64,000 nucleotides of DNA from positions 62,001 through 126,000 of the forward strand of contig JAJQGJ010000019.1 in NCBI GenBank assembly GCA_021200565.1. The letters run 5' to 3'. A program made the position numbers and the translations under genes. The stretch is from Oscillospiraceae bacterium (GTDB lineage: Bacteria > Bacillota > Clostridia > Oscillospirales > Ruminococcaceae). The notes under the pieces were generated by a model. That model had not been told where the DNA came from. It saw nothing but the letters and a program-made list of their open reading frames with translations, and did not search any database. This document shows positions 1 through 64,000 of this stretch, piece by piece; positions within the stretch are counted from its first letter, which is position 1; each line of letters begins with the position of its first letter.

Positions 1-1
1 G

Positions 2-682
2 ATGGAGTTCACAGGCGAGGGCGCACATAATCTCTCGATGAGCGACCGCTTCACCATCTGCAACATGGCTATTGAAGCCGGTGCCAAGAACGGCATCTTC
101 GAAGTCGATGACAAGACGCTTGAATATGAGAAGGAGCACGCACAGCGTGAGCCTAAGATTTTCTATGCCGACCCCGACGCCGAGTATGACGAAGTAATTG
201 AAATCGATTTGTCCGAAATCAAGCCGACAGTCGCATTCCCGCATTTGCCTGAGAACACTCACACTGTCGACGAGATAGGCGAAGTGAAGATCGATCAGGT
301 GGTCATCGGCTCCTGCACAAACGGACTCTATGACGATATAAAGACCGCCTGGGAGATAATCAGGGGACACAAGGTTGCAGAGGGACTGCGTGTTATAATC
401 ATCCCGGCAACACAGAAAGTATATCTCAGGTGTCTCGAAGAGGGCTTCATCAAGGACTTCATCGAAGCCGGCTGCATCGTTTCAACTCCAACCTGCGGAC
501 CATGCCTTGGCGGCTATATGGGCGTTTTAGCGCACGGCGAGAGATGCGTTTCAACCACCAACCGTAATTTCGTCGGAAGAATGGGAGATCCCACTTCCGA
601 AGTATACCTTGCAAGCCCTGCAACTGCCGCTGCAAGCGCACTGACAGGAGTAATCACTGACCCGAGGGAGGCGACAATATGA
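2..682 (+). CDS. leuC: 3-isopropylmalate dehydratase large subunit, C-terminal part
   Basis: Aconitase-family subunit that isomerises 2- to 3-isopropylmalate in leucine biosynthesis, in complex with LeuD. The frame is open at the left window edge, so the N-terminal half is missing. Three cluster-ligand cysteines are visible: GSCTNG (Cys about residue 105 of the visible part) and CGPCLGG (Cys 165 and 168), which would hold the 4Fe-4S cluster in the cytoplasm. The stop overlaps the leuD start by four bases (ATGA), so the two subunits are translationally coupled. The order leuC-leuD-leuB is the usual one. Confidence 0.96.
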
Positions 683-1179
683 TAAGCACTGGCAACGTAA
701 TCAAGTATGGAAACAACGTCGACACCGACGTCATCATTCCCGCAAGATACCTTAATTCAAGCGAGCCGGAATTCTTAGCGGCTCACTGCATGGAGGATTT
801 AGACAGTCATTTCCACGATAAAGTAAAGCCGGGAGACATCATAGTCGCCGGCGAAAACTTCGGCTGCGGCTCCTCCCGTGAGCATGCGCCTGCTGCAATC
901 AAGGCAAGCGGCATCTCAGTTGTAATCGCCAAGAGCTTTGCAAGGATCTTCTATCGCAACTCGATAAACATCGGTCTTGCAATAGTCGAATGCCCGGCAG
1001 CTGCTGAAGAAATCGCTGACGGCGACGAAGTCTCAGTCAACCTCTCAACCGGAGTGATCACAGACAAGACCACCGGCAGTGAGTATCAGTCTGAACCGTT
1101 CCCGGAGTTCATTCAGAATATAATCTCAGCTGGCGGACTGGTTGAAGCGGTAAAGAAAGGCGTAATTAACAATTCGTAA
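679..1179 (+). CDS. leuD: 3-isopropylmalate dehydratase small subunit
   Basis: Swivel-domain partner of LeuC, 166 residues, the normal length for the short (archaeal/clostridial) type. Recognisable motifs are [13 protein letters not shown] near the N-terminus, the [10 protein letters not shown] loop around residues 58-67 and the [15 protein letters not shown] stretch around residue 85. It starts inside the leuC stop. The last four residues (INNS) and the stop codon are written in an intergenic 9-bp repeat tract that begins near 1162, so the native C-terminus may have been replaced by repeat sequence; the catalytic core is unaffected. Confidence 0.96.
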
Positions 1180-1204
1180 TTCGTAATGCGTAATTCGTAA
1201 TTAT
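1162..1204. repeat. short tandem repeat of CGTAAT units (TAATTCGTAATGCG type)
   Basis: Tandem 9-base units alternating TTCGTAA and TGCGTAA. The tract supplies the leuD stop codon and ends just before the leuB ribosome site. Related tracts occur at 16623-16658 and 40254-40279, with a single-unit trace near 54669. Confidence 0.8.
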
Positions 1205-1222
1205 TGAAAGTTGGAGATAACT

Positions 1223-2296
1223 ATGAAATATAATATAGCTCTTTTAAGAGGAGACGGAATTGGTCCCGAGATTGTTGATAGCGCTGTAAGAGTTCTTGAG
1301 GCTGTCGGCAGTAAGTTTGGACATGAATTTAAGTTTACGCCGTATCTAATCGGCGGTGCGGCTATCGACGAGTGCGGCGAGCCTCTGCCAAAAGAGACTG
1401 TTGATGGATGCTTGGCATCCGACAGCGTGCTTTTGGGAGCAGTTGGAGGACCCAAGTGGGACAACCTTTCGGGCGAAAAGCGTCCTGAAAAAGCACTCCT
1501 GGGCATTCGTGCAGCCTTGGGGCTTTTCACAAATCTCCGTCCTGCGAAGCTTTATCCTGCACTCAAGGGCGACTGCCCGCTCAGGGAGGACATCGCTTCC
1601 GGCGGCTTTGACATCATGATTGTAAGAGAATTGACCGGCGGCATCTACTTTGGCGACAGAGGATATAGAACCGGCAAATACGGCGAGGAAGCCTATGACA
1701 CCGAGTGCTATTCACGCTTCGAGATAGAAAGAATCTCACGTGTCGCATTCGAGACGGCTAAGAAGAGAAGAGGCAAGGTCACCAGCATCGACAAGGCAAA
1801 CGTACTCGAAACCTCCCGCCTCTGGAGAAAGACAATCCACGAGGTAGAGAAAGAGTATTCAGGCGTAACCTGCTCCGACATGCTCGTCGACAATGCCGCA
1901 ATGCAGTTAGTTCGTAATCCCTCGCAGTTCGACGTCATAGTAACATCAAATATGTTCGGCGACATCCTCTCCGACGAAGCTTCACAGCTGACCGGCTCCA
2001 TAGGAATGCTTCCATCTGCTTCCCTTGGCGACAACACGAGAGGCATGTATGAACCGATTCATGGCTCCGCTCCCGACATCGCAGGAAAGGGAATAGCCAA
2101 CCCGATTGCAACTATCCTTTCAGCTGCAATGATGCTGAGATATTCATTCTCACTCTCAGCTGAGGCTGACTGCATCGAAGCAGCAGTGGATAAGGTTCTT
2201 AACGACGGCTTGAGAACGGCGGATATTATCGGCGAATCGACGGCTAAGCCGCTCACGACAACCGAAATGACCGATGCAATCATAGAGAGACTGTAA
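1223..2296 (+). CDS. leuB: 3-isopropylmalate dehydrogenase
   Basis: NAD-dependent oxidative decarboxylation of 3-isopropylmalate, third leucine-specific step. The start is taken at ATG 1223, eight bases after GGAG, rather than the in-frame TTG at 1211 which lies inside that ribosome site. The product is 357 residues, the usual LeuB length. Visible motifs: [12 protein letters not shown] at the N-terminus, the substrate/metal loop [15 protein letters not shown] around residue 240, and the NAD-binding stretch [15 protein letters not shown] around residue 280. Follows leuD after a repeat tract, and probably shares its transcript. Confidence 0.97.
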
Positions 2297-2316
2297 TCTT
2301 TAGGAAGTGACTTGAA

Positions 2317-3516
2317 ATGTTCGATTTCTCAGAGCTTTTAAGTAAGCTTGACTCGATAGTCCTTTTCAGAGGCGTATCACGTGGCGAGGTTCTCTCCTCG
2401 CTTCGCCGCCTCCTCGGTTCAGAAGGGGGCTCCGGCAGAATAGGGCTCTATGCTGACTTTGTTAGTGAGCTCTTCAGGCATAGCTACGATTTTGGCAACT
2501 ATCTCATGGATGCCGTCTCGGAGGACGAGAACGACTATATCAAGCTGCGCTCACAGAATCTCAGAATCCCTGAAGTTCTGGAGAACTGTGCCCGTGAAGA
2601 GCTTAAGATTTTCAGCGAGCTCTCCGAAATAACTTCAAAGGATCTCAGAGAATTTACCGGCTACCAGGGCTATCTTCCCAACTTCGAAACGACAAGCTAC
2701 GACTTCGCAGCTGAATATGAGCGCAGAGCTCTTAATGTCGGCTCAACCGGCTATGGAATCTACGCCAAGAATGTCATGTTCCGTGTCGTTGACGGCGAGA
2801 TAACACCGCTTCGCTCGCCCGACAAGACAAAACTCAGCCACCTCATCGGCTATGAAAGCCAGCGTGAGCAGCTGATAGGCAACACTCTTGCTTTTTTGGA
2901 GGGCAGACCCTGTGCCAACACTCTTCTCTATGGCGATGCCGGAACCGGCAAGTCTTCAAGCGTCAAGGCTGTTGCAAACTACTTTGCACCAAAGGGGCTC
3001 CGGCTTATTGAGATAAGAAAAGAGCAGCTTCGTGACATTCCGCACGTGATGGAATCGATGCGTGATAATCCTTTGAAATTCATAATCTTCATCGACGACC
3101 TTTCCTTCAGTGCAGATGACGACAATTTCAGCTCGCTCAAGGCAATTCTGGAGGGTTCGGCTTCGGTTCAGTCTCCGAATACGGTCATATATGTAACCAG
3201 CAACCGCAGGCATCTTGTAAAAGAGAGCTTTTCAGATCGTGACGGCGACGACATTCACCGTGGCGACACAATGCAGGAGCAGATTTCCATGTCCGAGCGT
3301 TTCGGGCTCGTCATCCTCTTCACAAAGCCATCAAAGCAGGGCTACCTTGAGATAGTCAAGGGGCTTTTCGAGGAAATGAGTTTAACATGGTCGGATGAAG
3401 TCGAGGTAAAAGCCTGTGCATTCGCCCTGAGAAAAGGCGGCTTCACCCCGAGAGCTGCGGAGCAGTTTGTAGACCAGTGTGCTGCTGAACAGATGAAAAT
3501 TGACGAAGAAAAGTGA
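2317..3516 (+). CDS. AAA-type ATPase, DUF815 family
   Basis: A 399-residue cytoplasmic protein with a helical N-terminal half of about 170 residues and a C-terminal ATPase module. Walker A is GDAGTGKSS (about residue 209) and Walker B is FIIFIDDLSF (about 250), followed by a sensor-like VIYVTSNRRHLV. This matches the DUF815 family of predicted ATPases, whose role is not established. It starts 20 bases after the leuB stop with AGGAAG as ribosome site, so it may be co-transcribed with leu genes without being part of leucine synthesis. Confidence 0.85.
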   Translation: MFDFSELLSKLDSIVLFRGVSRGEVLSSLRRLLGSEGGSGRIGLYADFVSELFRHSYDFGNYLMDAVSEDENDYIKLRSQNLRIPEVLENCAREELKIFSELSEITSKDLREFTGYQGYLPNFETTSYDFAAEYERRALNVGSTGYGIYAKNVMFRVVDGEITPLRSPDKTKLSHLIGYESQREQLIGNTLAFLEGRPCANTLLYGDAGTGKSSSVKAVANYFAPKGLRLIEIRKEQLRDIPHVMESMRDNPLKFIIFIDDLSFSADDDNFSSLKAILEGSASVQSPNTVIYVTSNRRHLVKESFSDRDGDDIHRGDTMQEQISMSERFGLVILFTKPSKQGYLEIVKGLFEEMSLTWSDEVEVKACAFALRKGGFTPRAAEQFVDQCAAEQMKIDEEK

Positions 3517-3533
3517 AAATTCTGCGACGAAGA

Positions 3534-3562
3534 TTGAAAAGAACAGCTGGGTTTGTTATACT
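3534..3562 (+). promoter_or_regulatory. sigma-A-type promoter before the TauE-like gene
   Basis: TTGAAA (3534-3539), 17-bp spacer, TATACT (3557-3562). The -10 box covers the TTG at 3553, which rules that codon out as the translation start of the following gene. Confidence 0.75.
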
Positions 3563-3585
3563 GGAAGACAGATTTTTCTGGAGTG

Positions 3586-4500
3586 ATGCATGGGATCATG
3601 TTTGAATTTATAGTATGTGCGCTTGCAGGCATAGGCGCAGGCGTGGCAACCGGCTTTGCCGGGCTTTCGGCGGCAGTTTATATCTCGCCGATACTTGTAA
3701 CCTTTTTGGGAATACCATCATATGAGGCAATAGGAATAGCACTTGCTTCGGATGTTCTTGCATCCGGGGCAAGCTCTTTGACATATTACCGCCACGGAAA
3801 CATAAATATAAAGAAGTGCATCCCGCTTCTTGTTTCCATCATAAGCTTCACCATTATCGGAAGCGTTGTCGGCTATTTCGTCTCGTCAACCACGATAGGC
3901 GACACCGCAATGACCTATTGGACTGTGCTTATTTCCCTCGGGCTCGGGCTCAAGTTTCTTCTCATGCCGAACGACAACGGCAGGGAAATCGGAGCCACGG
4001 CAAAGGCAAGAACCGTCATGTCGGTTCTATTCGGAATGTACACCGGCTTCCTCTGCGGATTCCAGGGCACCGGCGGCGGAATGATGATGCTTTTCATACT
4101 GACAATAGTCATGGGCTATGCCTTAAAGACAGCAGTCGGCACAAGCGTATTCATCATGACATTCACAGCCCTCATCGGAGCTATCTCACACTTCTCCATA
4201 AATGGTATGCCCGATTTGTCAAGGCTTGCAACATGTGTGGTATTCACTCTTATTGCGGCTCAGGTTTCAGCGAGCCTCGCAAACAAGATAAGGGTCTCGA
4301 GCTGCAACCTGATAATAGGAGTTCTCCTGGCGGTTTCAGGAGTAATAATGCTCCTCATCAATCTCAGGGACACCGGCTTTGTCGGAATCGACACACCCAT
4401 GCTGATAGGAATCGGCTGCGGAGCAATTCTTGTGATTGTTCTGATACTTTGCTATGAGATAAGACGCATAAACGGAAGCGGAAAAAGCGGAAAAGAGTGA
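3586..4500 (+). CDS. TauE/SafE family membrane permease
   Basis: Predicted anion/sulfite-type exporter of the TauE/SafE (DUF81) family with about eight membrane segments. The family repeat shows as two related blocks: GIGAGVATGFAGLSAAVYISP at the N-terminus and CGFQGTGGGMMMLFIL near residue 165. The upstream promoter ends at 3562, so translation must start at ATG 3586 or ATG 3598; GGAG at 3580-3583 is too close to the first and far from the second, so the exact start is open. The substrate cannot be told from sequence. The downstream acyltransferase starts 5 bases later and is probably in the same transcript. Confidence 0.85.
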   Translation: MHGIMFEFIVCALAGIGAGVATGFAGLSAAVYISPILVTFLGIPSYEAIGIALASDVLASGASSLTYYRHGNINIKKCIPLLVSIISFTIIGSVVGYFVSSTTIGDTAMTYWTVLISLGLGLKFLLMPNDNGREIGATAKARTVMSVLFGMYTGFLCGFQGTGGGMMMLFILTIVMGYALKTAVGTSVFIMTFTALIGAISHFSINGMPDLSRLATCVVFTLIAAQVSASLANKIRVSSCNLIIGVLLAVSGVIMLLINLRDTGFVGIDTPMLIGIGCGAILVIVLILCYEIRRINGSGKSGKE

Positions 4501-4505
4501 TCTGA

Positions 4506-5690
4506 GTGGCGGACGGCAAGAAATCCTCAAAAACCAGAATCAAAAGAAACCTACTGCACAGATTTGTCTGGACCTTTCTTTGGGTGATCGCCCAGCCATA
4601 TATGGCTATAAGATACGGCTTCAGAACCAAGCACTTAAGGCTTAAGGAGCCCTGCCTTGTAGTTTCAAACCACCTCACCGAGATAGACATGATAATGGTC
4701 GGCTGCGCTTTTCCGAGGCAGATGTATATAGTCGGCGGCGAGCATATAGAATCAAGAAGCATCTTCCCGGTGCTCGATTTCTTCTTCCACCCGATAACCA
4801 TGTACAAAGCGGATGCCGACACCGCAGCAGTAAAAGAGATTATCCGCAGGCTAAGAGCCGGGCACAGCATTATGCTTTTCCCGGAGGGCAGCCGCTCCTT
4901 CAATGGCGAAACCGAAACGCTATCAGACAGCATCGGAAAGCTCTGCAAATCCGGAAAATGCGGACTCGTTACATATCACCTGGGCGGCGGCTACTTCACC
5001 GCTCCGAGATGGGCTTACACCACCCGCAAAGGCAAGATGTGGGGCGAGATAAAGAGCTACTTAACCGCTGAGGAAGTCGCAAAAATGACCCCGAAAGAGA
5101 TTACAGAGCTCATAAATCACGACATCCACGACAACGCTTATGAAACCCAGCGTGTCGAAATGAATCCCTATAAAGGCGAACGTCTGGCAGAGGGGCTTGA
5201 AAACTACCTCGTAATCTGTCCCCAATGCGGCGAGTACAACAGCCTTGAAACCTCCGGCGATACATTCAGATGCCCGCACTGTGGAATGTCAGGAAAGTAC
5301 AACGAATACGGATTCCTTGAGGGCGAAAACCTCCCTTATGACAACGTCTATGACTGGGGCAAGTGGGTTGAGAAGAAGTTCCGGGATGATTTAGCTGAGA
5401 AGCAGCCGAATGAACTCTTATTCACAGACAGCGACTTAAGATTCTACGAAATCGCACCGAACCATGAGAGAATAACGCTTCAGGAGACGGGGATCAAGGG
5501 CTATTCCGACAGAATAGAGATTGGAGGATCTATATTCAGCTTCTCCGAGATAACCGGAATGGACATGCTCTACTACGGCAAGACGCTGATGTTCACCTGG
5601 CAAGGGCGTCACTTCGGACTGACCGGCGAAAGCTTCCACGCCGTCCGGTACAAATGGACATATGACTATTATTTGACCGCAGGGAAATAA
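4506..5690 (+). CDS. PlsC-type acyltransferase with C-terminal zinc ribbon
   Basis: Lysophospholipid acyltransferase-like protein (1-acylglycerol-phosphate acyltransferase fold) that would act at the inner membrane face. It starts with GTG 4506. Motif I NHLTEID (about residue 58) and motif III FPEGSRS (about 126) are the catalytic signatures. After about residue 235 the family domain ends and a zinc ribbon follows (CPQCGEY ... CPHCGM), then a globular tail of about 120 residues that ends in a PH-like stretch. The extra C-terminal half is unusual compared with the roughly 240-residue basic enzyme; its role is unknown. Confidence 0.85.
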   Translation: MADGKKSSKTRIKRNLLHRFVWTFLWVIAQPYMAIRYGFRTKHLRLKEPCLVVSNHLTEIDMIMVGCAFPRQMYIVGGEHIESRSIFPVLDFFFHPITMYKADADTAAVKEIIRRLRAGHSIMLFPEGSRSFNGETETLSDSIGKLCKSGKCGLVTYHLGGGYFTAPRWAYTTRKGKMWGEIKSYLTAEEVAKMTPKEITELINHDIHDNAYETQRVEMNPYKGERLAEGLENYLVICPQCGEYNSLETSGDTFRCPHCGMSGKYNEYGFLEGENLPYDNVYDWGKWVEKKFRDDLAEKQPNELLFTDSDLRFYEIAPNHERITLQETGIKGYSDRIEIGGSIFSFSEITGMDMLYYGKTLMFTWQGRHFGLTGESFHAVRYKWTYDYYLTAGK

Positions 5691-5705
5691 GCCCTGCGGT
5701 TTTAT
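5676..5705 (+). terminator. intrinsic terminator overlapping the acyltransferase stop
   Basis: Inverted repeat ACCGCAGGG / CCCTGCGGT (5676-5684, 5692-5700) followed by TTTT. The left arm contains the last codons and the stop lies in the loop. Confidence 0.8.
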
Positions 5706-5751
5706 TATACTATCAGCTTGACAGTTTGCATAATTTTATTTGTAGAAAGGC

Positions 5752-5780
5752 TTGACAATTTGGAAAATTTGCAATATCAT
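5752..5780 (+). promoter_or_regulatory. promoter of the galactanase gene
   Basis: TTGACA (5752-5757), 17-bp spacer, TATCAT (5775-5780). A near copy of the -35 region (CTTGACAGTTTGCA) lies 34 bp upstream at 5717, so two activator or repressor half-sites are possible here. Confidence 0.7.
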
Positions 5781-5810
5781 TATAGGGTAACAATACCTTG
5801 AGGTGATAAT

Positions 5811-7751
5811 ATGAAATACTTTAAGCGAATATTAGCTATAGCGCTTGCTCTCGCAATGACGCTCACACTTTTCAGCGGCTGCGGAAGCGGAACGTTCGAC
5901 TACTCTGAATATGGCATTCAGGTCAGCGAAATTGAAGGGCTTTCGGATGACTTCATCTTCGGTGTGGATTTGTCCTCGATTATTGAGGTTGAGAACGCCG
6001 GCGGAAAGTTCTATGACGAAAACGGAAAAGAGACTGACATCTTCGAGCTTCTTGCCGACTATGGTGTCAACTATGTCAGAATTCGCCTCTGGAACGATCC
6101 ATATGACGAAGATGGCAACAGCTTTGGCGGCGGCGGAAACGACCTTGAAACCGACATTGAAATAGCAAAACGTGCAGTTGCGGCAGGAATGAAGGTCTGC
6201 CTCGACTTCCACTACAGCGACTTCTGGGCTGACCCCTCAAAGCAGACAATCCCTCGTGAATGGGCTGACTACACCTCAGAAGAGCTGAGACAGGTAGTAT
6301 ACGACTATACATATAGCGTTCTCGAGGCGTTTGAAGAAGCCGGCTGCCTCCCATCGATGGTTCAGACTGGTAACGAAGTCAATAACGGCATGATGTATCC
6401 GAACGGCAAGTCCGCCACATATCAGGCAATATATATGTCTGCTGCTATGTCCGCAGTGAAGGCTATCGACTCTGACATTCTCACAGTCGTTCATCTTGCA
6501 AATGGCGCAACCTATTCTTCAATTTCCGGAAAGCTTGATGAGCTCATCACAGCAGGAGTCGAGTTCGACGTTATTGGTCTCAGCTACTACTCCTACTGGC
6601 ACGGCTCGATGGCTGACTTCCAGGACTGCGTTGAGAAGCTTGCCGAAAAGTACGACCAGAAGATATGCGTAATGGAATACTCCTATGGCTACGGCGACGA
6701 TTCGAATGAATACACCGGAAACATTTTCAGCTCATCCCTTGAAGAAGCCGGCGGCTACAAGGCTACAGTCCAAGGTCAGGCTTCATATATCCACGACGTG
6801 AACGAAGTAATAGCTTCAGTTGATACCGGCATCGGCAGCTTCTATTGGGAGCCGGCTTGGCTTCCGCTTGCGGGAACCTCATGGGCTTCTGAATACGCTC
6901 ATGACTATCTCGTCTCCCAGGGCGACGGCGGAGGAGAGGGAACAGTTTCCTGGGCAAATCAGGCTCTGTTCGACTTTGATGGCAATCCGCTTGCCAGCCT
7001 TAATGCTTTCAAGCTTATGCGTGACTCAGGAACTGCTGAGGAAAATATCCTTGAAATCAATACCGCCATCAGCTGCATGATTGATCTTTCCTCATCCGAG
7101 GAAATAGCTCTTCCAGAAACAGTGACTGCACTCACCGACCTCGACCGCTGGGTTGAGCTTGAAATAACCTGGAACGAGGATGAGATAGCCGCCATCGCCG
7201 GCGAGGGCGAATACACCGTCACCGGAACAGTAACCTGCGGCGGCACCGATTATGACATAACGGCAGATGTCCTGACATACTATGATTACCTCAAGAACGG
7301 CAGCTTTGATGACGACAGCGTATCCTCCGATGTCAAGGACTTCGAGAACATCACCGCCTGGAGCATGACCGGCACTTCAAACTCCTTCAGAGTTGAGTCG
7401 AAGAATGCAAGAAGCGGCAGCAACAACCTCAACATCTGGTGCTCATCTGCATTCGAAAATGTCCTCAGCCAGGACATCTATAACCTCACTGCCGGAACCT
7501 ACGTCTTCTCAGTTTACGCAAGAAGTGCCATGGAGAATTATCTCTATCCCGAGTGTACTCTCTATGTGACCGTAGGTGATGAGACTTATGAAGCAGAGAT
7601 AACCTGGGGCGAGACATGGAGCGACTGGGTTCAGACAACTGTTGAATTCACCGTCACTGAAACCACCGACATAACCGTCGGAATCAAGTCAACCGGCGAA
7701 GCTACAACCTGGGCGCACTTCGACGATTTCGCACTCGCAAGAAAGGACTAA
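5811..7751 (+). CDS. secreted GH53 endo-beta-1,4-galactanase lipoprotein with C-terminal binding module
   Basis: Hydrolyses beta-1,4-galactan side chains of pectin outside the cell. Residues 1-24 form a lipoprotein signal (LFSGC, lipid Cys 24). The GH53 barrel spans about 45-410 with the acid/base motif TGNEVNNG and the nucleophile strand ICVMEYSYG. About 430-495 resembles a bacterial Ig-like (Big_4) spacer, and about 497-646 is a beta-sandwich starting NGSFDD, a layout typical of galactan-binding modules attached to GH53 (CBM61-like, inference). The start has GAGGTG as ribosome site and its own promoter. Followed after 3 bases by a second GH53 gene. Confidence 0.93.
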   Translation: MKYFKRILAIALALAMTLTLFSGCGSGTFDYSEYGIQVSEIEGLSDDFIFGVDLSSIIEVENAGGKFYDENGKETDIFELLADYGVNYVRIRLWNDPYDEDGNSFGGGGNDLETDIEIAKRAVAAGMKVCLDFHYSDFWADPSKQTIPREWADYTSEELRQVVYDYTYSVLEAFEEAGCLPSMVQTGNEVNNGMMYPNGKSATYQAIYMSAAMSAVKAIDSDILTVVHLANGATYSSISGKLDELITAGVEFDVIGLSYYSYWHGSMADFQDCVEKLAEKYDQKICVMEYSYGYGDDSNEYTGNIFSSSLEEAGGYKATVQGQASYIHDVNEVIASVDTGIGSFYWEPAWLPLAGTSWASEYAHDYLVSQGDGGGEGTVSWANQALFDFDGNPLASLNAFKLMRDSGTAEENILEINTAISCMIDLSSSEEIALPETVTALTDLDRWVELEITWNEDEIAAIAGEGEYTVTGTVTCGGTDYDITADVLTYYDYLKNGSFDDDSVSSDVKDFENITAWSMTGTSNSFRVESKNARSGSNNLNIWCSSAFENVLSQDIYNLTAGTYVFSVYARSAMENYLYPECTLYVTVGDETYEAEITWGETWSDWVQTTVEFTVTETTDITVGIKSTGEATTWAHFDDFALARKD

Positions 7752-7754
7752 TCT

Positions 7755-8894
7755 ATGAGTAAATATCAAGTCGGTATGGACATCTCGACCCTCTATGATC
7801 TTGAAGAAGAGGGGATAAAGTTCTTTGACCACGGCAAAGAGGGCGACTTAATCGCAATTCTCGGAAGCTACGGCGTGAACTCTGTAAGACTTCGTCTCTG
7901 GCACAATCCGTTTGACGAGTCGGGCGAAACCTACGGCGCAGGAACCTGTGATCTTCCGAGAGTGACTTCGCTTGCAAAACGTGTGAAAGCCGCCGGAATG
8001 AGCTTCATGCTCGACATTCACTACAGCGATTTCTGGTGCGATCCCTCGAAGCAGACTATCCCAAAAGCCTGGAAGAACCTCAGCTTTGAAGAGCTCAAAA
8101 CTGCTGTTCACGATTACACTGTGGAAGTCATCACTCACCTGAAAGCTAACGGCTGCGAACCGGACATGGTTCAGGTTGGAAACGAGATAACCGGCGGAAT
8201 GCTCTGGGAATACGGCAGACTCACCTGGAATGAAGCTACAAAGTGCCATGATGGCTATGGCAATCTCTATGAGCTTCTTAAAGCCGGAGTGGCTGGCGTC
8301 AGAAGTGCCACTTCAGCTAAAGTCATCATCCATCTTGAAAGAAGCTTCGATAACCCAAGATACCGTGAATTCTTCGACAACATGACTTCCCGGGGTCTTG
8401 ATTTCGACGCAATCGGCTTCAGCTATTATCCTTACTGGCACCACGGCTTTGATGAGCTTATCAGTAACATGAACGACATGGCGGAGCGCTATCAGAAAGA
8501 GCTCTACATCGCCGAAACGTCCTATGCATTCACTCTTGAGCACTTCGATAAGACCGGCAAGGGTCAGCACCTCGTAATAGATAGTAGCTATGTTCCGGAA
8601 GAAGGGCAGCCGCTCCCATACCCGATAAGCGTTGATGGTCAGAAGCAGTTTGTCCATAAGCTGCTCACGCTTTTGCCGGAAGTGAGGAACTTTAAGGGCA
8701 TCTACTATTGGGAACCTGCCTGGATTCCAAGCCCGAAAGGCACCTGGGCAAGCGAAGGCGCGAGAAAGTATATCCACGAGGAAGACAAGATGGACGGCAA
8801 CGAATGGGCAAACCAATGCCTCTTCGATTACACCGGCAATGCGCTGCCAGCACTGGAGGAGTTTAAGAATTTTTCGGAGTCCTGGATAGGCTAA
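7755..8894 (+). CDS. GH53 galactanase without signal peptide
   Basis: A 379-residue GH53 enzyme that begins directly at the barrel (GMDISTLYDLEE) and has no signal peptide or binding module, so it probably acts in the cytoplasm on imported galacto-oligosaccharides. Acid/base motif VGNEITGGMLW and nucleophile motif YIAETSYAF are intact. It shares the barrel architecture of the upstream secreted enzyme, which suggests duplication followed by a change of compartment. Three bases separate the two genes, so they are co-transcribed. An intracellular GH53 is less common than the secreted form. Confidence 0.93.
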   Translation: MSKYQVGMDISTLYDLEEEGIKFFDHGKEGDLIAILGSYGVNSVRLRLWHNPFDESGETYGAGTCDLPRVTSLAKRVKAAGMSFMLDIHYSDFWCDPSKQTIPKAWKNLSFEELKTAVHDYTVEVITHLKANGCEPDMVQVGNEITGGMLWEYGRLTWNEATKCHDGYGNLYELLKAGVAGVRSATSAKVIIHLERSFDNPRYREFFDNMTSRGLDFDAIGFSYYPYWHHGFDELISNMNDMAERYQKELYIAETSYAFTLEHFDKTGKGQHLVIDSSYVPEEGQPLPYPISVDGQKQFVHKLLTLLPEVRNFKGIYYWEPAWIPSPKGTWASEGARKYIHEEDKMDGNEWANQCLFDYTGNALPALEEFKNFSESWIG

Positions 8895-8970
8895 ACCCGC
8901 TCCCTAAGCCGTTCTATGCGAATTTCATGTGAGCTTTGTAAAAATTCTCAATAAAATTTCGCTTTTTGTG

Positions 8971-8999
8971 TTGACATTTTCGTACAAAAGGTATAAAAT
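8971..8999 (+). promoter_or_regulatory. promoter of the ABC importer operon
   Basis: TTGACA (8971-8976), 17-bp spacer, TAAAAT (8994-8999). Leaves a leader of about 95 bases before the binding-protein gene. Confidence 0.7.
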
Positions 9000-9099
9000 A
9001 GGCTTGTGCAAAGTACATAAGTGCCCCGTTTAAAATTTGCACATCACTTGCGACTATGGGGCATAATATCAAAATACTCTTTCCAAGGAGGAAACTATC

Positions 9100-10749
9100 A
9101 TGAAAACAAATTGGCGCAGAATTCTTGCTGTACTTCTTTCTGCTATCATGCTTCTTTCTCTCGTAGCTTGCGGCTCAACCTCAAGCGATGACAGCGGTAG
9201 CAACAGCGACAGTTCTGCAAACACCGACAGTTCTGATGTCGATACCAGCTCAATCTCCATCACCGTATGGTGCCCCGAAGCAGCAGTTGACCTCACAACA
9301 TCTCAGCTCGCAGCTTATAACGAAGCTAACGGCACTTCCATCAACTTCACCGTTGAGGCAGTTGGTGAGGGCGAAGCCGCAACCAACATGATCACTGACG
9401 TTACTGCCGGTGCAGACATCTTCTTCTTCGCTCAGGACCAGCTCGCAAGACTTGTCCAGGCAGGAGCACTCACTCAGGTTTCCAGCTCTTTGGCTGACAC
9501 CATCACCTCTGAGAACGATGCAGGTGCTGTAGCAGCTGCAACCGTTTCTGGCGGTATCTATGCATTCCCGCTCACCTCTGATAACGGCTACTTCGTATAC
9601 TATGACAAGAGCGTTATCACCGACGAGTCCGTTCTCGAAGATCAGACTGCTCTTATCGAAGCTGTTTCTGCAGCTGGTAAGACCATCGCTTTCGAGCTCA
9701 CCGACTCCGGTTGGTATGCAGCATCCTACTTCTTCGCAACAGGTTGCGTATCTGACTGGTCAACCGATGATGACGGAACATTCACCGGCTACACTGATAC
9801 CTTCAATTCTGAAGCAGGTATCGCAGCTGCCAAGGGAATGGCTGAACTCATCAACAGCTCAGTATTCGTTAACTCTTCTTCCGCAGCTTCCTTCTCAAGC
9901 GACGCTGCTGTAGTAGTTACCGGTACCTGGGACTACACCACCGCTTCTGAAGCTTTGGGCGACAACCTCGGTTGCACCGACCTCTGGAGCTTCACCGTTG
10001 ACGGCGAAACCTACCACTTAGGCTCTTACTCTGGTAACAAGCTTCTTGGTGTCAAGCCTCAGACTGACGCTACCAAGGCTGCTTACTGCCAGTCAGTAGC
10101 TGCTTACCTTTCTGGCGAAGCTTGCCAGCAGGAAAGATTCGACACCCTCGCTTGGGGTCCTTCAAACGTAAACGTTCAGGCTAGTGATGCTGTCCAGGAG
10201 AACATCGCTCTCGCAGCACTCGCAGCTCAGAACGAATATGGCACTCCTCAGGGTCAGTATCCGAACGCTTGGTGGGATACCTCCAAGGCAATCGGTGCTT
10301 CCATCCAGGCTCTCGGAACCACTTCTCCCGCTGATTCCGACCTCCAGTCCATCCTCGACACCTACACCGCTGGTATTGAGAGCATTCTCTCGAGTGCTTC
10401 CACTGCATGCTGGGTTATCGTTGGTGACATGGACGTAAGCTGGAGCTGCACTGGTGGCGAAAACGGCGAATATGTCCTCACCGAGAATCAGGTTGAGTCC
10501 GACGATCCTTACGTTGGTATCTGGGAATATGACATCACTGTTACCGGTGAATCCGGATTCAGAGTTGTTATGTACGGCGCTTGGGATGCTGGCGACTACG
10601 ATGCTTCCGGTATCGGTTACACTCACCTTGCTGAAGGCTCTGTAGGAACTGAGGGCGGAGACAACAATATCGTTGTTGATCCCGGTTCTTACCATGTAAC
10701 TCTCGACACCACCGGCGATGCACCTGTTATCACCGTTACAGCTAACTGA
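9100..10749 (+). CDS. sugar ABC transporter binding lipoprotein with extra C-terminal beta domain
   Basis: Extracellular oligosaccharide receptor of the MalE/GanS type, 549 residues. The lipobox is SLVACG (Cys about 27), followed by a Ser/Asp/Thr-rich linker and a family 1 binding-protein fold to about residue 425. The remaining 120 residues (from WVIVGDMDVSW) are not part of that fold: they read as a beta-sandwich with aromatic residues (YVGIWEYDITV, SYHVTLD) like the SusE/SusF starch-binding modules, so the receptor may carry a built-in polysaccharide-binding domain. Strong AAGGAGG ribosome site. A terminator hairpin separates it from the permeases, which would raise its level relative to them. 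Confidence 0.88.
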   Translation: MKTNWRRILAVLLSAIMLLSLVACGSTSSDDSGSNSDSSANTDSSDVDTSSISITVWCPEAAVDLTTSQLAAYNEANGTSINFTVEAVGEGEAATNMITDVTAGADIFFFAQDQLARLVQAGALTQVSSSLADTITSENDAGAVAAATVSGGIYAFPLTSDNGYFVYYDKSVITDESVLEDQTALIEAVSAAGKTIAFELTDSGWYAASYFFATGCVSDWSTDDDGTFTGYTDTFNSEAGIAAAKGMAELINSSVFVNSSSAASFSSDAAVVVTGTWDYTTASEALGDNLGCTDLWSFTVDGETYHLGSYSGNKLLGVKPQTDATKAAYCQSVAAYLSGEACQQERFDTLAWGPSNVNVQASDAVQENIALAALAAQNEYGTPQGQYPNAWWDTSKAIGASIQALGTTSPADSDLQSILDTYTAGIESILSSASTACWVIVGDMDVSWSCTGGENGEYVLTENQVESDDPYVGIWEYDITVTGESGFRVVMYGAWDAGDYDASGIGYTHLAEGSVGTEGGDNNIVVDPGSYHVTLDTTGDAPVITVTAN

Positions 10750-10790
10750 TTCGTTCAGTCTAACTGAAAAACTAATTTAACATCAACCGA

Positions 10791-10827
10791 AGGGGGTTGG
10801 GGTCGTCCCCGACCTCCTTTTGTTTTT
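10791..10827 (+). terminator. intra-operon terminator between binding protein and permeases
   Basis: Twelve-pair stem AGGGGGTTGGGG / CCCCGACCTCCT with two G-U pairs and a TCGT tetraloop, followed by TTTTGTTTTT. Partial read-through would give the usual excess of receptor over membrane components. Confidence 0.85.
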
Positions 10828-10891
10828 CCATTTCTGAGTAGGAAAAGGGCAGCCCACCCGATGTAAGGGTAATATCTATAGGAGGATAGAA

Positions 10892-12427
10892 ATGGCTGAT
10901 AAAATAACCGATCAAGAACTGAGATACCTGCATTACAACAAGCCGATGAGACTGCTCTTTTCCATCGCAAACTTTTTTACAAGCCTTCCGAAAAAGCTCT
11001 TGAACCTCATCTTTGCAATAGGCAGAGCTTTCAAAAGCCTCGGGCTTGCGATTGCGAACGAATGCATAGACATAGTCACGACATTCATAAACGGCGACTG
11101 GAAAACAAAACTCTCATTTATCATCATGGGCTTCGGCTCTATTGCAAGAGGACAGATTTTAAGGGGAATCCTGTTTTTGCTGTTTGAGATAGTTTTCGTT
11201 GTCTACACCGCTCTTTGGGGAGTAACGTGGATCGCAAAGCTTACACTTAAGAACCTCACTCCGACCACTACACAGATGGTCACAACCACAGTTGCCGGCA
11301 TCGATATGGAGGTTGAAACCACCATCTACGGCGACAACACTTTGCAGATTCTTATTTACGGAGTTCTCTCCATCCTCTTTGTTTTCTGCTTCATCTATAC
11401 TTGGCGCTTAAACGTCAGACAGAATAAAGAGGCTGAGGCAATCCTGGCGAGCGGCAAGAAGCTCAAGTCCGGAAAGGACGACTTAAAGTCCCTCGTCGAT
11501 GACCAGTTCCACAAGACTGTTCTTGCACTCCCTGTTTTAGGTATCGTAATCTTCACTGTAATCCCGATACTCTTAATGATTATGATAGCCTTCACCAACT
11601 ACGATTTCAACCACACTCCTCCTGTAAATATGTTTGAATGGGTAGGATGGACCAACTTCAACCAGCTCTTCACATGGGGCAACGGAACCTCGACCTTCTC
11701 GGCAACGTTCGGCGAGCTCCTTTCGTGGACACTTATCTGGGCGTTCTTCGCAACGTTCACTAACTACTTCCTTGGAATGCTCGTTGCAATGATGATCAAC
11801 AAGAAGGGCATAAAGCTTAAGAAGCTCTGGAGAGGAATTCTGGTTCTGACAATCGCTATTCCTCAGTTCATCTCGCTCCTCTATGTTTCGAAGATGTTCT
11901 CTGATGAGGGTCTTGTCAACAGATTCTTAATCAATAATGGCGTTGTCTCGACGGCAATTCCGTTCTGGACAGATCCGACGATGGCAAGAGTCATGGTAAT
12001 TCTCGTCAACATCTGGGTTGGCGTTCCGTATCTCATGCTCATCACAACTGGTGTTCTCATGAATATCCCGTCTGACCTCTATGAGTCTGCTAGAATCGAC
12101 GGCGCAAACCCCGTCCAGCAGTACTTCAAGATCACTCTTCCTTATATGTTCTTCGTTACCGGACCATACCTCTTAACGAGCTTCACCGGAAACATGAACA
12201 ACTTCAATGTCATCTATCTCCTGACAGGCGGCGCACCCTACACGCTTTCAGACAGTGCAGGAAAGACCGACCTTTTGATCACTTGGCTCTATCGACTGAC
12301 CGTAACTAATAACGACTACAAGACAGCGGCAGTCATCGGTATTATGGTATTCGTAGTCGTGGCGGTAATTTCGTTGATTGTATACAACGTCCTGCCGTCT
12401 ATGAAGAATGAGGAGGACTTCCAGTAA
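10892..12427 (+). CDS. sugar ABC transporter permease, MalF/GanP type
   Basis: First membrane subunit of the oligosaccharide importer, 511 residues. A long N-terminal part contains an amphipathic segment, one hydrophobic hairpin around 70-115 and another membrane segment near 150 before the core permease domain. The coupling (EAA) loop is YESARIDGANPVQQYFKITLP (about 390). The long N-terminus is characteristic of MalF/GanP-like subunits. Start ATG 10892 follows AGGAGG. Its stop overlaps the next start by one base (TAATG). Confidence 0.92.
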   Translation: MADKITDQELRYLHYNKPMRLLFSIANFFTSLPKKLLNLIFAIGRAFKSLGLAIANECIDIVTTFINGDWKTKLSFIIMGFGSIARGQILRGILFLLFEIVFVVYTALWGVTWIAKLTLKNLTPTTTQMVTTTVAGIDMEVETTIYGDNTLQILIYGVLSILFVFCFIYTWRLNVRQNKEAEAILASGKKLKSGKDDLKSLVDDQFHKTVLALPVLGIVIFTVIPILLMIMIAFTNYDFNHTPPVNMFEWVGWTNFNQLFTWGNGTSTFSATFGELLSWTLIWAFFATFTNYFLGMLVAMMINKKGIKLKKLWRGILVLTIAIPQFISLLYVSKMFSDEGLVNRFLINNGVVSTAIPFWTDPTMARVMVILVNIWVGVPYLMLITTGVLMNIPSDLYESARIDGANPVQQYFKITLPYMFFVTGPYLLTSFTGNMNNFNVIYLLTGGAPYTLSDSAGKTDLLITWLYRLTVTNNDYKTAAVIGIMVFVVVAVISLIVYNVLPSMKNEEDFQ

Positions 12428-13284
12428 TGAAAAAGGCATCAAGTATCCACAGAAACAGAATACTTTCCAACACCGCCATCTACATAATCCTTGTTGTCAT
12501 GTCGATAGTCTGGCTGATACCGTTTGTATTCATCTTACTCCAGTCCTTCCGTACTGAAAACACATGGATGGTTGGATATGTCATCCCTCAGCAGTGGGGA
12601 ATTGATAACTACATAAATCTTTTCACACAGACCTCATTCCTCCAGTGGTATAAGAACACTCTCATCATAGCTGGATGCAACGCAGTTTTGCAGACCTTCA
12701 TGGTCACGATGATGGCTTATGCTCTTTCACGTCTTCGTTTCAAGGGCAGAAAGTTCCTTATGAACGCAATGTTAGTCCTCGGAATGTTCCCGGGCTTCTT
12801 GACGATGATTATCCTTTACTACATCTTGAAGAGCATGGGTCTCACTCAGGAGGGTGCAGTTCCAGGCTTGATCCTCGTCAACTTTGCTTCCTCAGGTATG
12901 GGCTACTACGTATTCAAGGGCTTCCTTGATACGATTCCAAAGAGCCTCGACGAGGCAGCAAGAGTCGATGGTGCTACAAGGTTCCAGGTTATGCGCAAGA
13001 TCATACTCCCGCTTTCGAAGCCGATTATGATCTACACCATACTGACGGCATTCATGGCACCATGGGCTGACTACATCTTCGCATCGTACATAGCGTTCGG
13101 CACGTCGAGCGGCTATAACGTAGCAGTCGGACTTTATTCCTGGCTGACGAAAGACATGATCAACTCGAACTACACGCTGTTCTGCGCCGGAGGCGTTTGC
13201 ATAGCGATTCCGATAACAATTCTGTTTATGTGCCTGCAGAAATACTATGTTGAAGGCGTCACCGGTGGCGCAGTCAAAGGATAA
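12427..13284 (+). CDS. sugar ABC transporter permease, MalG/GanQ type
   Basis: Second membrane subunit, 285 residues with six membrane segments. The EAA loop LDEAARVDGATRFQVMRKIILP (about 178-199) would contact the ATPase. Overlaps the previous gene by one base, and is 15 bases from the ATPase gene. The pair resembles GanP/GanQ of galactan loci; specificity is inferred from the two neighbouring GH53 genes. Confidence 0.93.
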   Translation: MKKASSIHRNRILSNTAIYIILVVMSIVWLIPFVFILLQSFRTENTWMVGYVIPQQWGIDNYINLFTQTSFLQWYKNTLIIAGCNAVLQTFMVTMMAYALSRLRFKGRKFLMNAMLVLGMFPGFLTMIILYYILKSMGLTQEGAVPGLILVNFASSGMGYYVFKGFLDTIPKSLDEAARVDGATRFQVMRKIILPLSKPIMIYTILTAFMAPWADYIFASYIAFGTSSGYNVAVGLYSWLTKDMINSNYTLFCAGGVCIAIPITILFMCLQKYYVEGVTGGAVKG

Positions 13285-13299
13285 TAGGAGGGAAGACAT

Positions 13300-14520
13300 A
13301 TGGCAACAGTCAAACTTACAAATGTTAAAAAAGTATACGACAAGAACGTCGTTGCGGTTCAGGACTTCAATCTTGACATCGCCGATCAGGAGTTTGTCGT
13401 TTTCGTAGGACCTTCCGGCTGTGGAAAGTCAACAACGCTTCGAATGATAGCAGGTCTTGAGGATATATCAGAGGGTACGGTCGAGATTGACGGCGTAGTC
13501 GTCAACGACCTTGAGCCTCGTGACAGAGATATTGCAATGGTATTCCAGAACTATGCACTCTATCCTCATCTCACAGTATTTGAGAACATCGCATTCCCAT
13601 TAAGACTCAAGAAAGTCAATAACGACGTAGTCTATGAAAAGGTTACACAGGTTGCAGACATCCTTGACATCACCGATTACCTCATGCGTAAGCCCAGAGC
13701 TCTTTCCGGCGGTCAGAGACAGAGAGTCGCAATCGGCAGAGCTATGGTCAGAGACGCAAAGGTTCTCCTCATGGACGAACCGCTCTCAAACCTCGATGCT
13801 AAGCTTCGTAACCAGATGAGAGCTGAGATAATTCTTCTTAGAAAGAGAATCAACTCTACATTTATCTATGTAACCCATGATCAGACCGAGGCTATGACCT
13901 TGGGAGACAGAATCGTCATTATGAAGGATGGCTTCATCCAGCAGGTAGGAACGCCTGAAGAGGTATTCGACATGCCCGTAAACCTCTTCGTTGCCGGCTT
14001 CATCGGAGCTCCCCAGATGAACTTCTATAAAACCGAGCTCGTCAGAGAGGGCGACGACTACTATGTCACTCCTTTCGGAACCAAGATGAAGGTCAGCGAC
14101 AAGAAGGCTGAGGGCTTGCGTGAGAGGGGAGTTGAATCCCAGAGCATAGTCTTAGGCGTCAGACCCGAGCATATCACTCAGGGAACACCTGGAGCTGAAG
14201 ATTCGTTCACCGCAACCATCGTCGTAAACGAGATGATGGGAAGTGAATTCCATCTTCACACAAAATGCCCCGATGAGGATGAATCCGAGTGCATCGTAAG
14301 AATTCCTACGCTCAAGCTTGATCACGAACAGCGTGCCGCTCTCGCTGCAGGAAATGAAATCAATATCGCCTTCGGCGGTGAGGCAATGCACCTCTTCGAT
14401 CCCGCAACCGAAAGAAATCTTTTGGCTGACTACGGAAGCTCCGAAGAGCCTGCAGGAGAATATGACTATAGTGATGTATCTTCAGAAGAACCCTATCCGG
14501 AGGATATAATCAATGGATAA
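13300..14520 (+). CDS. sugar ABC transporter ATPase, MsmX/UgpC family
   Basis: Energises the importer, 406 residues. Walker A is GPSGCGKST, Q-loop MVFQNYALYPH, signature LSGGQRQRVA, Walker B VLLMDEPLSNLD and switch histidine VTHDQ. After about residue 235 a TOBE/MalK-like regulatory domain follows. The C-terminal tail is acidic and longer than usual. Ribosome site GGAGGG. An operon-dedicated ATPase contrasts with species that use one shared MsmX. Its end overlaps the following unknown gene by eight bases. Confidence 0.95.
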   Translation: MATVKLTNVKKVYDKNVVAVQDFNLDIADQEFVVFVGPSGCGKSTTLRMIAGLEDISEGTVEIDGVVVNDLEPRDRDIAMVFQNYALYPHLTVFENIAFPLRLKKVNNDVVYEKVTQVADILDITDYLMRKPRALSGGQRQRVAIGRAMVRDAKVLLMDEPLSNLDAKLRNQMRAEIILLRKRINSTFIYVTHDQTEAMTLGDRIVIMKDGFIQQVGTPEEVFDMPVNLFVAGFIGAPQMNFYKTELVREGDDYYVTPFGTKMKVSDKKAEGLRERGVESQSIVLGVRPEHITQGTPGAEDSFTATIVVNEMMGSEFHLHTKCPDEDESECIVRIPTLKLDHEQRAALAAGNEINIAFGGEAMHLFDPATERNLLADYGSSEEPAGEYDYSDVSSEEPYPEDIING

Positions 14521-16333
14521 GTTCATAGTAAATATAATCCACCGCCCGGAGCTTTCTCCAGAATATGCGGAGAAGGTAACTGGCAGAGGAAAGAAAGAAA
14601 ATGTCGGTGCTGACGACCTGCACGATGAATCGCTCGACATATTCATCTTCCAGCAGGCAACCGCACACGCAAACGGACTAAAAACCACAATCCAGATAAC
14701 CTATGCTTCGCTATTCAATGACATTATTGTTGAAATGGCAAAGCGTGACCACGAGGTTTATGGCGACGAAATCGCCCTGAGTCTTCTGGGACTTCCCTGC
14801 AAGCAGTTCAAGGAAAAGTATAAGACCAAGGACTTCTGCATCTGGATGTTCTCAGAAGAGGACAAGATGGCAATCATTGATGACTGCTTCTCGCTCTTCT
14901 ATGAGAAGTTCGGCTTCTATCCTGCGTCAACTGGCTCGTATTACCTGGATGCTTTCTGCATCAACTATATAAAGGAGAAGTACCCGTCTGTCACATGTGC
15001 AGTAGCCACCTGCTGGGAAGAGGGTCCGAAAGCCTATCACACCTGCAACAACAGCTGGTACACCTTCATGGATGGCGGACCGTGGGCGCCCTGGATTCCC
15101 TCGAAGCACAACACCCATTGCCCCGCAATGAACAAGGCTGACGACAGTGGAATTGTTGCAATCCCACATCTCTCAAGAGACCTCATCGCCTGCTTCGACG
15201 GAAACGGCTCCAACTTCGGAACCCACCCACAGAATGTCTTAAGAGGCTTGGTCTACAAAGACAACGAGCTTCCGTACTTCTTCAATCTTGTCGACCAGTA
15301 CAGACACCTTGGAAAGTATAATAACGGTCTTTCGTACAACATGGTCTTCGTCGGACCCGGCTGGCTCAACAAAGCCGGAAGATGGGAAGCACCATATGAA
15401 CTCCTGAAGAAGTCCTATGAGGACGGAATGGCTTACTACGGCAAGCTCAAAAAAGAGGGCAAGTGCGACGACATGACCATGAGCGAATTCGCCGACTACT
15501 ACCGCTCGGTGAAGAGCTACGATGAGCCGGAGGTTGCACTCTGGAAGGACATTCTCTATGGTTCGCAGAAGCAGTATTTCTGGTATTGCGACCCGTATAT
15601 GAGAGCATGTCTCGACTTCAACCAGGGCGGAGCTATGATAGATTTGCGCCCATACGTCGCCCAGCTCGACTGGAAGTGCGGCATAGGAACCGATCATGTC
15701 TATGACGCATCGTATCCGTATCTCATTCAGGCTAACTACCGTGCTGGTTACTTCACCCACTATGCAGGAGCCGGAACTGTCAAGTCTCTCAAGGTTTCCT
15801 GCGGCAGTGAAGAGATCGACCTGGCATTAGTCAGATGCAAGGCAAGCTGGTCAAAAGATGGCGACGACACCGTCATCACGACAACTCCGGTTGAAATTGA
15901 ATTCCAGGACTTCACGATGGAGCTTCAGTCGAAGGTCACATTCAAGCGTGGAACTGGCGAGGTAATCATTGAGAGAAATATCTTAAATGATATAGGCGAT
16001 CACGAGGTCACGTTCGATGAGTACTTCACCGGCGCATTCGGCACAACCGAATATCAGTCGGATATGACTAAGATCAAGCTCATCTGTGAGAGCGAGTCAG
16101 AGAGTGAGACTGTCGACTTCAACTACAAGTGCAGAATAGTCGACGTTAAGAACGCCACTTCGGTAAGAGCGGTTATCCCGGACGTTGAAACTATAGTCGA
16201 AATGACCGGCGACAACGACATAGGAGAGTTCGAGGAAGGTCATGCTTTCTCGCCGTCCTATCGCATCTCGCTTAAAAAGAAGCTTAATAAGGGAGGTATG
16301 AGAACATGTCTCAAGCTAAGAAAGGCAGACTGA
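14513..16333 (+). CDS. unrecognised 606-residue protein of the galactan locus, possible carbohydrate-active enzyme
   Basis: I cannot assign a family with certainty. No signal peptide, so cytoplasmic. The first 160 residues alternate helix and strand like a NodB/GH57 (beta/alpha)7 barrel: HANGLKTTIQITYASL, DEIALSLLG and FGFYPASTGSYYLDAF resemble the strand ends of that fold. The middle (150-400) is rich in Trp, Tyr, His and Asp (WEEGPKAYH, GGPWAPWIPSKHNTHCP, CDPYMRACLDF), as in sugar-binding clefts. From about 415 on the sequence is all-beta, as in GH accessory domains. It overlaps the ABC ATPase by eight bases and takes the place where gan loci carry a GH42 beta-galactosidase, so an exo-acting role on imported galacto-oligosaccharides is plausible (inference). 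Confidence 0.6.
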   Translation: MDKFIVNIIHRPELSPEYAEKVTGRGKKENVGADDLHDESLDIFIFQQATAHANGLKTTIQITYASLFNDIIVEMAKRDHEVYGDEIALSLLGLPCKQFKEKYKTKDFCIWMFSEEDKMAIIDDCFSLFYEKFGFYPASTGSYYLDAFCINYIKEKYPSVTCAVATCWEEGPKAYHTCNNSWYTFMDGGPWAPWIPSKHNTHCPAMNKADDSGIVAIPHLSRDLIACFDGNGSNFGTHPQNVLRGLVYKDNELPYFFNLVDQYRHLGKYNNGLSYNMVFVGPGWLNKAGRWEAPYELLKKSYEDGMAYYGKLKKEGKCDDMTMSEFADYYRSVKSYDEPEVALWKDILYGSQKQYFWYCDPYMRACLDFNQGGAMIDLRPYVAQLDWKCGIGTDHVYDASYPYLIQANYRAGYFTHYAGAGTVKSLKVSCGSEEIDLALVRCKASWSKDGDDTVITTTPVEIEFQDFTMELQSKVTFKRGTGEVIIERNILNDIGDHEVTFDEYFTGAFGTTEYQSDMTKIKLICESESESETVDFNYKCRIVDVKNATSVRAVIPDVETIVEMTGDNDIGEFEEGHAFSPSYRISLKKKLNKGGMRTCLKLRKAD

Positions 16334-16566
16334 ACTATCGCTGTCCCCAGTGCTTCCAGCGTGACATAGACATGGATCTGTTCTATGACGAGAAGAAGGA
16401 AGAGTACTATTGCCTTCGCTGCTGCTTCCGTGGTGATGAGGAGAAAATCCTTCGCATGAACGAGCAGATCAAGGACAAATATGGTCTCATCATGGCAAGA
16501 ATCGACTCCTTCGGAGACGACGCCGGAGACCTCGAGTATCATACCTACAAAAAGGGCGAACTTTAA
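16306..16566 (+). CDS. small zinc-ribbon protein
   Basis: An 86-residue protein with two cysteine knuckles, YRCPQC (residues 11-16) and YCLRCC (34-39), that should bind one zinc ion. The rest is acidic and helical. GGAGGT ribosome site 7 bases before ATG; the start lies 28 bases inside the preceding 606-residue gene, so expression is tightly coupled and a direct partner role is likely. Function not known. Confidence 0.75.
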   Translation: MSQAKKGRLNYRCPQCFQRDIDMDLFYDEKKEEYYCLRCCFRGDEEKILRMNEQIKDKYGLIMARIDSFGDDAGDLEYHTYKKGEL

Positions 16567-16580
16567 TCTTTAAAGCGGCA

Positions 16581-16621
16581 ACGGTGCAGCTGCGGCGATT
16601 TCGCCGTGACTGCGCCGTTTT
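16581..16621 (+). terminator. intrinsic terminator ending the importer operon
   Basis: Outer stem ACGGTGCAG / CTGCGCCGT enclosing an inner CGGCG / CGCCG hairpin, followed by TTTT. Confidence 0.8.
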
Positions 16622-16622
16622 C

Positions 16623-16658
16623 AATGCGTAATTCGTAATGCGTAATGCGTAATTATGA
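16623..16658. repeat. short tandem repeat of CGTAAT units
   Basis: Four units of the AATGCGTAAT / AATTCGTAAT type directly after the operon terminator, same family as at 1162-1204 and 40254-40279. Confidence 0.8.
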
Positions 16659-16684
16659 ATATACGCCAACAATGGAGGTTCTAT

Positions 16685-18223
16685 ATGAAAAGACTTATTG
16701 CGCTGCTGCTGGCGTTTATGATAGTATTGACCGCTTGTGGCAGTACTGCGGATTCTGTCAGCAGCTACACCATGGCGGATGTGACTCTTCTTGAAGAGAA
16801 CATCCCAGATGACAACTATGGCAACTACTACGAAATTTTCGTCTATTCATTCTGTGATTCTGACGGAGACGGCATAGGCGACTTCAATGGCGTCACATCA
16901 AAATTAGACTATATAAGAGACCTCGGCTACACCGGAATCTGGTTTATGCCGATAACCGAGGGCTATTCCTACCATAAATACGACGTCACCGACTACTACA
17001 ACGTCGACTCACAGTTCGGCACTATGGAGGACTTCGAGAACTTAGTTTCGGAAGCCCACACACGTGGCATCAAGATTATAATTGACCTCGTTGTGAATCA
17101 CACCTCGAGCGAGCACCCGTGGTTCAAATCCGCCATCCAGAGCGCATGGAACGGCGACACTGAGGGAGAATATTACGACTACTATAACTTCTCCGAAACC
17201 GCTCTCGACGGCTACAGCTACTACGACGGCATCTACTATGAGGCGAGATTTACCTACAGCATGCCCGATCTGAATCTCGACAGCGAAAATGTCCGGTCAG
17301 AAATCGAGAACATAATCGAATTCTGGATAGGTAAGGGAGTTGACGGCTTCCGCCTTGACGCCTGCACCAGCTTCTACACCGGCGACTACAATAAGAGTGC
17401 CGAATTCTGCGCCTGGCTCACCGACGTCGCACAAGAGTATAATCCGGATGCATTCGTTGTCGGCGAGGTCTGGGAATCAGACTCCATTGTCAAAACCTAT
17501 TACGAAGTCGCTCCCGAAACCTCCTTCTTCGCATTCTCCGTCTCGCAGCAGGAGGGCTATGTCAACATGACCTTCTCGAACGCCTACCCGGCGAACTATT
17601 TCTGGACCTATGCGAACACCGTCTATAAGACCGCCAACAGCGGCGAGTCGATTGCGTGCCCGTTCCTTGACAACCACGACACCGGGCGCATCGCCGGCTC
17701 AGTCGGCAGGGACGAGAATAAGGTAAAATTCGCCTATGGGATGCTCTCACTTCTCAACGGCACGACGTTCACCTACTACGGCGACGAGATAGGAATGGTC
17801 GGCTCCGGAGACGATCCCAACAAACGCATCGCCATGCTCTGGGACAATTCGGGCGAAAACCTCACCGACAACCCTCCTGGAACGACAGCGTCAAGCTATG
17901 CTTTCGACGGCGTGGAGGAGCAGTATGCCGACGAAACCTCGATCCTCAATTACTACAAGAGGTGCAACAACATCCGCAACGCCTTCCCCGAGATAGCCCG
18001 GGGCGAAATGAAGATGACCTACTACAGCGACATGGACGTCCTGATCTTCTCGAAGACCTGGGAGGAGAGCACGATAACGATTGTCGTGAACTTCTCGACT
18101 GAAGAGAAAACTGTTGAGATGGACCTAGGCGAACTCCAGGCGGAGCTCGCAGTCGAAGGCAACTCAACCTATGAAAACGGCGTTCTGACAATGCCGATGT
18201 ATTCGTTTGCGGTGTTCAAATGA
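16685..18223 (+). CDS. secreted GH13 alpha-amylase-type lipoprotein
   Basis: Cleaves alpha-1,4-glucans outside the cell. The start is ATG 16685 (ribosome site TGGAGG), giving a lipobox VLTACG with Cys 18; the longer frame from 16655 begins in the repeat tract and is rejected. The GH13 regions are intact: DLVVNHTSS, GFRLDACTSF with the nucleophile Asp, VGEVWE with the acid/base Glu, and DNHDTGR. Total 512 residues, a barrel with a short C-terminal beta domain and no starch-binding module. It follows the terminator of the importer operon, so it is an independent unit. Confidence 0.93.
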   Translation: MKRLIALLLAFMIVLTACGSTADSVSSYTMADVTLLEENIPDDNYGNYYEIFVYSFCDSDGDGIGDFNGVTSKLDYIRDLGYTGIWFMPITEGYSYHKYDVTDYYNVDSQFGTMEDFENLVSEAHTRGIKIIIDLVVNHTSSEHPWFKSAIQSAWNGDTEGEYYDYYNFSETALDGYSYYDGIYYEARFTYSMPDLNLDSENVRSEIENIIEFWIGKGVDGFRLDACTSFYTGDYNKSAEFCAWLTDVAQEYNPDAFVVGEVWESDSIVKTYYEVAPETSFFAFSVSQQEGYVNMTFSNAYPANYFWTYANTVYKTANSGESIACPFLDNHDTGRIAGSVGRDENKVKFAYGMLSLLNGTTFTYYGDEIGMVGSGDDPNKRIAMLWDNSGENLTDNPPGTTASSYAFDGVEEQYADETSILNYYKRCNNIRNAFPEIARGEMKMTYYSDMDVLIFSKTWEESTITIVVNFSTEEKTVEMDLGELQAELAVEGNSTYENGVLTMPMYSFAVFK

Positions 18224-18225
18224 TT

Positions 18226-18296
18226 TGTAGGGGCGGATACACAAGTCGTTATGCGACTTGCACGTCTGGGAAATTATTTTGGTATCCGCTCCTACA
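18226..18296. repeat. MITE-like palindromic element, TGTAGGGGCGGAT family (copy 1, diverged)
   Basis: Terminal inverted repeats TGTAGGGGCGGATAC and GTATCCGCTCCTACA (14 of 15 match) enclosing an inner CAAGTCG / CGACTTG hairpin. Begins two bases after the GH13 stop codon. Confidence 0.8.
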
Positions 18297-18358
18297 TTTG
18301 TCGGCTACACCTAAACGCAACATTTGTCGGCTACGACGGCTGACACCGTCTTCGCCGA

Positions 18359-18929
18359 GCTATTTCAGGCTTTGCCTGAAATAGCACCCCTCAGTCGCCT
18401 CCGGCGACAGCTCCCCTTGACAGGGGAGCCATAGTTGCACCAACATACAATGAAATGGGGATAAGATATGGAACACAGATACAATCAGAAGCTCGTTCCG
18501 AATGCCAGGTATTTGCGGAAAAATATGACTCCTGAGGAGAGACACCTGTGGTATGATTTCCTGCGGAATTATCCCGTTCGATTCAAAAGGCAGATGATCA
18601 TAGGCAAGTATGTCGCCGACTTTTACTGTGCAAAAGCCAAGCTTGTAGTTGAGCTCGACGGCAATCAGCACGGGTGGGAAGGCGTTGACTCATACGACAG
18701 AGTGAGAACTGACTATATGGAGAAGAATTTTGGTCTTGCTGTGATTCGGATTAGCAACGACGACATCTGGAGCAACTTTCAGGATGTATGCAAATATATT
18801 GATAATATAGTAAAAATGAGAGCTAATTGGGGAACAGAATAACTTTCGGGAGAAGACCATTGGCTCCCCTGGCAAGGGGAGCTGGCACGAAGTGCCTGAG
18901 GGGTGCTATTTCGCCAGCGGCGAAATAGC
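18359..18929. mobile_element. inverted-repeat element carrying a DUF559 nuclease gene
   Basis: Left arm 18359-18430 has three hairpins in order: GCTATTTCAGGC with its complement, GTCGCC/GGCGAC, and the CTCCCC/GGGGAG stem. Right arm 18862-18929 has the same three in mirror order: the CTCCCC/GGGGAG stem, GGCAC/GTGCC, and GCTATTTCGCC with its complement. Between them lies only the DUF559 gene. An arm pair of the same family without a gene is at 58184-58300, and single arms are at 31248-31342 and 50174-50222. Confidence 0.65.
18468..18842 (+). CDS. DUF559 endonuclease-domain protein (Vsr-like)
   Basis: A 124-residue protein of the DUF559 family, related to the very-short-patch-repair/PD-(D/E)XK nuclease fold. 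Characteristic stretches: MTPEERHLWYDFL near residue 21, then VADFYCAKAKLVVELDG with the expected catalytic Asp and Glu (about residues 48-60), and GNQH directly after. Ribosome site GGGGAT. The gene is flanked on both sides by mirrored palindromic arms, so it may move with them or process them (inference). The biochemical role of this family is not settled. Confidence 0.85.
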   Translation: MEHRYNQKLVPNARYLRKNMTPEERHLWYDFLRNYPVRFKRQMIIGKYVADFYCAKAKLVVELDGNQHGWEGVDSYDRVRTDYMEKNFGLAVIRISNDDIWSNFQDVCKYIDNIVKMRANWGTE

Positions 18930-19095
18930 CGACTTGGCGAAAGCCAAGTCGTATGGCGACTATTACCGCATGCGTAAGAATTTTGAACGCTTTACGGTCA
19001 CTGATCTTTTAGTATACGGTTTGATATAGTCCCCTTTGTGCACCCTGCACAAAATCCTACAAATAATTTTGTGCAATATTCCGATAAATTTTTAT

Positions 19096-19124
19096 TGGAC
19101 ATTGGCTCGAGAATGTGTTATACT
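19096..19124 (+). promoter_or_regulatory. promoter of the surface-protein gene with long leader
   Basis: TGGACA (19096-19101), 17-bp spacer, TATACT (19119-19124). The interval 18930-19095 contains one more hairpin (GACTTGGC/GCCAAGTC) and otherwise nothing I can identify. Confidence 0.65.
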
Positions 19125-19130
19125 ATGTAT

Positions 19131-19316
19131 GTACAGCTTAAGTCGTTTTTTATGGTTTCGTGGGATGGTATCGGAGCCTTTGAGCGACGAGGGCGACAAA
19201 ACGGGATAGTCCGTTTGAGAATGTTCGGGATTTGACCAGCGGGAGTGGATGACCCGCCAGGTGACACCAAACAGGCTTGGGACGCCCAATTATATTGATA
19301 TTTGGAGGAAAAAAAC
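19131..19316 (+). promoter_or_regulatory. structured 5' leader of unknown class
   Basis: About 186 bases between the promoter and ATG 19317, rich in G and A unlike its AT-rich flanks. Visible stems: AAACGG/CCGTTT at about 19197-19216, an ACC-GCGGG / CCCGC-GGT stem at about 19236-19264, and TTGGG/CCCAA at about 19278-19290. I could not match it to a known riboswitch consensus. Confidence 0.4.
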
Positions 19317-20957
19317 ATGAAGAAAATTTTAGCTGTTGCGACGGCTCTAGTCCTCGCAATAAGCTCGCTTTGCGTGTTTGTTTTTGCGGATGATACTTTC
19401 ACAATTAGCTTCAGCGATGTCACTGTTTCTAAAAGATGGGACAGTTCAACGACATATGATGCGAATGCAGATGGAAGTCTCAGCCATACTTTTACTTCTC
19501 AGTATGAGGAATTATGGTTCGTTGTGCCTTCGACAGTTACTGGCACAATCAATAGTGTGACCTTTAATGTTACTAGTGGTACTACATCCAACCTCTGCGT
19601 TAAGATTTACGATGAGAATAATACTGAAGTTGTTACAAAATACAATAGCAACACTTACACCCTAACATCGGCTGAGGTTGCTACCTTGTCAAGTGCATCG
19701 ACTGTAAAGATCGCAGTTATGTATCAGGTTAAGGATTCTACTGAGGATTACACTTTCAGCAGTGTTACAGTTACCACTGAGGCAACTTCTTCCAGCACTC
19801 CTATTTACACGTATACCAATGCTAGCAATTTCGTTATTCAGGACTACTCAACTTATTTGAATGGTGTAACCTATTCAGCAGGTGATACCATTACCATTAC
19901 AGCAGTTCTTGAGTCTGATGATGAGTTTTATGGCACCATCGGTGCAAATGGTACTAGTAGCTGGGAAAGTATGGCTAATGGCTATTCGTCTTCAAACGGA
20001 ACAGCTAATGTTGAGTTTAGCTTTGTAGTTGGTTCTAATGAGTATGCTGAAGTTCAGGTTTGGGGCATGAGCGGAACTTATGTCAATTTGACTTCACTTA
20101 CTTTTGCGGTAACTCCTGCTGGCGGCGGTTCAGAATCCACCTCCCGCACCAACGGTGTTATCTACGTTAACGAAGAGTACCACGGCGTAATGCTCACCAG
20201 AACCAATGACGGTGGCGAGACCTATAGAACCTACCTCGCTTGCGTACCGCACACTGTAAACTCTAACGGCTACTGCACAGTTTGCAAGATGTATATCGGC
20301 ACTGATGAGGCTGAGGCTGGAACTGCTACTATTGATGGCGTTGAGTACGACGCTGCATTCTCGAGTGATGTAAACGCCGCTGCTGGCAACTGGAATAAGG
20401 TTTCTCTTGGCGATTCTTCGTTCGCTACTGCTTTGAGCACTGAGGGCGCAATGCTTGTTATCACAAGAGATAGCGAAAGCACTATCTCCTATGTCTCTGG
20501 TGAGGCTTATGAGAAGTTCATGATCGGTAAGGACGACAGCAACCATGTTGACCTCGCTACAGTTGGTACCACCACTGAGGATGAGGAAGGCTTGGTAGCA
20601 TTCACTTCCGATGACGGAACCACTGCTATCTATGACGGCGCAACAGTCTATGCTGCTCTTGAAGCTGCTGGAATGGCTGACCTCGATTCTTATGTACTCA
20701 TCTCCAACACCTCCGGTTCCTACACCATCACAAACGTATCTGTCTATGTTCCTGCTGGAACAATAGTCAGCGAGGATGTAGGTGTTGACGAACCCGCTGA
20801 GGAAGGCGAGACCGAGACTGAGGAAGATGGCGAGGACCTCACTGTTGAGGATGAGACTCCTGCTGCTGAAGAGACCAACCCGACCACCGGTGTAGCTCTT
20901 GCCCTCGTTCCGATGGCAATCGCAGGCTTCGCAGTTGTTTCTTCCAAGAGAAGATAA
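19317..20957 (+). CDS. secreted surface protein with NPTTG cell-wall sorting signal
   Basis: A 546-residue exported protein. Residues 1-23 are a signal peptide ending SLCVFVFA. The N-terminal half (25-265) is Ser/Thr-rich beta structure. The second half contains a zinc-knuckle-like segment (CVPHTVNSNGYCTVCKMYIG) followed by about 150 residues ending SGSYTITNVSVYVP; the same two-part domain forms the C-terminal half of the protein at 36472. The tail is acidic, then NPTTG, a hydrophobic segment and SSKRR, the layout of a sortase substrate. Start at ATG 19317 after GGAGG; the upstream in-frame ATG at 19302 covers that site. Likely polysaccharide binding or adhesion (inference). Confidence 0.8.
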   Translation: MKKILAVATALVLAISSLCVFVFADDTFTISFSDVTVSKRWDSSTTYDANADGSLSHTFTSQYEELWFVVPSTVTGTINSVTFNVTSGTTSNLCVKIYDENNTEVVTKYNSNTYTLTSAEVATLSSASTVKIAVMYQVKDSTEDYTFSSVTVTTEATSSSTPIYTYTNASNFVIQDYSTYLNGVTYSAGDTITITAVLESDDEFYGTIGANGTSSWESMANGYSSSNGTANVEFSFVVGSNEYAEVQVWGMSGTYVNLTSLTFAVTPAGGGSESTSRTNGVIYVNEEYHGVMLTRTNDGGETYRTYLACVPHTVNSNGYCTVCKMYIGTDEAEAGTATIDGVEYDAAFSSDVNAAAGNWNKVSLGDSSFATALSTEGAMLVITRDSESTISYVSGEAYEKFMIGKDDSNHVDLATVGTTTEDEEGLVAFTSDDGTTAIYDGATVYAALEAAGMADLDSYVLISNTSGSYTITNVSVYVPAGTIVSEDVGVDEPAEEGETETEEDGEDLTVEDETPAAEETNPTTGVALALVPMAIAGFAVVSSKRR

Positions 20958-20978
20958 TCTAAGCTAAATGAACAAACT

Positions 20979-21014
20979 CCCGCCCCAGGACAAATCCATC
21001 CCGGGGCGGGTTTT
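20979..21014 (+). terminator. intrinsic terminator
   Basis: Perfect stem CCCGCCCC / GGGGCGGG followed by TTTT, 22 bases after the surface-protein stop. Confidence 0.9.
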
Positions 21015-21035
21015 GCATGAAATAAAAATTTCCTC

Positions 21036-21064
21036 TTGACAAAGGGGAAAGGATAGCTTATAAT
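21036..21064 (+). promoter_or_regulatory. consensus promoter of the candidate antitoxin RNA
   Basis: Exact TTGACA (21036-21041), 17-bp spacer, exact TATAAT (21059-21064), reading right. Confidence 0.85.
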
Positions 21065-21070
21065 AAAGAC

Positions 21071-21170
21071 ATGAGGAGACGAAACTGTGCCAGCAGTTCG
21101 GGTACAACCTCTAAAACAAATAAGCTTGTAGATTGACCGCCAACCGCTAAACTAGGTTGCGGTTATTTCT
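21071..21170 (+). ncRNA. candidate antisense RNA of a type I toxin-antitoxin locus
   Basis: About 100 bases from the consensus promoter to a stem ACCGC-AACC / GGTT-GCGGT at 21136-21163 followed by TATTTCTTT. It contains no good ORF and is complementary to the 3' part of the converging minus-strand transcript, including the end of the small hydrophobic ORF, the arrangement known for TxpA/RatA-type loci. Confidence 0.6.
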
Positions 21171-21272
21171 TTGTCTGGAAAACTGCGATGACTCCGAATG
21201 ATAACACAAGTCCCTGTGCCATTGACTTGAGGCGAGCAGATTCAGCAGTGCAATGACTTCTAAAACTGACAC
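21147..21272 (-). pseudogene. small hydrophobic type I toxin-like ORF, frameshifted
   Basis: GTG 21272 follows a very strong ribosome site (GGAGGGAGGTG) and opens with SVLEVIALLNLLASS, but after about 15 codons the frame turns into a polar, unlikely tail that stops at 21147. In the neighbouring frame the sequence continues as MAQGLVLSFGVIAVF and then QTKK before a stop at 21163. Joining the two at about 21222 would give a peptide of about 35 residues with a single membrane helix and a lysine end, the build of the small holin-like toxins of Firmicutes. So a two-base gain or one-base loss probably inactivated it. Confidence 0.55.
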
Positions 21273-21328
21273 GTTATCACCTCCCTCCGATAGTTGAGAG
21301 GTTTACCGTCACTCCTCATGTTAACGAT

Positions 21329-21357
21329 ATTATAGCATATAAAAATCTGATTGTCAA
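21329..21357 (-). promoter_or_regulatory. consensus promoter of the toxin-like transcript
   Basis: Exact TTGACA (21357-21352), 17-bp spacer, exact TATAAT (21334-21329) reading left, facing the antisense promoter at 21036. Both transcripts start with ACATGAGGAG, so the locus is bounded by an inverted repeat. Confidence 0.85.
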
Positions 21358-21387
21358 TCGAAATTGAAAACTTTGTTTTCATCAATA

Positions 21388-21421
21388 TAAAATCCCCCGA
21401 GAGTATTCCCGGGGGATTTAT
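21388..21421 (-). terminator. intrinsic terminator after the PFOR gene
   Basis: Stem AAATCCCCC / GGGGGATTT with T-rich flank on the minus strand, 18 bases after the PFOR stop. Confidence 0.85.
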
Positions 21422-21438
21422 TATATCTGAATTTCAGA

Positions 21439-24400
21439 TCACTGGTTCGACAGCTCAACGAGGTAATCATACCTGTTCTTTGCGTTGTCGACAGCGGAGT
21501 CGAAGAGCTTCTCAGTTCTCTCAGGGTTCGAGCGTGCGAGGGAGTTGTATCTGACCTCACCCATGAGGAAGTCCTTATACTCAGCGGTAGGAGCCTTGGA
21601 GTCGAGGTGGAACGGATTCTTGCCCTCAGCAGCGAGTCTCGGATCGTATCTGTAGAGGTGCCAGTAGCCTGCGTCAACAGCCTTCTTCTCCTCGGTCTGA
21701 GCGATGCTCATTCCGCCCTTGATACCGTGGTTGATACAAGGAGCATAACCGATGATGATGGAAGGTCCGTGATAGCTTTCAGCCTCAGCAATAGCCTTGA
21801 TGCACTGGTTGTAATCTGCGCCCATTGCAACGTGAGCAACATATACATAGCCATAAGTCATTGCGATGCCAGCGAGATCCTTCTTCTTGATAGCCTTACC
21901 AGCTGCAGCGAACTGTGCGATAGCGCCAGTAGGTGTAGACTTGGAAGCCTGTCCACCGGTGTTGGAGTAAACTTCGGTGTCGAATACGAAGATGTTGACG
22001 TCGATGTTCTGAGCAATGACGTGATCAAGTCCGCCGAAGCCGATGTCATAAGCCCAGCCGTCGCCGCCGAAGATCCACATTGACTTCTTTCTTAAGAAGT
22101 CCTTCTCCTTGAGAACTTCGAGAGCCTCGGGAGTACCAATCTTCGGGAGAACCTCAACGAGCTTGTCGGTAGCAGCGCTGTTAGCCTGACCGTCGTCAAC
22201 TGTAGCGAGATATTCGTCTACAACAGCCTTGCACTCAGGGCACTCAAGAGTTTCGGAAATCTTGTGGAGCTTAGCAATGTTTCTCTCACGGATGGTGTTC
22301 TGTGCGAGATACATGCCATAGCCGAACTCAGCGTTGTCCTCGAAGAGGGAGTTAGCCCAAGCAGGACCCTTGCCAGCTCTGTTAGTGGTGTAAGGAGTTG
22401 AAGGTGCGGAGCCACCCCAGATAGAGGAGCATCCGGTTGCGTTAGCGATATACATTCTGTCGCCGAAGAGCTGAGTGACGAGCTTAGCATAAGGAGTCTC
22501 GCCGCATCCTGCGCAAGCGCCGGAGAATTCGAGCATAGGCTGCTTGAACTGCGAGCCCTTGACAGTGGTGTCCTTAAACTTAGCGTGAACCTCAGGCTTG
22601 TCGCTGAGAGATCTAGCATAGTCGAATACTTCCTGAGAATCCATCTGGCTCTCAAGCGACTTCATAGAGAGTGCCTTCTCGCCCTTCTTGCCGGGGCAAA
22701 CGTTTACGCATGAGCCGCAGCCTGTGCAGTCGAGAGCGGACATTGTCATAACGAAGTAGTAGCCAGGCATACCGGTTGCAGGCTTAGCCTTAGCCTTTGC
22801 AGCCTCAGGAGCGTTATTAAGCTCTTCCTCAGTCATGATACTTGGACGAATAACAGCGTGCGGGCAAACATAAGAGCAGAAGTTGCACTGGATGCAGTTG
22901 TCGGAGTTCCAAGAAGGAACGTCGATAGCAATTCCTCTCTTCTCGTAAGCAGCGGAGCCCTGTGGGAAGGTGCCGTCAGCATTCTTAACGAATGTGGAAA
23001 CAGGGAGCTTGTCGCCCTGCTGAGCGTTGCAAGGAATGAGGATGTCGTTGACGAAGTTGACGAGGGTCTCGTCCTCACCAGTAGCTGCAGGCATTCCGAT
23101 TACGGTGTCAGGGCAGCTCTTCCAGTACTCAGGAACATTGACCTCAACAATCTGCTCGCAGCCGGCGTCGATAGCGTCGTGGTTCATCTTGACGATAGCT
23201 TCGCCCTTCTTTGAGTAGGAAGCGGTAGCAGCATCCTTCATATACTGGATAGCCTGCTCAATCGGGATGATGTTGGCGAGCTTGAAGAATGCAGACTGGA
23301 GTACAGTGTTGATTCTTGAACCGAGACCAATCTTCTTGCCGATTTCGATACCGTTGATGATGTAGAACTTGATATTGTTGTCAGCGATATATCTCTTGAC
23401 CTGTCCGGGAAGCTTTTCGTCAAGTTCATCCACTGTCCACTGGCAGTTGAGGAGGAAGGTTCCGCCCGGCTTGACGTCCTGAACTATATCGTACTTATTG
23501 ATGTAGGATTCGTTATGGCAAGCGACAAAGTCAGCCTGGTTGATGAGGTAAGTTGACTTTATCGGAGTATCGCCGAAGCGAAGGTGAGAAACGGTTACGC
23601 CACCAGACTTCTTCGAGTCATAGGAGAAGTAAGCCTGAACGTACTTATCGGTATGGTCGCCGATGATCTTGATGGAGTTCTTGTTTGCGCCGACGGTACC
23701 GTCAGAGCCGAGACCCCAGAACTTGCAGGAGATAGTTCCCTTAGGAGCAGAGTCAAGCTTGCCCTGAGACTTGAGAGAAAGGTGAGTAACATCATCATCG
23801 ATGCCGATAGTGAAGGTGGGCTTGTAATCGTCGCAGCATGCGCAGTTGTCATAAACAGCCTTGATCTGATCAGGAGTTGTATCCTTTGAACCTAAGCCAT
23901 ATCTTCCACCTGCAACAGGAACAGAAGCAAACTTGGAATTCTTGAGAGCTGCAACAACGTCGAGATACAAAGGCTCGCCGAGAGAACCGGGCTCCTTGGT
24001 TCTGTCCATAACAGAAATCATCTTGACGGTGTCAGGAATAGCCTCAACGAGCTTGTCAGCTACGAACGGTCTGTAGAGTCTGACCTTTACAAGACCGAGC
24101 TTCTCGCCTCTTGCATTGAGGTAGTCAATAGTCTCTTCGATGGTGTCGCAGACTGAACCCATAGCGATGATGACCTTTTCAGCATCAGGAGCGCCATAGT
24201 AGTTGAAGAGCTTGTAGTTGGTGCCAATCTTAGCATTGACCTTGTCCATATACTCTTCTACAACGCCAGGAACTGCATCATAGTAGGAGTTGCAGGCTTC
24301 TCTTGCCTGGAAGAAGATGTCGGGGTTCTGTGCAGAGCCTCTGAGAACAGGGTGCTCAGGGTTGATGGAACGGCTTCTGAATTCTTCGAGAGCGTCCCAG

Positions 24401-24987
24401 TCGACCATTTCAGCAACGTCAGCCTTGTCCCAGGTTTCGATCTTCTGAATCTCGTGAGAGGTTCTGAATCCATCGAAGAAGTGAAGGAAAGGTACTCTTG
24501 ACTTGATGGTTGCTAAGTGTGCGATTGTTCCAAGATCCATAACCTCCTGAGGGTTGGTGGAGCAGAGCATAGCAAATCCGGTCTGACGGCAGGCATAGAT
24601 GTCTGAGTGGTCGCCGAAGATGTTAAGAGCATGAGATGCAACGCATCTTGCAGAAACATGGATAACGCAGGGAAGCAATTCACCAGCAATCTTATACATG
24701 TTCGGGATCATCAGAAGAAGACCCTGAGATGCAGTGTAGGTGGTGGTGAGAGCACCGGCTGTAAGCGAGCCGTGAACTGTACCGGCAGCACCTGCCTCAG
24801 ATTGCATTTCGGCAACTCTTACGGGAGTTCCGAAGAGGTTTGTCTGTCCCTTTGCTGACCATGTGTCAGTTACCTCTGCCATTACAGACGAGGGGGTGAT
24901 GGGATAGATGGCAGCTACTTCTGTGAACGGATATGACGCCCAAGCGGCAGCATTATTGCCATCCATTGTTTTCATTTTTCTTGCCAT
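21439..24987 (-). CDS. nifJ: pyruvate:ferredoxin (flavodoxin) oxidoreductase
   Basis: Converts pyruvate and CoA to acetyl-CoA and CO2 with reduction of ferredoxin, the central oxidative step in anaerobic Clostridia. Single-chain form, 1182 residues, the usual size. The N-terminal domain has the YPITPSSVMAE motif, the ferredoxin-like domain has CIQCNFCSYVCPHAV and CTGCGSCVNVCPG, and the C-terminal domain has the thiamin diphosphate motif GDGWAYDIGFGGLDH plus CAGCGETPY. The start is ATG 24987 with AAGGAGG; an upstream extension to 25068 is rejected. Gene symbol nifJ/por by common usage. Confidence 0.97.
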   Translation of the reverse strand: MARKMKTMDGNNAAAWASYPFTEVAAIYPITPSSVMAEVTDTWSAKGQTNLFGTPVRVAEMQSEAGAAGTVHGSLTAGALTTTYTASQGLLLMIPNMYKIAGELLPCVIHVSARCVASHALNIFGDHSDIYACRQTGFAMLCSTNPQEVMDLGTIAHLATIKSRVPFLHFFDGFRTSHEIQKIETWDKADVAEMVDWDALEEFRSRSINPEHPVLRGSAQNPDIFFQAREACNSYYDAVPGVVEEYMDKVNAKIGTNYKLFNYYGAPDAEKVIIAMGSVCDTIEETIDYLNARGEKLGLVKVRLYRPFVADKLVEAIPDTVKMISVMDRTKEPGSLGEPLYLDVVAALKNSKFASVPVAGGRYGLGSKDTTPDQIKAVYDNCACCDDYKPTFTIGIDDDVTHLSLKSQGKLDSAPKGTISCKFWGLGSDGTVGANKNSIKIIGDHTDKYVQAYFSYDSKKSGGVTVSHLRFGDTPIKSTYLINQADFVACHNESYINKYDIVQDVKPGGTFLLNCQWTVDELDEKLPGQVKRYIADNNIKFYIINGIEIGKKIGLGSRINTVLQSAFFKLANIIPIEQAIQYMKDAATASYSKKGEAIVKMNHDAIDAGCEQIVEVNVPEYWKSCPDTVIGMPAATGEDETLVNFVNDILIPCNAQQGDKLPVSTFVKNADGTFPQGSAAYEKRGIAIDVPSWNSDNCIQCNFCSYVCPHAVIRPSIMTEEELNNAPEAAKAKAKPATGMPGYYFVMTMSALDCTGCGSCVNVCPGKKGEKALSMKSLESQMDSQEVFDYARSLSDKPEVHAKFKDTTVKGSQFKQPMLEFSGACAGCGETPYAKLVTQLFGDRMYIANATGCSSIWGGSAPSTPYTTNRAGKGPAWANSLFEDNAEFGYGMYLAQNTIRERNIAKLHKISETLECPECKAVVDEYLATVDDGQANSAATDKLVEVLPKIGTPEALEVLKEKDFLRKKSMWIFGGDGWAYDIGFGGLDHVIAQNIDVNIFVFDTEVYSNTGGQASKSTPTGAIAQFAAAGKAIKKKDLAGIAMTYGYVYVAHVAMGADYNQCIKAIAEAESYHGPSIIIGYAPCINHGIKGGMSIAQTEEKKAVDAGYWHLYRYDPRLAAEGKNPFHLDSKAPTAEYKDFLMGEVRYNSLARSNPERTEKLFDSAVDNAKNRYDYLVELSNQ

Positions 24988-25053
24988 TAAAAATCCTCCT
25001 TGATTGATAGGATAGTTTTGAATAAGTGTTACGGTGTAAGCATAACTGTACAT

Positions 25054-25071
25054 ATTGTATTTTATCACAAT
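25054..25071 (-). promoter_or_regulatory. possible Rex operator in the PFOR promoter region
   Basis: On the minus strand ATTGTGATAAAATACAAT, an imperfect TTGTGA/TTGTAT inverted repeat with AT spacer, overlapping a TAAAAT -10 candidate that has a TTTACT box 17 bp upstream. It resembles the redox-sensor Rex consensus TTGTGA-N4-6-TCACAA at about two thirds of positions. PFOR genes are known Rex targets in Clostridia; assignment here is tentative. Confidence 0.35.
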
Positions 25072-25132
25072 CTGCCCAATTAGTAAAGAGGAAATTGCGC
25101 ATCAGGGAAGATTTTTTTGAAAACTTTACGTT

Positions 25133-25166
25133 AAAAAAGCGCCCACGGTTTCCCATGAACGCTTTT
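25133..25166 (-). terminator. intrinsic terminator after the foldase-like lipoprotein gene
   Basis: On the minus strand AAAAGCG ... CGCTTTTTT with inner CATGG-GAAA-CCGTG, a GAAA tetraloop and a T run. Confidence 0.8.
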
Positions 25167-25181
25167 AATATCAATTCTGGC

Positions 25182-26327
25182 TCAGTCTATTCCAAGAGCT
25201 CTTTCAGCAGTGTAACGCTTGATGGAGTTCTCATTGACTTCAACCTCGTAGGTTGCGAGCTTTTCGTTTATAAGAGTGGTGTAGGCGTCGTCAAAGAGTG
25301 CTTCAAGATAGGAATCTCTGTTAGCCTCATAGAGGTCATCACGCTCCAAGATGTCGAGTCTTTCGACGAGATAGAAGCAGGTGTCATCCTGGATAACGGA
25401 GTATTCGCCGACATTGCATACGGTGAATACATAGTTTACAAACTTCTCGCTCGGCGAATCGCCCTCGATGGAGATGATCGACTCATATGCATATTCGTCA
25501 ACCTCTTCGTCCTCTGTGTCTTCAACTTCAACCTCTTCGGTTTCTTCTTCAACTTCTTCAGTAGTCTCTTCGTCAGAATCCTCAGATTCTTCCTCTTCAG
25601 CAGCTGCAAGGATTTCTTCATACTCAGCAATCAGATCGTCCATAGACTCTCCAGCCTCAGCTCTTTCGAGGTAGGAGTTTGCAAGCTCGAGCATCTCAGC
25701 CTTGTAGTCTTCGTCGATAGCGTCGTCAGCACTCTCGGAGAATTCGAAGGTGATGTACTTGACTCTTGCATAATTCTCTTCGAGGTAATCCTTGATGTCG
25801 TCCTCGGTAGTGCCGTTAAGACCGCCGACTTCATAGTAGGCGTTGAAGACATCCTCCTCCATCATGGTGGCGATTGCAACCTTTCTGACGGTGTCTTCTG
25901 AGATTCCGGCTGCCTCATAGGTGTCGCTGTAGGACTCCCAGGTGTTTGCAACCGATGTCTCGATATTAGCGAGCTCAGTTTCGCTGAGTTCCAGACCCAG
26001 CTCGTCAAAGAGTTTTGAGATAACGACATACTGCTTGCACATGTCAACTGCGTAGTCGCTCATGTAGTCTGATACCGACTGACCGTCGATGGTTTCGTCA
26101 AGCAGGGAATAGCCGAACAGATAGTAGTAATAATAGGTCGAATCCTCTTCGGAGAGCTCATATACAGCTGCGGTATAGCCGGCGCCCTGATAGTAGATAT
26201 ACATTCCGGCGTTGACGGTAACGTCGTCAACCTTGACAATCCACGAGGTGTCTCCGCATCCAGCCATAGAGAATACGACTGCAAAAATCGTCAGAAAGAC
26301 GAGAGCTTTTCTTAACAACTTGTTCAT
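25182..26327 (-). CDS. PrsA/SurA-like foldase lipoprotein without rotamase domain
   Basis: A 381-residue exported lipoprotein (FSMAGCGDTSW, Cys about 24). The region 28-240 is helical with the SurA_N/PrsA-like order (VKVDDVTVNAGMYIYY, then long acidic helices). In the place of a parvulin domain there is a low-complexity insert of about 45 residues made almost only of Glu, Thr, Val and Asp (about 245-290), then a C-terminal helical part. It therefore looks like a chaperone-only version. Its own promoter is TGGACA-17-TATACT just upstream. The neighbouring cyclophilin may supply isomerase activity. Confidence 0.7.
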   Translation of the reverse strand: MNKLLRKALVFLTIFAVVFSMAGCGDTSWIVKVDDVTVNAGMYIYYQGAGYTAAVYELSEEDSTYYYYYLFGYSLLDETIDGQSVSDYMSDYAVDMCKQYVVISKLFDELGLELSETELANIETSVANTWESYSDTYEAAGISEDTVRKVAIATMMEEDVFNAYYEVGGLNGTTEDDIKDYLEENYARVKYITFEFSESADDAIDEDYKAEMLELANSYLERAEAGESMDDLIAEYEEILAAAEEEESEDSDEETTEEVEEETEEVEVEDTEDEEVDEYAYESIISIEGDSPSEKFVNYVFTVCNVGEYSVIQDDTCFYLVERLDILERDDLYEANRDSYLEALFDDAYTTLINEKLATYEVEVNENSIKRYTAERALGID

Positions 26328-26420
26328 TTTAAAGATGTCCTTTCAGATGGTGAATTCGGCAAAAACCGATAACTGATACAGTATACAACATTTTTTCGGA
26401 TTTGTCCATACTAAATTTAA

Positions 26421-27290
26421 TTATTCTGAGACGTTTTCTTCATCTTCAGTCACTTCGTCGTCAGAGCTGCTGTCAACCGGTATGCCGTAAACCTCTGCAG
26501 GATGCTCGCCATAGGTGGTGATATAAGCTCTTTCGATGACAATGTCGCTCGCCGGCTGATAGGTGTCTAAGGTTTCAACGTTCATCAGCTCTTCAAAAAC
26601 GTCCCAGCCGTCGTAGACCTGAGCGAAAATCGTGTACTTATTGGTGAAGTTCGGGATGCCGCCATATTCATAGTAAACGGAGCCCAATTCTTCACCATAG
26701 CTTCTCTTGAGTGCATCTTCGTCCATGTAAACGTCATCGATGTCGTTTATGAAGAAGAAGGTCGAGCCGGCGCAGTTCTTCTGGAAGGGCCACATTCCCG
26801 TTGTCCCGACGAATGACGCCATCGAGCCCTTGATAGACCACAGCTTGTCGGAAATCTCCGCCTGAAGCATAGTTTCGTCGGCGTTCTCTCCGCCATCGTT
26901 ATTCGGGTCTGGATCGAGTGTGCCTCCCAAAGCATAGGCCGAGTCGACAACTCCGCAGACATAGCTTCCGTCGTAATATCCCGACTCTACAAGCCCGGTG
27001 AAGTACTCATAATACTCGGGAGCCTCCTCGGGATATAGGACCGCCGAAATAGTTCCGATATTCGTCTCGAAGATAACAACCGGGTTGTCATCCTCCGGCT
27101 CCTCAAGCTGGATGAAATCTATATCATCCGGAATTCCCGATTGCCGGGCTCCTGCAAGCCAGATAAGAAGAACAAACACCAGTATTACTATGATTGCAAC
27201 CAGCGAAACTCTGAAATACTTCCGGAAAGCCGGGGAGTTGAGAGGGTTTTTCTTTTTAGGGTTTTCGTATTTTTCGTAATCGGATGCCAT
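26421..27290 (-). CDS. membrane-anchored cyclophilin-type peptidyl-prolyl isomerase
   Basis: A 289-residue protein with a short cytoplasmic stretch, one membrane helix (about 30-47, LVAIIVILVFVLLIWLAGA) and an outside cyclophilin domain from about 65. Recognisable blocks: VIFETNIGTISAVLYPEEAP, FQKNCAGSTFFFI, and NKYTIFAQVYDGWDVFEEL. The usual catalytic FHR block is not evident (SYVCGVVDSAYALGG in its place), so activity may be weak. The tail is acidic. Promoter candidate TTGACT-17-TAATAT upstream. Confidence 0.85.
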   Translation of the reverse strand: MASDYEKYENPKKKNPLNSPAFRKYFRVSLVAIIVILVFVLLIWLAGARQSGIPDDIDFIQLEEPEDDNPVVIFETNIGTISAVLYPEEAPEYYEYFTGLVESGYYDGSYVCGVVDSAYALGGTLDPDPNNDGGENADETMLQAEISDKLWSIKGSMASFVGTTGMWPFQKNCAGSTFFFINDIDDVYMDEDALKRSYGEELGSVYYEYGGIPNFTNKYTIFAQVYDGWDVFEELMNVETLDTYQPASDIVIERAYITTYGEHPAEVYGIPVDSSSDDEVTEDEENVSE

Positions 27291-27416
27291 TTATCTTTCC
27301 TTTCTCTGAGGGTAAATTTCTGAAAATATTCTAATAGAAATATTACCCCCAAAGAGCCCTAAAGTCAAGTGCCGATGATAAATTTTCATCAAACTTTGCG
27401 ATTGAAGATTGCAGGA

Positions 27417-28832
27417 TTATAATTTTTTAACGACAGTGCCTTGCCTGGTCTCCTCGACGGAATATCCGAGAGCTGTTATCTTCGCTCTCAGCTCATCAGC
27501 AAGTGCGAAGTTCTTCTCTTTTCTGGCAGCCTTTCTCTGCTCCAAAAGCTCAGTCACTTCCGCTGGGAGCTCTTCAGAAGGCGAATCGTTCTGAACCGAA
27601 AGCCTTTCAGCATGCTCTGTAAGTCCCAGGGAGAGAACCCTGTCAAAGTCTTTGATAAGCGCAAGCTTTGTCATATCATTCGTGTCAGCTTTTAAGACAT
27701 CATAAAGTGCCGTAACCGCAAGGGAAGTGTTAAGATCGTTGTCCATAGCGTCTGCAAACGATTTCTTGAGAGCACTGAAAGCAGCCTCATCAATCTCACC
27801 TGTAGCCTTGAGAAGAGCGGCGACCTTCTGAACAAGCTTCGAGTAAGCCGAAGCGGCGTTGTCTAAGTTAGGGTAGGAGAATACAAGAGCTCTTCTGTAG
27901 TGCGACTGCAGGCAGTAGAATCTATATACAATCGGGTCATAGCCCTTCTCCTCAAGAAGCGAAACGGTCAGGAATTCGCCTTTCGACTTCGACATCTTGC
28001 CGCCCTCGGTGTTTAAATGTCTGACGTGGAACCATTGCGGGCACCAAGGATGTCCTAAGTACGACTCTGACTGTGCAATTTCGTTTGTGTGGTGCGGAAA
28101 AGCGTTGTCAATTCCGCCGCAGTGGAGATCAAGGTATTCGCCGTTATTTTTCATGCTGATGCATGAGCACTCGATGTGCCAGCCGGGGTAGCCAACACCC
28201 CAGGGCGAATCCCACTTTAATTCCTGGTCTTCAAACTTCGACTTCGTGAACCATAAAGCAAAGTCGGTCTTGTTGCGCTTTGCGAGATCAGCCTCGACTC
28301 CCTCACGGACTCCGACTGCCAGGTCTTCCTCGTCAAAGTCGTTGAAAACATAGTATTTATCAAGCTTGGAGGTGTCGAAGTAGACGTTTCCTCCCGACTC
28401 ATAGGCATAGCCCTTATCGATAAGCACGCCGATTACACGAATAAATTCGTCGATGCAGGATGTAGCCGGAATGACGGTGTCGGGAACCTTTATGTTGAGC
28501 TTACGGCAGTCATTGAAGAAAGCATCGGTATAGAATTTTGCAATCTCCATGACAGTCTTGTGCTCACGCTTTGCGCCTTTGAGCATTTTGTCATCGCCGG
28601 TGTCGCCGTCGCTTGTCAAGTGCCCGACATCGGTGATGTTCATGACACGGTTCACCTTGTAGCCGGAATATGAGAGATACTTCTCAAGAACATCCTCCAT
28701 GATGTATGAGCGGAGGTTTCCGATGTGAGCATAGTGATAAACAGTCGGTCCGCAGGTGTACATCTCGACCTTTCCGGGCTCGTGCGTCACAAATTCATCT
28801 TTCGATCTCGTGAGAGAATTATACAGCTTCAT
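27417..28832 (-). CDS. cysS: cysteinyl-tRNA synthetase
   Basis: Class I synthetase, 471 residues, full length. The HIGH-type motif is YHYAHIGN (preceded by CGPTVYHYAH), zinc ligands CSCIS and H in GIDNAFPHH, and the KMSKS loop reads GGKMSKSKG. Its start overlaps the cysE stop by ATGA, the standard cysE-cysS arrangement, coupling cysteine synthesis and charging. Confidence 0.98.
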   Translation of the reverse strand: MKLYNSLTRSKDEFVTHEPGKVEMYTCGPTVYHYAHIGNLRSYIMEDVLEKYLSYSGYKVNRVMNITDVGHLTSDGDTGDDKMLKGAKREHKTVMEIAKFYTDAFFNDCRKLNIKVPDTVIPATSCIDEFIRVIGVLIDKGYAYESGGNVYFDTSKLDKYYVFNDFDEEDLAVGVREGVEADLAKRNKTDFALWFTKSKFEDQELKWDSPWGVGYPGWHIECSCISMKNNGEYLDLHCGGIDNAFPHHTNEIAQSESYLGHPWCPQWFHVRHLNTEGGKMSKSKGEFLTVSLLEEKGYDPIVYRFYCLQSHYRRALVFSYPNLDNAASAYSKLVQKVAALLKATGEIDEAAFSALKKSFADAMDNDLNTSLAVTALYDVLKADTNDMTKLALIKDFDRVLSLGLTEHAERLSVQNDSPSEELPAEVTELLEQRKAARKEKNFALADELRAKITALGYSVEETRQGTVVKKL

Positions 28833-29488
28833 TTTATAGTCTCCTGTTTCTTATATTCTTCGAGCTTGCCTTCAAGCTCGGTGATTCGCTCATTCTGCCT
28901 TGCAAATTCAGCCGCAACAGGGTCAGGAATGTGAACCTGATCAAGGTCCTGTGTGACCTTGACGCCGTTGCGCTTTGCAATCCTTGCCGGTGCGCCGACT
29001 GCCGTGCAGTTGTCGGGAATTTCGCTTAAGACGACTGCATTCGCCGCAACCTTGACATTGTCGCCAATCCTGAACGGTCCCAAAACTTTGGCTCCGCATC
29101 CAACCATGACGTTGTTGCCGAGTGTCGGGTGACGCTTGCCCTTGCTTCTGCCGTTGCCGCCCAAGGTCACCCCCTGGTAGAGCAGGCAGTCATCGCCGAT
29201 TTCGGTTGTCTCGCCGATAACGACTCCCGAACCGTGGTCGATAACAAGCCGTTTGCCGATAGTCGCACCAGGATGAATTTCGATTCCGGTGAGAAATCTT
29301 GCCAGAGTTGAGATAACCCTTGCCGAGAGATAGTATTTTTTCTTGTGGAGAACGTGGGCAATTCTATATGCCGTGATGGCGTGAAGACCGGATGAGGTGA
29401 GAAGAATTTCAAGAGTGCTCCTCGCCGCCGGGTCTCTGTCTTTGATCGCCTGAACGTCCTCCGATAAAGCTTTTAAGATATAGTGCAT
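28829..29488 (-). CDS. cysE: serine O-acetyltransferase
   Basis: First committed step of cysteine synthesis: acetylates serine. The start is ATG 29488 with GGAGTG; 219 residues. The left-handed beta-helix hexapeptide repeats run from about 65 to 150 (IEIHPGATIGKRLVIDHGSG, IGETTEIGDD, VTLGGNGRSKGKRHPTLG). The C-terminal helix after 180 is coiled-coil-like and Glu/Lys-rich. Transcribed with cysS from a promoter at 29621-29649 through a leader with an attenuator-like hairpin. Confidence 0.96.
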   Translation of the reverse strand: MHYILKALSEDVQAIKDRDPAARSTLEILLTSSGLHAITAYRIAHVLHKKKYYLSARVISTLARFLTGIEIHPGATIGKRLVIDHGSGVVIGETTEIGDDCLLYQGVTLGGNGRSKGKRHPTLGNNVMVGCGAKVLGPFRIGDNVKVAANAVVLSEIPDNCTAVGAPARIAKRNGVKVTQDLDQVHIPDPVAAEFARQNERITELEGKLEEYKKQETIK

Positions 29489-29501
29489 AAAATCACTCCG
29501 T

Positions 29502-29552
29502 ACATAAAATAAAACCGCCAACCGAATAGCATAACGCTAAACGGGAGGCGGT
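29502..29552 (-). promoter_or_regulatory. attenuator-like terminator hairpin in the cysE leader
   Basis: On the minus strand ACCGCC ... GGCGGT enclosing a GTTTAGC/GCTATT hairpin, followed by TTTATTTTATG, only about 13 bases before the cysE start. A terminator in the leader of a cysteine gene suggests attenuation, for example by a reduced T-box, but the AGGGTGG T-box core was not found. Confidence 0.5.
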
Positions 29553-29620
29553 GAAAATTGCGGTTTCACACAGGACCAAAAGTGTTGCTATTTCCGCTCA
29601 ACGCTTTATTTATCCTATGC

Positions 29621-29649
29621 AGTATATCACAGCTTTGTGATAATTGCAA
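29621..29649 (-). promoter_or_regulatory. promoter of cysE-cysS
   Basis: TTGCAA (29649-29644), 17-bp spacer, TATACT (29626-29621) on the minus strand, giving a leader of about 125 bases. Confidence 0.65.
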
Positions 29650-29656
29650 GCATTTT

Positions 29657-30286
29657 TTACTTAGTACCAAAAATTCTGTCGCCAGCGTCTCCAAGACCGG
29701 GAACGATATAGCAGTTCTCGTTGAGCTTTTCATCAAGGTTTCCACAGTATATCTCAACGTCCGGGTGAGCCTCAGAAAGCGCCTTCAATCCCTCAGGAGC
29801 AGCGATGATGGACATAAACTTGATGTGCTTGCCGCCTCTTTGCTTGATGAGATTGACAGCGTCGACAGCTGAGCCGCCGGTTGCGAGCATCGGATCGAGT
29901 ACAATTATGGTTCTTTCGCCGATGTTGTCGGGCAATTTACAGTAATATTCATGGGGAATGTGAGTAACCTCGTCACGATACATTCCGATGTGACCTACTT
30001 TAGCCGACGGAACGAGTGCCAGTATTCCACTGACCATTCCAAGACCTGCACGAAGAATCGGAACGATAGCCAGCTTCTTTCCGGAAACGACAGGTGCCAT
30101 AGTCTTGCAGATAGGCGTTTCAACCTCAATTTCCTCAAGTGGAAGGTCTCTTAAAGCTTCATAGCCCATGAGCATAGCGATCTCTTCGATGAGAGTTCTG
30201 AAATCCTTTGTGCCGGTTGCCTTGTCCCGGAGCAGGGTAATCTTATGCTTGATAAGCGGATGTTCGAAAATAGTTATATTTGCCAT
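29657..30286 (-). CDS. upp: uracil phosphoribosyltransferase
   Basis: Salvages uracil to UMP with PRPP. 209 residues, full length. The PRPP loop is [12 protein letters not shown], and the uracil-binding end is [30 protein letters not shown], where the C-terminal GDAGDR is diagnostic. Ribosome site GGAGAG. Single gene with its own promoter, divergent from the phosphoesterase gene. Confidence 0.97.
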
Positions 30287-30319
30287 GGTATCTCTCCTCC
30301 ATGAGTTTTATTCGAGACT

Positions 30320-30399
30320 ATTGTAGCACTTTTTTTGAGAAAAGACAATACCGGCAAGGCAAAAATATCGTTGAAAAGTGGTGAAGTTTATGCTACAAT
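30320..30399. promoter_or_regulatory. divergent promoters of upp and the metallophosphoesterase gene
   Basis: Minus strand: TTGTCT (30348-30343), 17 bp, TACAAT (30325-30320). Plus strand: TTGAAA (30371-30376), 17 bp, TACAAT (30394-30399). Confidence 0.7.
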
Positions 30400-30429
30400 C
30401 GACTTAATATGAACTGACAGGAGATAAAT

Positions 30430-31290
30430 ATGCGCCGATCAAAATTAGCTTTTGCTCTGTCTGCCGTCACAATTCCCACGGCACTCGCTTATTTTTTATA
30501 TGAAAACAACCGCCTTACCGTCTCGGACTATATTTTTGAAAGCGAAAAAGTCCCCGAAAGCTTCGACGGCTTCAGAATAGCCCACATTTCAGATTTGCAC
30601 AACAAGTCTTTTGGAAAGAACAATAAAAGGCTTTTCGAACTGATTGCATTCGAAAGCCCTGATATAATCGTGATTTCCGGCGATCTTGTTGATTCAAGGC
30701 ATACCGATAAAGAAGTCGCACTTGATTTTCTGAGAGTGGCAAGTGAAATTGCGCCGACCTTCTACACCACCGGCAATCATGAAGACAGATTCCCGGAGGA
30801 TGAGATGGCTGAATTCTTAAGAGCCGCCGAAAAAGCCGGTGCCACAGTCCTCACCCACGACAGGGTTACACTCAGTATCGGAAATGATAAGATATATTTA
30901 TGCGGAATAGCCGACAAACTGAGAAGCTGCGAGAATCTCAAGAGCCTTATGAGCGGCACAGGCGACGCTTTCACTATCCTCATCTCCCACCGCCCACAGT
31001 TCGGAAGACTATATGGCAGATGCGGCGCAGACCTGACCTTCTCCGGTCACGCCCACGGCGGTCAGATGCGCTTGGGCTGCCTCAGCGTCATCTCTCCCGA
31101 CCAAGGCTTCTTCCCGAAATACACATCCGGCATCCACCACTTCGGCAAAAGCGCCACTGTCATCAGCCGAGGCTTAGGCAACAGCTTGATCCCAGTCAGA
31201 ATCAATAACCCGCCGGAATTAGTATTATGTAAGATAAAGTGCAAAAAGGCTCCCCTGCTAAGGGGAGCTGGCAGCCGTCAGGCTGACTGA
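30430..31290 (+). CDS. membrane-anchored metallophosphoesterase (YaeI-like)
   Basis: Calcineurin-type phosphoesterase with an N-terminal hydrophobic anchor. Metal-binding motifs in order: HISDLH (about residue 53), GDLVD (84), GNHED (116), and SHRPQF then GHAHGGQ near 190-215. This set matches the YaeI/YkuE group, some of which act on lipid or nucleotide phosphates. The last 13 residues (APLLRGAGSRQAD) are encoded by an intergenic palindromic repeat, so the original stop was probably lost when that repeat arrived. Confidence 0.87.
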   Translation: MRRSKLAFALSAVTIPTALAYFLYENNRLTVSDYIFESEKVPESFDGFRIAHISDLHNKSFGKNNKRLFELIAFESPDIIVISGDLVDSRHTDKEVALDFLRVASEIAPTFYTTGNHEDRFPEDEMAEFLRAAEKAGATVLTHDRVTLSIGNDKIYLCGIADKLRSCENLKSLMSGTGDAFTILISHRPQFGRLYGRCGADLTFSGHAHGGQMRLGCLSVISPDQGFFPKYTSGIHHFGKSATVISRGLGNSLIPVRINNPPELVLCKIKCKKAPLLRGAGSRQAD

Positions 31291-31342
31291 GAGGTTCTGA
31301 TTTCGGCGAAGCTGAAATCAGCGTTGCCCGCCGGTGGAGGGG
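31248..31342. repeat. palindromic repeat, CTCCCC/GGGGAG family, single arm
   Basis: GGCTCCCCTGCTAAGGGGAGC stem, then CAGCC-GTCAGGCTG and CTGATTTCGGCGAAGCTGAAATCAG hairpins. It encodes the end of the phosphoesterase and reaches the stop codon of the converging M23 gene. Related to the arms of the DUF559 element. Confidence 0.75.
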
Positions 31343-33079
31343 CTACCAATCCCTGACCTCATGATTGCTATATCCGCCCAACACATAGATAGGGTCAAAT
31401 CTGTCGTCATCATAGCGCATTTCGAAGTGGAGATGGTTGCCGGAGGCGGAGCCGGTCATGCCGACGTGCCCGATGACATCTCCTTTTTCAACAACGTCGC
31501 CCTCGCTGACGTCAATCGACGACATATGCCCATAGTAAGCCTCATAGCCATGACCGCAGTCAATTATTACAAGCTTTCCGTATGCGCCATAGGTGCCGGC
31601 GAATGTGACAGTTCCCGAGCAGGCGGCATAGATGTCTGTGCCGTAATCTGCGGCAATATCGATAGCTTTGTGGCTTGAGGAGTCCCATGAACGCCAGCCG
31701 TAGGTTGAGCTGACATAGCCGCCATCGCCTCCTACAGGCCAGCAGAATGTGCCGAGCAAATCTATAATACTCGTGTCATCAATGGTTTCATTCTCAGCTG
31801 TTCCGACCTGGAAGATTCTCGGAACCATTTCAATGATGGTGTAGCTTGAGGTTATAGTCCTGTCAGTCTCAACTCCGTCCGTTTCGGTGACGAGAGCTGT
31901 GACGTTTTCATATCCGTCAGAGCCAGACTGCCTCAGAATTTCGTTATATTCCTCCATGCTGCTGTCGTAGATGTATCTTGTCTCTCGTTCGACAACCTGG
32001 TTATAGACCTCATAGTGAGTTGTGACAACCGAGAGATTCGGCTCGGTGTAGTGATATGTGACAATATCTCCGGCAACGACTCCATCCGAAAGTGACGGAT
32101 TCTCATCCAAAAGCTCATCAGTGGTGTAGCCAAGGGAGCTTGCTATAGATGCAAGAGTGTCGCCATCCTCAATTATATAGTATGCCTCGACGGTGACACT
32201 TCCGTTGATGTAGGCAACTGCGATGTCCGAAAGGGTGAGGTTGTCTTCAATGTATCTGCCCTCGATGATTTCTACGTCGTCGGCAAAATCGGTTGAGACG
32301 GCGTTTGCAGTGTAGTATTCGGCGAGCTTCGCTTCGAGAGCCGCCTTGACCTTGAGCATTTCCTCCTCGTTGTAGACGCCGACCAAGGTGTCATTTATGT
32401 AGAAGCCATAGGCTTCAACGACGTTTACATCGGCGGATTCGAGCATCAGCTCCGAAAGGCTGTCAATATCGACTGTGTCGTCATCATCGCTTGAAACCTT
32501 GATTGTGAATGTCGGAGTCTGAATGACCGCTTCGTCGGAAGAAGTGTAGGTTATCTTGTCCTGAACCAGAGCCTGAGCCTCGCTGTAGTCAGCCTCGCTC
32601 GAAATAACTCCGAGATCACTGCCGTTATATTCGACAGAAACTGAATAGGTGATCGAGCTTGCATATCTCACAAGCGAGATGAAGAAAGCTATGCAGACAA
32701 CCGGCGCAGCATAGTTGAACAGCCACACCAGAGCTCTTCCGAGCCACCTGAAGAAGATCCCGACTGACGAAAGAACAACGCTTGCAGCGTGCTTCCAGCT
32801 GATTCTCTTTGCCTTGCGGAACTGGATTTTTGTGTGGTCAATCCGTCCGAATGCATGAGCAAACGGCGTCAGGACAAAGCACCATATATCGTAAAGCGGC
32901 TGCTTGAATTTTCTTGAAAGCCAACCGCCAATCCTGCGGAATATTGCCGAAAGGACAGTAAAGAGAAGCCCGAAAACGGCGGTCAGTATTCTTCTTATAA
33001 TATTCGCAACTGTGCGCCCGACAAACTCGAGGAAATTGAATATCGCCCAGAGTCCCGCCTTGATGTGTTCTATGAACAT
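31343..33079 (-). CDS. membrane-anchored M23 endopeptidase with G5 and LysM domains
   Basis: Peptidoglycan-remodelling metallopeptidase, 578 residues. An N-terminal cytoplasmic part of about 110 residues precedes one membrane segment (about 122-140). A LysM repeat is at about 305-350 (IIEDGDTLASIASSLG), a G5-like domain at 355-435, and the M23 domain at 455-575 with zinc ligands in HKAIDIAADYG and HLHFEMR. The long soluble cytoplasmic N-terminus is unusual and might link the enzyme to cytoskeletal or division proteins (inference). Ribosome site AGGGG. Confidence 0.92.
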   Translation of the reverse strand: MFIEHIKAGLWAIFNFLEFVGRTVANIIRRILTAVFGLLFTVLSAIFRRIGGWLSRKFKQPLYDIWCFVLTPFAHAFGRIDHTKIQFRKAKRISWKHAASVVLSSVGIFFRWLGRALVWLFNYAAPVVCIAFFISLVRYASSITYSVSVEYNGSDLGVISSEADYSEAQALVQDKITYTSSDEAVIQTPTFTIKVSSDDDDTVDIDSLSELMLESADVNVVEAYGFYINDTLVGVYNEEEMLKVKAALEAKLAEYYTANAVSTDFADDVEIIEGRYIEDNLTLSDIAVAYINGSVTVEAYYIIEDGDTLASIASSLGYTTDELLDENPSLSDGVVAGDIVTYHYTEPNLSVVTTHYEVYNQVVERETRYIYDSSMEEYNEILRQSGSDGYENVTALVTETDGVETDRTITSSYTIIEMVPRIFQVGTAENETIDDTSIIDLLGTFCWPVGGDGGYVSSTYGWRSWDSSSHKAIDIAADYGTDIYAACSGTVTFAGTYGAYGKLVIIDCGHGYEAYYGHMSSIDVSEGDVVEKGDVIGHVGMTGSASGNHLHFEMRYDDDRFDPIYVLGGYSNHEVRDW

Positions 33080-33220
33080 AGCCCCTCCTTTCCGAATAGT
33101 TACAAAAGGGTTACAAACTTGCTATTCTATTATAGCAGAGAAGATGAAAAAATCAACCGTAAATTTCTGGAGATACTGTGAAACCCGGATTTTTTGTTAA
33201 TGTTGCACAAGCGATGCGGC

Positions 33221-33250
33221 AAAAAATGCCTCCCCCGAAGGAGAGGCATT
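33221..33250 (-). terminator. intrinsic terminator after the sugar-binding lipoprotein gene
   Basis: AATGCCTC / GAGGCATT stem with TTTTTT on the minus strand; also has T's on the plus side, so it may work both ways. Confidence 0.8.
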
Positions 33251-33258
33251 CGAGTTTT

Positions 33259-34698
33259 TTACTCATTAAGACTGTAAGGATCATATGACGCTATCGTCTC
33301 GTTCAGTTGGTTGACGTAGTAGTCAATCTGCTCAGAGTAGGTTTCTTTCATTTGTGCCCATGTCGTTGGGTCTTCAGCTTCTCCGAAGCCTTCGAGCGCA
33401 GAAACTACGCTGTTAAGCTTGTCTCCGAGACCTTCATAGTAGGAAACTATGATGTGCGAGGTGTTTGCAAGTTCATAGCAATCGTCCCACATATCAAGCA
33501 TTTCTTCAGTCCAGAGGTATGTATTCTCGAGCTGGAGTCTGTCTATAGACACAACAGTCGGGTCGACAATTTTGAATCTCATGCAAGAAGCGAGGAGTGC
33601 CACTCCCTCCGGATTCTGTGCGCCCTGAACGAGAGCGTATGCAGAGCGGGAAGTCTCGATGTAATAGTTGCCGTCACCGTCATCATCTCTTGGAAGCGGA
33701 ACAAACATCAGCTCATCCATATCGCCCCAGACAGGTGTTATCGAGTCAACAGGACCAGTGAACATGTAAGAACCGCCGATATAGAAGAGGCAGAGCCCTT
33801 CCTTCATACCGCCGCCGTCAACACCGTTTCTTACCGACCAGTTGCGATCCCATACAGGATACTGGCAGTCATTCTTTGCAAGGTCGTACATCAGGCTTGC
33901 TGCACGCTCGATGGCGGGTGCATCTATGTTGGACTCAAATTGCATGGTCTCTGTGTTATAAACTACAACCAGTTCGCCACAGCAACGCATAATTGCTTCG
34001 CCATAGCCCCAGCCGTCAAGAGCGTATCTGTCCTCGTCGGCATCGGTGAAGTCAACACACATCTCATAGAATACATCCCATGTCCACCCATCATTATAAT
34101 AGAGCTCAGCAGGATCGTCGTAGCCATACTCACTGACAACTCTGCGATTGTAAGCGCAGACATTGCCGAATGTGGTATCAAAAACTATGCCGTAGTGCAA
34201 GCCGTTGATTGAATAATATTTGTCGGCGTAATCTTTCATACCTGCCCAGAGAGGATCATCGTAATCAAGATAGTCATCAACCGGCATGAAAACGCCTTTC
34301 ATACACATCATCGGGAAAATGCCATCCTGTCCCGGATAGAAGTCGGGAGAGTTTGAAGCTAAGACATAGTTTGCAATCTCGTCCATTCTTGTCGACCACG
34401 TAACCTCAACCCACTCGACCGTGCAGCCGTATTTCTCTTGGAAAGTCCAGTAGCCGGAATTGATTATTTCGTCTTCTGAATAGTTCTGGATGTCATCATA
34501 CCATGAGCACCACTTGACGGTGGTTCCTGCGGCTGAAGTCTCCGAAGCGTCGGGAAGTTTGATACCCGCTGCGGCAAGAATTGCTGTAGCGTCTTCACTG
34601 GAAAGAGTCAGCTTGACAACCTCTCTTGAAGAGCTTCCGCATCCTACCAAAGCAAAAATCATGACAGTCGCCAGAGCTAATGCAATTATTTTCTTCAT
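33259..34698 (-). CDS. extracellular solute-binding lipoprotein (sugar type), orphan
   Basis: A 479-residue family 1 binding protein. Start at ATG 34698 (ribosome site AGGGGGA) gives the lipobox ALVGCGSSS (Cys about 21); the longer frame is rejected. The substrate domain carries many aromatic residues (WCSWYDDIQNY, YNDGWTWDVFYEMC, GGSYMFTGP). No permease genes are adjacent, so it is an orphan receptor that may feed a transporter encoded elsewhere. Next to it, divergently, is a GH5 glucanase. Confidence 0.85.
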   Translation of the reverse strand: MKKIIALALATVMIFALVGCGSSSREVVKLTLSSEDATAILAAAGIKLPDASETSAAGTTVKWCSWYDDIQNYSEDEIINSGYWTFQEKYGCTVEWVEVTWSTRMDEIANYVLASNSPDFYPGQDGIFPMMCMKGVFMPVDDYLDYDDPLWAGMKDYADKYYSINGLHYGIVFDTTFGNVCAYNRRVVSEYGYDDPAELYYNDGWTWDVFYEMCVDFTDADEDRYALDGWGYGEAIMRCCGELVVVYNTETMQFESNIDAPAIERAASLMYDLAKNDCQYPVWDRNWSVRNGVDGGGMKEGLCLFYIGGSYMFTGPVDSITPVWGDMDELMFVPLPRDDDGDGNYYIETSRSAYALVQGAQNPEGVALLASCMRFKIVDPTVVSIDRLQLENTYLWTEEMLDMWDDCYELANTSHIIVSYYEGLGDKLNSVVSALEGFGEAEDPTTWAQMKETYSEQIDYYVNQLNETIASYDPYSLNE

Positions 34699-34731
34699 CT
34701 GAATTCCCCCTATTTGGATTTCATTTTTACC

Positions 34732-34760
34732 ATTATACACGATATAATTTAGGTTTTCAA
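34732..34760 (-). promoter_or_regulatory. promoter of the orphan binding-protein gene
   Basis: TTGAAA (34760-34755), 17 bp, TATAAT (34737-34732). The 34760-34948 interval between this and the GH5 promoter is AT-rich, with no other feature that I can identify. Confidence 0.75.
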
Positions 34761-34948
34761 TCGGCAGTATCGCCAAATATCCTGGTCGATTTTTGTGCAA
34801 TTCTGACAAGAATAGAACTATTTTTTATAATTATATAACACTGTTTCAGATAAATCAATGCAAATTTTCAGAATATCCGAATTTATTATCTGGAAATTTT
34901 TCTTCCGTGTAATTTTAATAAGTATAATTTTTTGAAACAAGATTATGC

Positions 34949-34978
34949 TTGACATGCAGGCGGCTGCAATGGTATAAT
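34949..34978 (+). promoter_or_regulatory. promoter of the GH5 gene
   Basis: TTGACA (34949-34954), 18-bp spacer containing the palindrome TGCAGGCGGCTGCA (34955-34968), TATAAT (34973-34978). The palindrome in the spacer could be an operator. Confidence 0.7.
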
Positions 34979-35012
34979 TCATTTATACTGAATCTTAAGG
35001 GGAGTACTTATA

Positions 35013-36164
35013 ATGAAAAAAGCTTTGAGTTTGCTGCTTGCTGTGGCTGTGCTTATGACGACCTTCACCGGCTGCTCCTCTGTGCCGAAGTCCTCAACAC
35101 CTGACGACATGAGCACGATGGAGTTCGTTCTGAGCATGGGTCTTGGAATCAATCTTGGAAACACGATGGAGTCGTCGTGGATGGAAGGTGAAACGGTCAC
35201 CGACTTTGAGACGGCATGGGGAAGTCCTGTAATCACAAAGGATATAATCCAGGGCTATGCTGATGCCGGCTTCGGCGTTATCAGAATCCCTGTTTCCTGG
35301 TCGAATCTGATGGGCGATGACTATACTATTGATAAAGCCTACATGAAGCGTGTCAAGCAGATTGTCGATTGGGTTCTCGAATGTGGCATGAAAGCCATCG
35401 TCAATCTCCACGCTGACGGAGGCTGGATCTCCGATTTCCCGACTGAAACTGAAGAGTGCATGTATAAATATGAGAGAATCTGGACTCAGGTTGCGGAGGC
35501 TTTCAAGGATTATCCTTTGGACCTCATGTTTGAGTCACTGAATGAAGAGGGCGGCTGGGATTCGCTCTGGAATCACTATTCCGGCTCCGACGAGGGCAAA
35601 GCGGAATCCTATGGCATTCTCGGAGATATAAACCAGAAGTTTGTAGATATAGTCAGAGAGTCGGGAGGCAACAATGGGCTCCGGCATCTTCTCATTGCAG
35701 GGTATCAGACAAATATTGAACTCACCTGCGATGAAGCGTTCATCCTGCCGGACGACCCTGCTGGCAGATATGCCATATCCGTTCACTACTATGCGCCGTC
35801 GACATTTGCAATCATCACGAAAGACGCCTCCTGGGGCGAAGCGAGAACCACCTGGGGAACAGAAGAGGATTATGAATATCTGAACTGGGCATTTGACTAT
35901 CTGTATGACACCTATGTCGCAAACGGCATCCCGGTCATAGTGGGCGAGTATGGCTGCACCACCGGCAACAAGATACCTCCTCAGTATGAAAACTACCTTT
36001 CCTCTGTATGCGAGGCTATCTACACAAGAGGCATGTGCCCTGTTCTATGGGACACTGCCGGCGGCTTCTATGACAGAGATGAATGTGTGTTTACAGAAGA
36101 AGTCCTTCTTGAAGAGTTTGAACGGATCAAGACACTCGAAAGAGCGACTGACGATTTATACTGA
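35013..36164 (+). CDS. GH5 endoglucanase-type lipoprotein
   Basis: Secreted glycoside hydrolase of family 5 (cellulase fold), 383 residues. Lipobox TTFTGCSSV (Cys about 21). Conserved strand motifs: INLGNTMESSW, GVIRIPVSW, FESLNEEGGW (acid/base Glu), YAISVHYYAPSTF, PVIVGEYG (nucleophile Glu) and LWDTAGG. No binding module or dockerin. Divergent from a sugar-binding lipoprotein gene, so both could respond to the same beta-glucan or mannan signal (inference). Confidence 0.93.
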   Translation: MKKALSLLLAVAVLMTTFTGCSSVPKSSTPDDMSTMEFVLSMGLGINLGNTMESSWMEGETVTDFETAWGSPVITKDIIQGYADAGFGVIRIPVSWSNLMGDDYTIDKAYMKRVKQIVDWVLECGMKAIVNLHADGGWISDFPTETEECMYKYERIWTQVAEAFKDYPLDLMFESLNEEGGWDSLWNHYSGSDEGKAESYGILGDINQKFVDIVRESGGNNGLRHLLIAGYQTNIELTCDEAFILPDDPAGRYAISVHYYAPSTFAIITKDASWGEARTTWGTEEDYEYLNWAFDYLYDTYVANGIPVIVGEYGCTTGNKIPPQYENYLSSVCEAIYTRGMCPVLWDTAGGFYDRDECVFTEEVLLEEFERIKTLERATDDLY

Positions 36165-36269
36165 TTTAAAAAGTGCGCTGGCAATGCTGGTGCACTTGTT
36201 ATTTTGAACAATTTCTTGACATGGATTTTATGCAATATCAACAAATCTTAAATTTATGTAAAATTTCTC

Positions 36270-36298
36270 TTGCACGTCCGACAAAAATATGCTACTAT
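36270..36298 (+). promoter_or_regulatory. promoter of the second surface-protein gene
   Basis: TTGCAC (36270-36275), 17 bp, TACTAT (36293-36298), producing a leader of about 165 bases. Confidence 0.6.
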
Positions 36299-36304
36299 AT
36301 AGAC

Positions 36305-36471
36305 GTATTTAGAAGCGTATATACCTGCGCTTCTGACGGAGCAGATGCTCTGTGGGGGGGTACTCGTTTTTTTGTGCCCATTTTTAAACCTCCATACACG
36401 ACTTGTGCTTGGGGGATTTTTTATATCTATCCTCCTCAGCCGGTCAAAGATATTTTGAGGAGGATATTTTT
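36305..36471 (+). promoter_or_regulatory. mRNA leader with ribosome-site-hiding hairpin
   Basis: Two early hairpins (GAAGCG/CGCTTC at about 36312-36333; ACGGAGC/GCTCTGT at about 36336-36353) are followed by a perfect 11-bp inverted repeat TATCCTCCTCA (36428-36438) and TGAGGAGGATA (36456-36466). The second arm holds the ribosome site for ATG 36472. GGGGGAT at 36411-36417 can pair with ATCCTCC of the first arm and would free the site. No known riboswitch class was recognised. Confidence 0.55.
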
Positions 36472-38112
36472 ATGCTAAAAAAATTATTGTGCGTTCTCAT
36501 GTGCGTACTGATGGTGGTTTCACTCCTGCCAGCAAACGCATTCGCGGCGGTAAACAGCATTACCAACCTTTATGTCGGCGGTACGGATATTTTGACTCAG
36601 ACTGATTATAAAATTGAGTACGGCACCGACAGTTACGCTCAGTATGACTCAACCACCAGCACACTCACCTTGCATAACGCAAACATTTCTATTGCGTCAG
36701 CAGGCAGCAAGTATACCGGTATCTATGCCAAAACGGGAAGTACTGTCTCTAAGGGACTAACCATCAAACTCGAGGGCGACAATACCATTACCACTAACGC
36801 AACCAAATATACAACCTATTACGGAATCTATGTTGGGACTTCCGTCTGTAAGCTGACCATCACAAGTGATAATGGTGATGGCACACTTGCGATTGACAAA
36901 GTTAACTACGGCATATATTTAGATAATACCAGTGCCACCACCAACTCAAACTGCACAGTTACGATGGATAACGTCATTCTTTATGGCTTGTATGTCAAAA
37001 GCACCCTTGCAATCACTGATGTCAATCTTGGTATCAATTATACCGCTTCAAATACCACTGCAAAAGGCATTTATTCTTATAACGGTGCTGCAACTATTAC
37101 CAATTCAGTCGTTAATATTAACTGCACTGTGGGATATGGATTTTATTCTCTGAAAAAAACCAACAATACTTTACTCACAGTTGATAATTCAAGCCTTACG
37201 TGTACGGTTGGAGGAGATCACCCTGCGATCTTGACAACAAGTGTGAACGTAATTGGAAATTCAACCGTTATAGCTGACGGCGGCGTAGATCTTTGCGCTG
37301 ATAATAGCACCTACAGTAGCTATAGCTATCTGACGCTCACTCCCTCCGGAGAAGCGTTAGGAATTCTTGTTGGTTCAAGTGCTGATAAAAACTCAGTATA
37401 TGGCACCTATGAAGAAACAACAACGCTCTCTCAGCCATCAGGAATTGAATACGCTACTTATGCTTATGTCAAAATCACCACAGGCGCAGTCGGTACCGGC
37501 AACTCTGTCAGAGGCATAATTTACCTCAACGAAGATTATCATGCAGCCATTATCACAAGAAGTGGTCGCAGATACTTTGCATGCATCCCGCACACGGTTG
37601 ACTCAAACGGCTATTGCACCGTCTGCAAGGAGTATATCGGCGGCGAGGAAGAGGAAACTGTCACGATTGACGGAGTTGAATATACGGTTGCTTATTCTGA
37701 GGACATAGATCTCGCTTCTGGCGACTGGGATACAACAGACCTTTCTGACGCTTCACTTGTCGAGGCGCTCGCAACTGAGGGTTCAGTACTTGTTGTCACA
37801 AGAAGCGAAGAGACCAATATAGTTTTCGACACCGATGCCGCAACATATGAGAAGTTCGGTCTGGTAAACTCCTGGTGGTCAGGAGACTGGATAGTACTTG
37901 GAACTGCAGGTTATGTCAATGGTGACGAAGATGGCATAACAGCTATTGACTGCATCTCTGATGACGGAACGACGGTTATGTACGACGGTATCACGGTTTA
38001 TAACGAGTGGGTTGCAAGAGGAATGAACGCAGGCGGTTCTGCTCTCTTCATCACCAACACCTCCGGTTCATACACCATCACCAACATCAGCGTTCTCGTT
38101 CCCGTTGAATAG
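36472..38112 (+). CDS. secreted beta-helix surface protein sharing the C-terminal domain of the 19317 protein
   Basis: A 546-residue exported protein: signal peptide 1-25 (LLPANAFAA), then from about 27 to 330 repeated short beta strands rich in Asn, Thr and Ser (GIYAKTGSTVSKGLTIKLEGDNTIT and similar), like the Cthe_2159/DUF4353 carbohydrate-binding beta-helix. The C-terminal 190 residues align with those of the 19317 protein (PHTVDSNGYCTVCKEYIGG, SGSYTITNISVLVP). It lacks the NPTTG tail, so it is released or held non-covalently. Start ATG 36472, not the upstream frame from 36403, because the ribosome site is at 36457-36463. Confidence 0.78.
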   Translation: MLKKLLCVLMCVLMVVSLLPANAFAAVNSITNLYVGGTDILTQTDYKIEYGTDSYAQYDSTTSTLTLHNANISIASAGSKYTGIYAKTGSTVSKGLTIKLEGDNTITTNATKYTTYYGIYVGTSVCKLTITSDNGDGTLAIDKVNYGIYLDNTSATTNSNCTVTMDNVILYGLYVKSTLAITDVNLGINYTASNTTAKGIYSYNGAATITNSVVNINCTVGYGFYSLKKTNNTLLTVDNSSLTCTVGGDHPAILTTSVNVIGNSTVIADGGVDLCADNSTYSSYSYLTLTPSGEALGILVGSSADKNSVYGTYEETTTLSQPSGIEYATYAYVKITTGAVGTGNSVRGIIYLNEDYHAAIITRSGRRYFACIPHTVDSNGYCTVCKEYIGGEEEETVTIDGVEYTVAYSEDIDLASGDWDTTDLSDASLVEALATEGSVLVVTRSEETNIVFDTDAATYEKFGLVNSWWSGDWIVLGTAGYVNGDEDGITAIDCISDDGTTVMYDGITVYNEWVARGMNAGGSALFITNTSGSYTITNISVLVPVE

Positions 38113-38177
38113 CTTCCGGTAATTCCTATTCTTCAAATGTCATAGTTTCTGTGTCCTGTCAGACATCGAAACAAGAA

Positions 38178-38211
38178 CTCCCCGTCAGGATATGGCGGGG
38201 AGCTTCTTTTT
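38178..38211 (+). terminator. intrinsic terminator
   Basis: CTCCCCG / CGGGGAG stem followed by CTTCTTTTT, between the surface-protein gene and the converging small ORF. Confidence 0.8.
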
Positions 38212-38222
38212 AGCGTGTTGGT

Positions 38223-38357
38223 TTATTCTTCGCTGCTGACATCAAAATACTTGTGTGTCCCAAGGCTAAGAGCCTCAGCGGTAAGCTTGACTATCCCTAA
38301 GATGCAGGTGAGTGCAGACAGGATAACCAGTACTCTCAGAACGTTTTCCTTATTCAT
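38223..38357 (-). CDS. small single-helix membrane protein, 44 residues
   Basis: ATG 38357 is preceded by AAAAGGAG at the right distance. The product begins MNKENVLRVLVILSALTCI, continues with one hydrophobic helix to about residue 24, and ends polar and acidic (FDVSSEE). Nothing else explains this interval, and the terminator at 38178-38211 is placed between it and the converging gene. Function unknown. The helix without basic end argues against a typical small toxin. Confidence 0.55.
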   Translation of the reverse strand: MNKENVLRVLVILSALTCILGIVKLTAEALSLGTHKYFDVSSEE

Positions 38358-38476
38358 TTTTGCAGACTCCTTTTCAAAAAATCAACAATCCGGTGCTTCA
38401 TGATGCCGGGTAATACCGTGCTGTCTTAAGTATATCACAAGTTGCAATCTTTTCATAGTCCTTTTTGCAATTTTCC

Positions 38477-38505
38477 TTGATTTTTTTGCCTGGTGCTATT
38501 ATAAT
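38477..38505 (+). promoter_or_regulatory. promoter of the flippase operon
   Basis: TTGATT (38477-38482), 17 bp, TATAAT (38500-38505). Confidence 0.7.
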
Positions 38506-38538
38506 AGAGGTATTGTTTAAGGAAAGGAAGGCGCAGCT

Positions 38539-39987
38539 TTGGCAAGCGAGAACAAAAACTTCAAAACACTGATGGCAAACACACTGATCTTCGCTTTAGG
38601 CTCATTCGGCTCGAAGATTCTGGTGCTTATCCTGGTGCCGCTTTATACCGCATGCCTGACGCCTGCTGAATACGGAACGGTTGACCTCATCGCCCAGACC
38701 GCTAATATCCTTATCCCGATTTTCACTATCTCCATTTCCGAGGCTGCTTTAAGATTCGGTCTCGACTCAAAAGAGATCAAAGACTATAAGAAGGTCTACA
38801 CCGTCTGCCTGAGCGTCTATGTCCTGGGAATGGCGGCGATGGCTCTCATCTTCCCAATAATATCGCTTTTTGATTATGTCGACGGTTACACGGTGATACT
38901 TTATATATACGTCTGCACCTCGTCGCTCCGGCAGATCAACATGTTCTTCACCCGAGGGCGGGGGAAGGTCACGCTGTTTGCGATTGATGGAATCGTCTGC
39001 ACACTTGTGATGCTCCTTCTTGACATCCTGTTCCTTGTCGGATTCGACATGGGAATCGAAGGGTATCTTCTTGCAATAATCCTATCCGACCTGATTTCGA
39101 GCATATTCTTATTCACGGCGGGAAGACTCTGGAGATTCGTAAGCCCAAGAAGCTTTGACAAAGAGCTTGCAAAAAGCATGGTAAAATATGCGGCGCCTCT
39201 GATGTCGACAAACCTCCTCTGGCTGATAACAAGCATCTCCGACAGATTCATAATCCGAATTTTCCATGGCGAATACCTCACCGGCATCAACGCAATAGCC
39301 TATAAAATCCCGACGATATTGACGACGATATTCACAATGTTCTCCCAGGCGTGGAACATGTCCGCAATCACGGAAAACGGTTCATCTGAGCGTGAAAAGT
39401 TCTATACCGACGTTTTCAGAATGTGCTCAGCTTTCATGTATGTCCTGGCGTGCGGAATACTTCTTCTCATCAAGCCGATAACCCAGATATGGATAAACGA
39501 GCAGTACTTTGAATCATATCTCTATTCGCCGCTTCTGACTCTGGCGACAGTGTTCACATGCTTCAACACCTTCCTTGGCTCCGTCTACATAGCCGAGAAG
39601 AAGACAAAGCATTCATTCTATACCTCATTGGTTGCTGGTATAATTAATATAATCTTGAATTTTGCACTGATTCCGTCGTTCGGAATTTACGGCGCAGCGT
39701 TCGCAACGTTCGTCGCCTATTTCGCAGTCTTCTTCTACAGACTCTATGACACCCGAAGAATCATACGCTACGACTTCTCTATGCCGAAAATTCTCGTGAA
39801 CACGGCGGTCATGGCGGCGATGGTCATCGTCAATCAGATAACCTTCCAATACTGGTGGATGCTCTATCTGATACTTGGCGTGCTGTTCATAATTTCATTT
39901 GCGCTGAATATAAAAGACCTCTGGCAGGCGCTTGTGATGCTGATGCCGGAGAAGCTGAAAGCTAAACTTATAAGACAGAAAGGATAA
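38539..39987 (+). CDS. polysaccharide/lipid-linked oligosaccharide flippase (MOP superfamily)
   Basis: A 482-residue integral membrane protein with about 12-14 helices. The N-terminal block TLIFALGSFGSKILVLILVPLYTACLTPAEYGTVDLI is typical of Wzx/RfbX-like transporters. It starts with TTG 38539 after AAGGAAGG. No glycosyltransferases are near, so the exported glycan is unknown. Followed 5 bases later by a ydbC-like gene. Confidence 0.88.
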   Translation: MASENKNFKTLMANTLIFALGSFGSKILVLILVPLYTACLTPAEYGTVDLIAQTANILIPIFTISISEAALRFGLDSKEIKDYKKVYTVCLSVYVLGMAAMALIFPIISLFDYVDGYTVILYIYVCTSSLRQINMFFTRGRGKVTLFAIDGIVCTLVMLLLDILFLVGFDMGIEGYLLAIILSDLISSIFLFTAGRLWRFVSPRSFDKELAKSMVKYAAPLMSTNLLWLITSISDRFIIRIFHGEYLTGINAIAYKIPTILTTIFTMFSQAWNMSAITENGSSEREKFYTDVFRMCSAFMYVLACGILLLIKPITQIWINEQYFESYLYSPLLTLATVFTCFNTFLGSVYIAEKKTKHSFYTSLVAGIINIILNFALIPSFGIYGAAFATFVAYFAVFFYRLYDTRRIIRYDFSMPKILVNTAVMAAMVIVNQITFQYWWMLYLILGVLFIISFALNIKDLWQALVMLMPEKLKAKLIRQKG

Positions 39988-39992
39988 TCACT

Positions 39993-40253
39993 ATGGCAGA
40001 ACTCACCTATGAAATCAAGGAACATCTTGGAATAATTTCGGAGACAGCTCGTGGCTGGACAAAGGAATTAAATAAGGTCAGTTGGAACGAAGGCGTTCCG
40101 AAGTACGACATCCGCGACTGGTCACCCGACCACACTCGCATGAGCAAGGGCGTAACCCTCACAGAAGCTGAATTCGAGAATCTAGCCCACATAATCAAAG
40201 GTGAACCCGTTGACCTCGGCGGCGATGACGTAGATGAAGACAAAATTCTGTAA
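39993..40253 (+). CDS. YdbC-family PC4-like single-strand nucleic acid-binding protein
   Basis: An 86-residue protein; conserved pattern YEIKEHLGIISETARGWTKELNKVSWN then PKYDIRDWSPDHTRMSKGVTLTEAE is diagnostic of the YdbC/PC4 beta-sheet fold. Members bind single-stranded DNA and may take part in transcription or repair. The tail is acidic. The stop is followed immediately by a CGTAAT repeat tract. Confidence 0.9.
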   Translation: MAELTYEIKEHLGIISETARGWTKELNKVSWNEGVPKYDIRDWSPDHTRMSKGVTLTEAEFENLAHIIKGEPVDLGGDDVDEDKIL

Positions 40254-40279
40254 ATTCGTAATGCGTAATGCGTAATTGG
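40254..40279. repeat. short tandem repeat of CGTAAT units
   Basis: ATTCGTAATGCGTAATGCG tract directly after the ydbC-like stop, same family as at 1162 and 16623. Confidence 0.75.
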
Positions 40280-40301
40280 TAATCGGAAGGGGGCGCAGGC
40301 T

Positions 40302-41036
40302 GTGGCGATTATGCGGGAAAATATTGCAGGAAAGTACCGGCATGAAATCAAGTTACTTCTGACAAAGGCGGAGTATGTCACTGCCAGAACCCGGATTTCG
40401 GCGCTCATGAAGCCCGATTCGCACTCTATTAAAAATGGTGACTACTTCATCCGGAGCCTCTATTTCGACGACATCAATCATTCGTCCTATTGGGACAAGA
40501 TTGCCGGCGTCTCGCATCGGAAAAAGTTCCGCATCCGGACCTACAACTTCTCCGAAGACGTCATCAAGCTCGAATGTAAGGAGAAAAACGGCGACAGAAT
40601 CAGAAAAGAGAGCGTGAGTATCTCTTCCGATTGCGCCAGGGCTCTCATAGCCGGCGACAATTCGCTTCTTGAGCCTGACTCAAGTTTCGTAACAGCCGAA
40701 TTTCTCGCCCTCTGGGGAGGGAAAGGGCTCCGCCCGTCAGTCGTCGTCGACTACACCCGTGAAGCCTATGTCGAGCCGATAGGGAATGTCAGAATCACAT
40801 TTGACAAGGCGCTCAGAGCGGGCGTTTCCGGCGTTGACATGTTCGAGCGGGAGCTCCTGACAGTTCCCGTCTACCCAAACGGAATGGTCATCATGGAAGT
40901 CAAGTATGACGATTTCATTCCGAAGCACCTGTCGATGCTCGTTTCAAGCGTCGGAGGAGAGAAAATAGCCGTCTCGAAGTTCACAACCTGCCGGGACGTT
41001 CTCGATAATTTCAAGCCGCAGGCAATCGGTTTATAA
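40302..41036 (+). CDS. VTC-domain protein (polyphosphate polymerase-like)
   Basis: A 244-residue tunnel-fold (CYTH/VTC) protein. Conserved basic and acidic strand motifs: KYRHEIKLLL, SLYFDDI, HRKKFRIRTYN, VIKLECKEKNGDRIRKES, VVVDYTREAY and IMEVKYDDFIP, the ligands expected around a triphosphate/polyphosphate tunnel. GTG 40302 or ATG 40311 may be the start (GGAAGGGGG upstream). The downstream DUF4956 membrane protein is its usual bacterial partner. Whether bacterial members make polyphosphate is not proven. Confidence 0.87.
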   Translation: MAIMRENIAGKYRHEIKLLLTKAEYVTARTRISALMKPDSHSIKNGDYFIRSLYFDDINHSSYWDKIAGVSHRKKFRIRTYNFSEDVIKLECKEKNGDRIRKESVSISSDCARALIAGDNSLLEPDSSFVTAEFLALWGGKGLRPSVVVDYTREAYVEPIGNVRITFDKALRAGVSGVDMFERELLTVPVYPNGMVIMEVKYDDFIPKHLSMLVSSVGGEKIAVSKFTTCRDVLDNFKPQAIGL

Positions 41037-41052
41037 GAAAGGAAGTCAAAAT

Positions 41053-41715
41053 ATGAGCAGCATCAAGGCAGTTCTGAAAGAAAGCATCGAGCAGTTGGGG
41101 CTCGTCGAGCACCTGACTGTGTCGTACATACTTGTCACACTCGTCTGTGCGCTTCTGTGCGGAATTGTAATATACTTCGTCTATAAAGTATTCTACAGAG
41201 GAGCCGTCTACAGCGAAAATTTCGCCGTCCTCATCGTCATGATAACGGTAATAACGGCGTTTATAGTTCTGGTAATCGGTTCGAATCTGGTTCTGTCTCT
41301 CGGAATGGTCGGCGCACTGTCTATAGTCAGGTTCCGTTCTGCGGTGAAAGACCCTCTCGATGTCGGCTTCCTCTTCTGGGGAATAGCCTCTGGAATCACC
41401 TCCGGAGCCGGGCTTTATCCGTTCGCACTTATAGCAACCCTCGGAATAGCCCTTGTCTACATCATCTTCACGGTGATAGCAAGAGGGAAGAAGACATATG
41501 TCCTGGTCATAAGATATGAAACCGCAGCAGAAGAAAATATATCTGAAATAATGACCGCCCTGAAAGCAAAAACCTTGGGTCGCTCCCGTTACCAAGGTGA
41601 AACAGAACTCACCGCCAACATCCGTCTGAAAAAGAAAAACACCCGCTTGGTAGATAAGCTCTACGAAGTGGATGGAGTCATAAGTGCGGTGATGGTGGAA
41701 TATACGGGACAATAG
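41053..41715 (+). CDS. DUF4956 membrane protein
   Basis: A 220-residue protein with about four membrane helices (25-45, 58-80, 84-105, 118-138) and a soluble C-terminal half. The block LSLGMVGALSIVRFRSAVKDPLD is the family hallmark. Known to occur next to VTC-domain proteins, often with a CotH kinase and a beta-helix protein; of these only the VTC gene is adjacent here, while a Cthe_2159-like beta-helix lies 4 kb upstream. Confidence 0.87.
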   Translation: MSSIKAVLKESIEQLGLVEHLTVSYILVTLVCALLCGIVIYFVYKVFYRGAVYSENFAVLIVMITVITAFIVLVIGSNLVLSLGMVGALSIVRFRSAVKDPLDVGFLFWGIASGITSGAGLYPFALIATLGIALVYIIFTVIARGKKTYVLVIRYETAAEENISEIMTALKAKTLGRSRYQGETELTANIRLKKKNTRLVDKLYEVDGVISAVMVEYTGQ

Positions 41716-41790
41716 CCCCTCCACCACCGCCTTTCGGCGGCGGTCCCCCCTCCCCAAGTTTGCTAGCGCAAACTCGGAGAGGCTTTTTTT
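41714..41790 (+). terminator. repeat-derived terminator after the VTC/DUF4956 pair
   Basis: AGCCCCTCC pairs with GGAGAGGCT (one mismatch) around CCGCC/GGCGG and AGTTTGC/GCAAACT hairpins, followed by seven T's. The sequence style is that of the palindromic repeats. Confidence 0.65.
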
Positions 41791-41814
41791 GTTCTCCCAA
41801 ATGTTTGCAACAGA

Positions 41815-41884
41815 TGTAGGGGCGGATATTATCCGCCCGAGCGGGTCACTGGAGGTATGCGGGCGGATAATATCCGCCCCTACA
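41815..41884. repeat. MITE-like palindromic element, TGTAGGGGCGGAT family (copy 2)
   Basis: 70 bp with perfect 25-bp terminal inverted repeats (41815-41839 and 41860-41884); each arm is itself nearly palindromic around GGCGGATATTATCCGCC. Ends 2 bp before the stop codon of the deacetylase gene. Confidence 0.9.
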
Positions 41885-41886
41885 AT

Positions 41887-42711
41887 TCATCCTAAAACTT
41901 CGCCACTATGTACAACAACCGCCTTCCCATCAACCTCAACCCATACATCCTTTGCCGTCGGGTTATAGATCGCATGCGAGCGGGGGTCGGTGGAGTATTC
42001 GAGGGACTGATAAGCCTTGTGATACTCGCAGATTTCGATATTGGTTGCAAACCAGATGTCCGGATTTCCACTTACCTTCTTGAAAGCATCCTCGATGACA
42101 TTCCAGTTGTCATCACGCCTGAATTCGGCAGTGTGTCCCCAGAGATAGAACATCCGGCAGTCGTCAAAGTCGGTTGAAACGAACCTGTCGAGGAGCTCAG
42201 GCATCCTCTTGTCGCCATGATGGCATGTAGCAAAGAGCCTCAGCCAATCCTCAGGCATTCCGAAATCATCCCGAGTGCAGACCGTTCTGCAATACTTGAT
42301 GCCGCATTTTCTGAGAGCTTCAACAGCCTTGTTGTTGAACGAGCCGTAAGGATAAGCTGCACCCCGGACAACTCCGCCGAACTGCATTTCAAGATTAGCC
42401 TTGTCAGTGGCGATCTCGCAGAAGAGCTCCGGTTCGGAAATCTTAGTGAAATCCCTGTGGTGAAGCCCGTGAACTGCGACTTCAACCCCGTGCTTCGGGT
42501 ATTCCTCAAGAGCCTCCGAGAGAGTGACTCTTGGCCATACTCCATAAGGCTTGGTGCCCTCTTCACGGTAAATCTGAGAGCTGATGTTAAATGTGCCCTT
42601 GATTCCATATTCATCCATCAACTCCATGAGCCTGATGTCATCATAGCAACCATCGTCATAGCTGGTTGTAAACGCCTTTTTCAATCCGTTAGGGAATAAC
42701 ATTTTTTGCAT
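41887..42711 (-). CDS. polysaccharide deacetylase-family (NodB-like) protein
   Basis: A 274-residue protein without signal peptide. The metal-binding motifs are FTTSYDDGCYDD (Asp pair) and HGLHHRDF (two histidines about residue 80), followed by GAAYPYGSFNNKAVEALRKCG. This is the carbohydrate esterase 4 / NodB fold; cytoplasmic location suggests a small-molecule or oligosaccharide substrate. AAGGAGG ribosome site. The end of the gene abuts a MITE-like repeat. Confidence 0.85.
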   Translation of the reverse strand: MQKMLFPNGLKKAFTTSYDDGCYDDIRLMELMDEYGIKGTFNISSQIYREEGTKPYGVWPRVTLSEALEEYPKHGVEVAVHGLHHRDFTKISEPELFCEIATDKANLEMQFGGVVRGAAYPYGSFNNKAVEALRKCGIKYCRTVCTRDDFGMPEDWLRLFATCHHGDKRMPELLDRFVSTDFDDCRMFYLWGHTAEFRRDDNWNVIEDAFKKVSGNPDIWFATNIEICEYHKAYQSLEYSTDPRSHAIYNPTAKDVWVEVDGKAVVVHSGEVLG

Positions 42712-42726
42712 AGTGATGCCTCCTTT

Positions 42727-43098
42727 TTATGAATTATGAATATTGTCCATCTGCTGAGTAAGAAGGTACACGCAGTATTGATTCATGCTTACTCCGTCGT
42801 TCTTAGCTTGTTCCGCTAACTTTTTATGAAGAGATTTAGGCATTCTGAGGGCAAATTTGCCGGAGTAGGATTTTGTGCTGTCGGGAAGCTGAGGAATATA
42901 TCCGCTTTCGAGAGAAGCTTCAAACCACGCCTTCTTTGCATCTTCCGCCATCGGAATTATTTTGTCGGCTTCGTTTGTACATGTGACACATCCTGGGAGG
43001 TCGGGATAATAGACGGTATAGCCGCCTTCGACTTCGTCTTCTTCAATAACCATAGGATAGGGGAGCTTCATATATTCTTCCAAAGTCAGTTCAACCAT
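42727..43098 (-). CDS. hicB: HicB-family antitoxin
   Basis: 123 residues. The N-terminal half is the partially degraded RNase H-like HicB fold (YPMVIEEDEVEGGYTVYYPDLPGCVT, then A-E-DAKKAWFEASLE), and the C-terminal half is a ribbon-helix-helix-type DNA-binding part (GKFALRMPKSLHKKLAEQAKNDGVSMNQYCVYLL). Overlaps hicA by eight bases. It should neutralise HicA and bind the operator upstream of hicA. Confidence 0.92.
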   Translation of the reverse strand: MVELTLEEYMKLPYPMVIEEDEVEGGYTVYYPDLPGCVTCTNEADKIIPMAEDAKKAWFEASLESGYIPQLPDSTKSYSGKFALRMPKSLHKKLAEQAKNDGVSMNQYCVYLLTQQMDNIHNS

Positions 43099-43345
43099 TG
43101 TTATCGTCCTCCGTTTCTTGCATTATAGCATTCTTGACAATTCTGACGTAACAGTTTTTGATGGGCTCGTGCTTGGGAATAGTAATCGCAGCTTTTCCGC
43201 TTTTGCGAAAAGTGTAGTGGCTGCTACCGCCTTTCGGCTGGTACATAGTATACCCGAATGATTCCAAAACCTTTTTCAATTCATCAAACCTGAGACCTTT
43301 GTCGAGCGAATAAATGCGTTCTATAAGCTTATCAAATCTTGACAC
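43091..43345 (-). CDS. hicA: HicA-family mRNA interferase toxin
   Basis: Start at GTG 43345 with GAGGT eight bases before; the longer frame to 43417 covers the promoter and is rejected. The 84-residue product has the dsRNA-binding-like HicA core: FDELKKVLESFGYTMYQPKGGSSHYTF with the catalytic His, then KAAITIPKHEPIKNCYVRIV. Toxin-first order with HicB downstream. It would cut mRNA when HicB is lost. Confidence 0.9.
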   Translation of the reverse strand: MSRFDKLIERIYSLDKGLRFDELKKVLESFGYTMYQPKGGSSHYTFRKSGKAAITIPKHEPIKNCYVRIVKNAIMQETEDDNNG

Positions 43346-43360
43346 TGTTTGTACCTCTGC

Positions 43361-43404
43361 GATATTAATAATGATATTATATGTGATATTATCAGAAATG
43401 TCAA
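43361..43404 (-). promoter_or_regulatory. hicAB promoter and repeat operator
   Basis: Exact TTGACA (43404-43399), 17 bp, exact TATAAT (43381-43376). Read on the plus strand, GATATTA occurs three times at 43361, 43373 and 43385, exactly 12 bp apart, covering the -10 region and start site; likely HicB operator. Confidence 0.75.
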
Positions 43405-43458
43405 TAGCTAATGCCACAATAGCAAAAATATTTAGTGCGAAGTGCCTTAGAGGCTTCT

Positions 43459-43899
43459 CTAAAAGATCTCCTCCACCACATACATCTCCTGCCTGCTTTC
43501 ATCCCAGAAAATCATGATAACGCTTCCGTCGCTTTTTGTCTGAGAATAAAAGACGCAGTGGTCATAGTCCGGTCTGCAGTTAATATCAAGCTCGTCAAGC
43601 AGTTGTTCCGAGTAGTTGATGATGCTTTCCGGAATCTCATCGCTCCAACCGAGTAGCACACTGATTCTCTCAGCATCATCGAAATACATGACATGATACC
43701 TCGTCCCGTCGCCGTGGAAGCTGGCACCAGAGTCAGCAGAGATTTCGAGCGAATATCCGCAGTCGGTGGGAATTACGATTCCCCAGTTATTCTCGATAAC
43801 GTCGCAGTAGGTCTCGGGGAAGATATACGAGAGAGCCCCACCAAAGACGGTCACCGCCCAGACCACAATCAGAGCAATAAATCTTAATATAACTCTCAC
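43459..43899 (-). CDS. membrane-anchored hypothetical protein
   Basis: A 146-residue protein of unknown family. Residues 5-27 form one membrane anchor (FIALIVVWAVTVFGGALSYIF), and the rest is a soluble alpha/beta domain with many acidic residues. It overlaps the HTH gene upstream by four bases, so it belongs to the three-gene DUF2975 operon. No catalytic motif recognised. Confidence 0.65.
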   Translation of the reverse strand: MRVILRFIALIVVWAVTVFGGALSYIFPETYCDVIENNWGIVIPTDCGYSLEISADSGASFHGDGTRYHVMYFDDAERISVLLGWSDEIPESIINYSEQLLDELDINCRPDYDHCVFYSQTKSDGSVIMIFWDESRQEMYVVEEIF

Positions 43900-44114
43900 T
43901 GCTCTTCACCCTTTCTGTACTCTAAAATATCCCCTGGCTGGCAGTCAAGGGCTTCGCAAAGAGCTGCCAGAGTAGAGAATTTGACAGCCTTCGCCCTGCC
44001 GTTCTTTAAAATAGAGATATTCGCAATCGTGATGCCGACACGATCTGCAAGCTCAGTCACGCTCATTTTGCGCCTGGCAAGCATGACGTCGATGTTTATA
44101 ATGATTTTGCCCAT
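43896..44114 (-). CDS. small Cro/CI-type regulator (YozG-like)
   Basis: A 72-residue helix-turn-helix protein (MSVTELADRVGITIANISILKNGRAKAVKFSTL as recognition region, split by conserved spacing). YozG-type proteins are typically paired with DUF2975 membrane proteins, as here. Probably regulates this operon. Confidence 0.9.
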   Translation of the reverse strand: MGKIIINIDVMLARRKMSVTELADRVGITIANISILKNGRAKAVKFSTLAALCEALDCQPGDILEYRKGEEQ

Positions 44115-44123
44115 AACTTCACC

Positions 44124-44603
44124 TCAGACTGTCAGGTCGTTTTCCTGCTGCAAATCTGCGGCTTTTCTCACGAGGTGGGAAAGCGTCGCAAACACCACGG
44201 CGACTGCAATCCCGACGAACACTATTATAAGAGAAGCCAGAATCACCGACGGATGGTTCATGTTCGCAAGCAGGAGCACCACGTTTCCGACAAAGAAAAA
44301 TGCTATATCCCCGATCGCCAAGTATGACATCGTGCTGAAATATTTTGCATTGTCATAGGAAAACGCCTTTCCGGCGGCAATGTTAGAGACAATCTTCCAG
44401 CAGTAAACCAGCACAGCATAGCAGGGGACAGCCGTAATGAGTATAAACACCAGCCACGGCAGAAACCATCCTGACACGTCCGGGCGATCCTCGACGATTA
44501 TCAGCCCACAGAGCGGACACACCACCCCGTAAGCTACCAATCCGCAAATTCCGACGCCGATAATTACGGCTCTGAGCCATCTTACTAATACTTTGAGATC
44601 CAT
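44124..44603 (-). CDS. DUF2975 membrane protein
   Basis: Start ATG 44603 with AAAGGAG; 159 residues with four membrane helices (about 9-30, 44-66, 88-110, 118-140). The layout and the paired HTH gene 9 bases downstream identify it as DUF2975. Role unknown; such pairs may sense membrane or envelope state. Confidence 0.85.
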   Translation of the reverse strand: MDLKVLVRWLRAVIIGVGICGLVAYGVVCPLCGLIIVEDRPDVSGWFLPWLVFILITAVPCYAVLVYCWKIVSNIAAGKAFSYDNAKYFSTMSYLAIGDIAFFFVGNVVLLLANMNHPSVILASLIIVFVGIAVAVVFATLSHLVRKAADLQQENDLTV

Positions 44604-44634
44604 TTTTATCTCTCCTTTTATCTTTTGTGAAACC

Positions 44635-44663
44635 AGTATAGCACATCTCAGATTGTTTGTCAA
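44635..44663 (-). promoter_or_regulatory. promoter of the DUF2975-HTH operon
   Basis: TTGACA (44663-44658), 17 bp, TATACT (44640-44635). Confidence 0.75.
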
Positions 44664-44719
44664 CATTTTTTTATTGTAAAACGATAAATTTTTATTGAGA
44701 CTTTGCCATATGTTACAAC

Positions 44720-44791
44720 TGTAGGGGCGGATATTATCCGCCCGTTACGGATTGCCATAGGATTTTCGGGCGGATAATATCCGCCCCTACA
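44720..44791. repeat. MITE-like palindromic element, TGTAGGGGCGGAT family (copy 3)
   Basis: 72 bp with perfect 25-bp terminal inverted repeats (44720-44744 and 44767-44791), identical in sequence to those at 41815. Sits between divergent promoters. Confidence 0.9.
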
Positions 44792-44854
44792 TATGTCGCA
44801 CAAAGTGCGGACAGAGAGGTTTCCAAAATGTTTTCAATTTTCCCCAAAAGCCTC

Positions 44855-44883
44855 TTGACAAGCTTCTTATGCTATGCTATAAT
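44855..44883 (+). promoter_or_regulatory. promoter of the GDSL hydrolase gene
   Basis: Exact TTGACA (44855-44860), 17 bp, exact TATAAT (44878-44883); leader of about 107 bases. Confidence 0.85.
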
Positions 44884-44918
44884 ATTCGCATAAACATAAG
44901 ATTAGAGTACATGAATTT

Positions 44919-44940
44919 AATAAGTGGGCACTTATTTTTT
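44919..44940 (+). terminator. terminator-like hairpin inside the GDSL hydrolase leader
   Basis: AATAAGT-GGGC-ACTTATT followed by TTTT, about 30 bases after the expected transcription start and 55 bases before the start codon; candidate attenuator. Confidence 0.5.
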
Positions 44941-44996
44941 CGTGAACGCTGTAAAGTATGTACCCGGATCTGGCTAAAACAAGGAGGTAAACCCTG

Positions 44997-46052
44997 ATGA
45001 AAAAATTGACAAAAAGAATCCTGAGCGTAGCCCTGGCAATGGTATTTGCCGTATGCATGCTGACAAACACCGTTTTTGCAGCAAACTCACTCATTGCATC
45101 GCTCAACACGACAACTTATCTGGCGCTCGGTGACAGTATCACCGCCGGATATGGCTTATCCGACCCTGACACCGAAAGCTTTGTAACATTATTCGGCAAC
45201 GAAATCGGTGCAACCACCATCAACTACGGCGTAAGCGGTCTTACTGCCGCAACCCTTGCTGAAACTCTTGCAACCGGTGAATATGATACATATCTCGCAA
45301 TGGTTGACGTTGTGACCATCACCATCGGCGGCAACGACCTGATGCAGGCTTTCTATGAGTATCTTATCGGCGTTTGCAACACAACCTATGGAACCAGCTA
45401 CACTGCTGACGACATCAAGACCTGGTTCACCGATGGCACTTCCTATCAGACTCAGATTTCAACCGTTATGGCATTCCTTCAGACTGATGCCGGCATCACA
45501 GGAGCTACAACTGCAGTTTCCGAGGCAGCAACAACCGCTCTTGCAAATATTCAGTCGATAATCACAAAGATTCTCACCGTCAATCCTGACGCTGTGATTC
45601 TTCTTGCGAACCAGTATAATCCCTACACCTCGCTTGCAGCTTTGTCTGATTATGCTTCTATCAGCACCATGTTTGACACCGCTGTAACCGCTTTCAATGC
45701 GCTTCTTGCGCAGGTCGGCGCTATGGGTGACAATGTGGTTGTAGTTGACGTCTACTCCGCCGGAGTTGCAACCAATGTCAACATTTTAACGATGAACTTC
45801 GACTTCCATCCGAACGCTTCCGGACACGAGGCAATCGCCGCCGCCATGGTAGCAGCCTATGAGACTGTAGCCGCCTCCGAGGAGACTGAGCCAGAGGAAG
45901 AGGTTGCACCAGTTGAGACTGGCACCACAGAAGCCACCGAAGCGGTCTCTGAATCCACTGCAACCACTGAGAACCCGACCACAGGCATCGCCATCTCGCT
46001 TATCCCGATGGCAATAGCCCTGGCAGGAGTTGCACTTTCAAAGAAAAAGTAA
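44997..46052 (+). CDS. secreted SGNH/GDSL hydrolase with NPTTG sorting signal
   Basis: A 351-residue surface esterase/lipase. Signal peptide 1-28 (LTNTVFAANS). Block I is ALGDSITAGYG with the catalytic Ser, block III is IGGNDL, block V is DFHPNASGHEAIA with the Asp-His pair. The linker after 285 is Glu/Thr-rich, then NPTTG, a hydrophobic segment and SKKK, so it is probably attached to the wall by a sortase. Likely deacylates polysaccharides or lipids at the surface (inference). AAGGAGGT ribosome site. Confidence 0.92.
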   Translation: MKKLTKRILSVALAMVFAVCMLTNTVFAANSLIASLNTTTYLALGDSITAGYGLSDPDTESFVTLFGNEIGATTINYGVSGLTAATLAETLATGEYDTYLAMVDVVTITIGGNDLMQAFYEYLIGVCNTTYGTSYTADDIKTWFTDGTSYQTQISTVMAFLQTDAGITGATTAVSEAATTALANIQSIITKILTVNPDAVILLANQYNPYTSLAALSDYASISTMFDTAVTAFNALLAQVGAMGDNVVVVDVYSAGVATNVNILTMNFDFHPNASGHEAIAAAMVAAYETVAASEETEPEEEVAPVETGTTEATEAVSESTATTENPTTGIAISLIPMAIALAGVALSKKK

Positions 46053-46072
46053 GTTCCGGGGTTCCCTCATCA

Positions 46073-46121
46073 GCCGGCAGGCACGGTTTTTACGTTTCCG
46101 TCGCCTGCCGGCACATTTTTT
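46073..46121 (+). terminator. intrinsic terminator
   Basis: Perfect 10-bp stem GCCGGCAGGC / GCCTGCCGGC with inner ACGG/CCGT, then ACATTTTTT. Confidence 0.9.
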
Positions 46122-46166
46122 GCACAGTTGTGCAATCTGCACAAAAAACAAATCTGAAATTTGGTA

Positions 46167-46195
46167 TTGCTATTTGTGCGAAAATGTTATATAAT
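46167..46195 (+). promoter_or_regulatory. promoter of the EF-G-like gene
   Basis: TTGCTA (46167-46172), 17 bp, TATAAT (46190-46195). Confidence 0.65.
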
Positions 46196-46269
46196 AATTA
46201 GGAAGCGTGTTTTTATTGTTCAACACGAACAATGCGTAGCCGACAGTATATATGAATGGAGAGATTAAC

Positions 46270-48339
46270 TTGAAAACCTACGACAGCGCACATATCAAAA
46301 ATATCACCTTGGCAGGTCATTCCGGCTCCGGTAAGACTGCTCTTTGCGAGGCAATTCTCTATAAGGCAGGAGTAACCGACAGACTCGGACATGTTGCCGA
46401 CGGAAATACAGTCTCCGACTACACCCCTATCGAAATTTCCAAGAAGTGTTCTATCTATACTTCGCTTTCATATTATGAAAAAGATGGCGTCAAGGTCAAT
46501 ATCCTCGACACCCCTGGTCTTTTCGACTATGCGGGAGGAGTCGTAGAGGGCGCATATGCTGCTGACTGCATGCTCATAACCGTATCAGCAAAATCTGGTA
46601 TCCATGTCGGAACGAGAAAGGCTTATGATAATGCCGTTGCTCACAAAACTCCTCATATGTTCGTCGTAACAAAGATTGATGATGAGAACGCAAACTTCTC
46701 TAATGTCTTAACAAGCCTCAAGACCGAGTTCGGCTCGAATGTCTGCCCGATAGTCGTTCCACTCATCAAGGATCATAAGATCGTTTCCTACTATGATCTC
46801 TTAGCAATGAAGAATTATAAGTACGGTCCCAAGGGAGAGCTCATCGACGCCGGAGAGCCTGAGCCTACATACCGCATTGACGGTCTTATCGAGGCTATGA
46901 GCGAGGCTGTCGCTGAAACTGACGAAGAGCTCCTGATGAAGTTCTTAGAGGGTGAAAAGTTCACCCACGAAGAGCTCGTCGAAGGCATCCACAATGGTCT
47001 TGCAAACGGACTCATCACTCCTGTAACCTGCGTTTCCTCGGAGGATCTTGCAGGCGTGGATATTCTTATTGATTATATTACAAAGCTTCTCCCGTCTCCT
47101 CATGAGCTGGGCGACGTCAAGGCTACAGATGCCGATGGAATCGAAGTCAGCATCACCCATGACAACGACGCTCCTCTTTCTGCATTCGTCTTCAAGACGG
47201 TTGCCGACCCGTTCGTCGGAAAGATGTCCTTCATCAAGGTCATTTCTGGCAAGATCGAGAGCGGCAAGGAAATTGTCAACGCCACTACCGGCGGAACCGA
47301 AAAGGTTGGCAAGCTCCTGAACCTCGTCGGCAAGAAGCAGATTGAAGTTCCGTTCGCAACAGCTGGCGACATAGTTGTCGCAACAAAGATGTCCATCAAC
47401 ACCAACGACACCATCTGCGATTCTTCAAGAGTCGTCTCCTTCCCGAAGATCACCTTCCCGAGACCCTGCTATTCGGTCTGCGTCAAGGCAAAGACCCAGG
47501 GCGACGAGTCGAAGATTTCCGGTGCTATGCAGAGACTCCTTGAGGAAGACCTTTCGCTCACCTACAAGCAGGACGACACCACATTTGAGCAGATTCTTTC
47601 CGGTCTCGGAGAGCAGCATATAGATTCAACGCTTTCTAAGCTAAAGACCGGCTTCGGCGTCGACGTCATCACCTCCACTCCTAAGGTCTCCTATAAGGAA
47701 ACCATCCGCAAGAAGTGTAAGGTTCAGGGCAGACACAAGAAGCAGTCGGGCGGTCACGGTCAGTATGGCGACGTCTGGATCGAGTTCGAGCCCTGCGACA
47801 GCGACGAGCTCGTATTCGAAGAGAGCGTATTCGGTGGTGCAGTTCCACGTAACTTCTTCCCAGCAGTTGAGAAGGGTCTTCAGGACTGCATGAAGAAGGG
47901 CGTCCTCGCAGGCTTCCCGGTTGTCGGCGTCAAGGCCACTTTGGTTGACGGCTCCTATCACCCGGTTGATTCCTCCGAAATGGCGTTCAAGATGGCAGCA
48001 TCCATCGCTTTTAAGGAAGGCATGAAGCAGGCAAGCCCCATTCTCCTCGAACCTATCGACAGCCTCGAAGTAACCGTTCCCGATGCCAACACCGGCGACA
48101 TGATGGGCGAGCTCAATAAGCGCAGAGGAAGAGTTTTAGGCATGAACCCGTCAGGCAAGAAGGGCTTGACAACCATCACCGCCGAGATCCCCGAGTCCGA
48201 AACCCATGATTTCGCAATGGTAGTCCGCCAGATGACCAGAGGCATGGGCGAATTCACCCTCGAAAAGCTCCGCTATGACCAGCTCCCCGCAAACCTTGTC
48301 GATGCTGTAATTGCAGAGTTCAAGACGGATGAGGAATAA
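46270..48339 (+). CDS. elongation factor G-like GTPase (EF-G paralogue)
   Basis: About 689 residues with the five-domain EF-G layout. The start is most likely TTG 46270, six bases after GGAGAG; ATG 46252 lies upstream of that site and has no ribosome site. G1 is GHSGSGKT, G3 DTPGLFDYAGG and G4 VVTKIDDE, where Asn of the usual NKxD is replaced by Thr. Switch I carries IEISKKCSI instead of the canonical EF-G sequence. Domain IV HGQYGDVWIEFEP and the C-terminal VRQMTRGMGEFTLE are kept. It belongs to the second EF-G group common in Clostridia; its function, translation stress or another ribosome task, is not settled. Confidence 0.87.
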   Translation: MKTYDSAHIKNITLAGHSGSGKTALCEAILYKAGVTDRLGHVADGNTVSDYTPIEISKKCSIYTSLSYYEKDGVKVNILDTPGLFDYAGGVVEGAYAADCMLITVSAKSGIHVGTRKAYDNAVAHKTPHMFVVTKIDDENANFSNVLTSLKTEFGSNVCPIVVPLIKDHKIVSYYDLLAMKNYKYGPKGELIDAGEPEPTYRIDGLIEAMSEAVAETDEELLMKFLEGEKFTHEELVEGIHNGLANGLITPVTCVSSEDLAGVDILIDYITKLLPSPHELGDVKATDADGIEVSITHDNDAPLSAFVFKTVADPFVGKMSFIKVISGKIESGKEIVNATTGGTEKVGKLLNLVGKKQIEVPFATAGDIVVATKMSINTNDTICDSSRVVSFPKITFPRPCYSVCVKAKTQGDESKISGAMQRLLEEDLSLTYKQDDTTFEQILSGLGEQHIDSTLSKLKTGFGVDVITSTPKVSYKETIRKKCKVQGRHKKQSGGHGQYGDVWIEFEPCDSDELVFEESVFGGAVPRNFFPAVEKGLQDCMKKGVLAGFPVVGVKATLVDGSYHPVDSSEMAFKMAASIAFKEGMKQASPILLEPIDSLEVTVPDANTGDMMGELNKRRGRVLGMNPSGKKGLTTITAEIPESETHDFAMVVRQMTRGMGEFTLEKLRYDQLPANLVDAVIAEFKTDEE

Positions 48340-48354
48340 TTCTTAGAAATAACA

Positions 48355-48389
48355 AAAGCCGTTCCGGAATTAACCGGGACGGCTTTCTT
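48355..48389. terminator. bidirectional terminator between the EF-G-like gene and trxA
   Basis: AAAGCCGTTCCGG / CCGGGACGGCTTT stem (one G-U pair) with A run on the left and TTTCTT on the right; serves both converging genes. Confidence 0.85.
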
Positions 48390-48399
48390 AATGCAAATT

Positions 48400-48708
48400 C
48401 TACTTAGTGAGCTGAGCTAAAAGCTCCTCTTTCTCCATATACCCAACCGAAGTTGCTACGAGCTCGCCATCTTTCAGCATGACGATAGTCGGAATCGCAG
48501 TGACCTTGAACTTGTTTGCAAGCTGTGGAGCCTCATCGACATTGCACTTGCAGACCTTGAATTCCTCATGCTCTTCGGCAATCTCGTCGACAATGGGGGA
48601 CATCATCCTGCACGGTCCGCACCATTCAGCCCAGAAGTCGATAATGACCGGCTTGGTGGAGCCCATAACCTCAGCTTCAAAATTTTCGTTAGTCAATGCA
48701 GTCAGCAT
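48400..48708 (-). CDS. trxA: thioredoxin
   Basis: 102 residues with the redox motif WAEWCGPCRMM and the cis-proline loop VTAIPTIVM. Full length, cytoplasmic. The gene 17 bases upstream encodes a ferredoxin:thioredoxin reductase-like protein, which suggests that this thioredoxin is reduced by ferredoxin rather than NADPH (inference). Confidence 0.97.
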   Translation of the reverse strand: MLTALTNENFEAEVMGSTKPVIIDFWAEWCGPCRMMSPIVDEIAEEHEEFKVCKCNVDEAPQLANKFKVTAIPTIVMLKDGELVATSVGYMEKEELLAQLTK

Positions 48709-48725
48709 TTAAATCATCCTTTCTT

Positions 48726-48923
48726 TTACTTTTCCTTATAGTAGAGCCTGCAGTGGCAGTATCCCTCAAACTCGGGGTCGGCAACCTGCTCACGGAACTC
48801 TTTACACATGCACATGGTGTCCTCGGTCATATCGAGCCGGCAAGGGCAGTGACCCTCTTTCTTGAGAAGCCCTTTTCTTATAGCCTCGACAATCTTCTCG
48901 TCCTTATTGTAGTACAGCTTCAT
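48726..48923 (-). CDS. ferredoxin:thioredoxin reductase catalytic-chain-like protein
   Basis: Start ATG 48923 after AAAGGATG; 65 residues, shorter than plant FTR beta chains but with the full cysteine pattern: HCPCR, then MCMCKEF, then GYCHCRLY. These ligands would hold a 4Fe-4S cluster next to a redox-active disulfide. Adjacent to thioredoxin, and the window also has a 2[4Fe-4S] ferredoxin gene at 57961. No FTR variable subunit is visible. Confidence 0.85.
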   Translation of the reverse strand: MKLYYNKDEKIVEAIRKGLLKKEGHCPCRLDMTEDTMCMCKEFREQVADPEFEGYCHCRLYYKEK

Positions 48924-49002
48924 TTTAGTCATCCTTTCAGGCACAAACATAGTTTGCCCTTAAGGATATTGTACATGCATTTGAGGAGTTTGTCAAGAGA
49001 TA

Positions 49003-49160
49003 TGTAGGGGCGGATATTATCCGCCCGTTGTTGTGTCAGCATTTTTTCGGGCGGATATTATCCGCCCGCTACTTATCGACTGCGATTTTTCGGTCTGGAT
49101 GCAGAAGTTCGCTGTGCGAACTTCGGAAGTTTGGCAAAGCCAAACTTCTCCGCCCCTACA
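49003..49160. repeat. composite MITE-like element, TGTAGGGGCGGAT family (copy 4)
   Basis: Starts with the same 25-bp arm as the 41815 and 44720 copies; the second arm (49048-49068) is interrupted and followed by hairpins GAAGTTCGC/GCGAACTTC and GAAGTTTGGC/GCCAAACTTC before the terminal CCGCCCCTACA at 49150-49160. Looks like an insertion or expansion within a simple copy. Confidence 0.75.
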
Positions 49161-49176
49161 GTGGTAGACCCAGCCC

Positions 49177-49473
49177 TTACAGCAGCAAATACCCCAGTGC
49201 CACCAGCAATTTTATATCCGCCTTATTTTTATACAGCACAAACAGCATCATAAGTATCAGAGCCTTTTCGGAGTCGAGCTTAAAGCCGTCGCCTAATATG
49301 TTCTTGAAAAGATTGTTTACGTCCAGTGTCGGTCTGCTTGGCTGATTTACAGGAGGAGCAGGTGGTGGAGGTTCAGGCGGAGGCGGGTTGACAACCGTTC
49401 TTGAGCGGCGCTGCATTTCTCTCATGCGGTCTAATGCTTCCTGCTGCATTCTCGAAAACTCAGATTCCGGCAA
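49177..49473 (-). CDS. small proline-rich protein with hydrophobic C-terminus
   Basis: A 98-residue protein of unknown function. The N-terminal 30 residues are a basic helix (RMQQEALDRMREMQRRSRT), then a Pro-rich linker (PPPPEPPPPAPP) and a C-terminal pair of hydrophobic helices (ALILMMLFVLYKN, LLVALGYLLL). Overlaps the upstream gene by 14 bases in a different frame. The three small genes here form one operon. Confidence 0.65.
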   Translation of the reverse strand: MPESEFSRMQQEALDRMREMQRRSRTVVNPPPPEPPPPAPPVNQPSRPTLDVNNLFKNILGDGFKLDSEKALILMMLFVLYKNKADIKLLVALGYLLL

Positions 49474-49822
49474 AGAAATCGCCTCCCAGAAGACCGCTTT
49501 CGCTTATGAGCGGTAGTAAGTTCAGAAGCCGAAGAATCTTCACCGCACGGTCAATCTTATTCTGCTTTTCCTCGCCAAGAAGCGGACGGAGAGCCAGAAG
49601 AAACCGGGTGTTATCGTCATCCGGCTGAAAGCCTTTCATCTTCTGCATAAGCCCAGTAATTGCACTCATGTCGAGGTTTTCAGGAGGCTTTGTAGCCTCT
49701 GGCTGAGGATTTCCATCTGGCGACAGCCCGAGCATGGCGGCAAGCTCGCCCAGTTGCTTCATGCTTTCTTCATCGGACAGAATCGAGCCAATTTTCTCTG
49801 CAAAGTCATCCATCGCCGCCAC
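49460..49822 (-). CDS. helical hypothetical protein of a three-gene operon
   Basis: A 120-residue, mainly helical cytoplasmic protein with no known motif. Helices at 4-30 (FAEKIGSILSDEESMKQLGELAAM), 52-65 and 70-105 (LLALRPLLGEEKQNKIDRAVKILRLLNLLPL). GGAGGTGG before the start. Overlaps the downstream proline-rich gene. No functional assignment. Confidence 0.7.
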   Translation of the reverse strand: MAAMDDFAEKIGSILSDEESMKQLGELAAMLGLSPDGNPQPEATKPPENLDMSAITGLMQKMKGFQPDDDNTRFLLALRPLLGEEKQNKIDRAVKILRLLNLLPLISESGLLGGDFFAGI

Positions 49823-49844
49823 CTCCTCTGGCTCAATTCAAATG

Positions 49845-50090
49845 CTATTTGTTATCTGGAAAGAGCTTTTTCATGAGTTCCTTCGCTTGAGGGCTCGAAA
49901 GCACCATCTGCGCCGTCGCCGGATTCGAAAGCGCCGCCGTCAGCCTTGAAGCTTCATTTTTCGGAAGAGACCCCAAAAGTCTGTCGAAAGTCCCATTCTT
50001 GAGCTCCGCCCTCAGCTGCTCTTCACTCACTCCCAATTTCGCCGAAGCGTTCTTGATAAGATATTCAATCTGCCTGTCACTAAGATTCAT
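49845..50090 (-). CDS. helical hypothetical protein, first gene of a three-gene operon
   Basis: An 81-residue protein made of short helices (QIEYLIKNASAKLGVSEEQLRAEL, EASRLTAALSNPATAQMVLS, AKELMKKLF). TTGGAGGTGC ribosome site. Unknown family. The fused look of the trio (helices, Pro linker, membrane end) suggests a small membrane-associated complex (inference). Confidence 0.7.
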   Translation of the reverse strand: MNLSDRQIEYLIKNASAKLGVSEEQLRAELKNGTFDRLLGSLPKNEASRLTAALSNPATAQMVLSSPQAKELMKKLFPDNK

Positions 50091-50118
50091 ATCGCACCTC
50101 CAAATGCTAAAATTTATA

Positions 50119-50147
50119 TTGCGAAAATCGCCATAGTGTGCTATTAT
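50119..50147 (+). promoter_or_regulatory. promoter of the YfcE-like gene
   Basis: TTGCGA (50119-50124), 17 bp, TATTAT (50142-50147). The transcript would carry the palindromic repeat 50174-50222 in its leader. Confidence 0.55.
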
Positions 50148-50173
50148 AAATGTAATTGTTGAGAGAATGTCAC

Positions 50174-50222
50174 TGGCTCCCCTTGATAAGGGGAGCTGTC
50201 AGCGAAGCTGACTGAGGGGTTT
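50174..50222. repeat. palindromic repeat, CTCCCC/GGGGAG family, single arm
   Basis: GGCTCCCC/GGGGAGC and GTCAGC/GCTGAC hairpins ending ACTGAGGGG, inside the leader of the YfcE-like gene. Confidence 0.8.
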
Positions 50223-50243
50223 CCAAAAAGAAGGAGTGTTGTA

Positions 50244-50729
50244 ATGCGAATAATTGCTTTTTCCGACTCCCACGGTCTTCATGCCCGGGCTGAGGATTTG
50301 ATAAATAGAACCAAGGACACAACCGACATCTATCTCTTTGCGGGAGATGTTCTGAAAGATGTCAGAAATATTCCCGAAATGTTTCCGGACGTGAAGCTCG
50401 TCACCGTCCCAGGAAACTGCGACTACACCTCCGGCGACCTGCCGATTCAGGTTGTTCATGCTGCCGGAAAGAAGATAATTCTAACCCATGGTCATCTTCA
50501 CCACGTCAAATATGGTCTTGAAAGCCTGCAGGAGCTCGCCTATCAGAACCGTGCCGATGTCGTGGTCTATGGTCACACCCACTGCCGTGCAATCGATTAC
50601 ATAAACGGCATCTATTATGTCAATCCAGGAAGCCTTGCTCTGCCGAAGGATGGTCTTCCGCCATCCTATGCCACTATCGACATTTTCCCGAACGAAAAGG
50701 GCATACTCGTCGCAACGGTTGACTATTGA
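50244..50729 (+). CDS. YfcE/MJ0936-type metallophosphodiesterase
   Basis: A 161-residue phosphoesterase, the short type. Metal motifs: IAFSDSHG, AGDV, VPGNCD, LTHGHLHHV and VYGHTHCR. Family members hydrolyse simple phosphodiesters; the natural substrate is unknown. AAGGAG ribosome site. Confidence 0.93.
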   Translation: MRIIAFSDSHGLHARAEDLINRTKDTTDIYLFAGDVLKDVRNIPEMFPDVKLVTVPGNCDYTSGDLPIQVVHAAGKKIILTHGHLHHVKYGLESLQELAYQNRADVVVYGHTHCRAIDYINGIYYVNPGSLALPKDGLPPSYATIDIFPNEKGILVATVDY

Positions 50730-50790
50730 CAGTATATGAGAAACGAATCCAAATGTTGACTTATAAAAACCATTGAAAGGAAGATTAGTT

Positions 50791-51486
50791 ATGCTGGAAC
50801 AACTGAAAAAAGAGGTCTGGGAGGCTAATATGCTCCTCCCGAAGTACGGACTGGTCACATTCACATGGGGCAATGTCTCGGGAATTGACCGTGAGAGTGG
50901 TCTCGTCGTCATCAAGCCGTCTGGCGTTGAGTATGACACGATGAAGCCCGAAGACATGGTAGTTGTGAATTTAGACGGCAAAGTAGTCGAGGGAGATCTC
51001 AATCCGTCGTCTGACACCCCGACACACGTCGAGTTCTACAAAGCTTTCCCGAACATCGGCGGCGTCACTCATACACACTCGTCCTATGCAACTTCATTTG
51101 CACAGGCAGGATGTGGAATTCCTGCCCTCGGAACCACCCACGGCGACTATTTCTATGGCGAAATCCCCTGCACAAGAAAGATGACCCCTGAAGAAATTGC
51201 CGGAGAATATGAAAAGAACACCGGTCTTGTCATCATCGAAACCTTCAAGGACAAAGACCCCGACGCAATCCCGGCTGTATTGGTTCATTCTCATGGACCC
51301 TTCACCTGGGGCAAGAATGCCGTCGATTCGGTTCACCATGCCGTAATCCTCGAAGAATGCGCCAAGATGGCAATCCGTGCTTACGCCCTGAACCCTGAGC
51401 TTAAGCCCATGCAGCAGGAGCTTCTGGATAAGCATTACTTAAGAAAGCATGGGGCGAATGCTTATTACGGACAGAAGTTCGCCTGA
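50791..51486 (+). CDS. araD: L-ribulose-5-phosphate 4-epimerase
   Basis: Start ATG 50791 (ribosome site GGAAG); 231 residues. Class II aldolase/epimerase fold with [25 protein letters not shown], the zinc ligands in [13 protein letters not shown] and HSHGPFTWG, and a C-terminal [15 protein letters not shown]. Converts L-ribulose-5-P to D-xylulose-5-P, the last step of arabinose use; this fits a pectin/arabinogalactan diet although no araA or araB is in the window. Confidence 0.95.
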
Positions 51487-51536
51487 CGGCAAACTTCATT
51501 GTTTGCGAGAAAGGATAAATTTTTTCTCAAAACCTA

Positions 51537-51565
51537 TTGCATTTTTGAAGATAATAGCGTATAAT
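51537..51565 (+). promoter_or_regulatory. promoter of the type III toxin-antitoxin module
   Basis: TTGCAT (51537-51542), 17 bp, TATAAT (51560-51565), followed by the palindrome TGAACC-TAGA-GGTTCA at 51571-51586, which is either an operator or the 5' hairpin of the RNA. Confidence 0.75.
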
Positions 51566-51593
51566 ATAAGTGAACCTAGAGGTTCATTTAAGA

Positions 51594-51698
51594 GCATCGC
51601 TACTTTGAGTGCGACCCTTAATTTGAGTGCTTCACTACTCTGAATGTGACCGTTAATTGAAGTGCTTCGCTGCTTTGAATGCGAACCTTATTTGTAGG
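51594..51698 (+). ncRNA. ToxI-like antitoxin RNA, three 35-base tandem repeats
   Basis: Units at 51594-51628, 51629-51663 and 51664-51698, each starting GCWTCRCTRCT and containing TTGARTGYGA and a TTAATTTG-like end; roughly three quarters identical. They lie between a good promoter and a terminator that precedes a ToxN/AbiQ-like gene, exactly the architecture of type III antitoxins (known repeat lengths about 35-48 bases). Confidence 0.8.
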
Positions 51699-51730
51699 GA
51701 GGCAAGGAACTTGTCTCCCTATAGTTTTAT
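51695..51730 (+). terminator. attenuating terminator between antitoxin repeats and toxin gene
   Basis: Twelve-pair stem TAGGGAGGCAAG / CTTGTCTCCCTA (one G-U) with a GAA loop, then TAGTTTTAT. In ToxIN loci this sets the excess of antitoxin RNA over toxin mRNA. Confidence 0.85.
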
Positions 51731-51740
51731 CGGAGGGAAT

Positions 51741-52250
51741 ATGGATTTTTATCGGATTGATGAGAATTACATCGCCTATTTACAGCAATATGAAAAAGAA
51801 AAACGTGGCTTCACAAGAGTTCCAAACGTAAAATATGCTGACAGGAATAAGTTTGCTTTCGGTGCAGTGCTGGAAGTCGGCAATATAAAGTATTATGTCT
51901 CAGTGTCGTCCTACACGAAGCCTCAGGAAGCTAATATTCTGATTAAAGTCCCGGGTGATTCTCAGGAAGTAAAGGGATCGCTTAGGTTCAACTATATGGT
52001 TCCGGTTCCGGAAGAGTGTCTTACAAGACTTGTCATCAAAGATATTGAAGATGAAAGATACAGAAGACTTCTGAACAAGGAATACAGATTTTGTCAGAAT
52101 AACGTTGAACGAATTCAGAAAAAAGCAGAGAAAATCTACAGTATGATTGTGACAAATCGCAAGCAGGTTCTGACCGACAACAGCTGTGATTTCAAGCTGC
52201 TTGAACAAGCGTATAAAGAATACATAGACAAAGAAAGGACAAAATCATGA
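51741..52250 (+). CDS. toxN: type III toxin, ToxN/AbiQ family endoribonuclease
   Basis: Start ATG 51741, seven bases after CGGAGGG; the longer frame from 51657 would run through the RNA repeats and terminator and is rejected. The 169-residue product starts MDFYRIDENYIAYLQQYE and continues RVPNVKYADRNKFAFGAVLEVGNIKYYVSVSSY, the characteristic N-terminal half of ToxN/AbiQ/CptN proteins, then SLRFNYMVPVP. Family members cut mRNA and also the antitoxin precursor, and several give phage defence by abortive infection. The stop overlaps the next start (ATGA). Confidence 0.88.
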   Translation: MDFYRIDENYIAYLQQYEKEKRGFTRVPNVKYADRNKFAFGAVLEVGNIKYYVSVSSYTKPQEANILIKVPGDSQEVKGSLRFNYMVPVPEECLTRLVIKDIEDERYRRLLNKEYRFCQNNVERIQKKAEKIYSMIVTNRKQVLTDNSCDFKLLEQAYKEYIDKERTKS

Positions 52251-52810
52251 CATTCCCACCCAAAACAATAACATTAAAAGATGGTCGCAAGGCTATCTTC
52301 CGCAGTCCCGAGCTTTCCGATTGCCCGGCTTTGATTGACTATCTCCTAACCACCGCCACCGAGACCGATTTTCTCATGTCTGACCCGAGGGAATCGGGCA
52401 GATGGGAAGGCGAGGAGGGCTTACGGAGAGAGGAAGAGATTATCGAGGACAATATCTCTAGTCCCGACAAACTGATGATATGCTGCTTCGTTGACGGCGA
52501 ACTCGCCGGAAACTGCTTCATCAGCTATAACACCCGTGTCAAGACTGCCCACCGTGCCACAGTTGGCGTCGGTCTTATAAAAAAGTACTGGGGCTTGGGC
52601 ATCGGAACGGCTATGTTCAACGAGCTCATCCAGAACGCTTATGAGCGTGGCGGCATCATGCAACTCGAGCTCGACTACCTCGAGGGCAACACCCGGGCTC
52701 TCGGACTCTACACAAAAATGGGCTTCAAGGAAGTCGCCCATAAGCCGAATGCTGTCAAGCTTGCCGACGGCAGACTCCTTGACGAGATTTCGATGGTCAA
52801 GACACTATAA
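52247..52810 (+). CDS. GNAT-family N-acetyltransferase
   Basis: A 187-residue acetyltransferase; the acetyl-CoA loop region reads VGVGLIKKYWGLGIGTAMFNELI and the C-terminal motif ALGLYTKMGFKEV. It overlaps the ToxN stop by four bases, so it is expressed from the toxin transcript. Substrate unknown. Confidence 0.92.
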   Translation: MTFPPKTITLKDGRKAIFRSPELSDCPALIDYLLTTATETDFLMSDPRESGRWEGEEGLRREEEIIEDNISSPDKLMICCFVDGELAGNCFISYNTRVKTAHRATVGVGLIKKYWGLGIGTAMFNELIQNAYERGGIMQLELDYLEGNTRALGLYTKMGFKEVAHKPNAVKLADGRLLDEISMVKTL

Positions 52811-52823
52811 AGGAGTGCTGACG

Positions 52824-53228
52824 ATGAAAGAATTAGTAACTTATCAGGACAGCTTCGGTGTTGTCAACTATCCTGAGGGCTTTGAAAGCCTTATCGAGGG
52901 ACTTTCCATTCCGGAACAACTGAAGTTTTTCAGAATGGGCTGCGGGATTTACGTCAGACATCCGTTGAACGAGCGCAAGAAGAGCGAATATGATTTCAGT
53001 TGCACCATCGACGAAAGCGAGGACGTAAAGGCAATCATCGTGAAAGATGGTAAGATAGCCGGTGTCATGGTGAAAAACGTATACGGAGACACCTATCCCT
53101 GTATGGCTGAAAAGGGCTATATCATCCGTGACGATGAGGAGCTCGACGGCAGCGGTTACAAGAGCTTCACCGTCTATGAATACCTGATTTGCGTGCCCGA
53201 GGATTTTGATGAGCTGAGCGACCACTGA
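52824..53228 (+). CDS. hypothetical protein, 134 residues
   Basis: ATG 52824 follows AAGGAG. A soluble protein of unknown family: an acidic alpha/beta sequence with YPEGFESLIEGLSIPEQLKFFRMGCGIYVRHP cut by a DFSCTIDES stretch and ending VCVPEDFDELS-like. It is 13 bases after the acetyltransferase and probably in the same transcript. No motif found. Confidence 0.65.
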   Translation: MKELVTYQDSFGVVNYPEGFESLIEGLSIPEQLKFFRMGCGIYVRHPLNERKKSEYDFSCTIDESEDVKAIIVKDGKIAGVMVKNVYGDTYPCMAEKGYIIRDDEELDGSGYKSFTVYEYLICVPEDFDELSDH

Positions 53229-53307
53229 GGTCGCTCTATTTTTGTTTGCGTTGAGTGAACGCAATGCGAAAATTATGAATATCTAATGAAATTTGCTGTG
53301 ATTTGTC

Positions 53308-53346
53308 TTGACAGCAAAATAAAAAATTGCATACAATCTAATTGTA
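53308..53346 (+). promoter_or_regulatory. peroxidase promoter with OhrR-type operator
   Basis: TTGACA (53308-53313), 18-bp spacer, TACAAT (53332-53337). The palindrome TACAATCTAATTGTA (53332-53346) covers the -10 box and differs at two positions from the Bacillus OhrR box TACAATTAAATTGTA. Confidence 0.75.
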
Positions 53347-53386
53347 CACAACTTAACATAATTCTCAAGACGAAAGGATAATAACT

Positions 53387-53860
53387 ATGAGCATTTATGA
53401 TTATACAGTAAAAGACGGAAGCGGAAATGATGTTTTGCTGTCGGACTATAGAGGCAAAGTTCTTCTGATTGTAAACACTGCCACCGGTTGTGGATTCACT
53501 CCTCAGTATGACGGTTTGCAGGAGCTTTACTCAAAATATGCAGAAAAAGGCTTTGAAATTCTCGACTTCCCGTGTAACCAGTTCGCAGGGCAGGCACCAG
53601 GAACTGATGAAGAGATTGCAAGTTTCTGCACAGGTAGATTCGGAGTTACTTTCAAGCAGTTCCACAAAATCGATGTTAATGGTGCAAACGAGGAACCGCT
53701 TTATGCTTTCCTGAAATCGCAAATCGGCGGTGTAGCCGGAAAGAATATCAAGTGGAATTTCACCAAATTCCTGGTTGACAGAAACGGAAATGTGGTTGCA
53801 CGCCATGCTCCCACAAAAACACCGAAGTCCTTGGAAGAAGAAATAGAGAAGCTGTTGTGA
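53387..53860 (+). CDS. glutathione peroxidase-family peroxidase
   Basis: Thiol peroxidase of the Gpx family, 157 residues. The peroxidatic site is NTATGCGFTPQYDGL with cysteine (TGC) instead of selenocysteine; FPCNQFAGQ and KWNFTKFLVDRNG supply the Gln and Trp of the catalytic tetrad. In anaerobes such enzymes usually take electrons from thioredoxin. Its promoter has an OhrR box and the next gene encodes an OhrR-like regulator. Confidence 0.94.
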   Translation: MSIYDYTVKDGSGNDVLLSDYRGKVLLIVNTATGCGFTPQYDGLQELYSKYAEKGFEILDFPCNQFAGQAPGTDEEIASFCTGRFGVTFKQFHKIDVNGANEEPLYAFLKSQIGGVAGKNIKWNFTKFLVDRNGNVVARHAPTKTPKSLEEEIEKLL

Positions 53861-53885
53861 CTTGGCTTTCAGGAGGATTGAAAAG

Positions 53886-54311
53886 TTGGATAAGTATGAT
53901 GTTTTGAAAATTGAAAATCAACTGTGTTTTCCGCTGTATGTATGTGCCAAAGAAGTGGTGAGGAAGTATAAGCCATATCTCGACCAGATTGACTTGACAT
54001 ATACTCAGTATATTACGATGATGGTATTGTGGGAATATGGTCAGATGAATGTACGGGAGTTAGGGGACAGGCTATATCTTGACTCTGGAACACTCACACC
54101 TCTCTTAAAAAAGCTGGAGTCAAAGGGATTGATTCAAAGGGAACGTTCTGATAAAGACGAACGGAACGTGATAGTGACTCCGACTAATGAGGGTGTTGAG
54201 CTTCGGGAAAAGGCAGTCTCTATACCAATGGCAATCGGAAGTTGCATCAATTTAACGCAGGAAGAGGCACTCACGCTTTATAGATTGTTGTATAAGATTC
54301 TCGGAAAATAA
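53886..54311 (+). CDS. MarR-family organic-peroxide sensor (OhrR-like)
   Basis: Start TTG 53886, ten bases after AGGAGG; 141 residues. The N-terminal ENQLCFPLYVCAKEV carries the reactive cysteine in the position conserved in OhrR (QLCF-LY). The winged helix is at about 50-110 (YLDSGTLTPLLKKLESKGLIQRERSDKDERNV). It probably represses the upstream peroxidase until the cysteine is oxidised. Confidence 0.88.
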   Translation: MDKYDVLKIENQLCFPLYVCAKEVVRKYKPYLDQIDLTYTQYITMMVLWEYGQMNVRELGDRLYLDSGTLTPLLKKLESKGLIQRERSDKDERNVIVTPTNEGVELREKAVSIPMAIGSCINLTQEEALTLYRLLYKILGK

Positions 54312-54348
54312 ATCTGAAAATATTTTTTTAAAATTTCTCCCAACCCCC

Positions 54349-54460
54349 TTGACAAGCTCCCTAATATAGTGTATACTATAGACAGTTAGCAGAGGCTAAC
54401 ACAAATTTAGCCTCTGCTACTATAAAATCACAAGGTTAGCTTATGCTAACTGAAAGGAGA
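54349..54460 (+). promoter_or_regulatory. promoter and structured leader of a small membrane peptide
   Basis: TTGACA (54349-54354), 17 bp, TATACT (54372-54377). The leader holds GTTAGC-AGAG-GCTAAC (54385-54400), then AGCAGAGGCT / AGCCTCTGCT (54388-54397, 54409-54418), then GTTAGC-TTAT-GCTAAC (54435-54450). The first two hairpins share bases and exclude each other, and both GTTAGC/GCTAAC pairs can exchange partners. Confidence 0.65.
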
Positions 54461-54467
54461 GCCGAAA

Positions 54468-54578
54468 ATGATTACAACCATTCTGTCCGCCGCAGTGATT
54501 TCTACTGCAATTCTGCTTGTAATAAGCTCAGTAAAACGGCTCTGCCGGGGAGCTCTCATGAAGAGCCGCACGGCTTAA
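54468..54578 (+). CDS. 36-residue membrane peptide, toxin-like
   Basis: ATG 54468 follows GAAAGGAG at ideal distance. The peptide starts MITTILSAAVISTAILLVI, so one membrane helix covers about residues 3-20, and it ends basic (KRLCRG, MKSRTA). Single helix, basic tail, strong ribosome site and a structured leader resemble type I toxins, but no antisense promoter was found. Alternatively a small regulatory membrane protein. Confidence 0.55.
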   Translation: MITTILSAAVISTAILLVISSVKRLCRGALMKSRTA

Positions 54579-54619
54579 GCCAAACGATTGTCACTCCACC
54601 TTTTATACACATTTCACAA

Positions 54620-54660
54620 AAGCCGACCAGTTCCTTAAAACCGGTCGGCGTTCTCCTTTA
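54620..54660 (+). terminator. intrinsic terminator
   Basis: GCCGACC / GGTCGGC stem followed by GTTCTCCTTTAT, after the small peptide gene. Confidence 0.65.
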
Positions 54661-54682
54661 TATGTATATGCGTAATTAGGTT

Positions 54683-55363
54683 TTACCGTCTCTTCCACGC
54701 CTCAAGCCGATAAATCGGCATCCCCATATCCGAGAATCTCTGCTCATACTCAGTGACGATATTCCCCTCAAAGTCGCTGTGGTGGAGGTCCAGGCTCACG
54801 TTTCTGAGGACAAACCCATACTCCGAGAACTCCTGAATCGAGAACTCGAAGAACTCCCGGTTGTCGGCCTTCTGGAAGATTCCGGCGTCGGATTTGAGAA
54901 GCTTGTCGTAAATCTTGAGAAAGTTGTGGTGCGTAAGCCGGTGAACGGCGTAGCTCTTCTTAGGATAAGGGCAGCTGAAATTGAGATACAGCCCGGAAAT
55001 GGAGCCATCAGGGATGAACTTCTCAAGATAATTGGCATCCGCACGGAGTAAAATCAGGTTCGGGATCTTCTCCTCAATAGTCTTTTCAGCCGCCTCGACG
55101 ATAACGTTCGAGGTCTTTTCTATTGCAAGGATGTTGAGCTCCGGCTCACGTTTCGCAAGCTCCCTTGCGAACTGACCTTTGCCGCAGCCTATTTCCATGA
55201 TAACGGGATTATCGTTTCCGAAAAGAGCCGGAAGATCCAGATACTCTTTTTTCTCAACAGACGTGACAAAGTTCCTGTCCTCGCAGTTGAGGATTATGAG
55301 TCTGCCGGTTTCGATGCACCTTTCAAGTCTTTCTTCAAGGTGCGCCTTTCTTCTCATTCTCAT
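54683..55363 (-). CDS. trmB: tRNA (guanine-N7)-methyltransferase
   Basis: Methylates G46 of tRNA. 226 residues, usual length. SAM motif MEIGCGKGQFARELA, then IEKTSNVIVEAAEKT and RADANYLEKF; the catalytic region LYLNFSCPYPKKSYAVHRLTH has Ser-Cys in place of the common NFPDPWPK, a mild deviation. Overlaps the galK stop. Confidence 0.93.
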   Translation of the reverse strand: MRMRRKAHLEERLERCIETGRLIILNCEDRNFVTSVEKKEYLDLPALFGNDNPVIMEIGCGKGQFARELAKREPELNILAIEKTSNVIVEAAEKTIEEKIPNLILLRADANYLEKFIPDGSISGLYLNFSCPYPKKSYAVHRLTHHNFLKIYDKLLKSDAGIFQKADNREFFEFSIQEFSEYGFVLRNVSLDLHHSDFEGNIVTEYEQRFSDMGMPIYRLEAWKRR

Positions 55364-56592
55364 TGGGCTAAGACCTCAGTTCCGCCAACAGGACGAATCT
55401 TGAGAGCGTAAACGCTTCCCTCGCCGAAAATCTTCTCCATGCCTGCCTTATATGAATCCAGCATCTCATCAGGAACGAAAGCCTGAATTGTTCCGGCAAA
55501 GCCTCCGCCGTGAACTCTTGTGGCGCCCTTGCCGGAGAGAAGCTTCTCGCTCATATAGAGACCAAGTGATACGCCCTGTTCAGTCGGAACGGAGGAAGCA
55601 TAGACATTTTGGAGGTACTTGTATGAGCTGTTTCCGGAAGCCTTGATAACCTCAAGGAACTTGTCAAAGTCGCCGTCTTCGAGAGCTTTGACGAGCTGAT
55701 CAACCCGGCAATTTTCATCAAAGAAGTGAAGAGCCCTCAAAACTGCTCTGTCGCCCAAAATTTCTCTGAGCTTCGGGAGATTGTTTATAACATCGTCACT
55801 TGTGAGCTCTCTTAAAACCTCTTTGCCGAGCATTCCCGCAACAGCCTTCATTTCAGCCGGAACTGCGGCATATTCGGGAGTCATGTGCGCATGGTTGCCC
55901 TTTGTGTCGACGATGCAGACGCTGTAGCCGTACTTTCCGAGGTCCAGAGAAAGCGCCTTGACAACCGGATTTTCCAAATCCTCAAAGTCGATTCCGACAA
56001 CTCCTCCGACAGACGACGCCATCTGATCCATGAGTCCAGAAGGCTTTCCGAAGTAGACGTTTTCGGCATATTGAGCAATCTGTGCCGCCTCGATGTCTGA
56101 AACGCTTCCGTCGTTGTAAAGATGACTTAAAATAGTGACAAGAAGAACCTCAAAAGCCGCAGATGACGAAAGACCTGAGCCCTTCAAGACATTCGAATGG
56201 GTGTAAGCTGTGAAGCCGCCGATCTTGTAGCCACGGTTCTTTAAGTCCATGCAAACGCCACGTATGAGAGATGCCGAAGTGTTCTTCTCGCTCTCGTGGA
56301 CATCAAGATTTCTTGTGTCAACAGTGTCGAGAGGGAATCCCTCAGATTTGACGGTGATAACTCCGTCGGTCTGAGGCTTGACTGCTGCAAACACATCAAG
56401 ATTGACTGCCGCAGCGACGACACGTCCACGGTTGTGGTCGGTGTGGTTTCCACAGATTTCCGTTCTTCCGGGAGCCGAGAAAAATCTCGTTGCCGGGTAC
56501 TTGTAAAGGGCTTCGAATTCGCTCGCAACGTGTTCAAAGCGGGATTTTGCGCCTTCTGATTGATAGAGCTGGTCAAAAGAAGTTTTACTCAT
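55360..56592 (-). CDS. galK: galactokinase
   Basis: Phosphorylates D-galactose, 410 residues. GHMP kinase motifs: APGRTEICGNHTDHNRG with the galactokinase signature, GSGLSSSAAFEV as the phosphate loop, and RVHGGGFAGTIQAFVP near the C-terminus. It joins the galactan locus to the Leloir pathway, although galT and galE are not in the window. Confidence 0.96.
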   Translation of the reverse strand: MSKTSFDQLYQSEGAKSRFEHVASEFEALYKYPATRFFSAPGRTEICGNHTDHNRGRVVAAAVNLDVFAAVKPQTDGVITVKSEGFPLDTVDTRNLDVHESEKNTSASLIRGVCMDLKNRGYKIGGFTAYTHSNVLKGSGLSSSAAFEVLLVTILSHLYNDGSVSDIEAAQIAQYAENVYFGKPSGLMDQMASSVGGVVGIDFEDLENPVVKALSLDLGKYGYSVCIVDTKGNHAHMTPEYAAVPAEMKAVAGMLGKEVLRELTSDDVINNLPKLREILGDRAVLRALHFFDENCRVDQLVKALEDGDFDKFLEVIKASGNSSYKYLQNVYASSVPTEQGVSLGLYMSEKLLSGKGATRVHGGGFAGTIQAFVPDEMLDSYKAGMEKIFGEGSVYALKIRPVGGTEVLAQ

Positions 56593-56610
56593 GTTGGTTT
56601 CCTCGTTTCT

Positions 56611-57774
56611 TTATTTCTTTTTAAAAAGAGTGTCAAATTTAGAGCTGTGGAAGTGTACGCTCATCACGAGCCCCATCGCAACGGTTATTGAGAGCATCGA
56701 AGAGCCTCCCGCAGAGAAGAATGGAAGCGGTATTCCGATAACCGGAGTCACTCCGACGCACATGCCGATATTGAGAACACAGTGAATGAAGAGATAAGCA
56801 AACACTCCCATGCAGATGCATCTTCCCAACGTGTCGGAAGCCCTGAGACTATTCCAGAGAATTCTCAGGCAGATAACGCCCAAGAGAATCACTATCGCCA
56901 GACAGCCGATATATCCGAGCGTCTGACCGGCATAGGAGAAGATAAAGTCGCTGTGGCAGACAGGAACATAGGAATAGTCTCCACCAAAGAGACCTTTTCC
57001 GGTCAACTGCCCCGAGCCGATGGCGATGAGCGACTTATTGACCTGATAGAGTGAGTCTTCAGTTGCGTATTCGGCGGGATTTATAATTGCAAGAATCCGG
57101 TTTTTATGTACCGACTGCAGATAGAAATTCCAGAGTAAATAGAAGACAATCGGCGCAGCAACGCATGCTCCCAGAATATATTTCCACGAAATTCCGGCAG
57201 CGAAAACAATAGCTAAAAAGATGACAACGAATACTATTGCCGTTCCGTCGTCGCCCTGGAGCATGATGAGCGCTATCGGAATTGCGGCGTGCACGCACAG
57301 CGCCAGAATATTCAGAGGGTTATTGAAGAAGTCTTTAGTCTTGTAGCAGTGGTATGAGAGGGAGAGAATGAACGCTAATTTCAGAAATTCCGACGGCTGC
57401 AGGCTGAACGAGCCTATCATTATCCATGCCTGATCGTCCGAGCCCTCAAGTCCTGACGTGCCAAGGCTTGTGAAGGTGAGAAGCGTCAGCCCAATAGTCA
57501 GCGGAAGGTATATAAACCATAGCTTCGAGAATTTTCTATAATCAAATGCCGCAAGAAATAAAGATATAATTATGCCGACCAATGCGGCTAAGAATTGAGT
57601 TTTTACGGTTGACGAGCTGATTGTGGCGTTGGTGATCGTCTGAGTTTCGCTGTTCACCATGAGTGAATATAGGAGAAGAATTCCCAGCGAGCAGCAGGCA
57701 AGAACGAACAGCATAAGAAGCTTGTCAAGCCTCCGCAGGTATCTTATAACTGCGGAAAGAGCAGTTTTGAGCAT
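56611..57774 (-). CDS. rodA: SEDS-family peptidoglycan polymerase, RodA type
   Basis: Start ATG 57774 after GAAAGAGG; 387 residues with about ten membrane helices. The signature LQPSEFLKLAFILSLSYH contains the region essential for transglycosylation, and VGVTPVIGIPLPFFSAGGSSML is the SEDS C-terminal block. Length and lack of an N-terminal extension favour RodA over FtsW. It polymerises glycan strands with a partner PBP. Confidence 0.9.
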   Translation of the reverse strand: MLKTALSAVIRYLRRLDKLLMLFVLACCSLGILLLYSLMVNSETQTITNATISSSTVKTQFLAALVGIIISLFLAAFDYRKFSKLWFIYLPLTIGLTLLTFTSLGTSGLEGSDDQAWIMIGSFSLQPSEFLKLAFILSLSYHCYKTKDFFNNPLNILALCVHAAIPIALIMLQGDDGTAIVFVVIFLAIVFAAGISWKYILGACVAAPIVFYLLWNFYLQSVHKNRILAIINPAEYATEDSLYQVNKSLIAIGSGQLTGKGLFGGDYSYVPVCHSDFIFSYAGQTLGYIGCLAIVILLGVICLRILWNSLRASDTLGRCICMGVFAYLFIHCVLNIGMCVGVTPVIGIPLPFFSAGGSSMLSITVAMGLVMSVHFHSSKFDTLFKKK

Positions 57775-57960
57775 ATAACCTCTTTCTTTCAAGTTCAACT
57801 GAGCTTATTGTAGCATATCAGCCTCAGTTTTTCAACTCGAAATCGCAAAACTGACAAAATTTAATCTTGTATTTTTCTGAAAATGTGATATGATATATGT
57901 ATGAGCGGTGTCGCTATACGGCGCCTCCTCACGTCAAAAAATATTCAAGGAGGAACTACA

Positions 57961-58131
57961 ATGGCTTATAGAATCACTGAAGAGTGTGTCAAGTGCGGTG
58001 CTTGCGCAGCAGAGTGCCCCGTTGAGGCTATCACCGAGGGCGACGAGACCTATGTTATCGATCCCGATACCTGCATCTCCTGCGGCAACTGCCAGGCAGT
58101 ATGCCCCGTAGGCGCACCTGTAGAGGAATAA
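57961..58131 (+). CDS. 2[4Fe-4S] clostridial ferredoxin
   Basis: 56-residue electron carrier with two cluster motifs: CVKCGACAAECP and CISCGNCQAVCP. AAGGAGG ribosome site. A promoter candidate TTGTAT-16-TATGAT lies about 70 bases upstream; the in-frame ATG at 57901 has no ribosome site and overlaps that promoter region. Likely redox partner of the pyruvate oxidoreductase and of the FTR-like protein. Confidence 0.97.
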   Translation: MAYRITEECVKCGACAAECPVEAITEGDETYVIDPDTCISCGNCQAVCPVGAPVEE

Positions 58132-58141
58132 TTCTGTACTT

Positions 58142-58179
58142 AAAAAAGAGCTCCTGCATATGTGGGAGCTCTTTTTTTG
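58142..58179 (+). terminator. intrinsic terminator after ferredoxin
   Basis: AAAAAAGAGCTCC / GGAGCTCTTTTTT perfect stem with T run; the A run makes it usable in both directions. Confidence 0.92.
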
Positions 58180-58183
58180 TAAA

Positions 58184-58300
58184 CCCTCTCAGTCAGCTTC
58201 GCTGACAGCTCCCCCAGAGGGGGAGCCAAGAATTTACGAGAGGCAGTAACTCGGCTCTCCCTTTGGGAGAGCTGGCACGCCGCAGGCGTGACTGAGAGGG
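58184..58300. repeat. empty inverted-repeat element of the DUF559 family
   Basis: 117 bp. Left arm CCCTCTCAGTCAGC ... GGGGGAGCC (58184-58227) and right arm GGCTCTCCC ... GACTGAGAGGG (58253-58300) are mirror images with compensating changes inside the hairpins; a 25-bp spacer lies between them. Same architecture as 18359-18929 without the gene. Confidence 0.75.
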
Positions 58301-58320
58301 CGCAACCACAGGGAGCGTAA

Positions 58321-59028
58321 TTACGAGTTGATTACTTCCACCGCCGTATACGTTTTCCCCTCACTATCCGCCAGATCGACATAGCAGCTGCCGTCAACAG
58401 TCGCAATCTTCGGACAGATAGTGTCGCCGAGATGCGCCTGGCGTTTGTATTCAGCTCTGAGTTCTTTTATGCTCCCGATTTCCGGGAGCTGTCCCAAAGC
58501 AATCTCTATGTATCTTGCGTTGTTGACATGATGGTAAACGTCGATGTCGTCTGCTCTCACAGGAATCGGCGGTAATGCTGTCATATTATCCGGAAGGCTT
58601 AGCTTTCTAGGAGCATAGTCCATTTCAATCTTTTCATCCAAGCCATAAGCGGCTTTTTCCTCTTCCGAGGGTCTTACCGGTCTCATCGATTCGGTGTTGA
58701 CATAGACCCAAATAGAATTTGCCTTCACAAGCAATTCGCCGTTCTTATCAGTTATGATAAAGTTTCTGTTTCCGTAGCAGTTCGAGAATTCATATGGTCT
58801 TGTCTCGATGGTGATCTCATCGTAAAGCCTCGGACACCTCTCAAGAACCACCTGCCAGCTCGAAAGAAGCCATGCACGGTGGTTTTTTATGAGATAGTTG
58901 AGCCCGACTCCCAACGATTCCGAGTGGAGCATAACACAGTCCTGCATGTAGTTTATAAGGCTTCCGAGCTTAAGCCGCCCCTGCTCGTCTGTCTCACTGA
59001 ACCGAACCGTCCCGCTCATACGATACAT
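58321..59028 (-). CDS. acyl-ACP thioesterase
   Basis: Start ATG 59028 after GGAGGGG; 235 residues, two HotDog domains. The first contains FSETDEQGRLKLGSLINYMQDCVMLHSESLG, the second DIDVYHHVNNARYIEIALG with the catalytic Asn/His. Releases fatty acids from acyl carrier protein; common in gut Clostridia. The extended frame to 59121 is rejected for lack of a ribosome site. Confidence 0.93.
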   Translation of the reverse strand: MYRMSGTVRFSETDEQGRLKLGSLINYMQDCVMLHSESLGVGLNYLIKNHRAWLLSSWQVVLERCPRLYDEITIETRPYEFSNCYGNRNFIITDKNGELLVKANSIWVYVNTESMRPVRPSEEEKAAYGLDEKIEMDYAPRKLSLPDNMTALPPIPVRADDIDVYHHVNNARYIEIALGQLPEIGSIKELRAEYKRQAHLGDTICPKIATVDGSCYVDLADSEGKTYTAVEVINS

Positions 59029-59249
59029 AGTAACCCCTCCAAAATTTTTGTTTATACTATTATAGTAGCTTTTCCAGAAAACGTCAAGGGACAAATCGGG
59101 GAGAAAGTCACCGAAAGCCATGATAAAATATTAAGATTTTCTCGAGTAAATCTCTTTTCTCGCTAGCTAAGAACTTTATATTGACATTTGCGGGGGGGTA
59201 ATATAATAGAAGTGTAAAAAATATTTCTTCAAAAGGACGATTTATATTG

Positions 59250-59477
59250 ATGGACGAGGCAGAAAAGACTAAAAAAATCCGTGAACAGAGGAAGATTGAC
59301 CGCAAGCGTTACTATGCCAAAACCGCCAATCTCTATCCCAGGAGGTCATGGTCAAAGGAAGAAAATGCACTTGTTCTGGCGCATTCGATGCCAGACAGTG
59401 AGCTGTCAAAAAGAATTCGGCGTTCTGTGAAGTCAATCCAGGAAAAGCGCAGGAGACTAAGAAAAGAAAGCAAATGA
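59250..59477 (+). CDS. small SANT/Myb-like DNA-binding protein
   Basis: ATG 59250 after AAAGGACG. A 75-residue, very basic protein: an N-terminal Lys/Arg-rich helix, then RRSWSKEENALVLAHSMPDSELSKRIRRSVKSIQEKRRRLR, split here by spacing of tryptophans/leucines, which reads as one SANT/Myb-type three-helix motif as in phage and HNH-associated proteins. Possible cargo of the adjacent element. Confidence 0.65.
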   Translation: MDEAEKTKKIREQRKIDRKRYYAKTANLYPRRSWSKEENALVLAHSMPDSELSKRIRRSVKSIQEKRRRLRKESK

Positions 59478-59534
59478 CGAATAGCTGATAATGTGGAAGG
59501 AATGGACTTGCTGGTTCAAAACCCGTAAGTCACC

Positions 59535-59577
59535 ACAGCGGTGCAGAGCCCTCATCATACTGTGCCGCTGTTTTTTC
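59535..59577 (+). terminator. intrinsic terminator
   Basis: ACAGCGG ... CCGCTGT stem (inner pairs partly mismatched) followed by six T's. Confidence 0.75.
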
Positions 59578-59643
59578 ATATAAGCCTTGATTTACAGCCG
59601 GATTTGTGATAAAATATAAATGCAGACCAGGGGAGTGATAGAG

Positions 59644-60594
59644 ATGGGCGCAGACCTGAAGAACACAGTTGAAGCCGCCGACATCCATGTGCAGTACGAC
59701 ACCGCCGCAAAGATTCTTTTGGCACACAAGGATATTTTGTCACGGATATTGCTTGCAACGGTGAATGAGTTTAAGGGAATGTCTCCTGACGAAGTCAAGG
59801 AATATATTGAGGGAGATGTCCATGTTGGTAATGTTCCTGTAGATCCGGGAATGACGAATTCTGAAACCGGTGAGAGAATCGTAGGACTGAATACGGTTCA
59901 TCCGGAGATAAGAGAAGGATATGTGACCTTCGACGTCATTTTCTATGTGAGAATGCGTGATGGACTGTCCCAGATAATCATCAATGTCGAGGCACAAAAG
60001 GATGATCCGTCTGGATATGATATTATGAATCGGGCTATCTTCTATGTCAGCCGCCTTGTTTCGTCACAGAAAGATCGTGATTTCGTCGGCAGGAATTATA
60101 ACGATCTGAAAAGGGTTTACTCAATCTGGATTTGCATGAACATGAACGAATGCATATGGAATCATGTTCATCTCACAAATGATGCAATTATGGCGAATCA
60201 CAAGTGGAGAGGCAAGCTTGACCTGCTGAATATTGTCTTGCTTGGAATTCCGAACGAGTTACCACAGCAAGGCGAAGAATATGAACTTCATCGTTTGCTT
60301 AGCACGATGTTCTCAGTAGAACTTACGGCAAATGAGCGACTGAATATTTTAGAGAATGAGTATGGAATAAATGTAGAACCCGACTTTAGAAAGGAGCTGG
60401 ACTTAATGTGCAATCTGAGTCAAGGCGTCTATGAAAGAGGCGTTGAAAAGGGAATTCAGCGCGGACAGAAGGATATACATCATAGGGATGCAATAAGGCT
60501 ATACCAGAAAGGTAAGGATATATGTACTATTGCTGATTTGCTTGATGAAAGCGTCGAGCAAGTCGAGGAATGGCTTAAGTCGGTTCTGACTTGA
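59644..60594 (+). CDS. Rpn/PD-(D/E)XK nuclease-family transposase-like protein
   Basis: Start ATG 59644 with GGGGAG at 59631; 316 residues. The core VTFDVIFYVRMRDGLSQIIINVEAQKD has the D-x-n-E-x-Q pattern of the Rpn recombination-promoting nuclease/YhgA-like group, preceded by helical N-terminal part and followed by a C-terminal Lys-rich regulatory tail (GVEKGIQRGQKD) and a helix-turn-helix-like end (ICTIADLLDESVEQVEEWLK). Rpn proteins cut DNA and have been linked to recombination and phage defence. Confidence 0.83.
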   Translation: MGADLKNTVEAADIHVQYDTAAKILLAHKDILSRILLATVNEFKGMSPDEVKEYIEGDVHVGNVPVDPGMTNSETGERIVGLNTVHPEIREGYVTFDVIFYVRMRDGLSQIIINVEAQKDDPSGYDIMNRAIFYVSRLVSSQKDRDFVGRNYNDLKRVYSIWICMNMNECIWNHVHLTNDAIMANHKWRGKLDLLNIVLLGIPNELPQQGEEYELHRLLSTMFSVELTANERLNILENEYGINVEPDFRKELDLMCNLSQGVYERGVEKGIQRGQKDIHHRDAIRLYQKGKDICTIADLLDESVEQVEEWLKSVLT

Positions 60595-60620
60595 TTTTGA
60601 AAAATTAAAATATAACATTC

Positions 60621-60674
60621 CGGCAGGTCGAATGGTTGTGAAACTATCACAGCTGTTCGACCTGCCGCTTTTTT
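60621..60674 (+). terminator. intrinsic terminator
   Basis: Perfect 12-bp stem CGGCAGGTCGAA / TTCGACCTGCCG followed by CTTTTTT. Confidence 0.92.
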
Positions 60675-60693
60675 ATCCTCAAAAACAGAAAAG

Positions 60694-60722
60694 TTGCAAA
60701 CCTCCTCTCACTATGCTAAAAT
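60694..60722 (+). promoter_or_regulatory. promoter of the recombinase operon with inverted repeat
   Basis: TTGCAA (60694-60699), 17 bp, TAAAAT (60717-60722). CTCCTCTCA (60702-60710, in the spacer) is the exact complement of TGAGAGGAG (60761-60769) at the ribosome site; the repeat could be an operator or a recombination core. Confidence 0.55.
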
Positions 60723-60777
60723 CCAAGCATTAAGCAAGCAAACATTTTTGGCTTGTTATCTGAGAGGAGTATTTTTT

Positions 60778-62412
60778 ATGAAAGAAAAATTCAATCAGGC
60801 GGGCGGGAGCCCTGCTGCGGTCTATCGGACGGCAATTTATCTAAGGCTTTCTCAGGAGGACGGCGACAAGCAGGAGAGCGATTCCATTTCGAATCAGCGG
60901 AAGCTGCTTGAGGACTACATCCGGGGAAGAAGCGAATTCCGGTTTGTCGGCGAGTATGTCGACGACGGCTACTCCGGCTCCAATTTCGAAAGACCGGCAT
61001 GGAAGCGACTATATCGTGACCTCGAAAGCGGGCTTGTCAACTGCATAATCGTCAAGGATCTCTCAAGATTCGGGAGAAATTACATCGAGGTCGGACGGTA
61101 TCTCGAGATGACATTTCCCGCTCTGGGAGTGAGACTTATTGCGCTGAACGACAGCTTCGACACGGCATCAGAAAGGCGAAGCGGGGATTTCCTGACAGTC
61201 CCGATGAAGAACCTCATCAACGACTACTATTGCCGTGAAATCTCCCGGAAGGTCTCAATCCAGCTTTCAGCGATGAGAAAGCGTGGCGAATGCGTGAGCT
61301 CAATCGTGCCATATGGCTACAAAAAGAACCCGGGTGACCGTTCCAAGCTCATCATCGACTGCGAAACAGCTCCGACTGTCCGGCAGATTTTCGACTGGAA
61401 GCTTGAGGGCTACGGCAACCGCACTATTGCAAGCCGTCTCAACGAAAGCGGAGTTCTTTCTCCATATGAATACCGTGCTGCAAACGGCGGGAAGGCGGGC
61501 TTTAACTTCAAGAAATACGATAAGGCACTCTGGGCGGCGGGAAGCGTCTACTCGATACTTCAAAATGAGTGCTACACCGGAACGATGGTGCAGGGAAAGC
61601 GCCGCAAGCTCAGCTACCGTTCAGGCGAAACTGTTCTTCTCCCGAAGGACGAGTGGACACGAGTCCCAGGAACACACGAGGCGATTGTTGAGCGGAATCA
61701 GTTCGAGCAGGTTCAGGAGATAATGCGAAGAGAAATCAAGACGTCCGGCGGAGAGTGTGCGGCAACGCTCTCCGGCTTTTTATTCTGTGGAGTCTGCTCA
61801 AGGCAGATGACTTTAAAATCCACCTATCACGGCGACAAGAAGTATCGCTACTATGTCTGCCCCGACTGCGAAAGGTGTGGTCGCCACTCGAACAGAATCA
61901 GCGAGAAAAAAGCAATAGCTGAGATTCTAAAGACAATTCGCTCCATGTCAGCGGCTGCTGCTGAAACTGAAAAGCTTGCATTTTTGCCGGAGGATTCCGC
62001 AGAGGTCAAAGCTCTCGACAAAGAGCTTTCTTCCCTTGATGAGGAGCTGAAAAGGTGCCTGCGCCTCAAAAACCGGCTTTTCGACGACTATTCAGCCGGC
62101 ATTCTCAGCCGGGAAGAGTATATGGACTACTCCAGGCTCTATTCTGAGAAAATTGAGCAGGCAAAGAGCCGGAGCGAAGCCGTCTCGGAGGAGAGAGCCC
62201 GGCTTATTTCGGAAATTTCGGACGGCGGTTGTATTCGCACTTTCAGAAAATATGCAAATATTACGGAACTGAATAGAACCACTATGAGCGAGCTAATAGA
62301 CAAGGTTTTCGTGAAGAGCGGACATATGGAAGTAAAATTCCGCAATGAAGCTGCCATCCGTGCAAGAAAGGAGGCAGCAAAGCATGAATCAGGAATTGAA
62401 GCCGCTTTATAG
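60778..62412 (+). CDS. large serine recombinase
   Basis: Start ATG 60778 after GAGGAG; 544 residues. The resolvase domain begins TAIYLRLSQEDGD with catalytic Ser 25; KDLSRFGRNYIEVGRYLE carries the active arginines. A recombinase domain (about 165-290) follows, then a zinc ribbon (FCGVCSRQM ... YVCPDCERC) at about 340-380 and a coiled coil (about 405-480, ALDKELSSLDEELKRCLRLKNRL). This is the architecture of phage and ICE integrases/excisionases of the large serine family. Confidence 0.95.
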   Translation: MKEKFNQAGGSPAAVYRTAIYLRLSQEDGDKQESDSISNQRKLLEDYIRGRSEFRFVGEYVDDGYSGSNFERPAWKRLYRDLESGLVNCIIVKDLSRFGRNYIEVGRYLEMTFPALGVRLIALNDSFDTASERRSGDFLTVPMKNLINDYYCREISRKVSIQLSAMRKRGECVSSIVPYGYKKNPGDRSKLIIDCETAPTVRQIFDWKLEGYGNRTIASRLNESGVLSPYEYRAANGGKAGFNFKKYDKALWAAGSVYSILQNECYTGTMVQGKRRKLSYRSGETVLLPKDEWTRVPGTHEAIVERNQFEQVQEIMRREIKTSGGECAATLSGFLFCGVCSRQMTLKSTYHGDKKYRYYVCPDCERCGRHSNRISEKKAIAEILKTIRSMSAAAAETEKLAFLPEDSAEVKALDKELSSLDEELKRCLRLKNRLFDDYSAGILSREEYMDYSRLYSEKIEQAKSRSEAVSEERARLISEISDGGCIRTFRKYANITELNRTTMSELIDKVFVKSGHMEVKFRNEAAIRARKEAAKHESGIEAAL

Positions 62413-62884
62413 AGCTGGAGTTTACCTGGCACCAGCCGCATATGGAGAAGCCGTAGCCATGGAGCAGGCACTTTCAGAATGCCAGAAATATCTCGGGAAT
62501 AGGGAAGAGCTTAGCCTCACAAGAATCTATCGTGACGAAGAGGTCACTGTTCTGAGAACTCCTGATCGCAGCGGCAGAAGAACTCCTCTCGGAGTCAGCG
62601 GCAACGATGCATGGCAGCGTCTACTCCGTGACACCGAAACGCTCGCAATCGAAGCGGTTGTAGTTTATGCTGCAAGAACGGTTGCGCCGAGCATTTCCGG
62701 GCTTTCGAAGCTTATCCGGGAGTATTTTCTTCCGTTCGGGATAAGATTCATAGACGTTGAAGCCAGCTTTGACACGAAAACCGGCGATACAGATTGCTAT
62801 CTCAGAAGAAAAACCAGCGAGTACCGCAGCTCCCTATGCCGAAAGCCATATTCTGTGAAATCAGGAAAGAAGGTGCAGCTATGA
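62384..62884 (+). CDS. resolvase-fold protein lacking the catalytic serine
   Basis: Start ATG 62384 after AAAGGAGG, 29 bases inside the preceding recombinase gene; 166 residues. It aligns only with the resolvase domain of its neighbours: AGVYLAPAAYGEA stands where they have YLRLS/YARLS, so the nucleophilic serine is replaced by alanine. AIEAVVVYAARTVAPSISGLSKLIREYFLPFGIRFIDV corresponds to the KDLSRFGR region, split across the helix. No recombinase or zinc domains. Probably a regulatory or architectural partner of the two full enzymes. Confidence 0.8.
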   Translation: MNQELKPLYRAGVYLAPAAYGEAVAMEQALSECQKYLGNREELSLTRIYRDEEVTVLRTPDRSGRRTPLGVSGNDAWQRLLRDTETLAIEAVVVYAARTVAPSISGLSKLIREYFLPFGIRFIDVEASFDTKTGDTDCYLRRKTSEYRSSLCRKPYSVKSGKKVQL

Positions 62885-64000
62885 ACAAGCGAAACCGGAT
62901 TCCGAAATCCACGGAGAAGTATCTCGAGAGAAAGAAGCGGCGCACCTGGAGCGCCGCTCTCTATGCACGGCTTTCGGACGAAAATAACGGCTTCGAGGAT
63001 GACCGTTCGCTGAGGAACCAGATTAATTACCTCGAGTCATATCTCAAGGAGCACCCGGAGCTTAAGCTATGGGACATATATACAGACAACGGCAGAAGCG
63101 GATTGAATTTTGACCGTGCAGAATTCCAGAGAATGCTTGAGGATATAAGAGAGGGCAAGGTCAACTGTGTTCTCGTCAAAGACCTGTCCCGCTTCGGGAG
63201 AAACCACATCGAGGCAGGATACTATCTCGAAACTATCTTTCCTGAGATGGGCGTCAGGTTCATTTCTGTAAATGACGGCTTTGACAGCCTGAATGAAGAC
63301 GGCGGCGACAGTCTGATTCTTCCGCTAAAGAACATGATCAACGAAATGTATGCCCGTGAAACACAGCGCAAGGTTCTGGCGGTTCTCAGAGCAAAGGAAA
63401 AGGTTGGCGAAAGACCCTTTGCAATGGTGCCGTACGGCTATAAAGTCGACCCAGGATGCAACTATCACCTTCTTCCGGACGAAAACACCTCCTGCTATGT
63501 CAGGCTCGTTTTCAGCATGAAAGCCTCCGGCTGCGGCTTGACGGCTATTGCCGACAGGCTCAATGAAATTGGTGCACCGACGCCTCTTGACTATCTCAAA
63601 TCCCGTGGCAAATATCTTAGTGTCAGAAGCTCCGGAAGATGGGACTACATCAGCGTCCAGCAGCTTCTTTCTAATCGCACCTACACCGGCTCAACCGTCT
63701 ACAACACAACCGGCAAGGGCGACTATATGGTAATCCCGAACACCCACGAGCCGTTCGTTGATGTGAACGTATTCGAGAAGATTTCCCAGGAAATTGCGGA
63801 AAAAGGCAGGCAGAAATCGGAGGCATTAAAAAAAGCTCACCTTCGTGCCGAAGAGCTTCCGAACGTTCTGAAAGGCAAATTCTTCTGCGGAAACTGCGGG
63901 CGTGCAATGCTCTACGACAGAGCCGGAAGCAGAAACTTCCGCTACCGCTGCAGCGGCTACAACGATTTCAGAAAGACCGACCCGGATGCGCCGCCATGCG
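62881..64000 (+). CDS. large serine recombinase, truncated by window end
   Basis: ATG 62881 overlaps the previous stop by four bases; the frame stays open through 373 codons to the right edge. After a basic N-terminus (KRKKRRTW-like) comes SAALYARLSDENNG with catalytic Ser 32, KDLSRFGRNHIEAGYYLE, the recombinase domain (about 180-300) and the start of the zinc ribbon FCGNCGRAMLYD. Similar to but clearly diverged from the 60778 enzyme. Confidence 0.94.
   Translation, partial: MNKRNRIPKSTEKYLERKKRRTWSAALYARLSDENNGFEDDRSLRNQINYLESYLKEHPELKLWDIYTDNGRSGLNFDRAEFQRMLEDIREGKVNCVLVKDLSRFGRNHIEAGYYLETIFPEMGVRFISVNDGFDSLNEDGGDSLILPLKNMINEMYARETQRKVLAVLRAKEKVGERPFAMVPYGYKVDPGCNYHLLPDENTSCYVRLVFSMKASGCGLTAIADRLNEIGAPTPLDYLKSRGKYLSVRSSGRWDYISVQQLLSNRTYTGSTVYNTTGKGDYMVIPNTHEPFVDVNVFEKISQEIAEKGRQKSEALKKAHLRAEELPNVLKGKFFCGNCGRAMLYDRAGSRNFRYRCSGYNDFRKTDPDAPPC

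Follow-up and report, generated by a model that had tools for sequence, protein, structure and literature searches.

A ToxIN-family type III toxin-antitoxin module inserted between resident aldolase and acetyltransferase genes of an Oscillospiraceae bacterium

Introduction

What kind of system is encoded by the short segment between a class II aldolase-family gene and a GNAT acetyltransferase gene in the genome of an Oscillospiraceae bacterium, and does the acetyltransferase belong to it? The segment lies in a stretch of 64,000 nucleotides (the window), located on contig 17 of a source genome of 2.18 Mb in 24 contigs. A sequence-only reading had taken it for a complete type III toxin-antitoxin module of the ToxIN kind, with start and end at 51537 and 52250. 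Family, fold, array, pseudoknot, terminator and promoter back this assignment, and both boundaries are right: 51537-52250 is a ToxIN-family type III toxin-antitoxin module, a further member of a known family that is ordinary in repeat number and unit length. Family, fold, promoter conservation, array, pseudoknot covariation, terminator and insertion history are direct observations. Very probably, the module is intact, a cassette of ~0.7 kb inserted between the resident aldolase and acetyltransferase genes, its ToxN being restrained by pseudoknot RNA. Published data on related systems are taken from PMC5086642, PMC8860590 and PMC4627078.

The toxin

The toxin gene (51741-52250, + strand) is an intact open reading frame encoding 169 amino acids, with GGAGG upstream; judging from this ribosome-binding site, the ATG at 51741 is the likely start. 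A mechanical open-reading-frame call begins at TTG 51657 inside the array and yields 197 amino acids (51657-52250); automatic annotation may therefore extend the gene into the antitoxin.

The product is a homologue of the ToxN/AbiQ endoribonucleases and shares its fold with 2xd0 and 7d8o (ToxIN of Pectobacterium atrosepticum / E. coli). In NCBIfam, no ToxN model matched; family and fold place the protein with ToxN/AbiQ. The active-site residues Tyr29, Lys33, Thr52 and Ser53 of ToxN_Pa align to Tyr32, Lys37, Ser56 and Ser57; Lys55 aligns to Thr59, with Lys60 adjoining, so that completeness of the active site is not established by the alignment. Position 60 is K or R in 9/9 close rows, and Ser57 is found in eight of the nine.

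Identity to the experimentally studied toxins is low. The window toxin is 27% identical to that of ToxIN of Bacillus thuringiensis and, over the structural alignment, 24% identical to AbiQ of the lactococcal AbiQ-antiQ system (ToxIN family), a comparison that covers the toxins and not the letters of the units. Its structural score with CptIN is lower than with ToxN/AbiQ. CptIN of Eubacterium rectale has a 45-nt pseudoknot and forms a heterotetramer (PMC4627078); the window array does not have the 45-nt CptI unit.

The antitoxin array

The three 35-bp repeats described earlier are borne out by Tandem Repeats Finder (TRF), which finds a 35-nt unit in 2.9 copies at 51582-51684 (+ strand; 76% matches, score 129). 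According to core extraction and pair counts, the pseudoknot cores occupy 51590-51615, 51625-51650 and 51660-51685 (+ strand). They are separated by linker 1 (CCUUAAUUU, 51616-51624) and linker 2 (CGUUAAUUG, 51651-51659), both on the + strand and each containing a predicted ToxN cleavage site (UUA/AU). The 26-nt consensus core, with up to 3 mismatches allowed, matches the window once, in unit 3, where 0 matches are expected (100 shuffles); units 1 and 2 deviate from it by more than 3 mismatches. A much looser pseudoknot pattern retrieves all three units together with 13 scattered single sites of the window, on both strands and none in tandem.

For comparison, 34 units (25 distinct) were extracted from 11 of 13 loci (the window, L016-L023, L025 and L026); L024 (broken toxin, no array seen) and L027 (a 32-residue match, no array by TRF) were left out of the unit counts. 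The unit fits an H-type pseudoknot of 4 + 5 pairs, the fold formed by published ToxI units (PMC5086642, PMC8860590). In this fold 92.9% of 225 cells pair, a percentage inflated by the extraction pattern, which fixes some stem letters, demands at least 6 of the 9 pairs and thereby favours the structure; in slid control versions of the pseudoknot, 19-46% of the cells are paired. Two-sided changes occur in 17 cells at four of the nine pairs and affect both stems, and the covariation score of 0.278 exceeds all 500 shuffles. Cruder measures do not rise above the shuffles: the number of pairs with a two-sided change is reached by 231 and that of further pair types by 477 of the 500. At the outer position of stem 2, 11 of the 25 units fail to pair; in the window, unit 1 forms 7/9 pairs and unit 2 forms 8/9.

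The plan of the unit, S1-GC-S2-U-S1'-UGARU-S2', is also visible by eye in ToxN-linked plasmid arrays of P. putida and E. coli, which have the pseudoknot plan GGUG...CGCUACC...AAGUGCG in common with the window; an E. faecium plasmid array has, again by eye, a quite different unit. Rfam contains a ToxI family. The covariance-model check called for by the earlier reading, run as an Rfam search with the window and, at permissive settings, with the array, returned no ToxI match; two control arrays linked to ToxN, from E. coli and P. putida, returned none either, so this negative result says nothing.

UUAAU is present in 22 of 23 inter-unit linkers, which is consistent with a cleavage site; of the 11 tails that follow a last unit, only 5 contain it. 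Because published ToxN enzymes typically cut between two A (PMC8860590), UUA/AU in the linkers is, by analogy, a probable ToxN processing site; ToxIN of B. thuringiensis differs in cleaving AAA/AA (PMC8860590). The number of repeats, which had been called unusual, is not, since ToxI_Bt has 2.9 units of 34 nt and antiQ 2.8 units of 35 nt (PMC5086642). The P. atrosepticum array consists of 5.5 units of 36 nt, and E. coli clusters have 3 to 5.6 units (PMC5086642, PMC8860590).

Promoter, 5' hairpin and terminator

The promoter proposed earlier (51537-51565, + strand) comprises TTGCAT at 51537-51542, a 17-nt spacer and TATAAT at 51560-51565, and it holds up in comparison: TTGNNT lies exactly 17 nt before the -10 element in 11 of 11 loci compared, and the -10 element is TATAAT in ten of them. 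A generic promoter scan of the window did not list TTGCAT-17-TATAAT because the -35 element is weak.

Between the -10 element and the first unit lies an element that is absent from the earlier reading, a hairpin that may form at the 5' end of the antitoxin transcript (about 51568-51589, + strand; palindrome core TGAACC-TAGA-GGTTCA). The hairpin is the minimum-energy fold in 11/11 loci, computed without a shuffle control, and its stems vary in sequence yet still pair (GAACC/GGUUC, GAGCA/UGCUC). When the whole 165-nt leader is folded without pseudoknots, the minimum-energy structure instead has part of 51568-51589 paired with the array. Inspection by eye shows a hairpin in 6 of 8 leaders from two other ToxIN subfamilies of the genus and none in the E. 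coli and P. putida copies. The hairpin may protect the 5' end of the antitoxin precursor.

The boundary between antitoxin and toxin is formed by an intrinsic, Rho-independent terminator with a short T tract (51692-51728, + strand). Its stem (51692-51724) has 15 pairs, G-U counted, in place of the 12 given before, and is followed by only four T; 12 bases instead of 11 separate this tract from the ATG at 51741. A long stem is found at the same place in 11/11 loci.

The location of the array in the 5' leader of toxN, ahead of the terminator, and a leader fold that without pseudoknots beats its shuffles (z -3.17, terminator included) would also suit a transcription attenuator or leader of the downstream genes, formed by repeats and hairpin, with the ToxN-like RNase acting without an RNA antitoxin. 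Virtually no weight is given to this idea, as the ToxI pseudoknot accommodates the units, two-sided changes included, and as ToxI and antiQ arrays, the latter of the same size as the window array, have shown antitoxin activity (PMC5086642).

Insertion history and the acetyltransferase gene

Two resident genes outside the module flank it: the class II aldolase-family gene on the left of the insertion (50797-51486, + strand; Pfam Aldolase_II, 2e-53) and the GNAT acetyltransferase gene (52247-52810, + strand; Pfam Acetyltransf_1), whose start overlaps the toxin stop as ATGA. The sequence-only reading had seen in this overlap an unusual coupling. One might even conceive of a three-part system, with the GNAT enzyme, coupled through ATGA, taking a functional part in it, e.g. 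by modifying the toxin or a target; the intact copies in G006 and G029 show the same arrangement at the same site. Comparison of 31 same-genus genomes (a count that includes the source genome) makes such a system hardly credible. The aldolase gene is present in 31/31, and a close GNAT homologue (at least 90% identity) in 11 (split over two frames in G001). Beside this GNAT gene, the intact module occupies the aldolase/GNAT site in only 3 of the 11 genomes (G000, G006 and G029, source genome included), and a remnant is found in one (G013). The other seven comprise three (G001, G027 and G030) in which 8 nt separate the aligned aldolase codons from the start of GNAT and the aldolase frame ends within the ATGA found there; three (G019, G024 and G025) with ~150-270 nt of other intergenic DNA upstream of GNAT and the same GAAAGGA ribosome-binding site near its end; and G002, with a contig break at the site.

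Copies at other sites also speak against a GNAT component. G027 carries the cassette elsewhere (L018): only 51517-52210 of window positions 48001-55000 matches its 8.5-kb stretch (86%), and within these 8.5 kb there is no DNA match to the GNAT gene. The copies in Lachnospiraceae and Anaerovibrio (L019-L023 and L026) have, by blastn, the cassette alone in common with the window. The GNAT gene was thus rejected as a part of the system on account of the empty sites among same-genus genomes. The GNAT start region overlapped by the last toxin codons is also present where the module is absent, so the ATGA coupling results from the insertion and is no system feature; to judge from these alignments, the apparent acetyltransferase link is circumstantial, an accident of the insertion site. 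As the empty-site comparison shows, a resident gene pair can accommodate a cassette of this kind.

The stretch shared with copies located elsewhere (L018-L023 and L026) extends no further than 52231, and the compact ToxIN cassette of promoter, antitoxin array, terminator and toxin is accordingly delimited by blastn to 51517-52231 (+ strand), its right edge being approximate. The cassette is apparently mobile as a unit. The varied DNA in relatives without the module suggests that the aldolase/GNAT site is insertion-prone. The GC content is 39% in two cassette windows and 46-53% in the adjoining ones, which is weak evidence because windows beyond 53.0 kb again fall to 40-43%. At the loci L029, L030, L032 and L036 (G019, G024, G025 and G002), the DNA upstream of GNAT is differing and partly repeat-like and contains no module. 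The open reading frames of L018 at 2042-2721 and 4520-5181 appear by eye to be an AbrB/PIN pair and a helix-turn-helix/RelE-like pair, placing the ectopic cassette of G027 near other toxin-antitoxin-like genes.

Some copies are broken. The G013 remnant has kept promoter, array and terminator stem and has lost the 5' part of the toxin gene; in L024 the toxin is interrupted by in-frame stops, and the 330 bases before it contain, by eye, no array. Together with the two broken pairs of unit 1 and the displaced Lys55, these copies could be taken to mean that the window locus, too, is a decayed or silent ToxIN remnant whose toxin or antitoxin no longer works. This is very improbable: the reading frame, start, ribosome-binding site, promoter, three units and terminator are all intact, and relatives with toxins 69-71% identical retain these elements as well. 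The intact module remains the preferred reading, and it is presumably functional, as had been supposed from its sequence.

Proposed mode of action

For an intact module, the elements could cooperate in the following manner: The promoter would drive an RNA with three pseudoknot units, perhaps opened by the protective hairpin. The terminator with its short T tract would pass only part of transcription into toxN, which would leave antitoxin in excess over toxin. The predicted cuts of ToxN in the precursor RNA lie in the UUAAU linkers, and the released pseudoknots are predicted to hold ToxN inactive; in the ToxIN family, toxin and single units make up a 3:3 heterohexamer. When the antitoxin supply falls, for example because a phage shuts off host transcription or the locus is lost, ToxN would become free, cut cellular and phage RNA and stop growth. 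We infer RNA processing, inhibition, toxicity, terminator leakiness and a role in phage defence or locus maintenance. Phage resistance, which had been suggested for the module, may be among its effects; according to a review, the related ToxIN_Bt showed none in its native host (PMC5086642).

Unit identity by array position

The units of one array differ from each other according to position. In the 8 three-unit arrays among the 11 (L020 with two units and L019 and L026 with four were left out), units at the same position of different loci are 90.8% identical, units at different positions 75.4%, and units within one array 76.3%; 0/5000 shuffles reach these values. For four loci only (the window and L021-L023), the values are 91.2, 76.0 and 76.9%, reached by 30/5000 shuffles. 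A stem 2 of A-U type (UUCAC/GUGA) marks the penultimate unit in 10/10 arrays with at least three units and 0/24 other units; the two-unit Anaerovibrio array has no unit of the penultimate type. Since the related loci are not independent, these figures indicate long inheritance without homogenisation and not necessarily function.

That the array consists of three non-interchangeable antitoxin units, and not of copies of one, is considered unlikely; the plain alternative is an ancestral three-unit array inherited without homogenisation. Were the positions functional, position-specific units and the 5' hairpin may prevent mispairing between adjacent pseudoknots, may block slippage or recombination that alters the unit number, or may assemble an ordered ring from one transcript, and a single three-unit array would suffice to test whether ToxI repeats are equivalent. 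To specialists, the 5' hairpin and the position-specific units are possibly new: to judge by titles, abstract openings and the passages cited, no paper among the literature matches listed treats either, and as the search terms included neither position nor leader, absence in print is not established. Pairing within a unit averages 8.41/9 and cross pairing between adjacent units 7.54; orthogonal stems as a selected design were rejected, because such a gap follows from any compensated divergence and is not evidence of selection.

In a ToxIN subfamily of the same genus with 41-42 nt units, the position effect is weak, with 0.811 identity at the same position vs 0.743 across positions, reached by 9/1000 shuffles. 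Four of its five loci entered this test (L015, near-identical to L010, was left out), and the divergent pair L010 and L012 alone gives 0.738 vs 0.710.

Distribution and relatives

A ToxN match (E 1e-3 or better) is found in 10 of 60 relatives and in 21 of 394 members of the order, source genome included. Among the order members, identity exceeds 50% only in G000 and G013; most of the matches in the order therefore represent other subfamilies. The strict core pattern occurs in 5 of the 31 same-genus genomes, three times in each, and these are the same five that carry a subfamily toxin or remnant; an orphan array without toxin was thus rejected for the genus. The window module hence belongs to a well-bounded ToxIN subfamily, with members in records titled Ruminococcus, Oscillospiraceae, Lachnospiraceae and Anaerovibrio, a defined pseudoknot and a probable cleavage motif.

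Related loci were sought in viral contigs and none was found. A scan with the core pattern hit 7 stretches, once each; the DNA covered around these hits contains neither a tandem array nor, by tblastn, a ToxN, and the scan thus revealed no phage-borne mimic of the antitoxin. The toxin matches 159 plasmid records and 3 phage records, all below 60% identity, the phage records holding three ToxN homologues of 29-42% identity.

Arrays of other lengths and unit numbers were noticed alongside. In Anaerovibrio lipolyticus (L020, 3879-3940), a ToxN 69% identical to the window toxin has only two antitoxin units upstream. The same genus holds further ToxN homologues with arrays of 41-42 nt units (L013, L010, L015, L012 and L009) as well as arrays of 36-37 nt units (L007, L011 and L014), in which the third unit is by eye strongly unlike the first two. 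ToxN homologues in the unannotated records of two Clostridioides phages (L080, CP067347.1; L081, CP069348.1) are accompanied by arrays of three units of 36-37 nt, in which units 1 and 3 are, by eye, identical and unit 2 is different.
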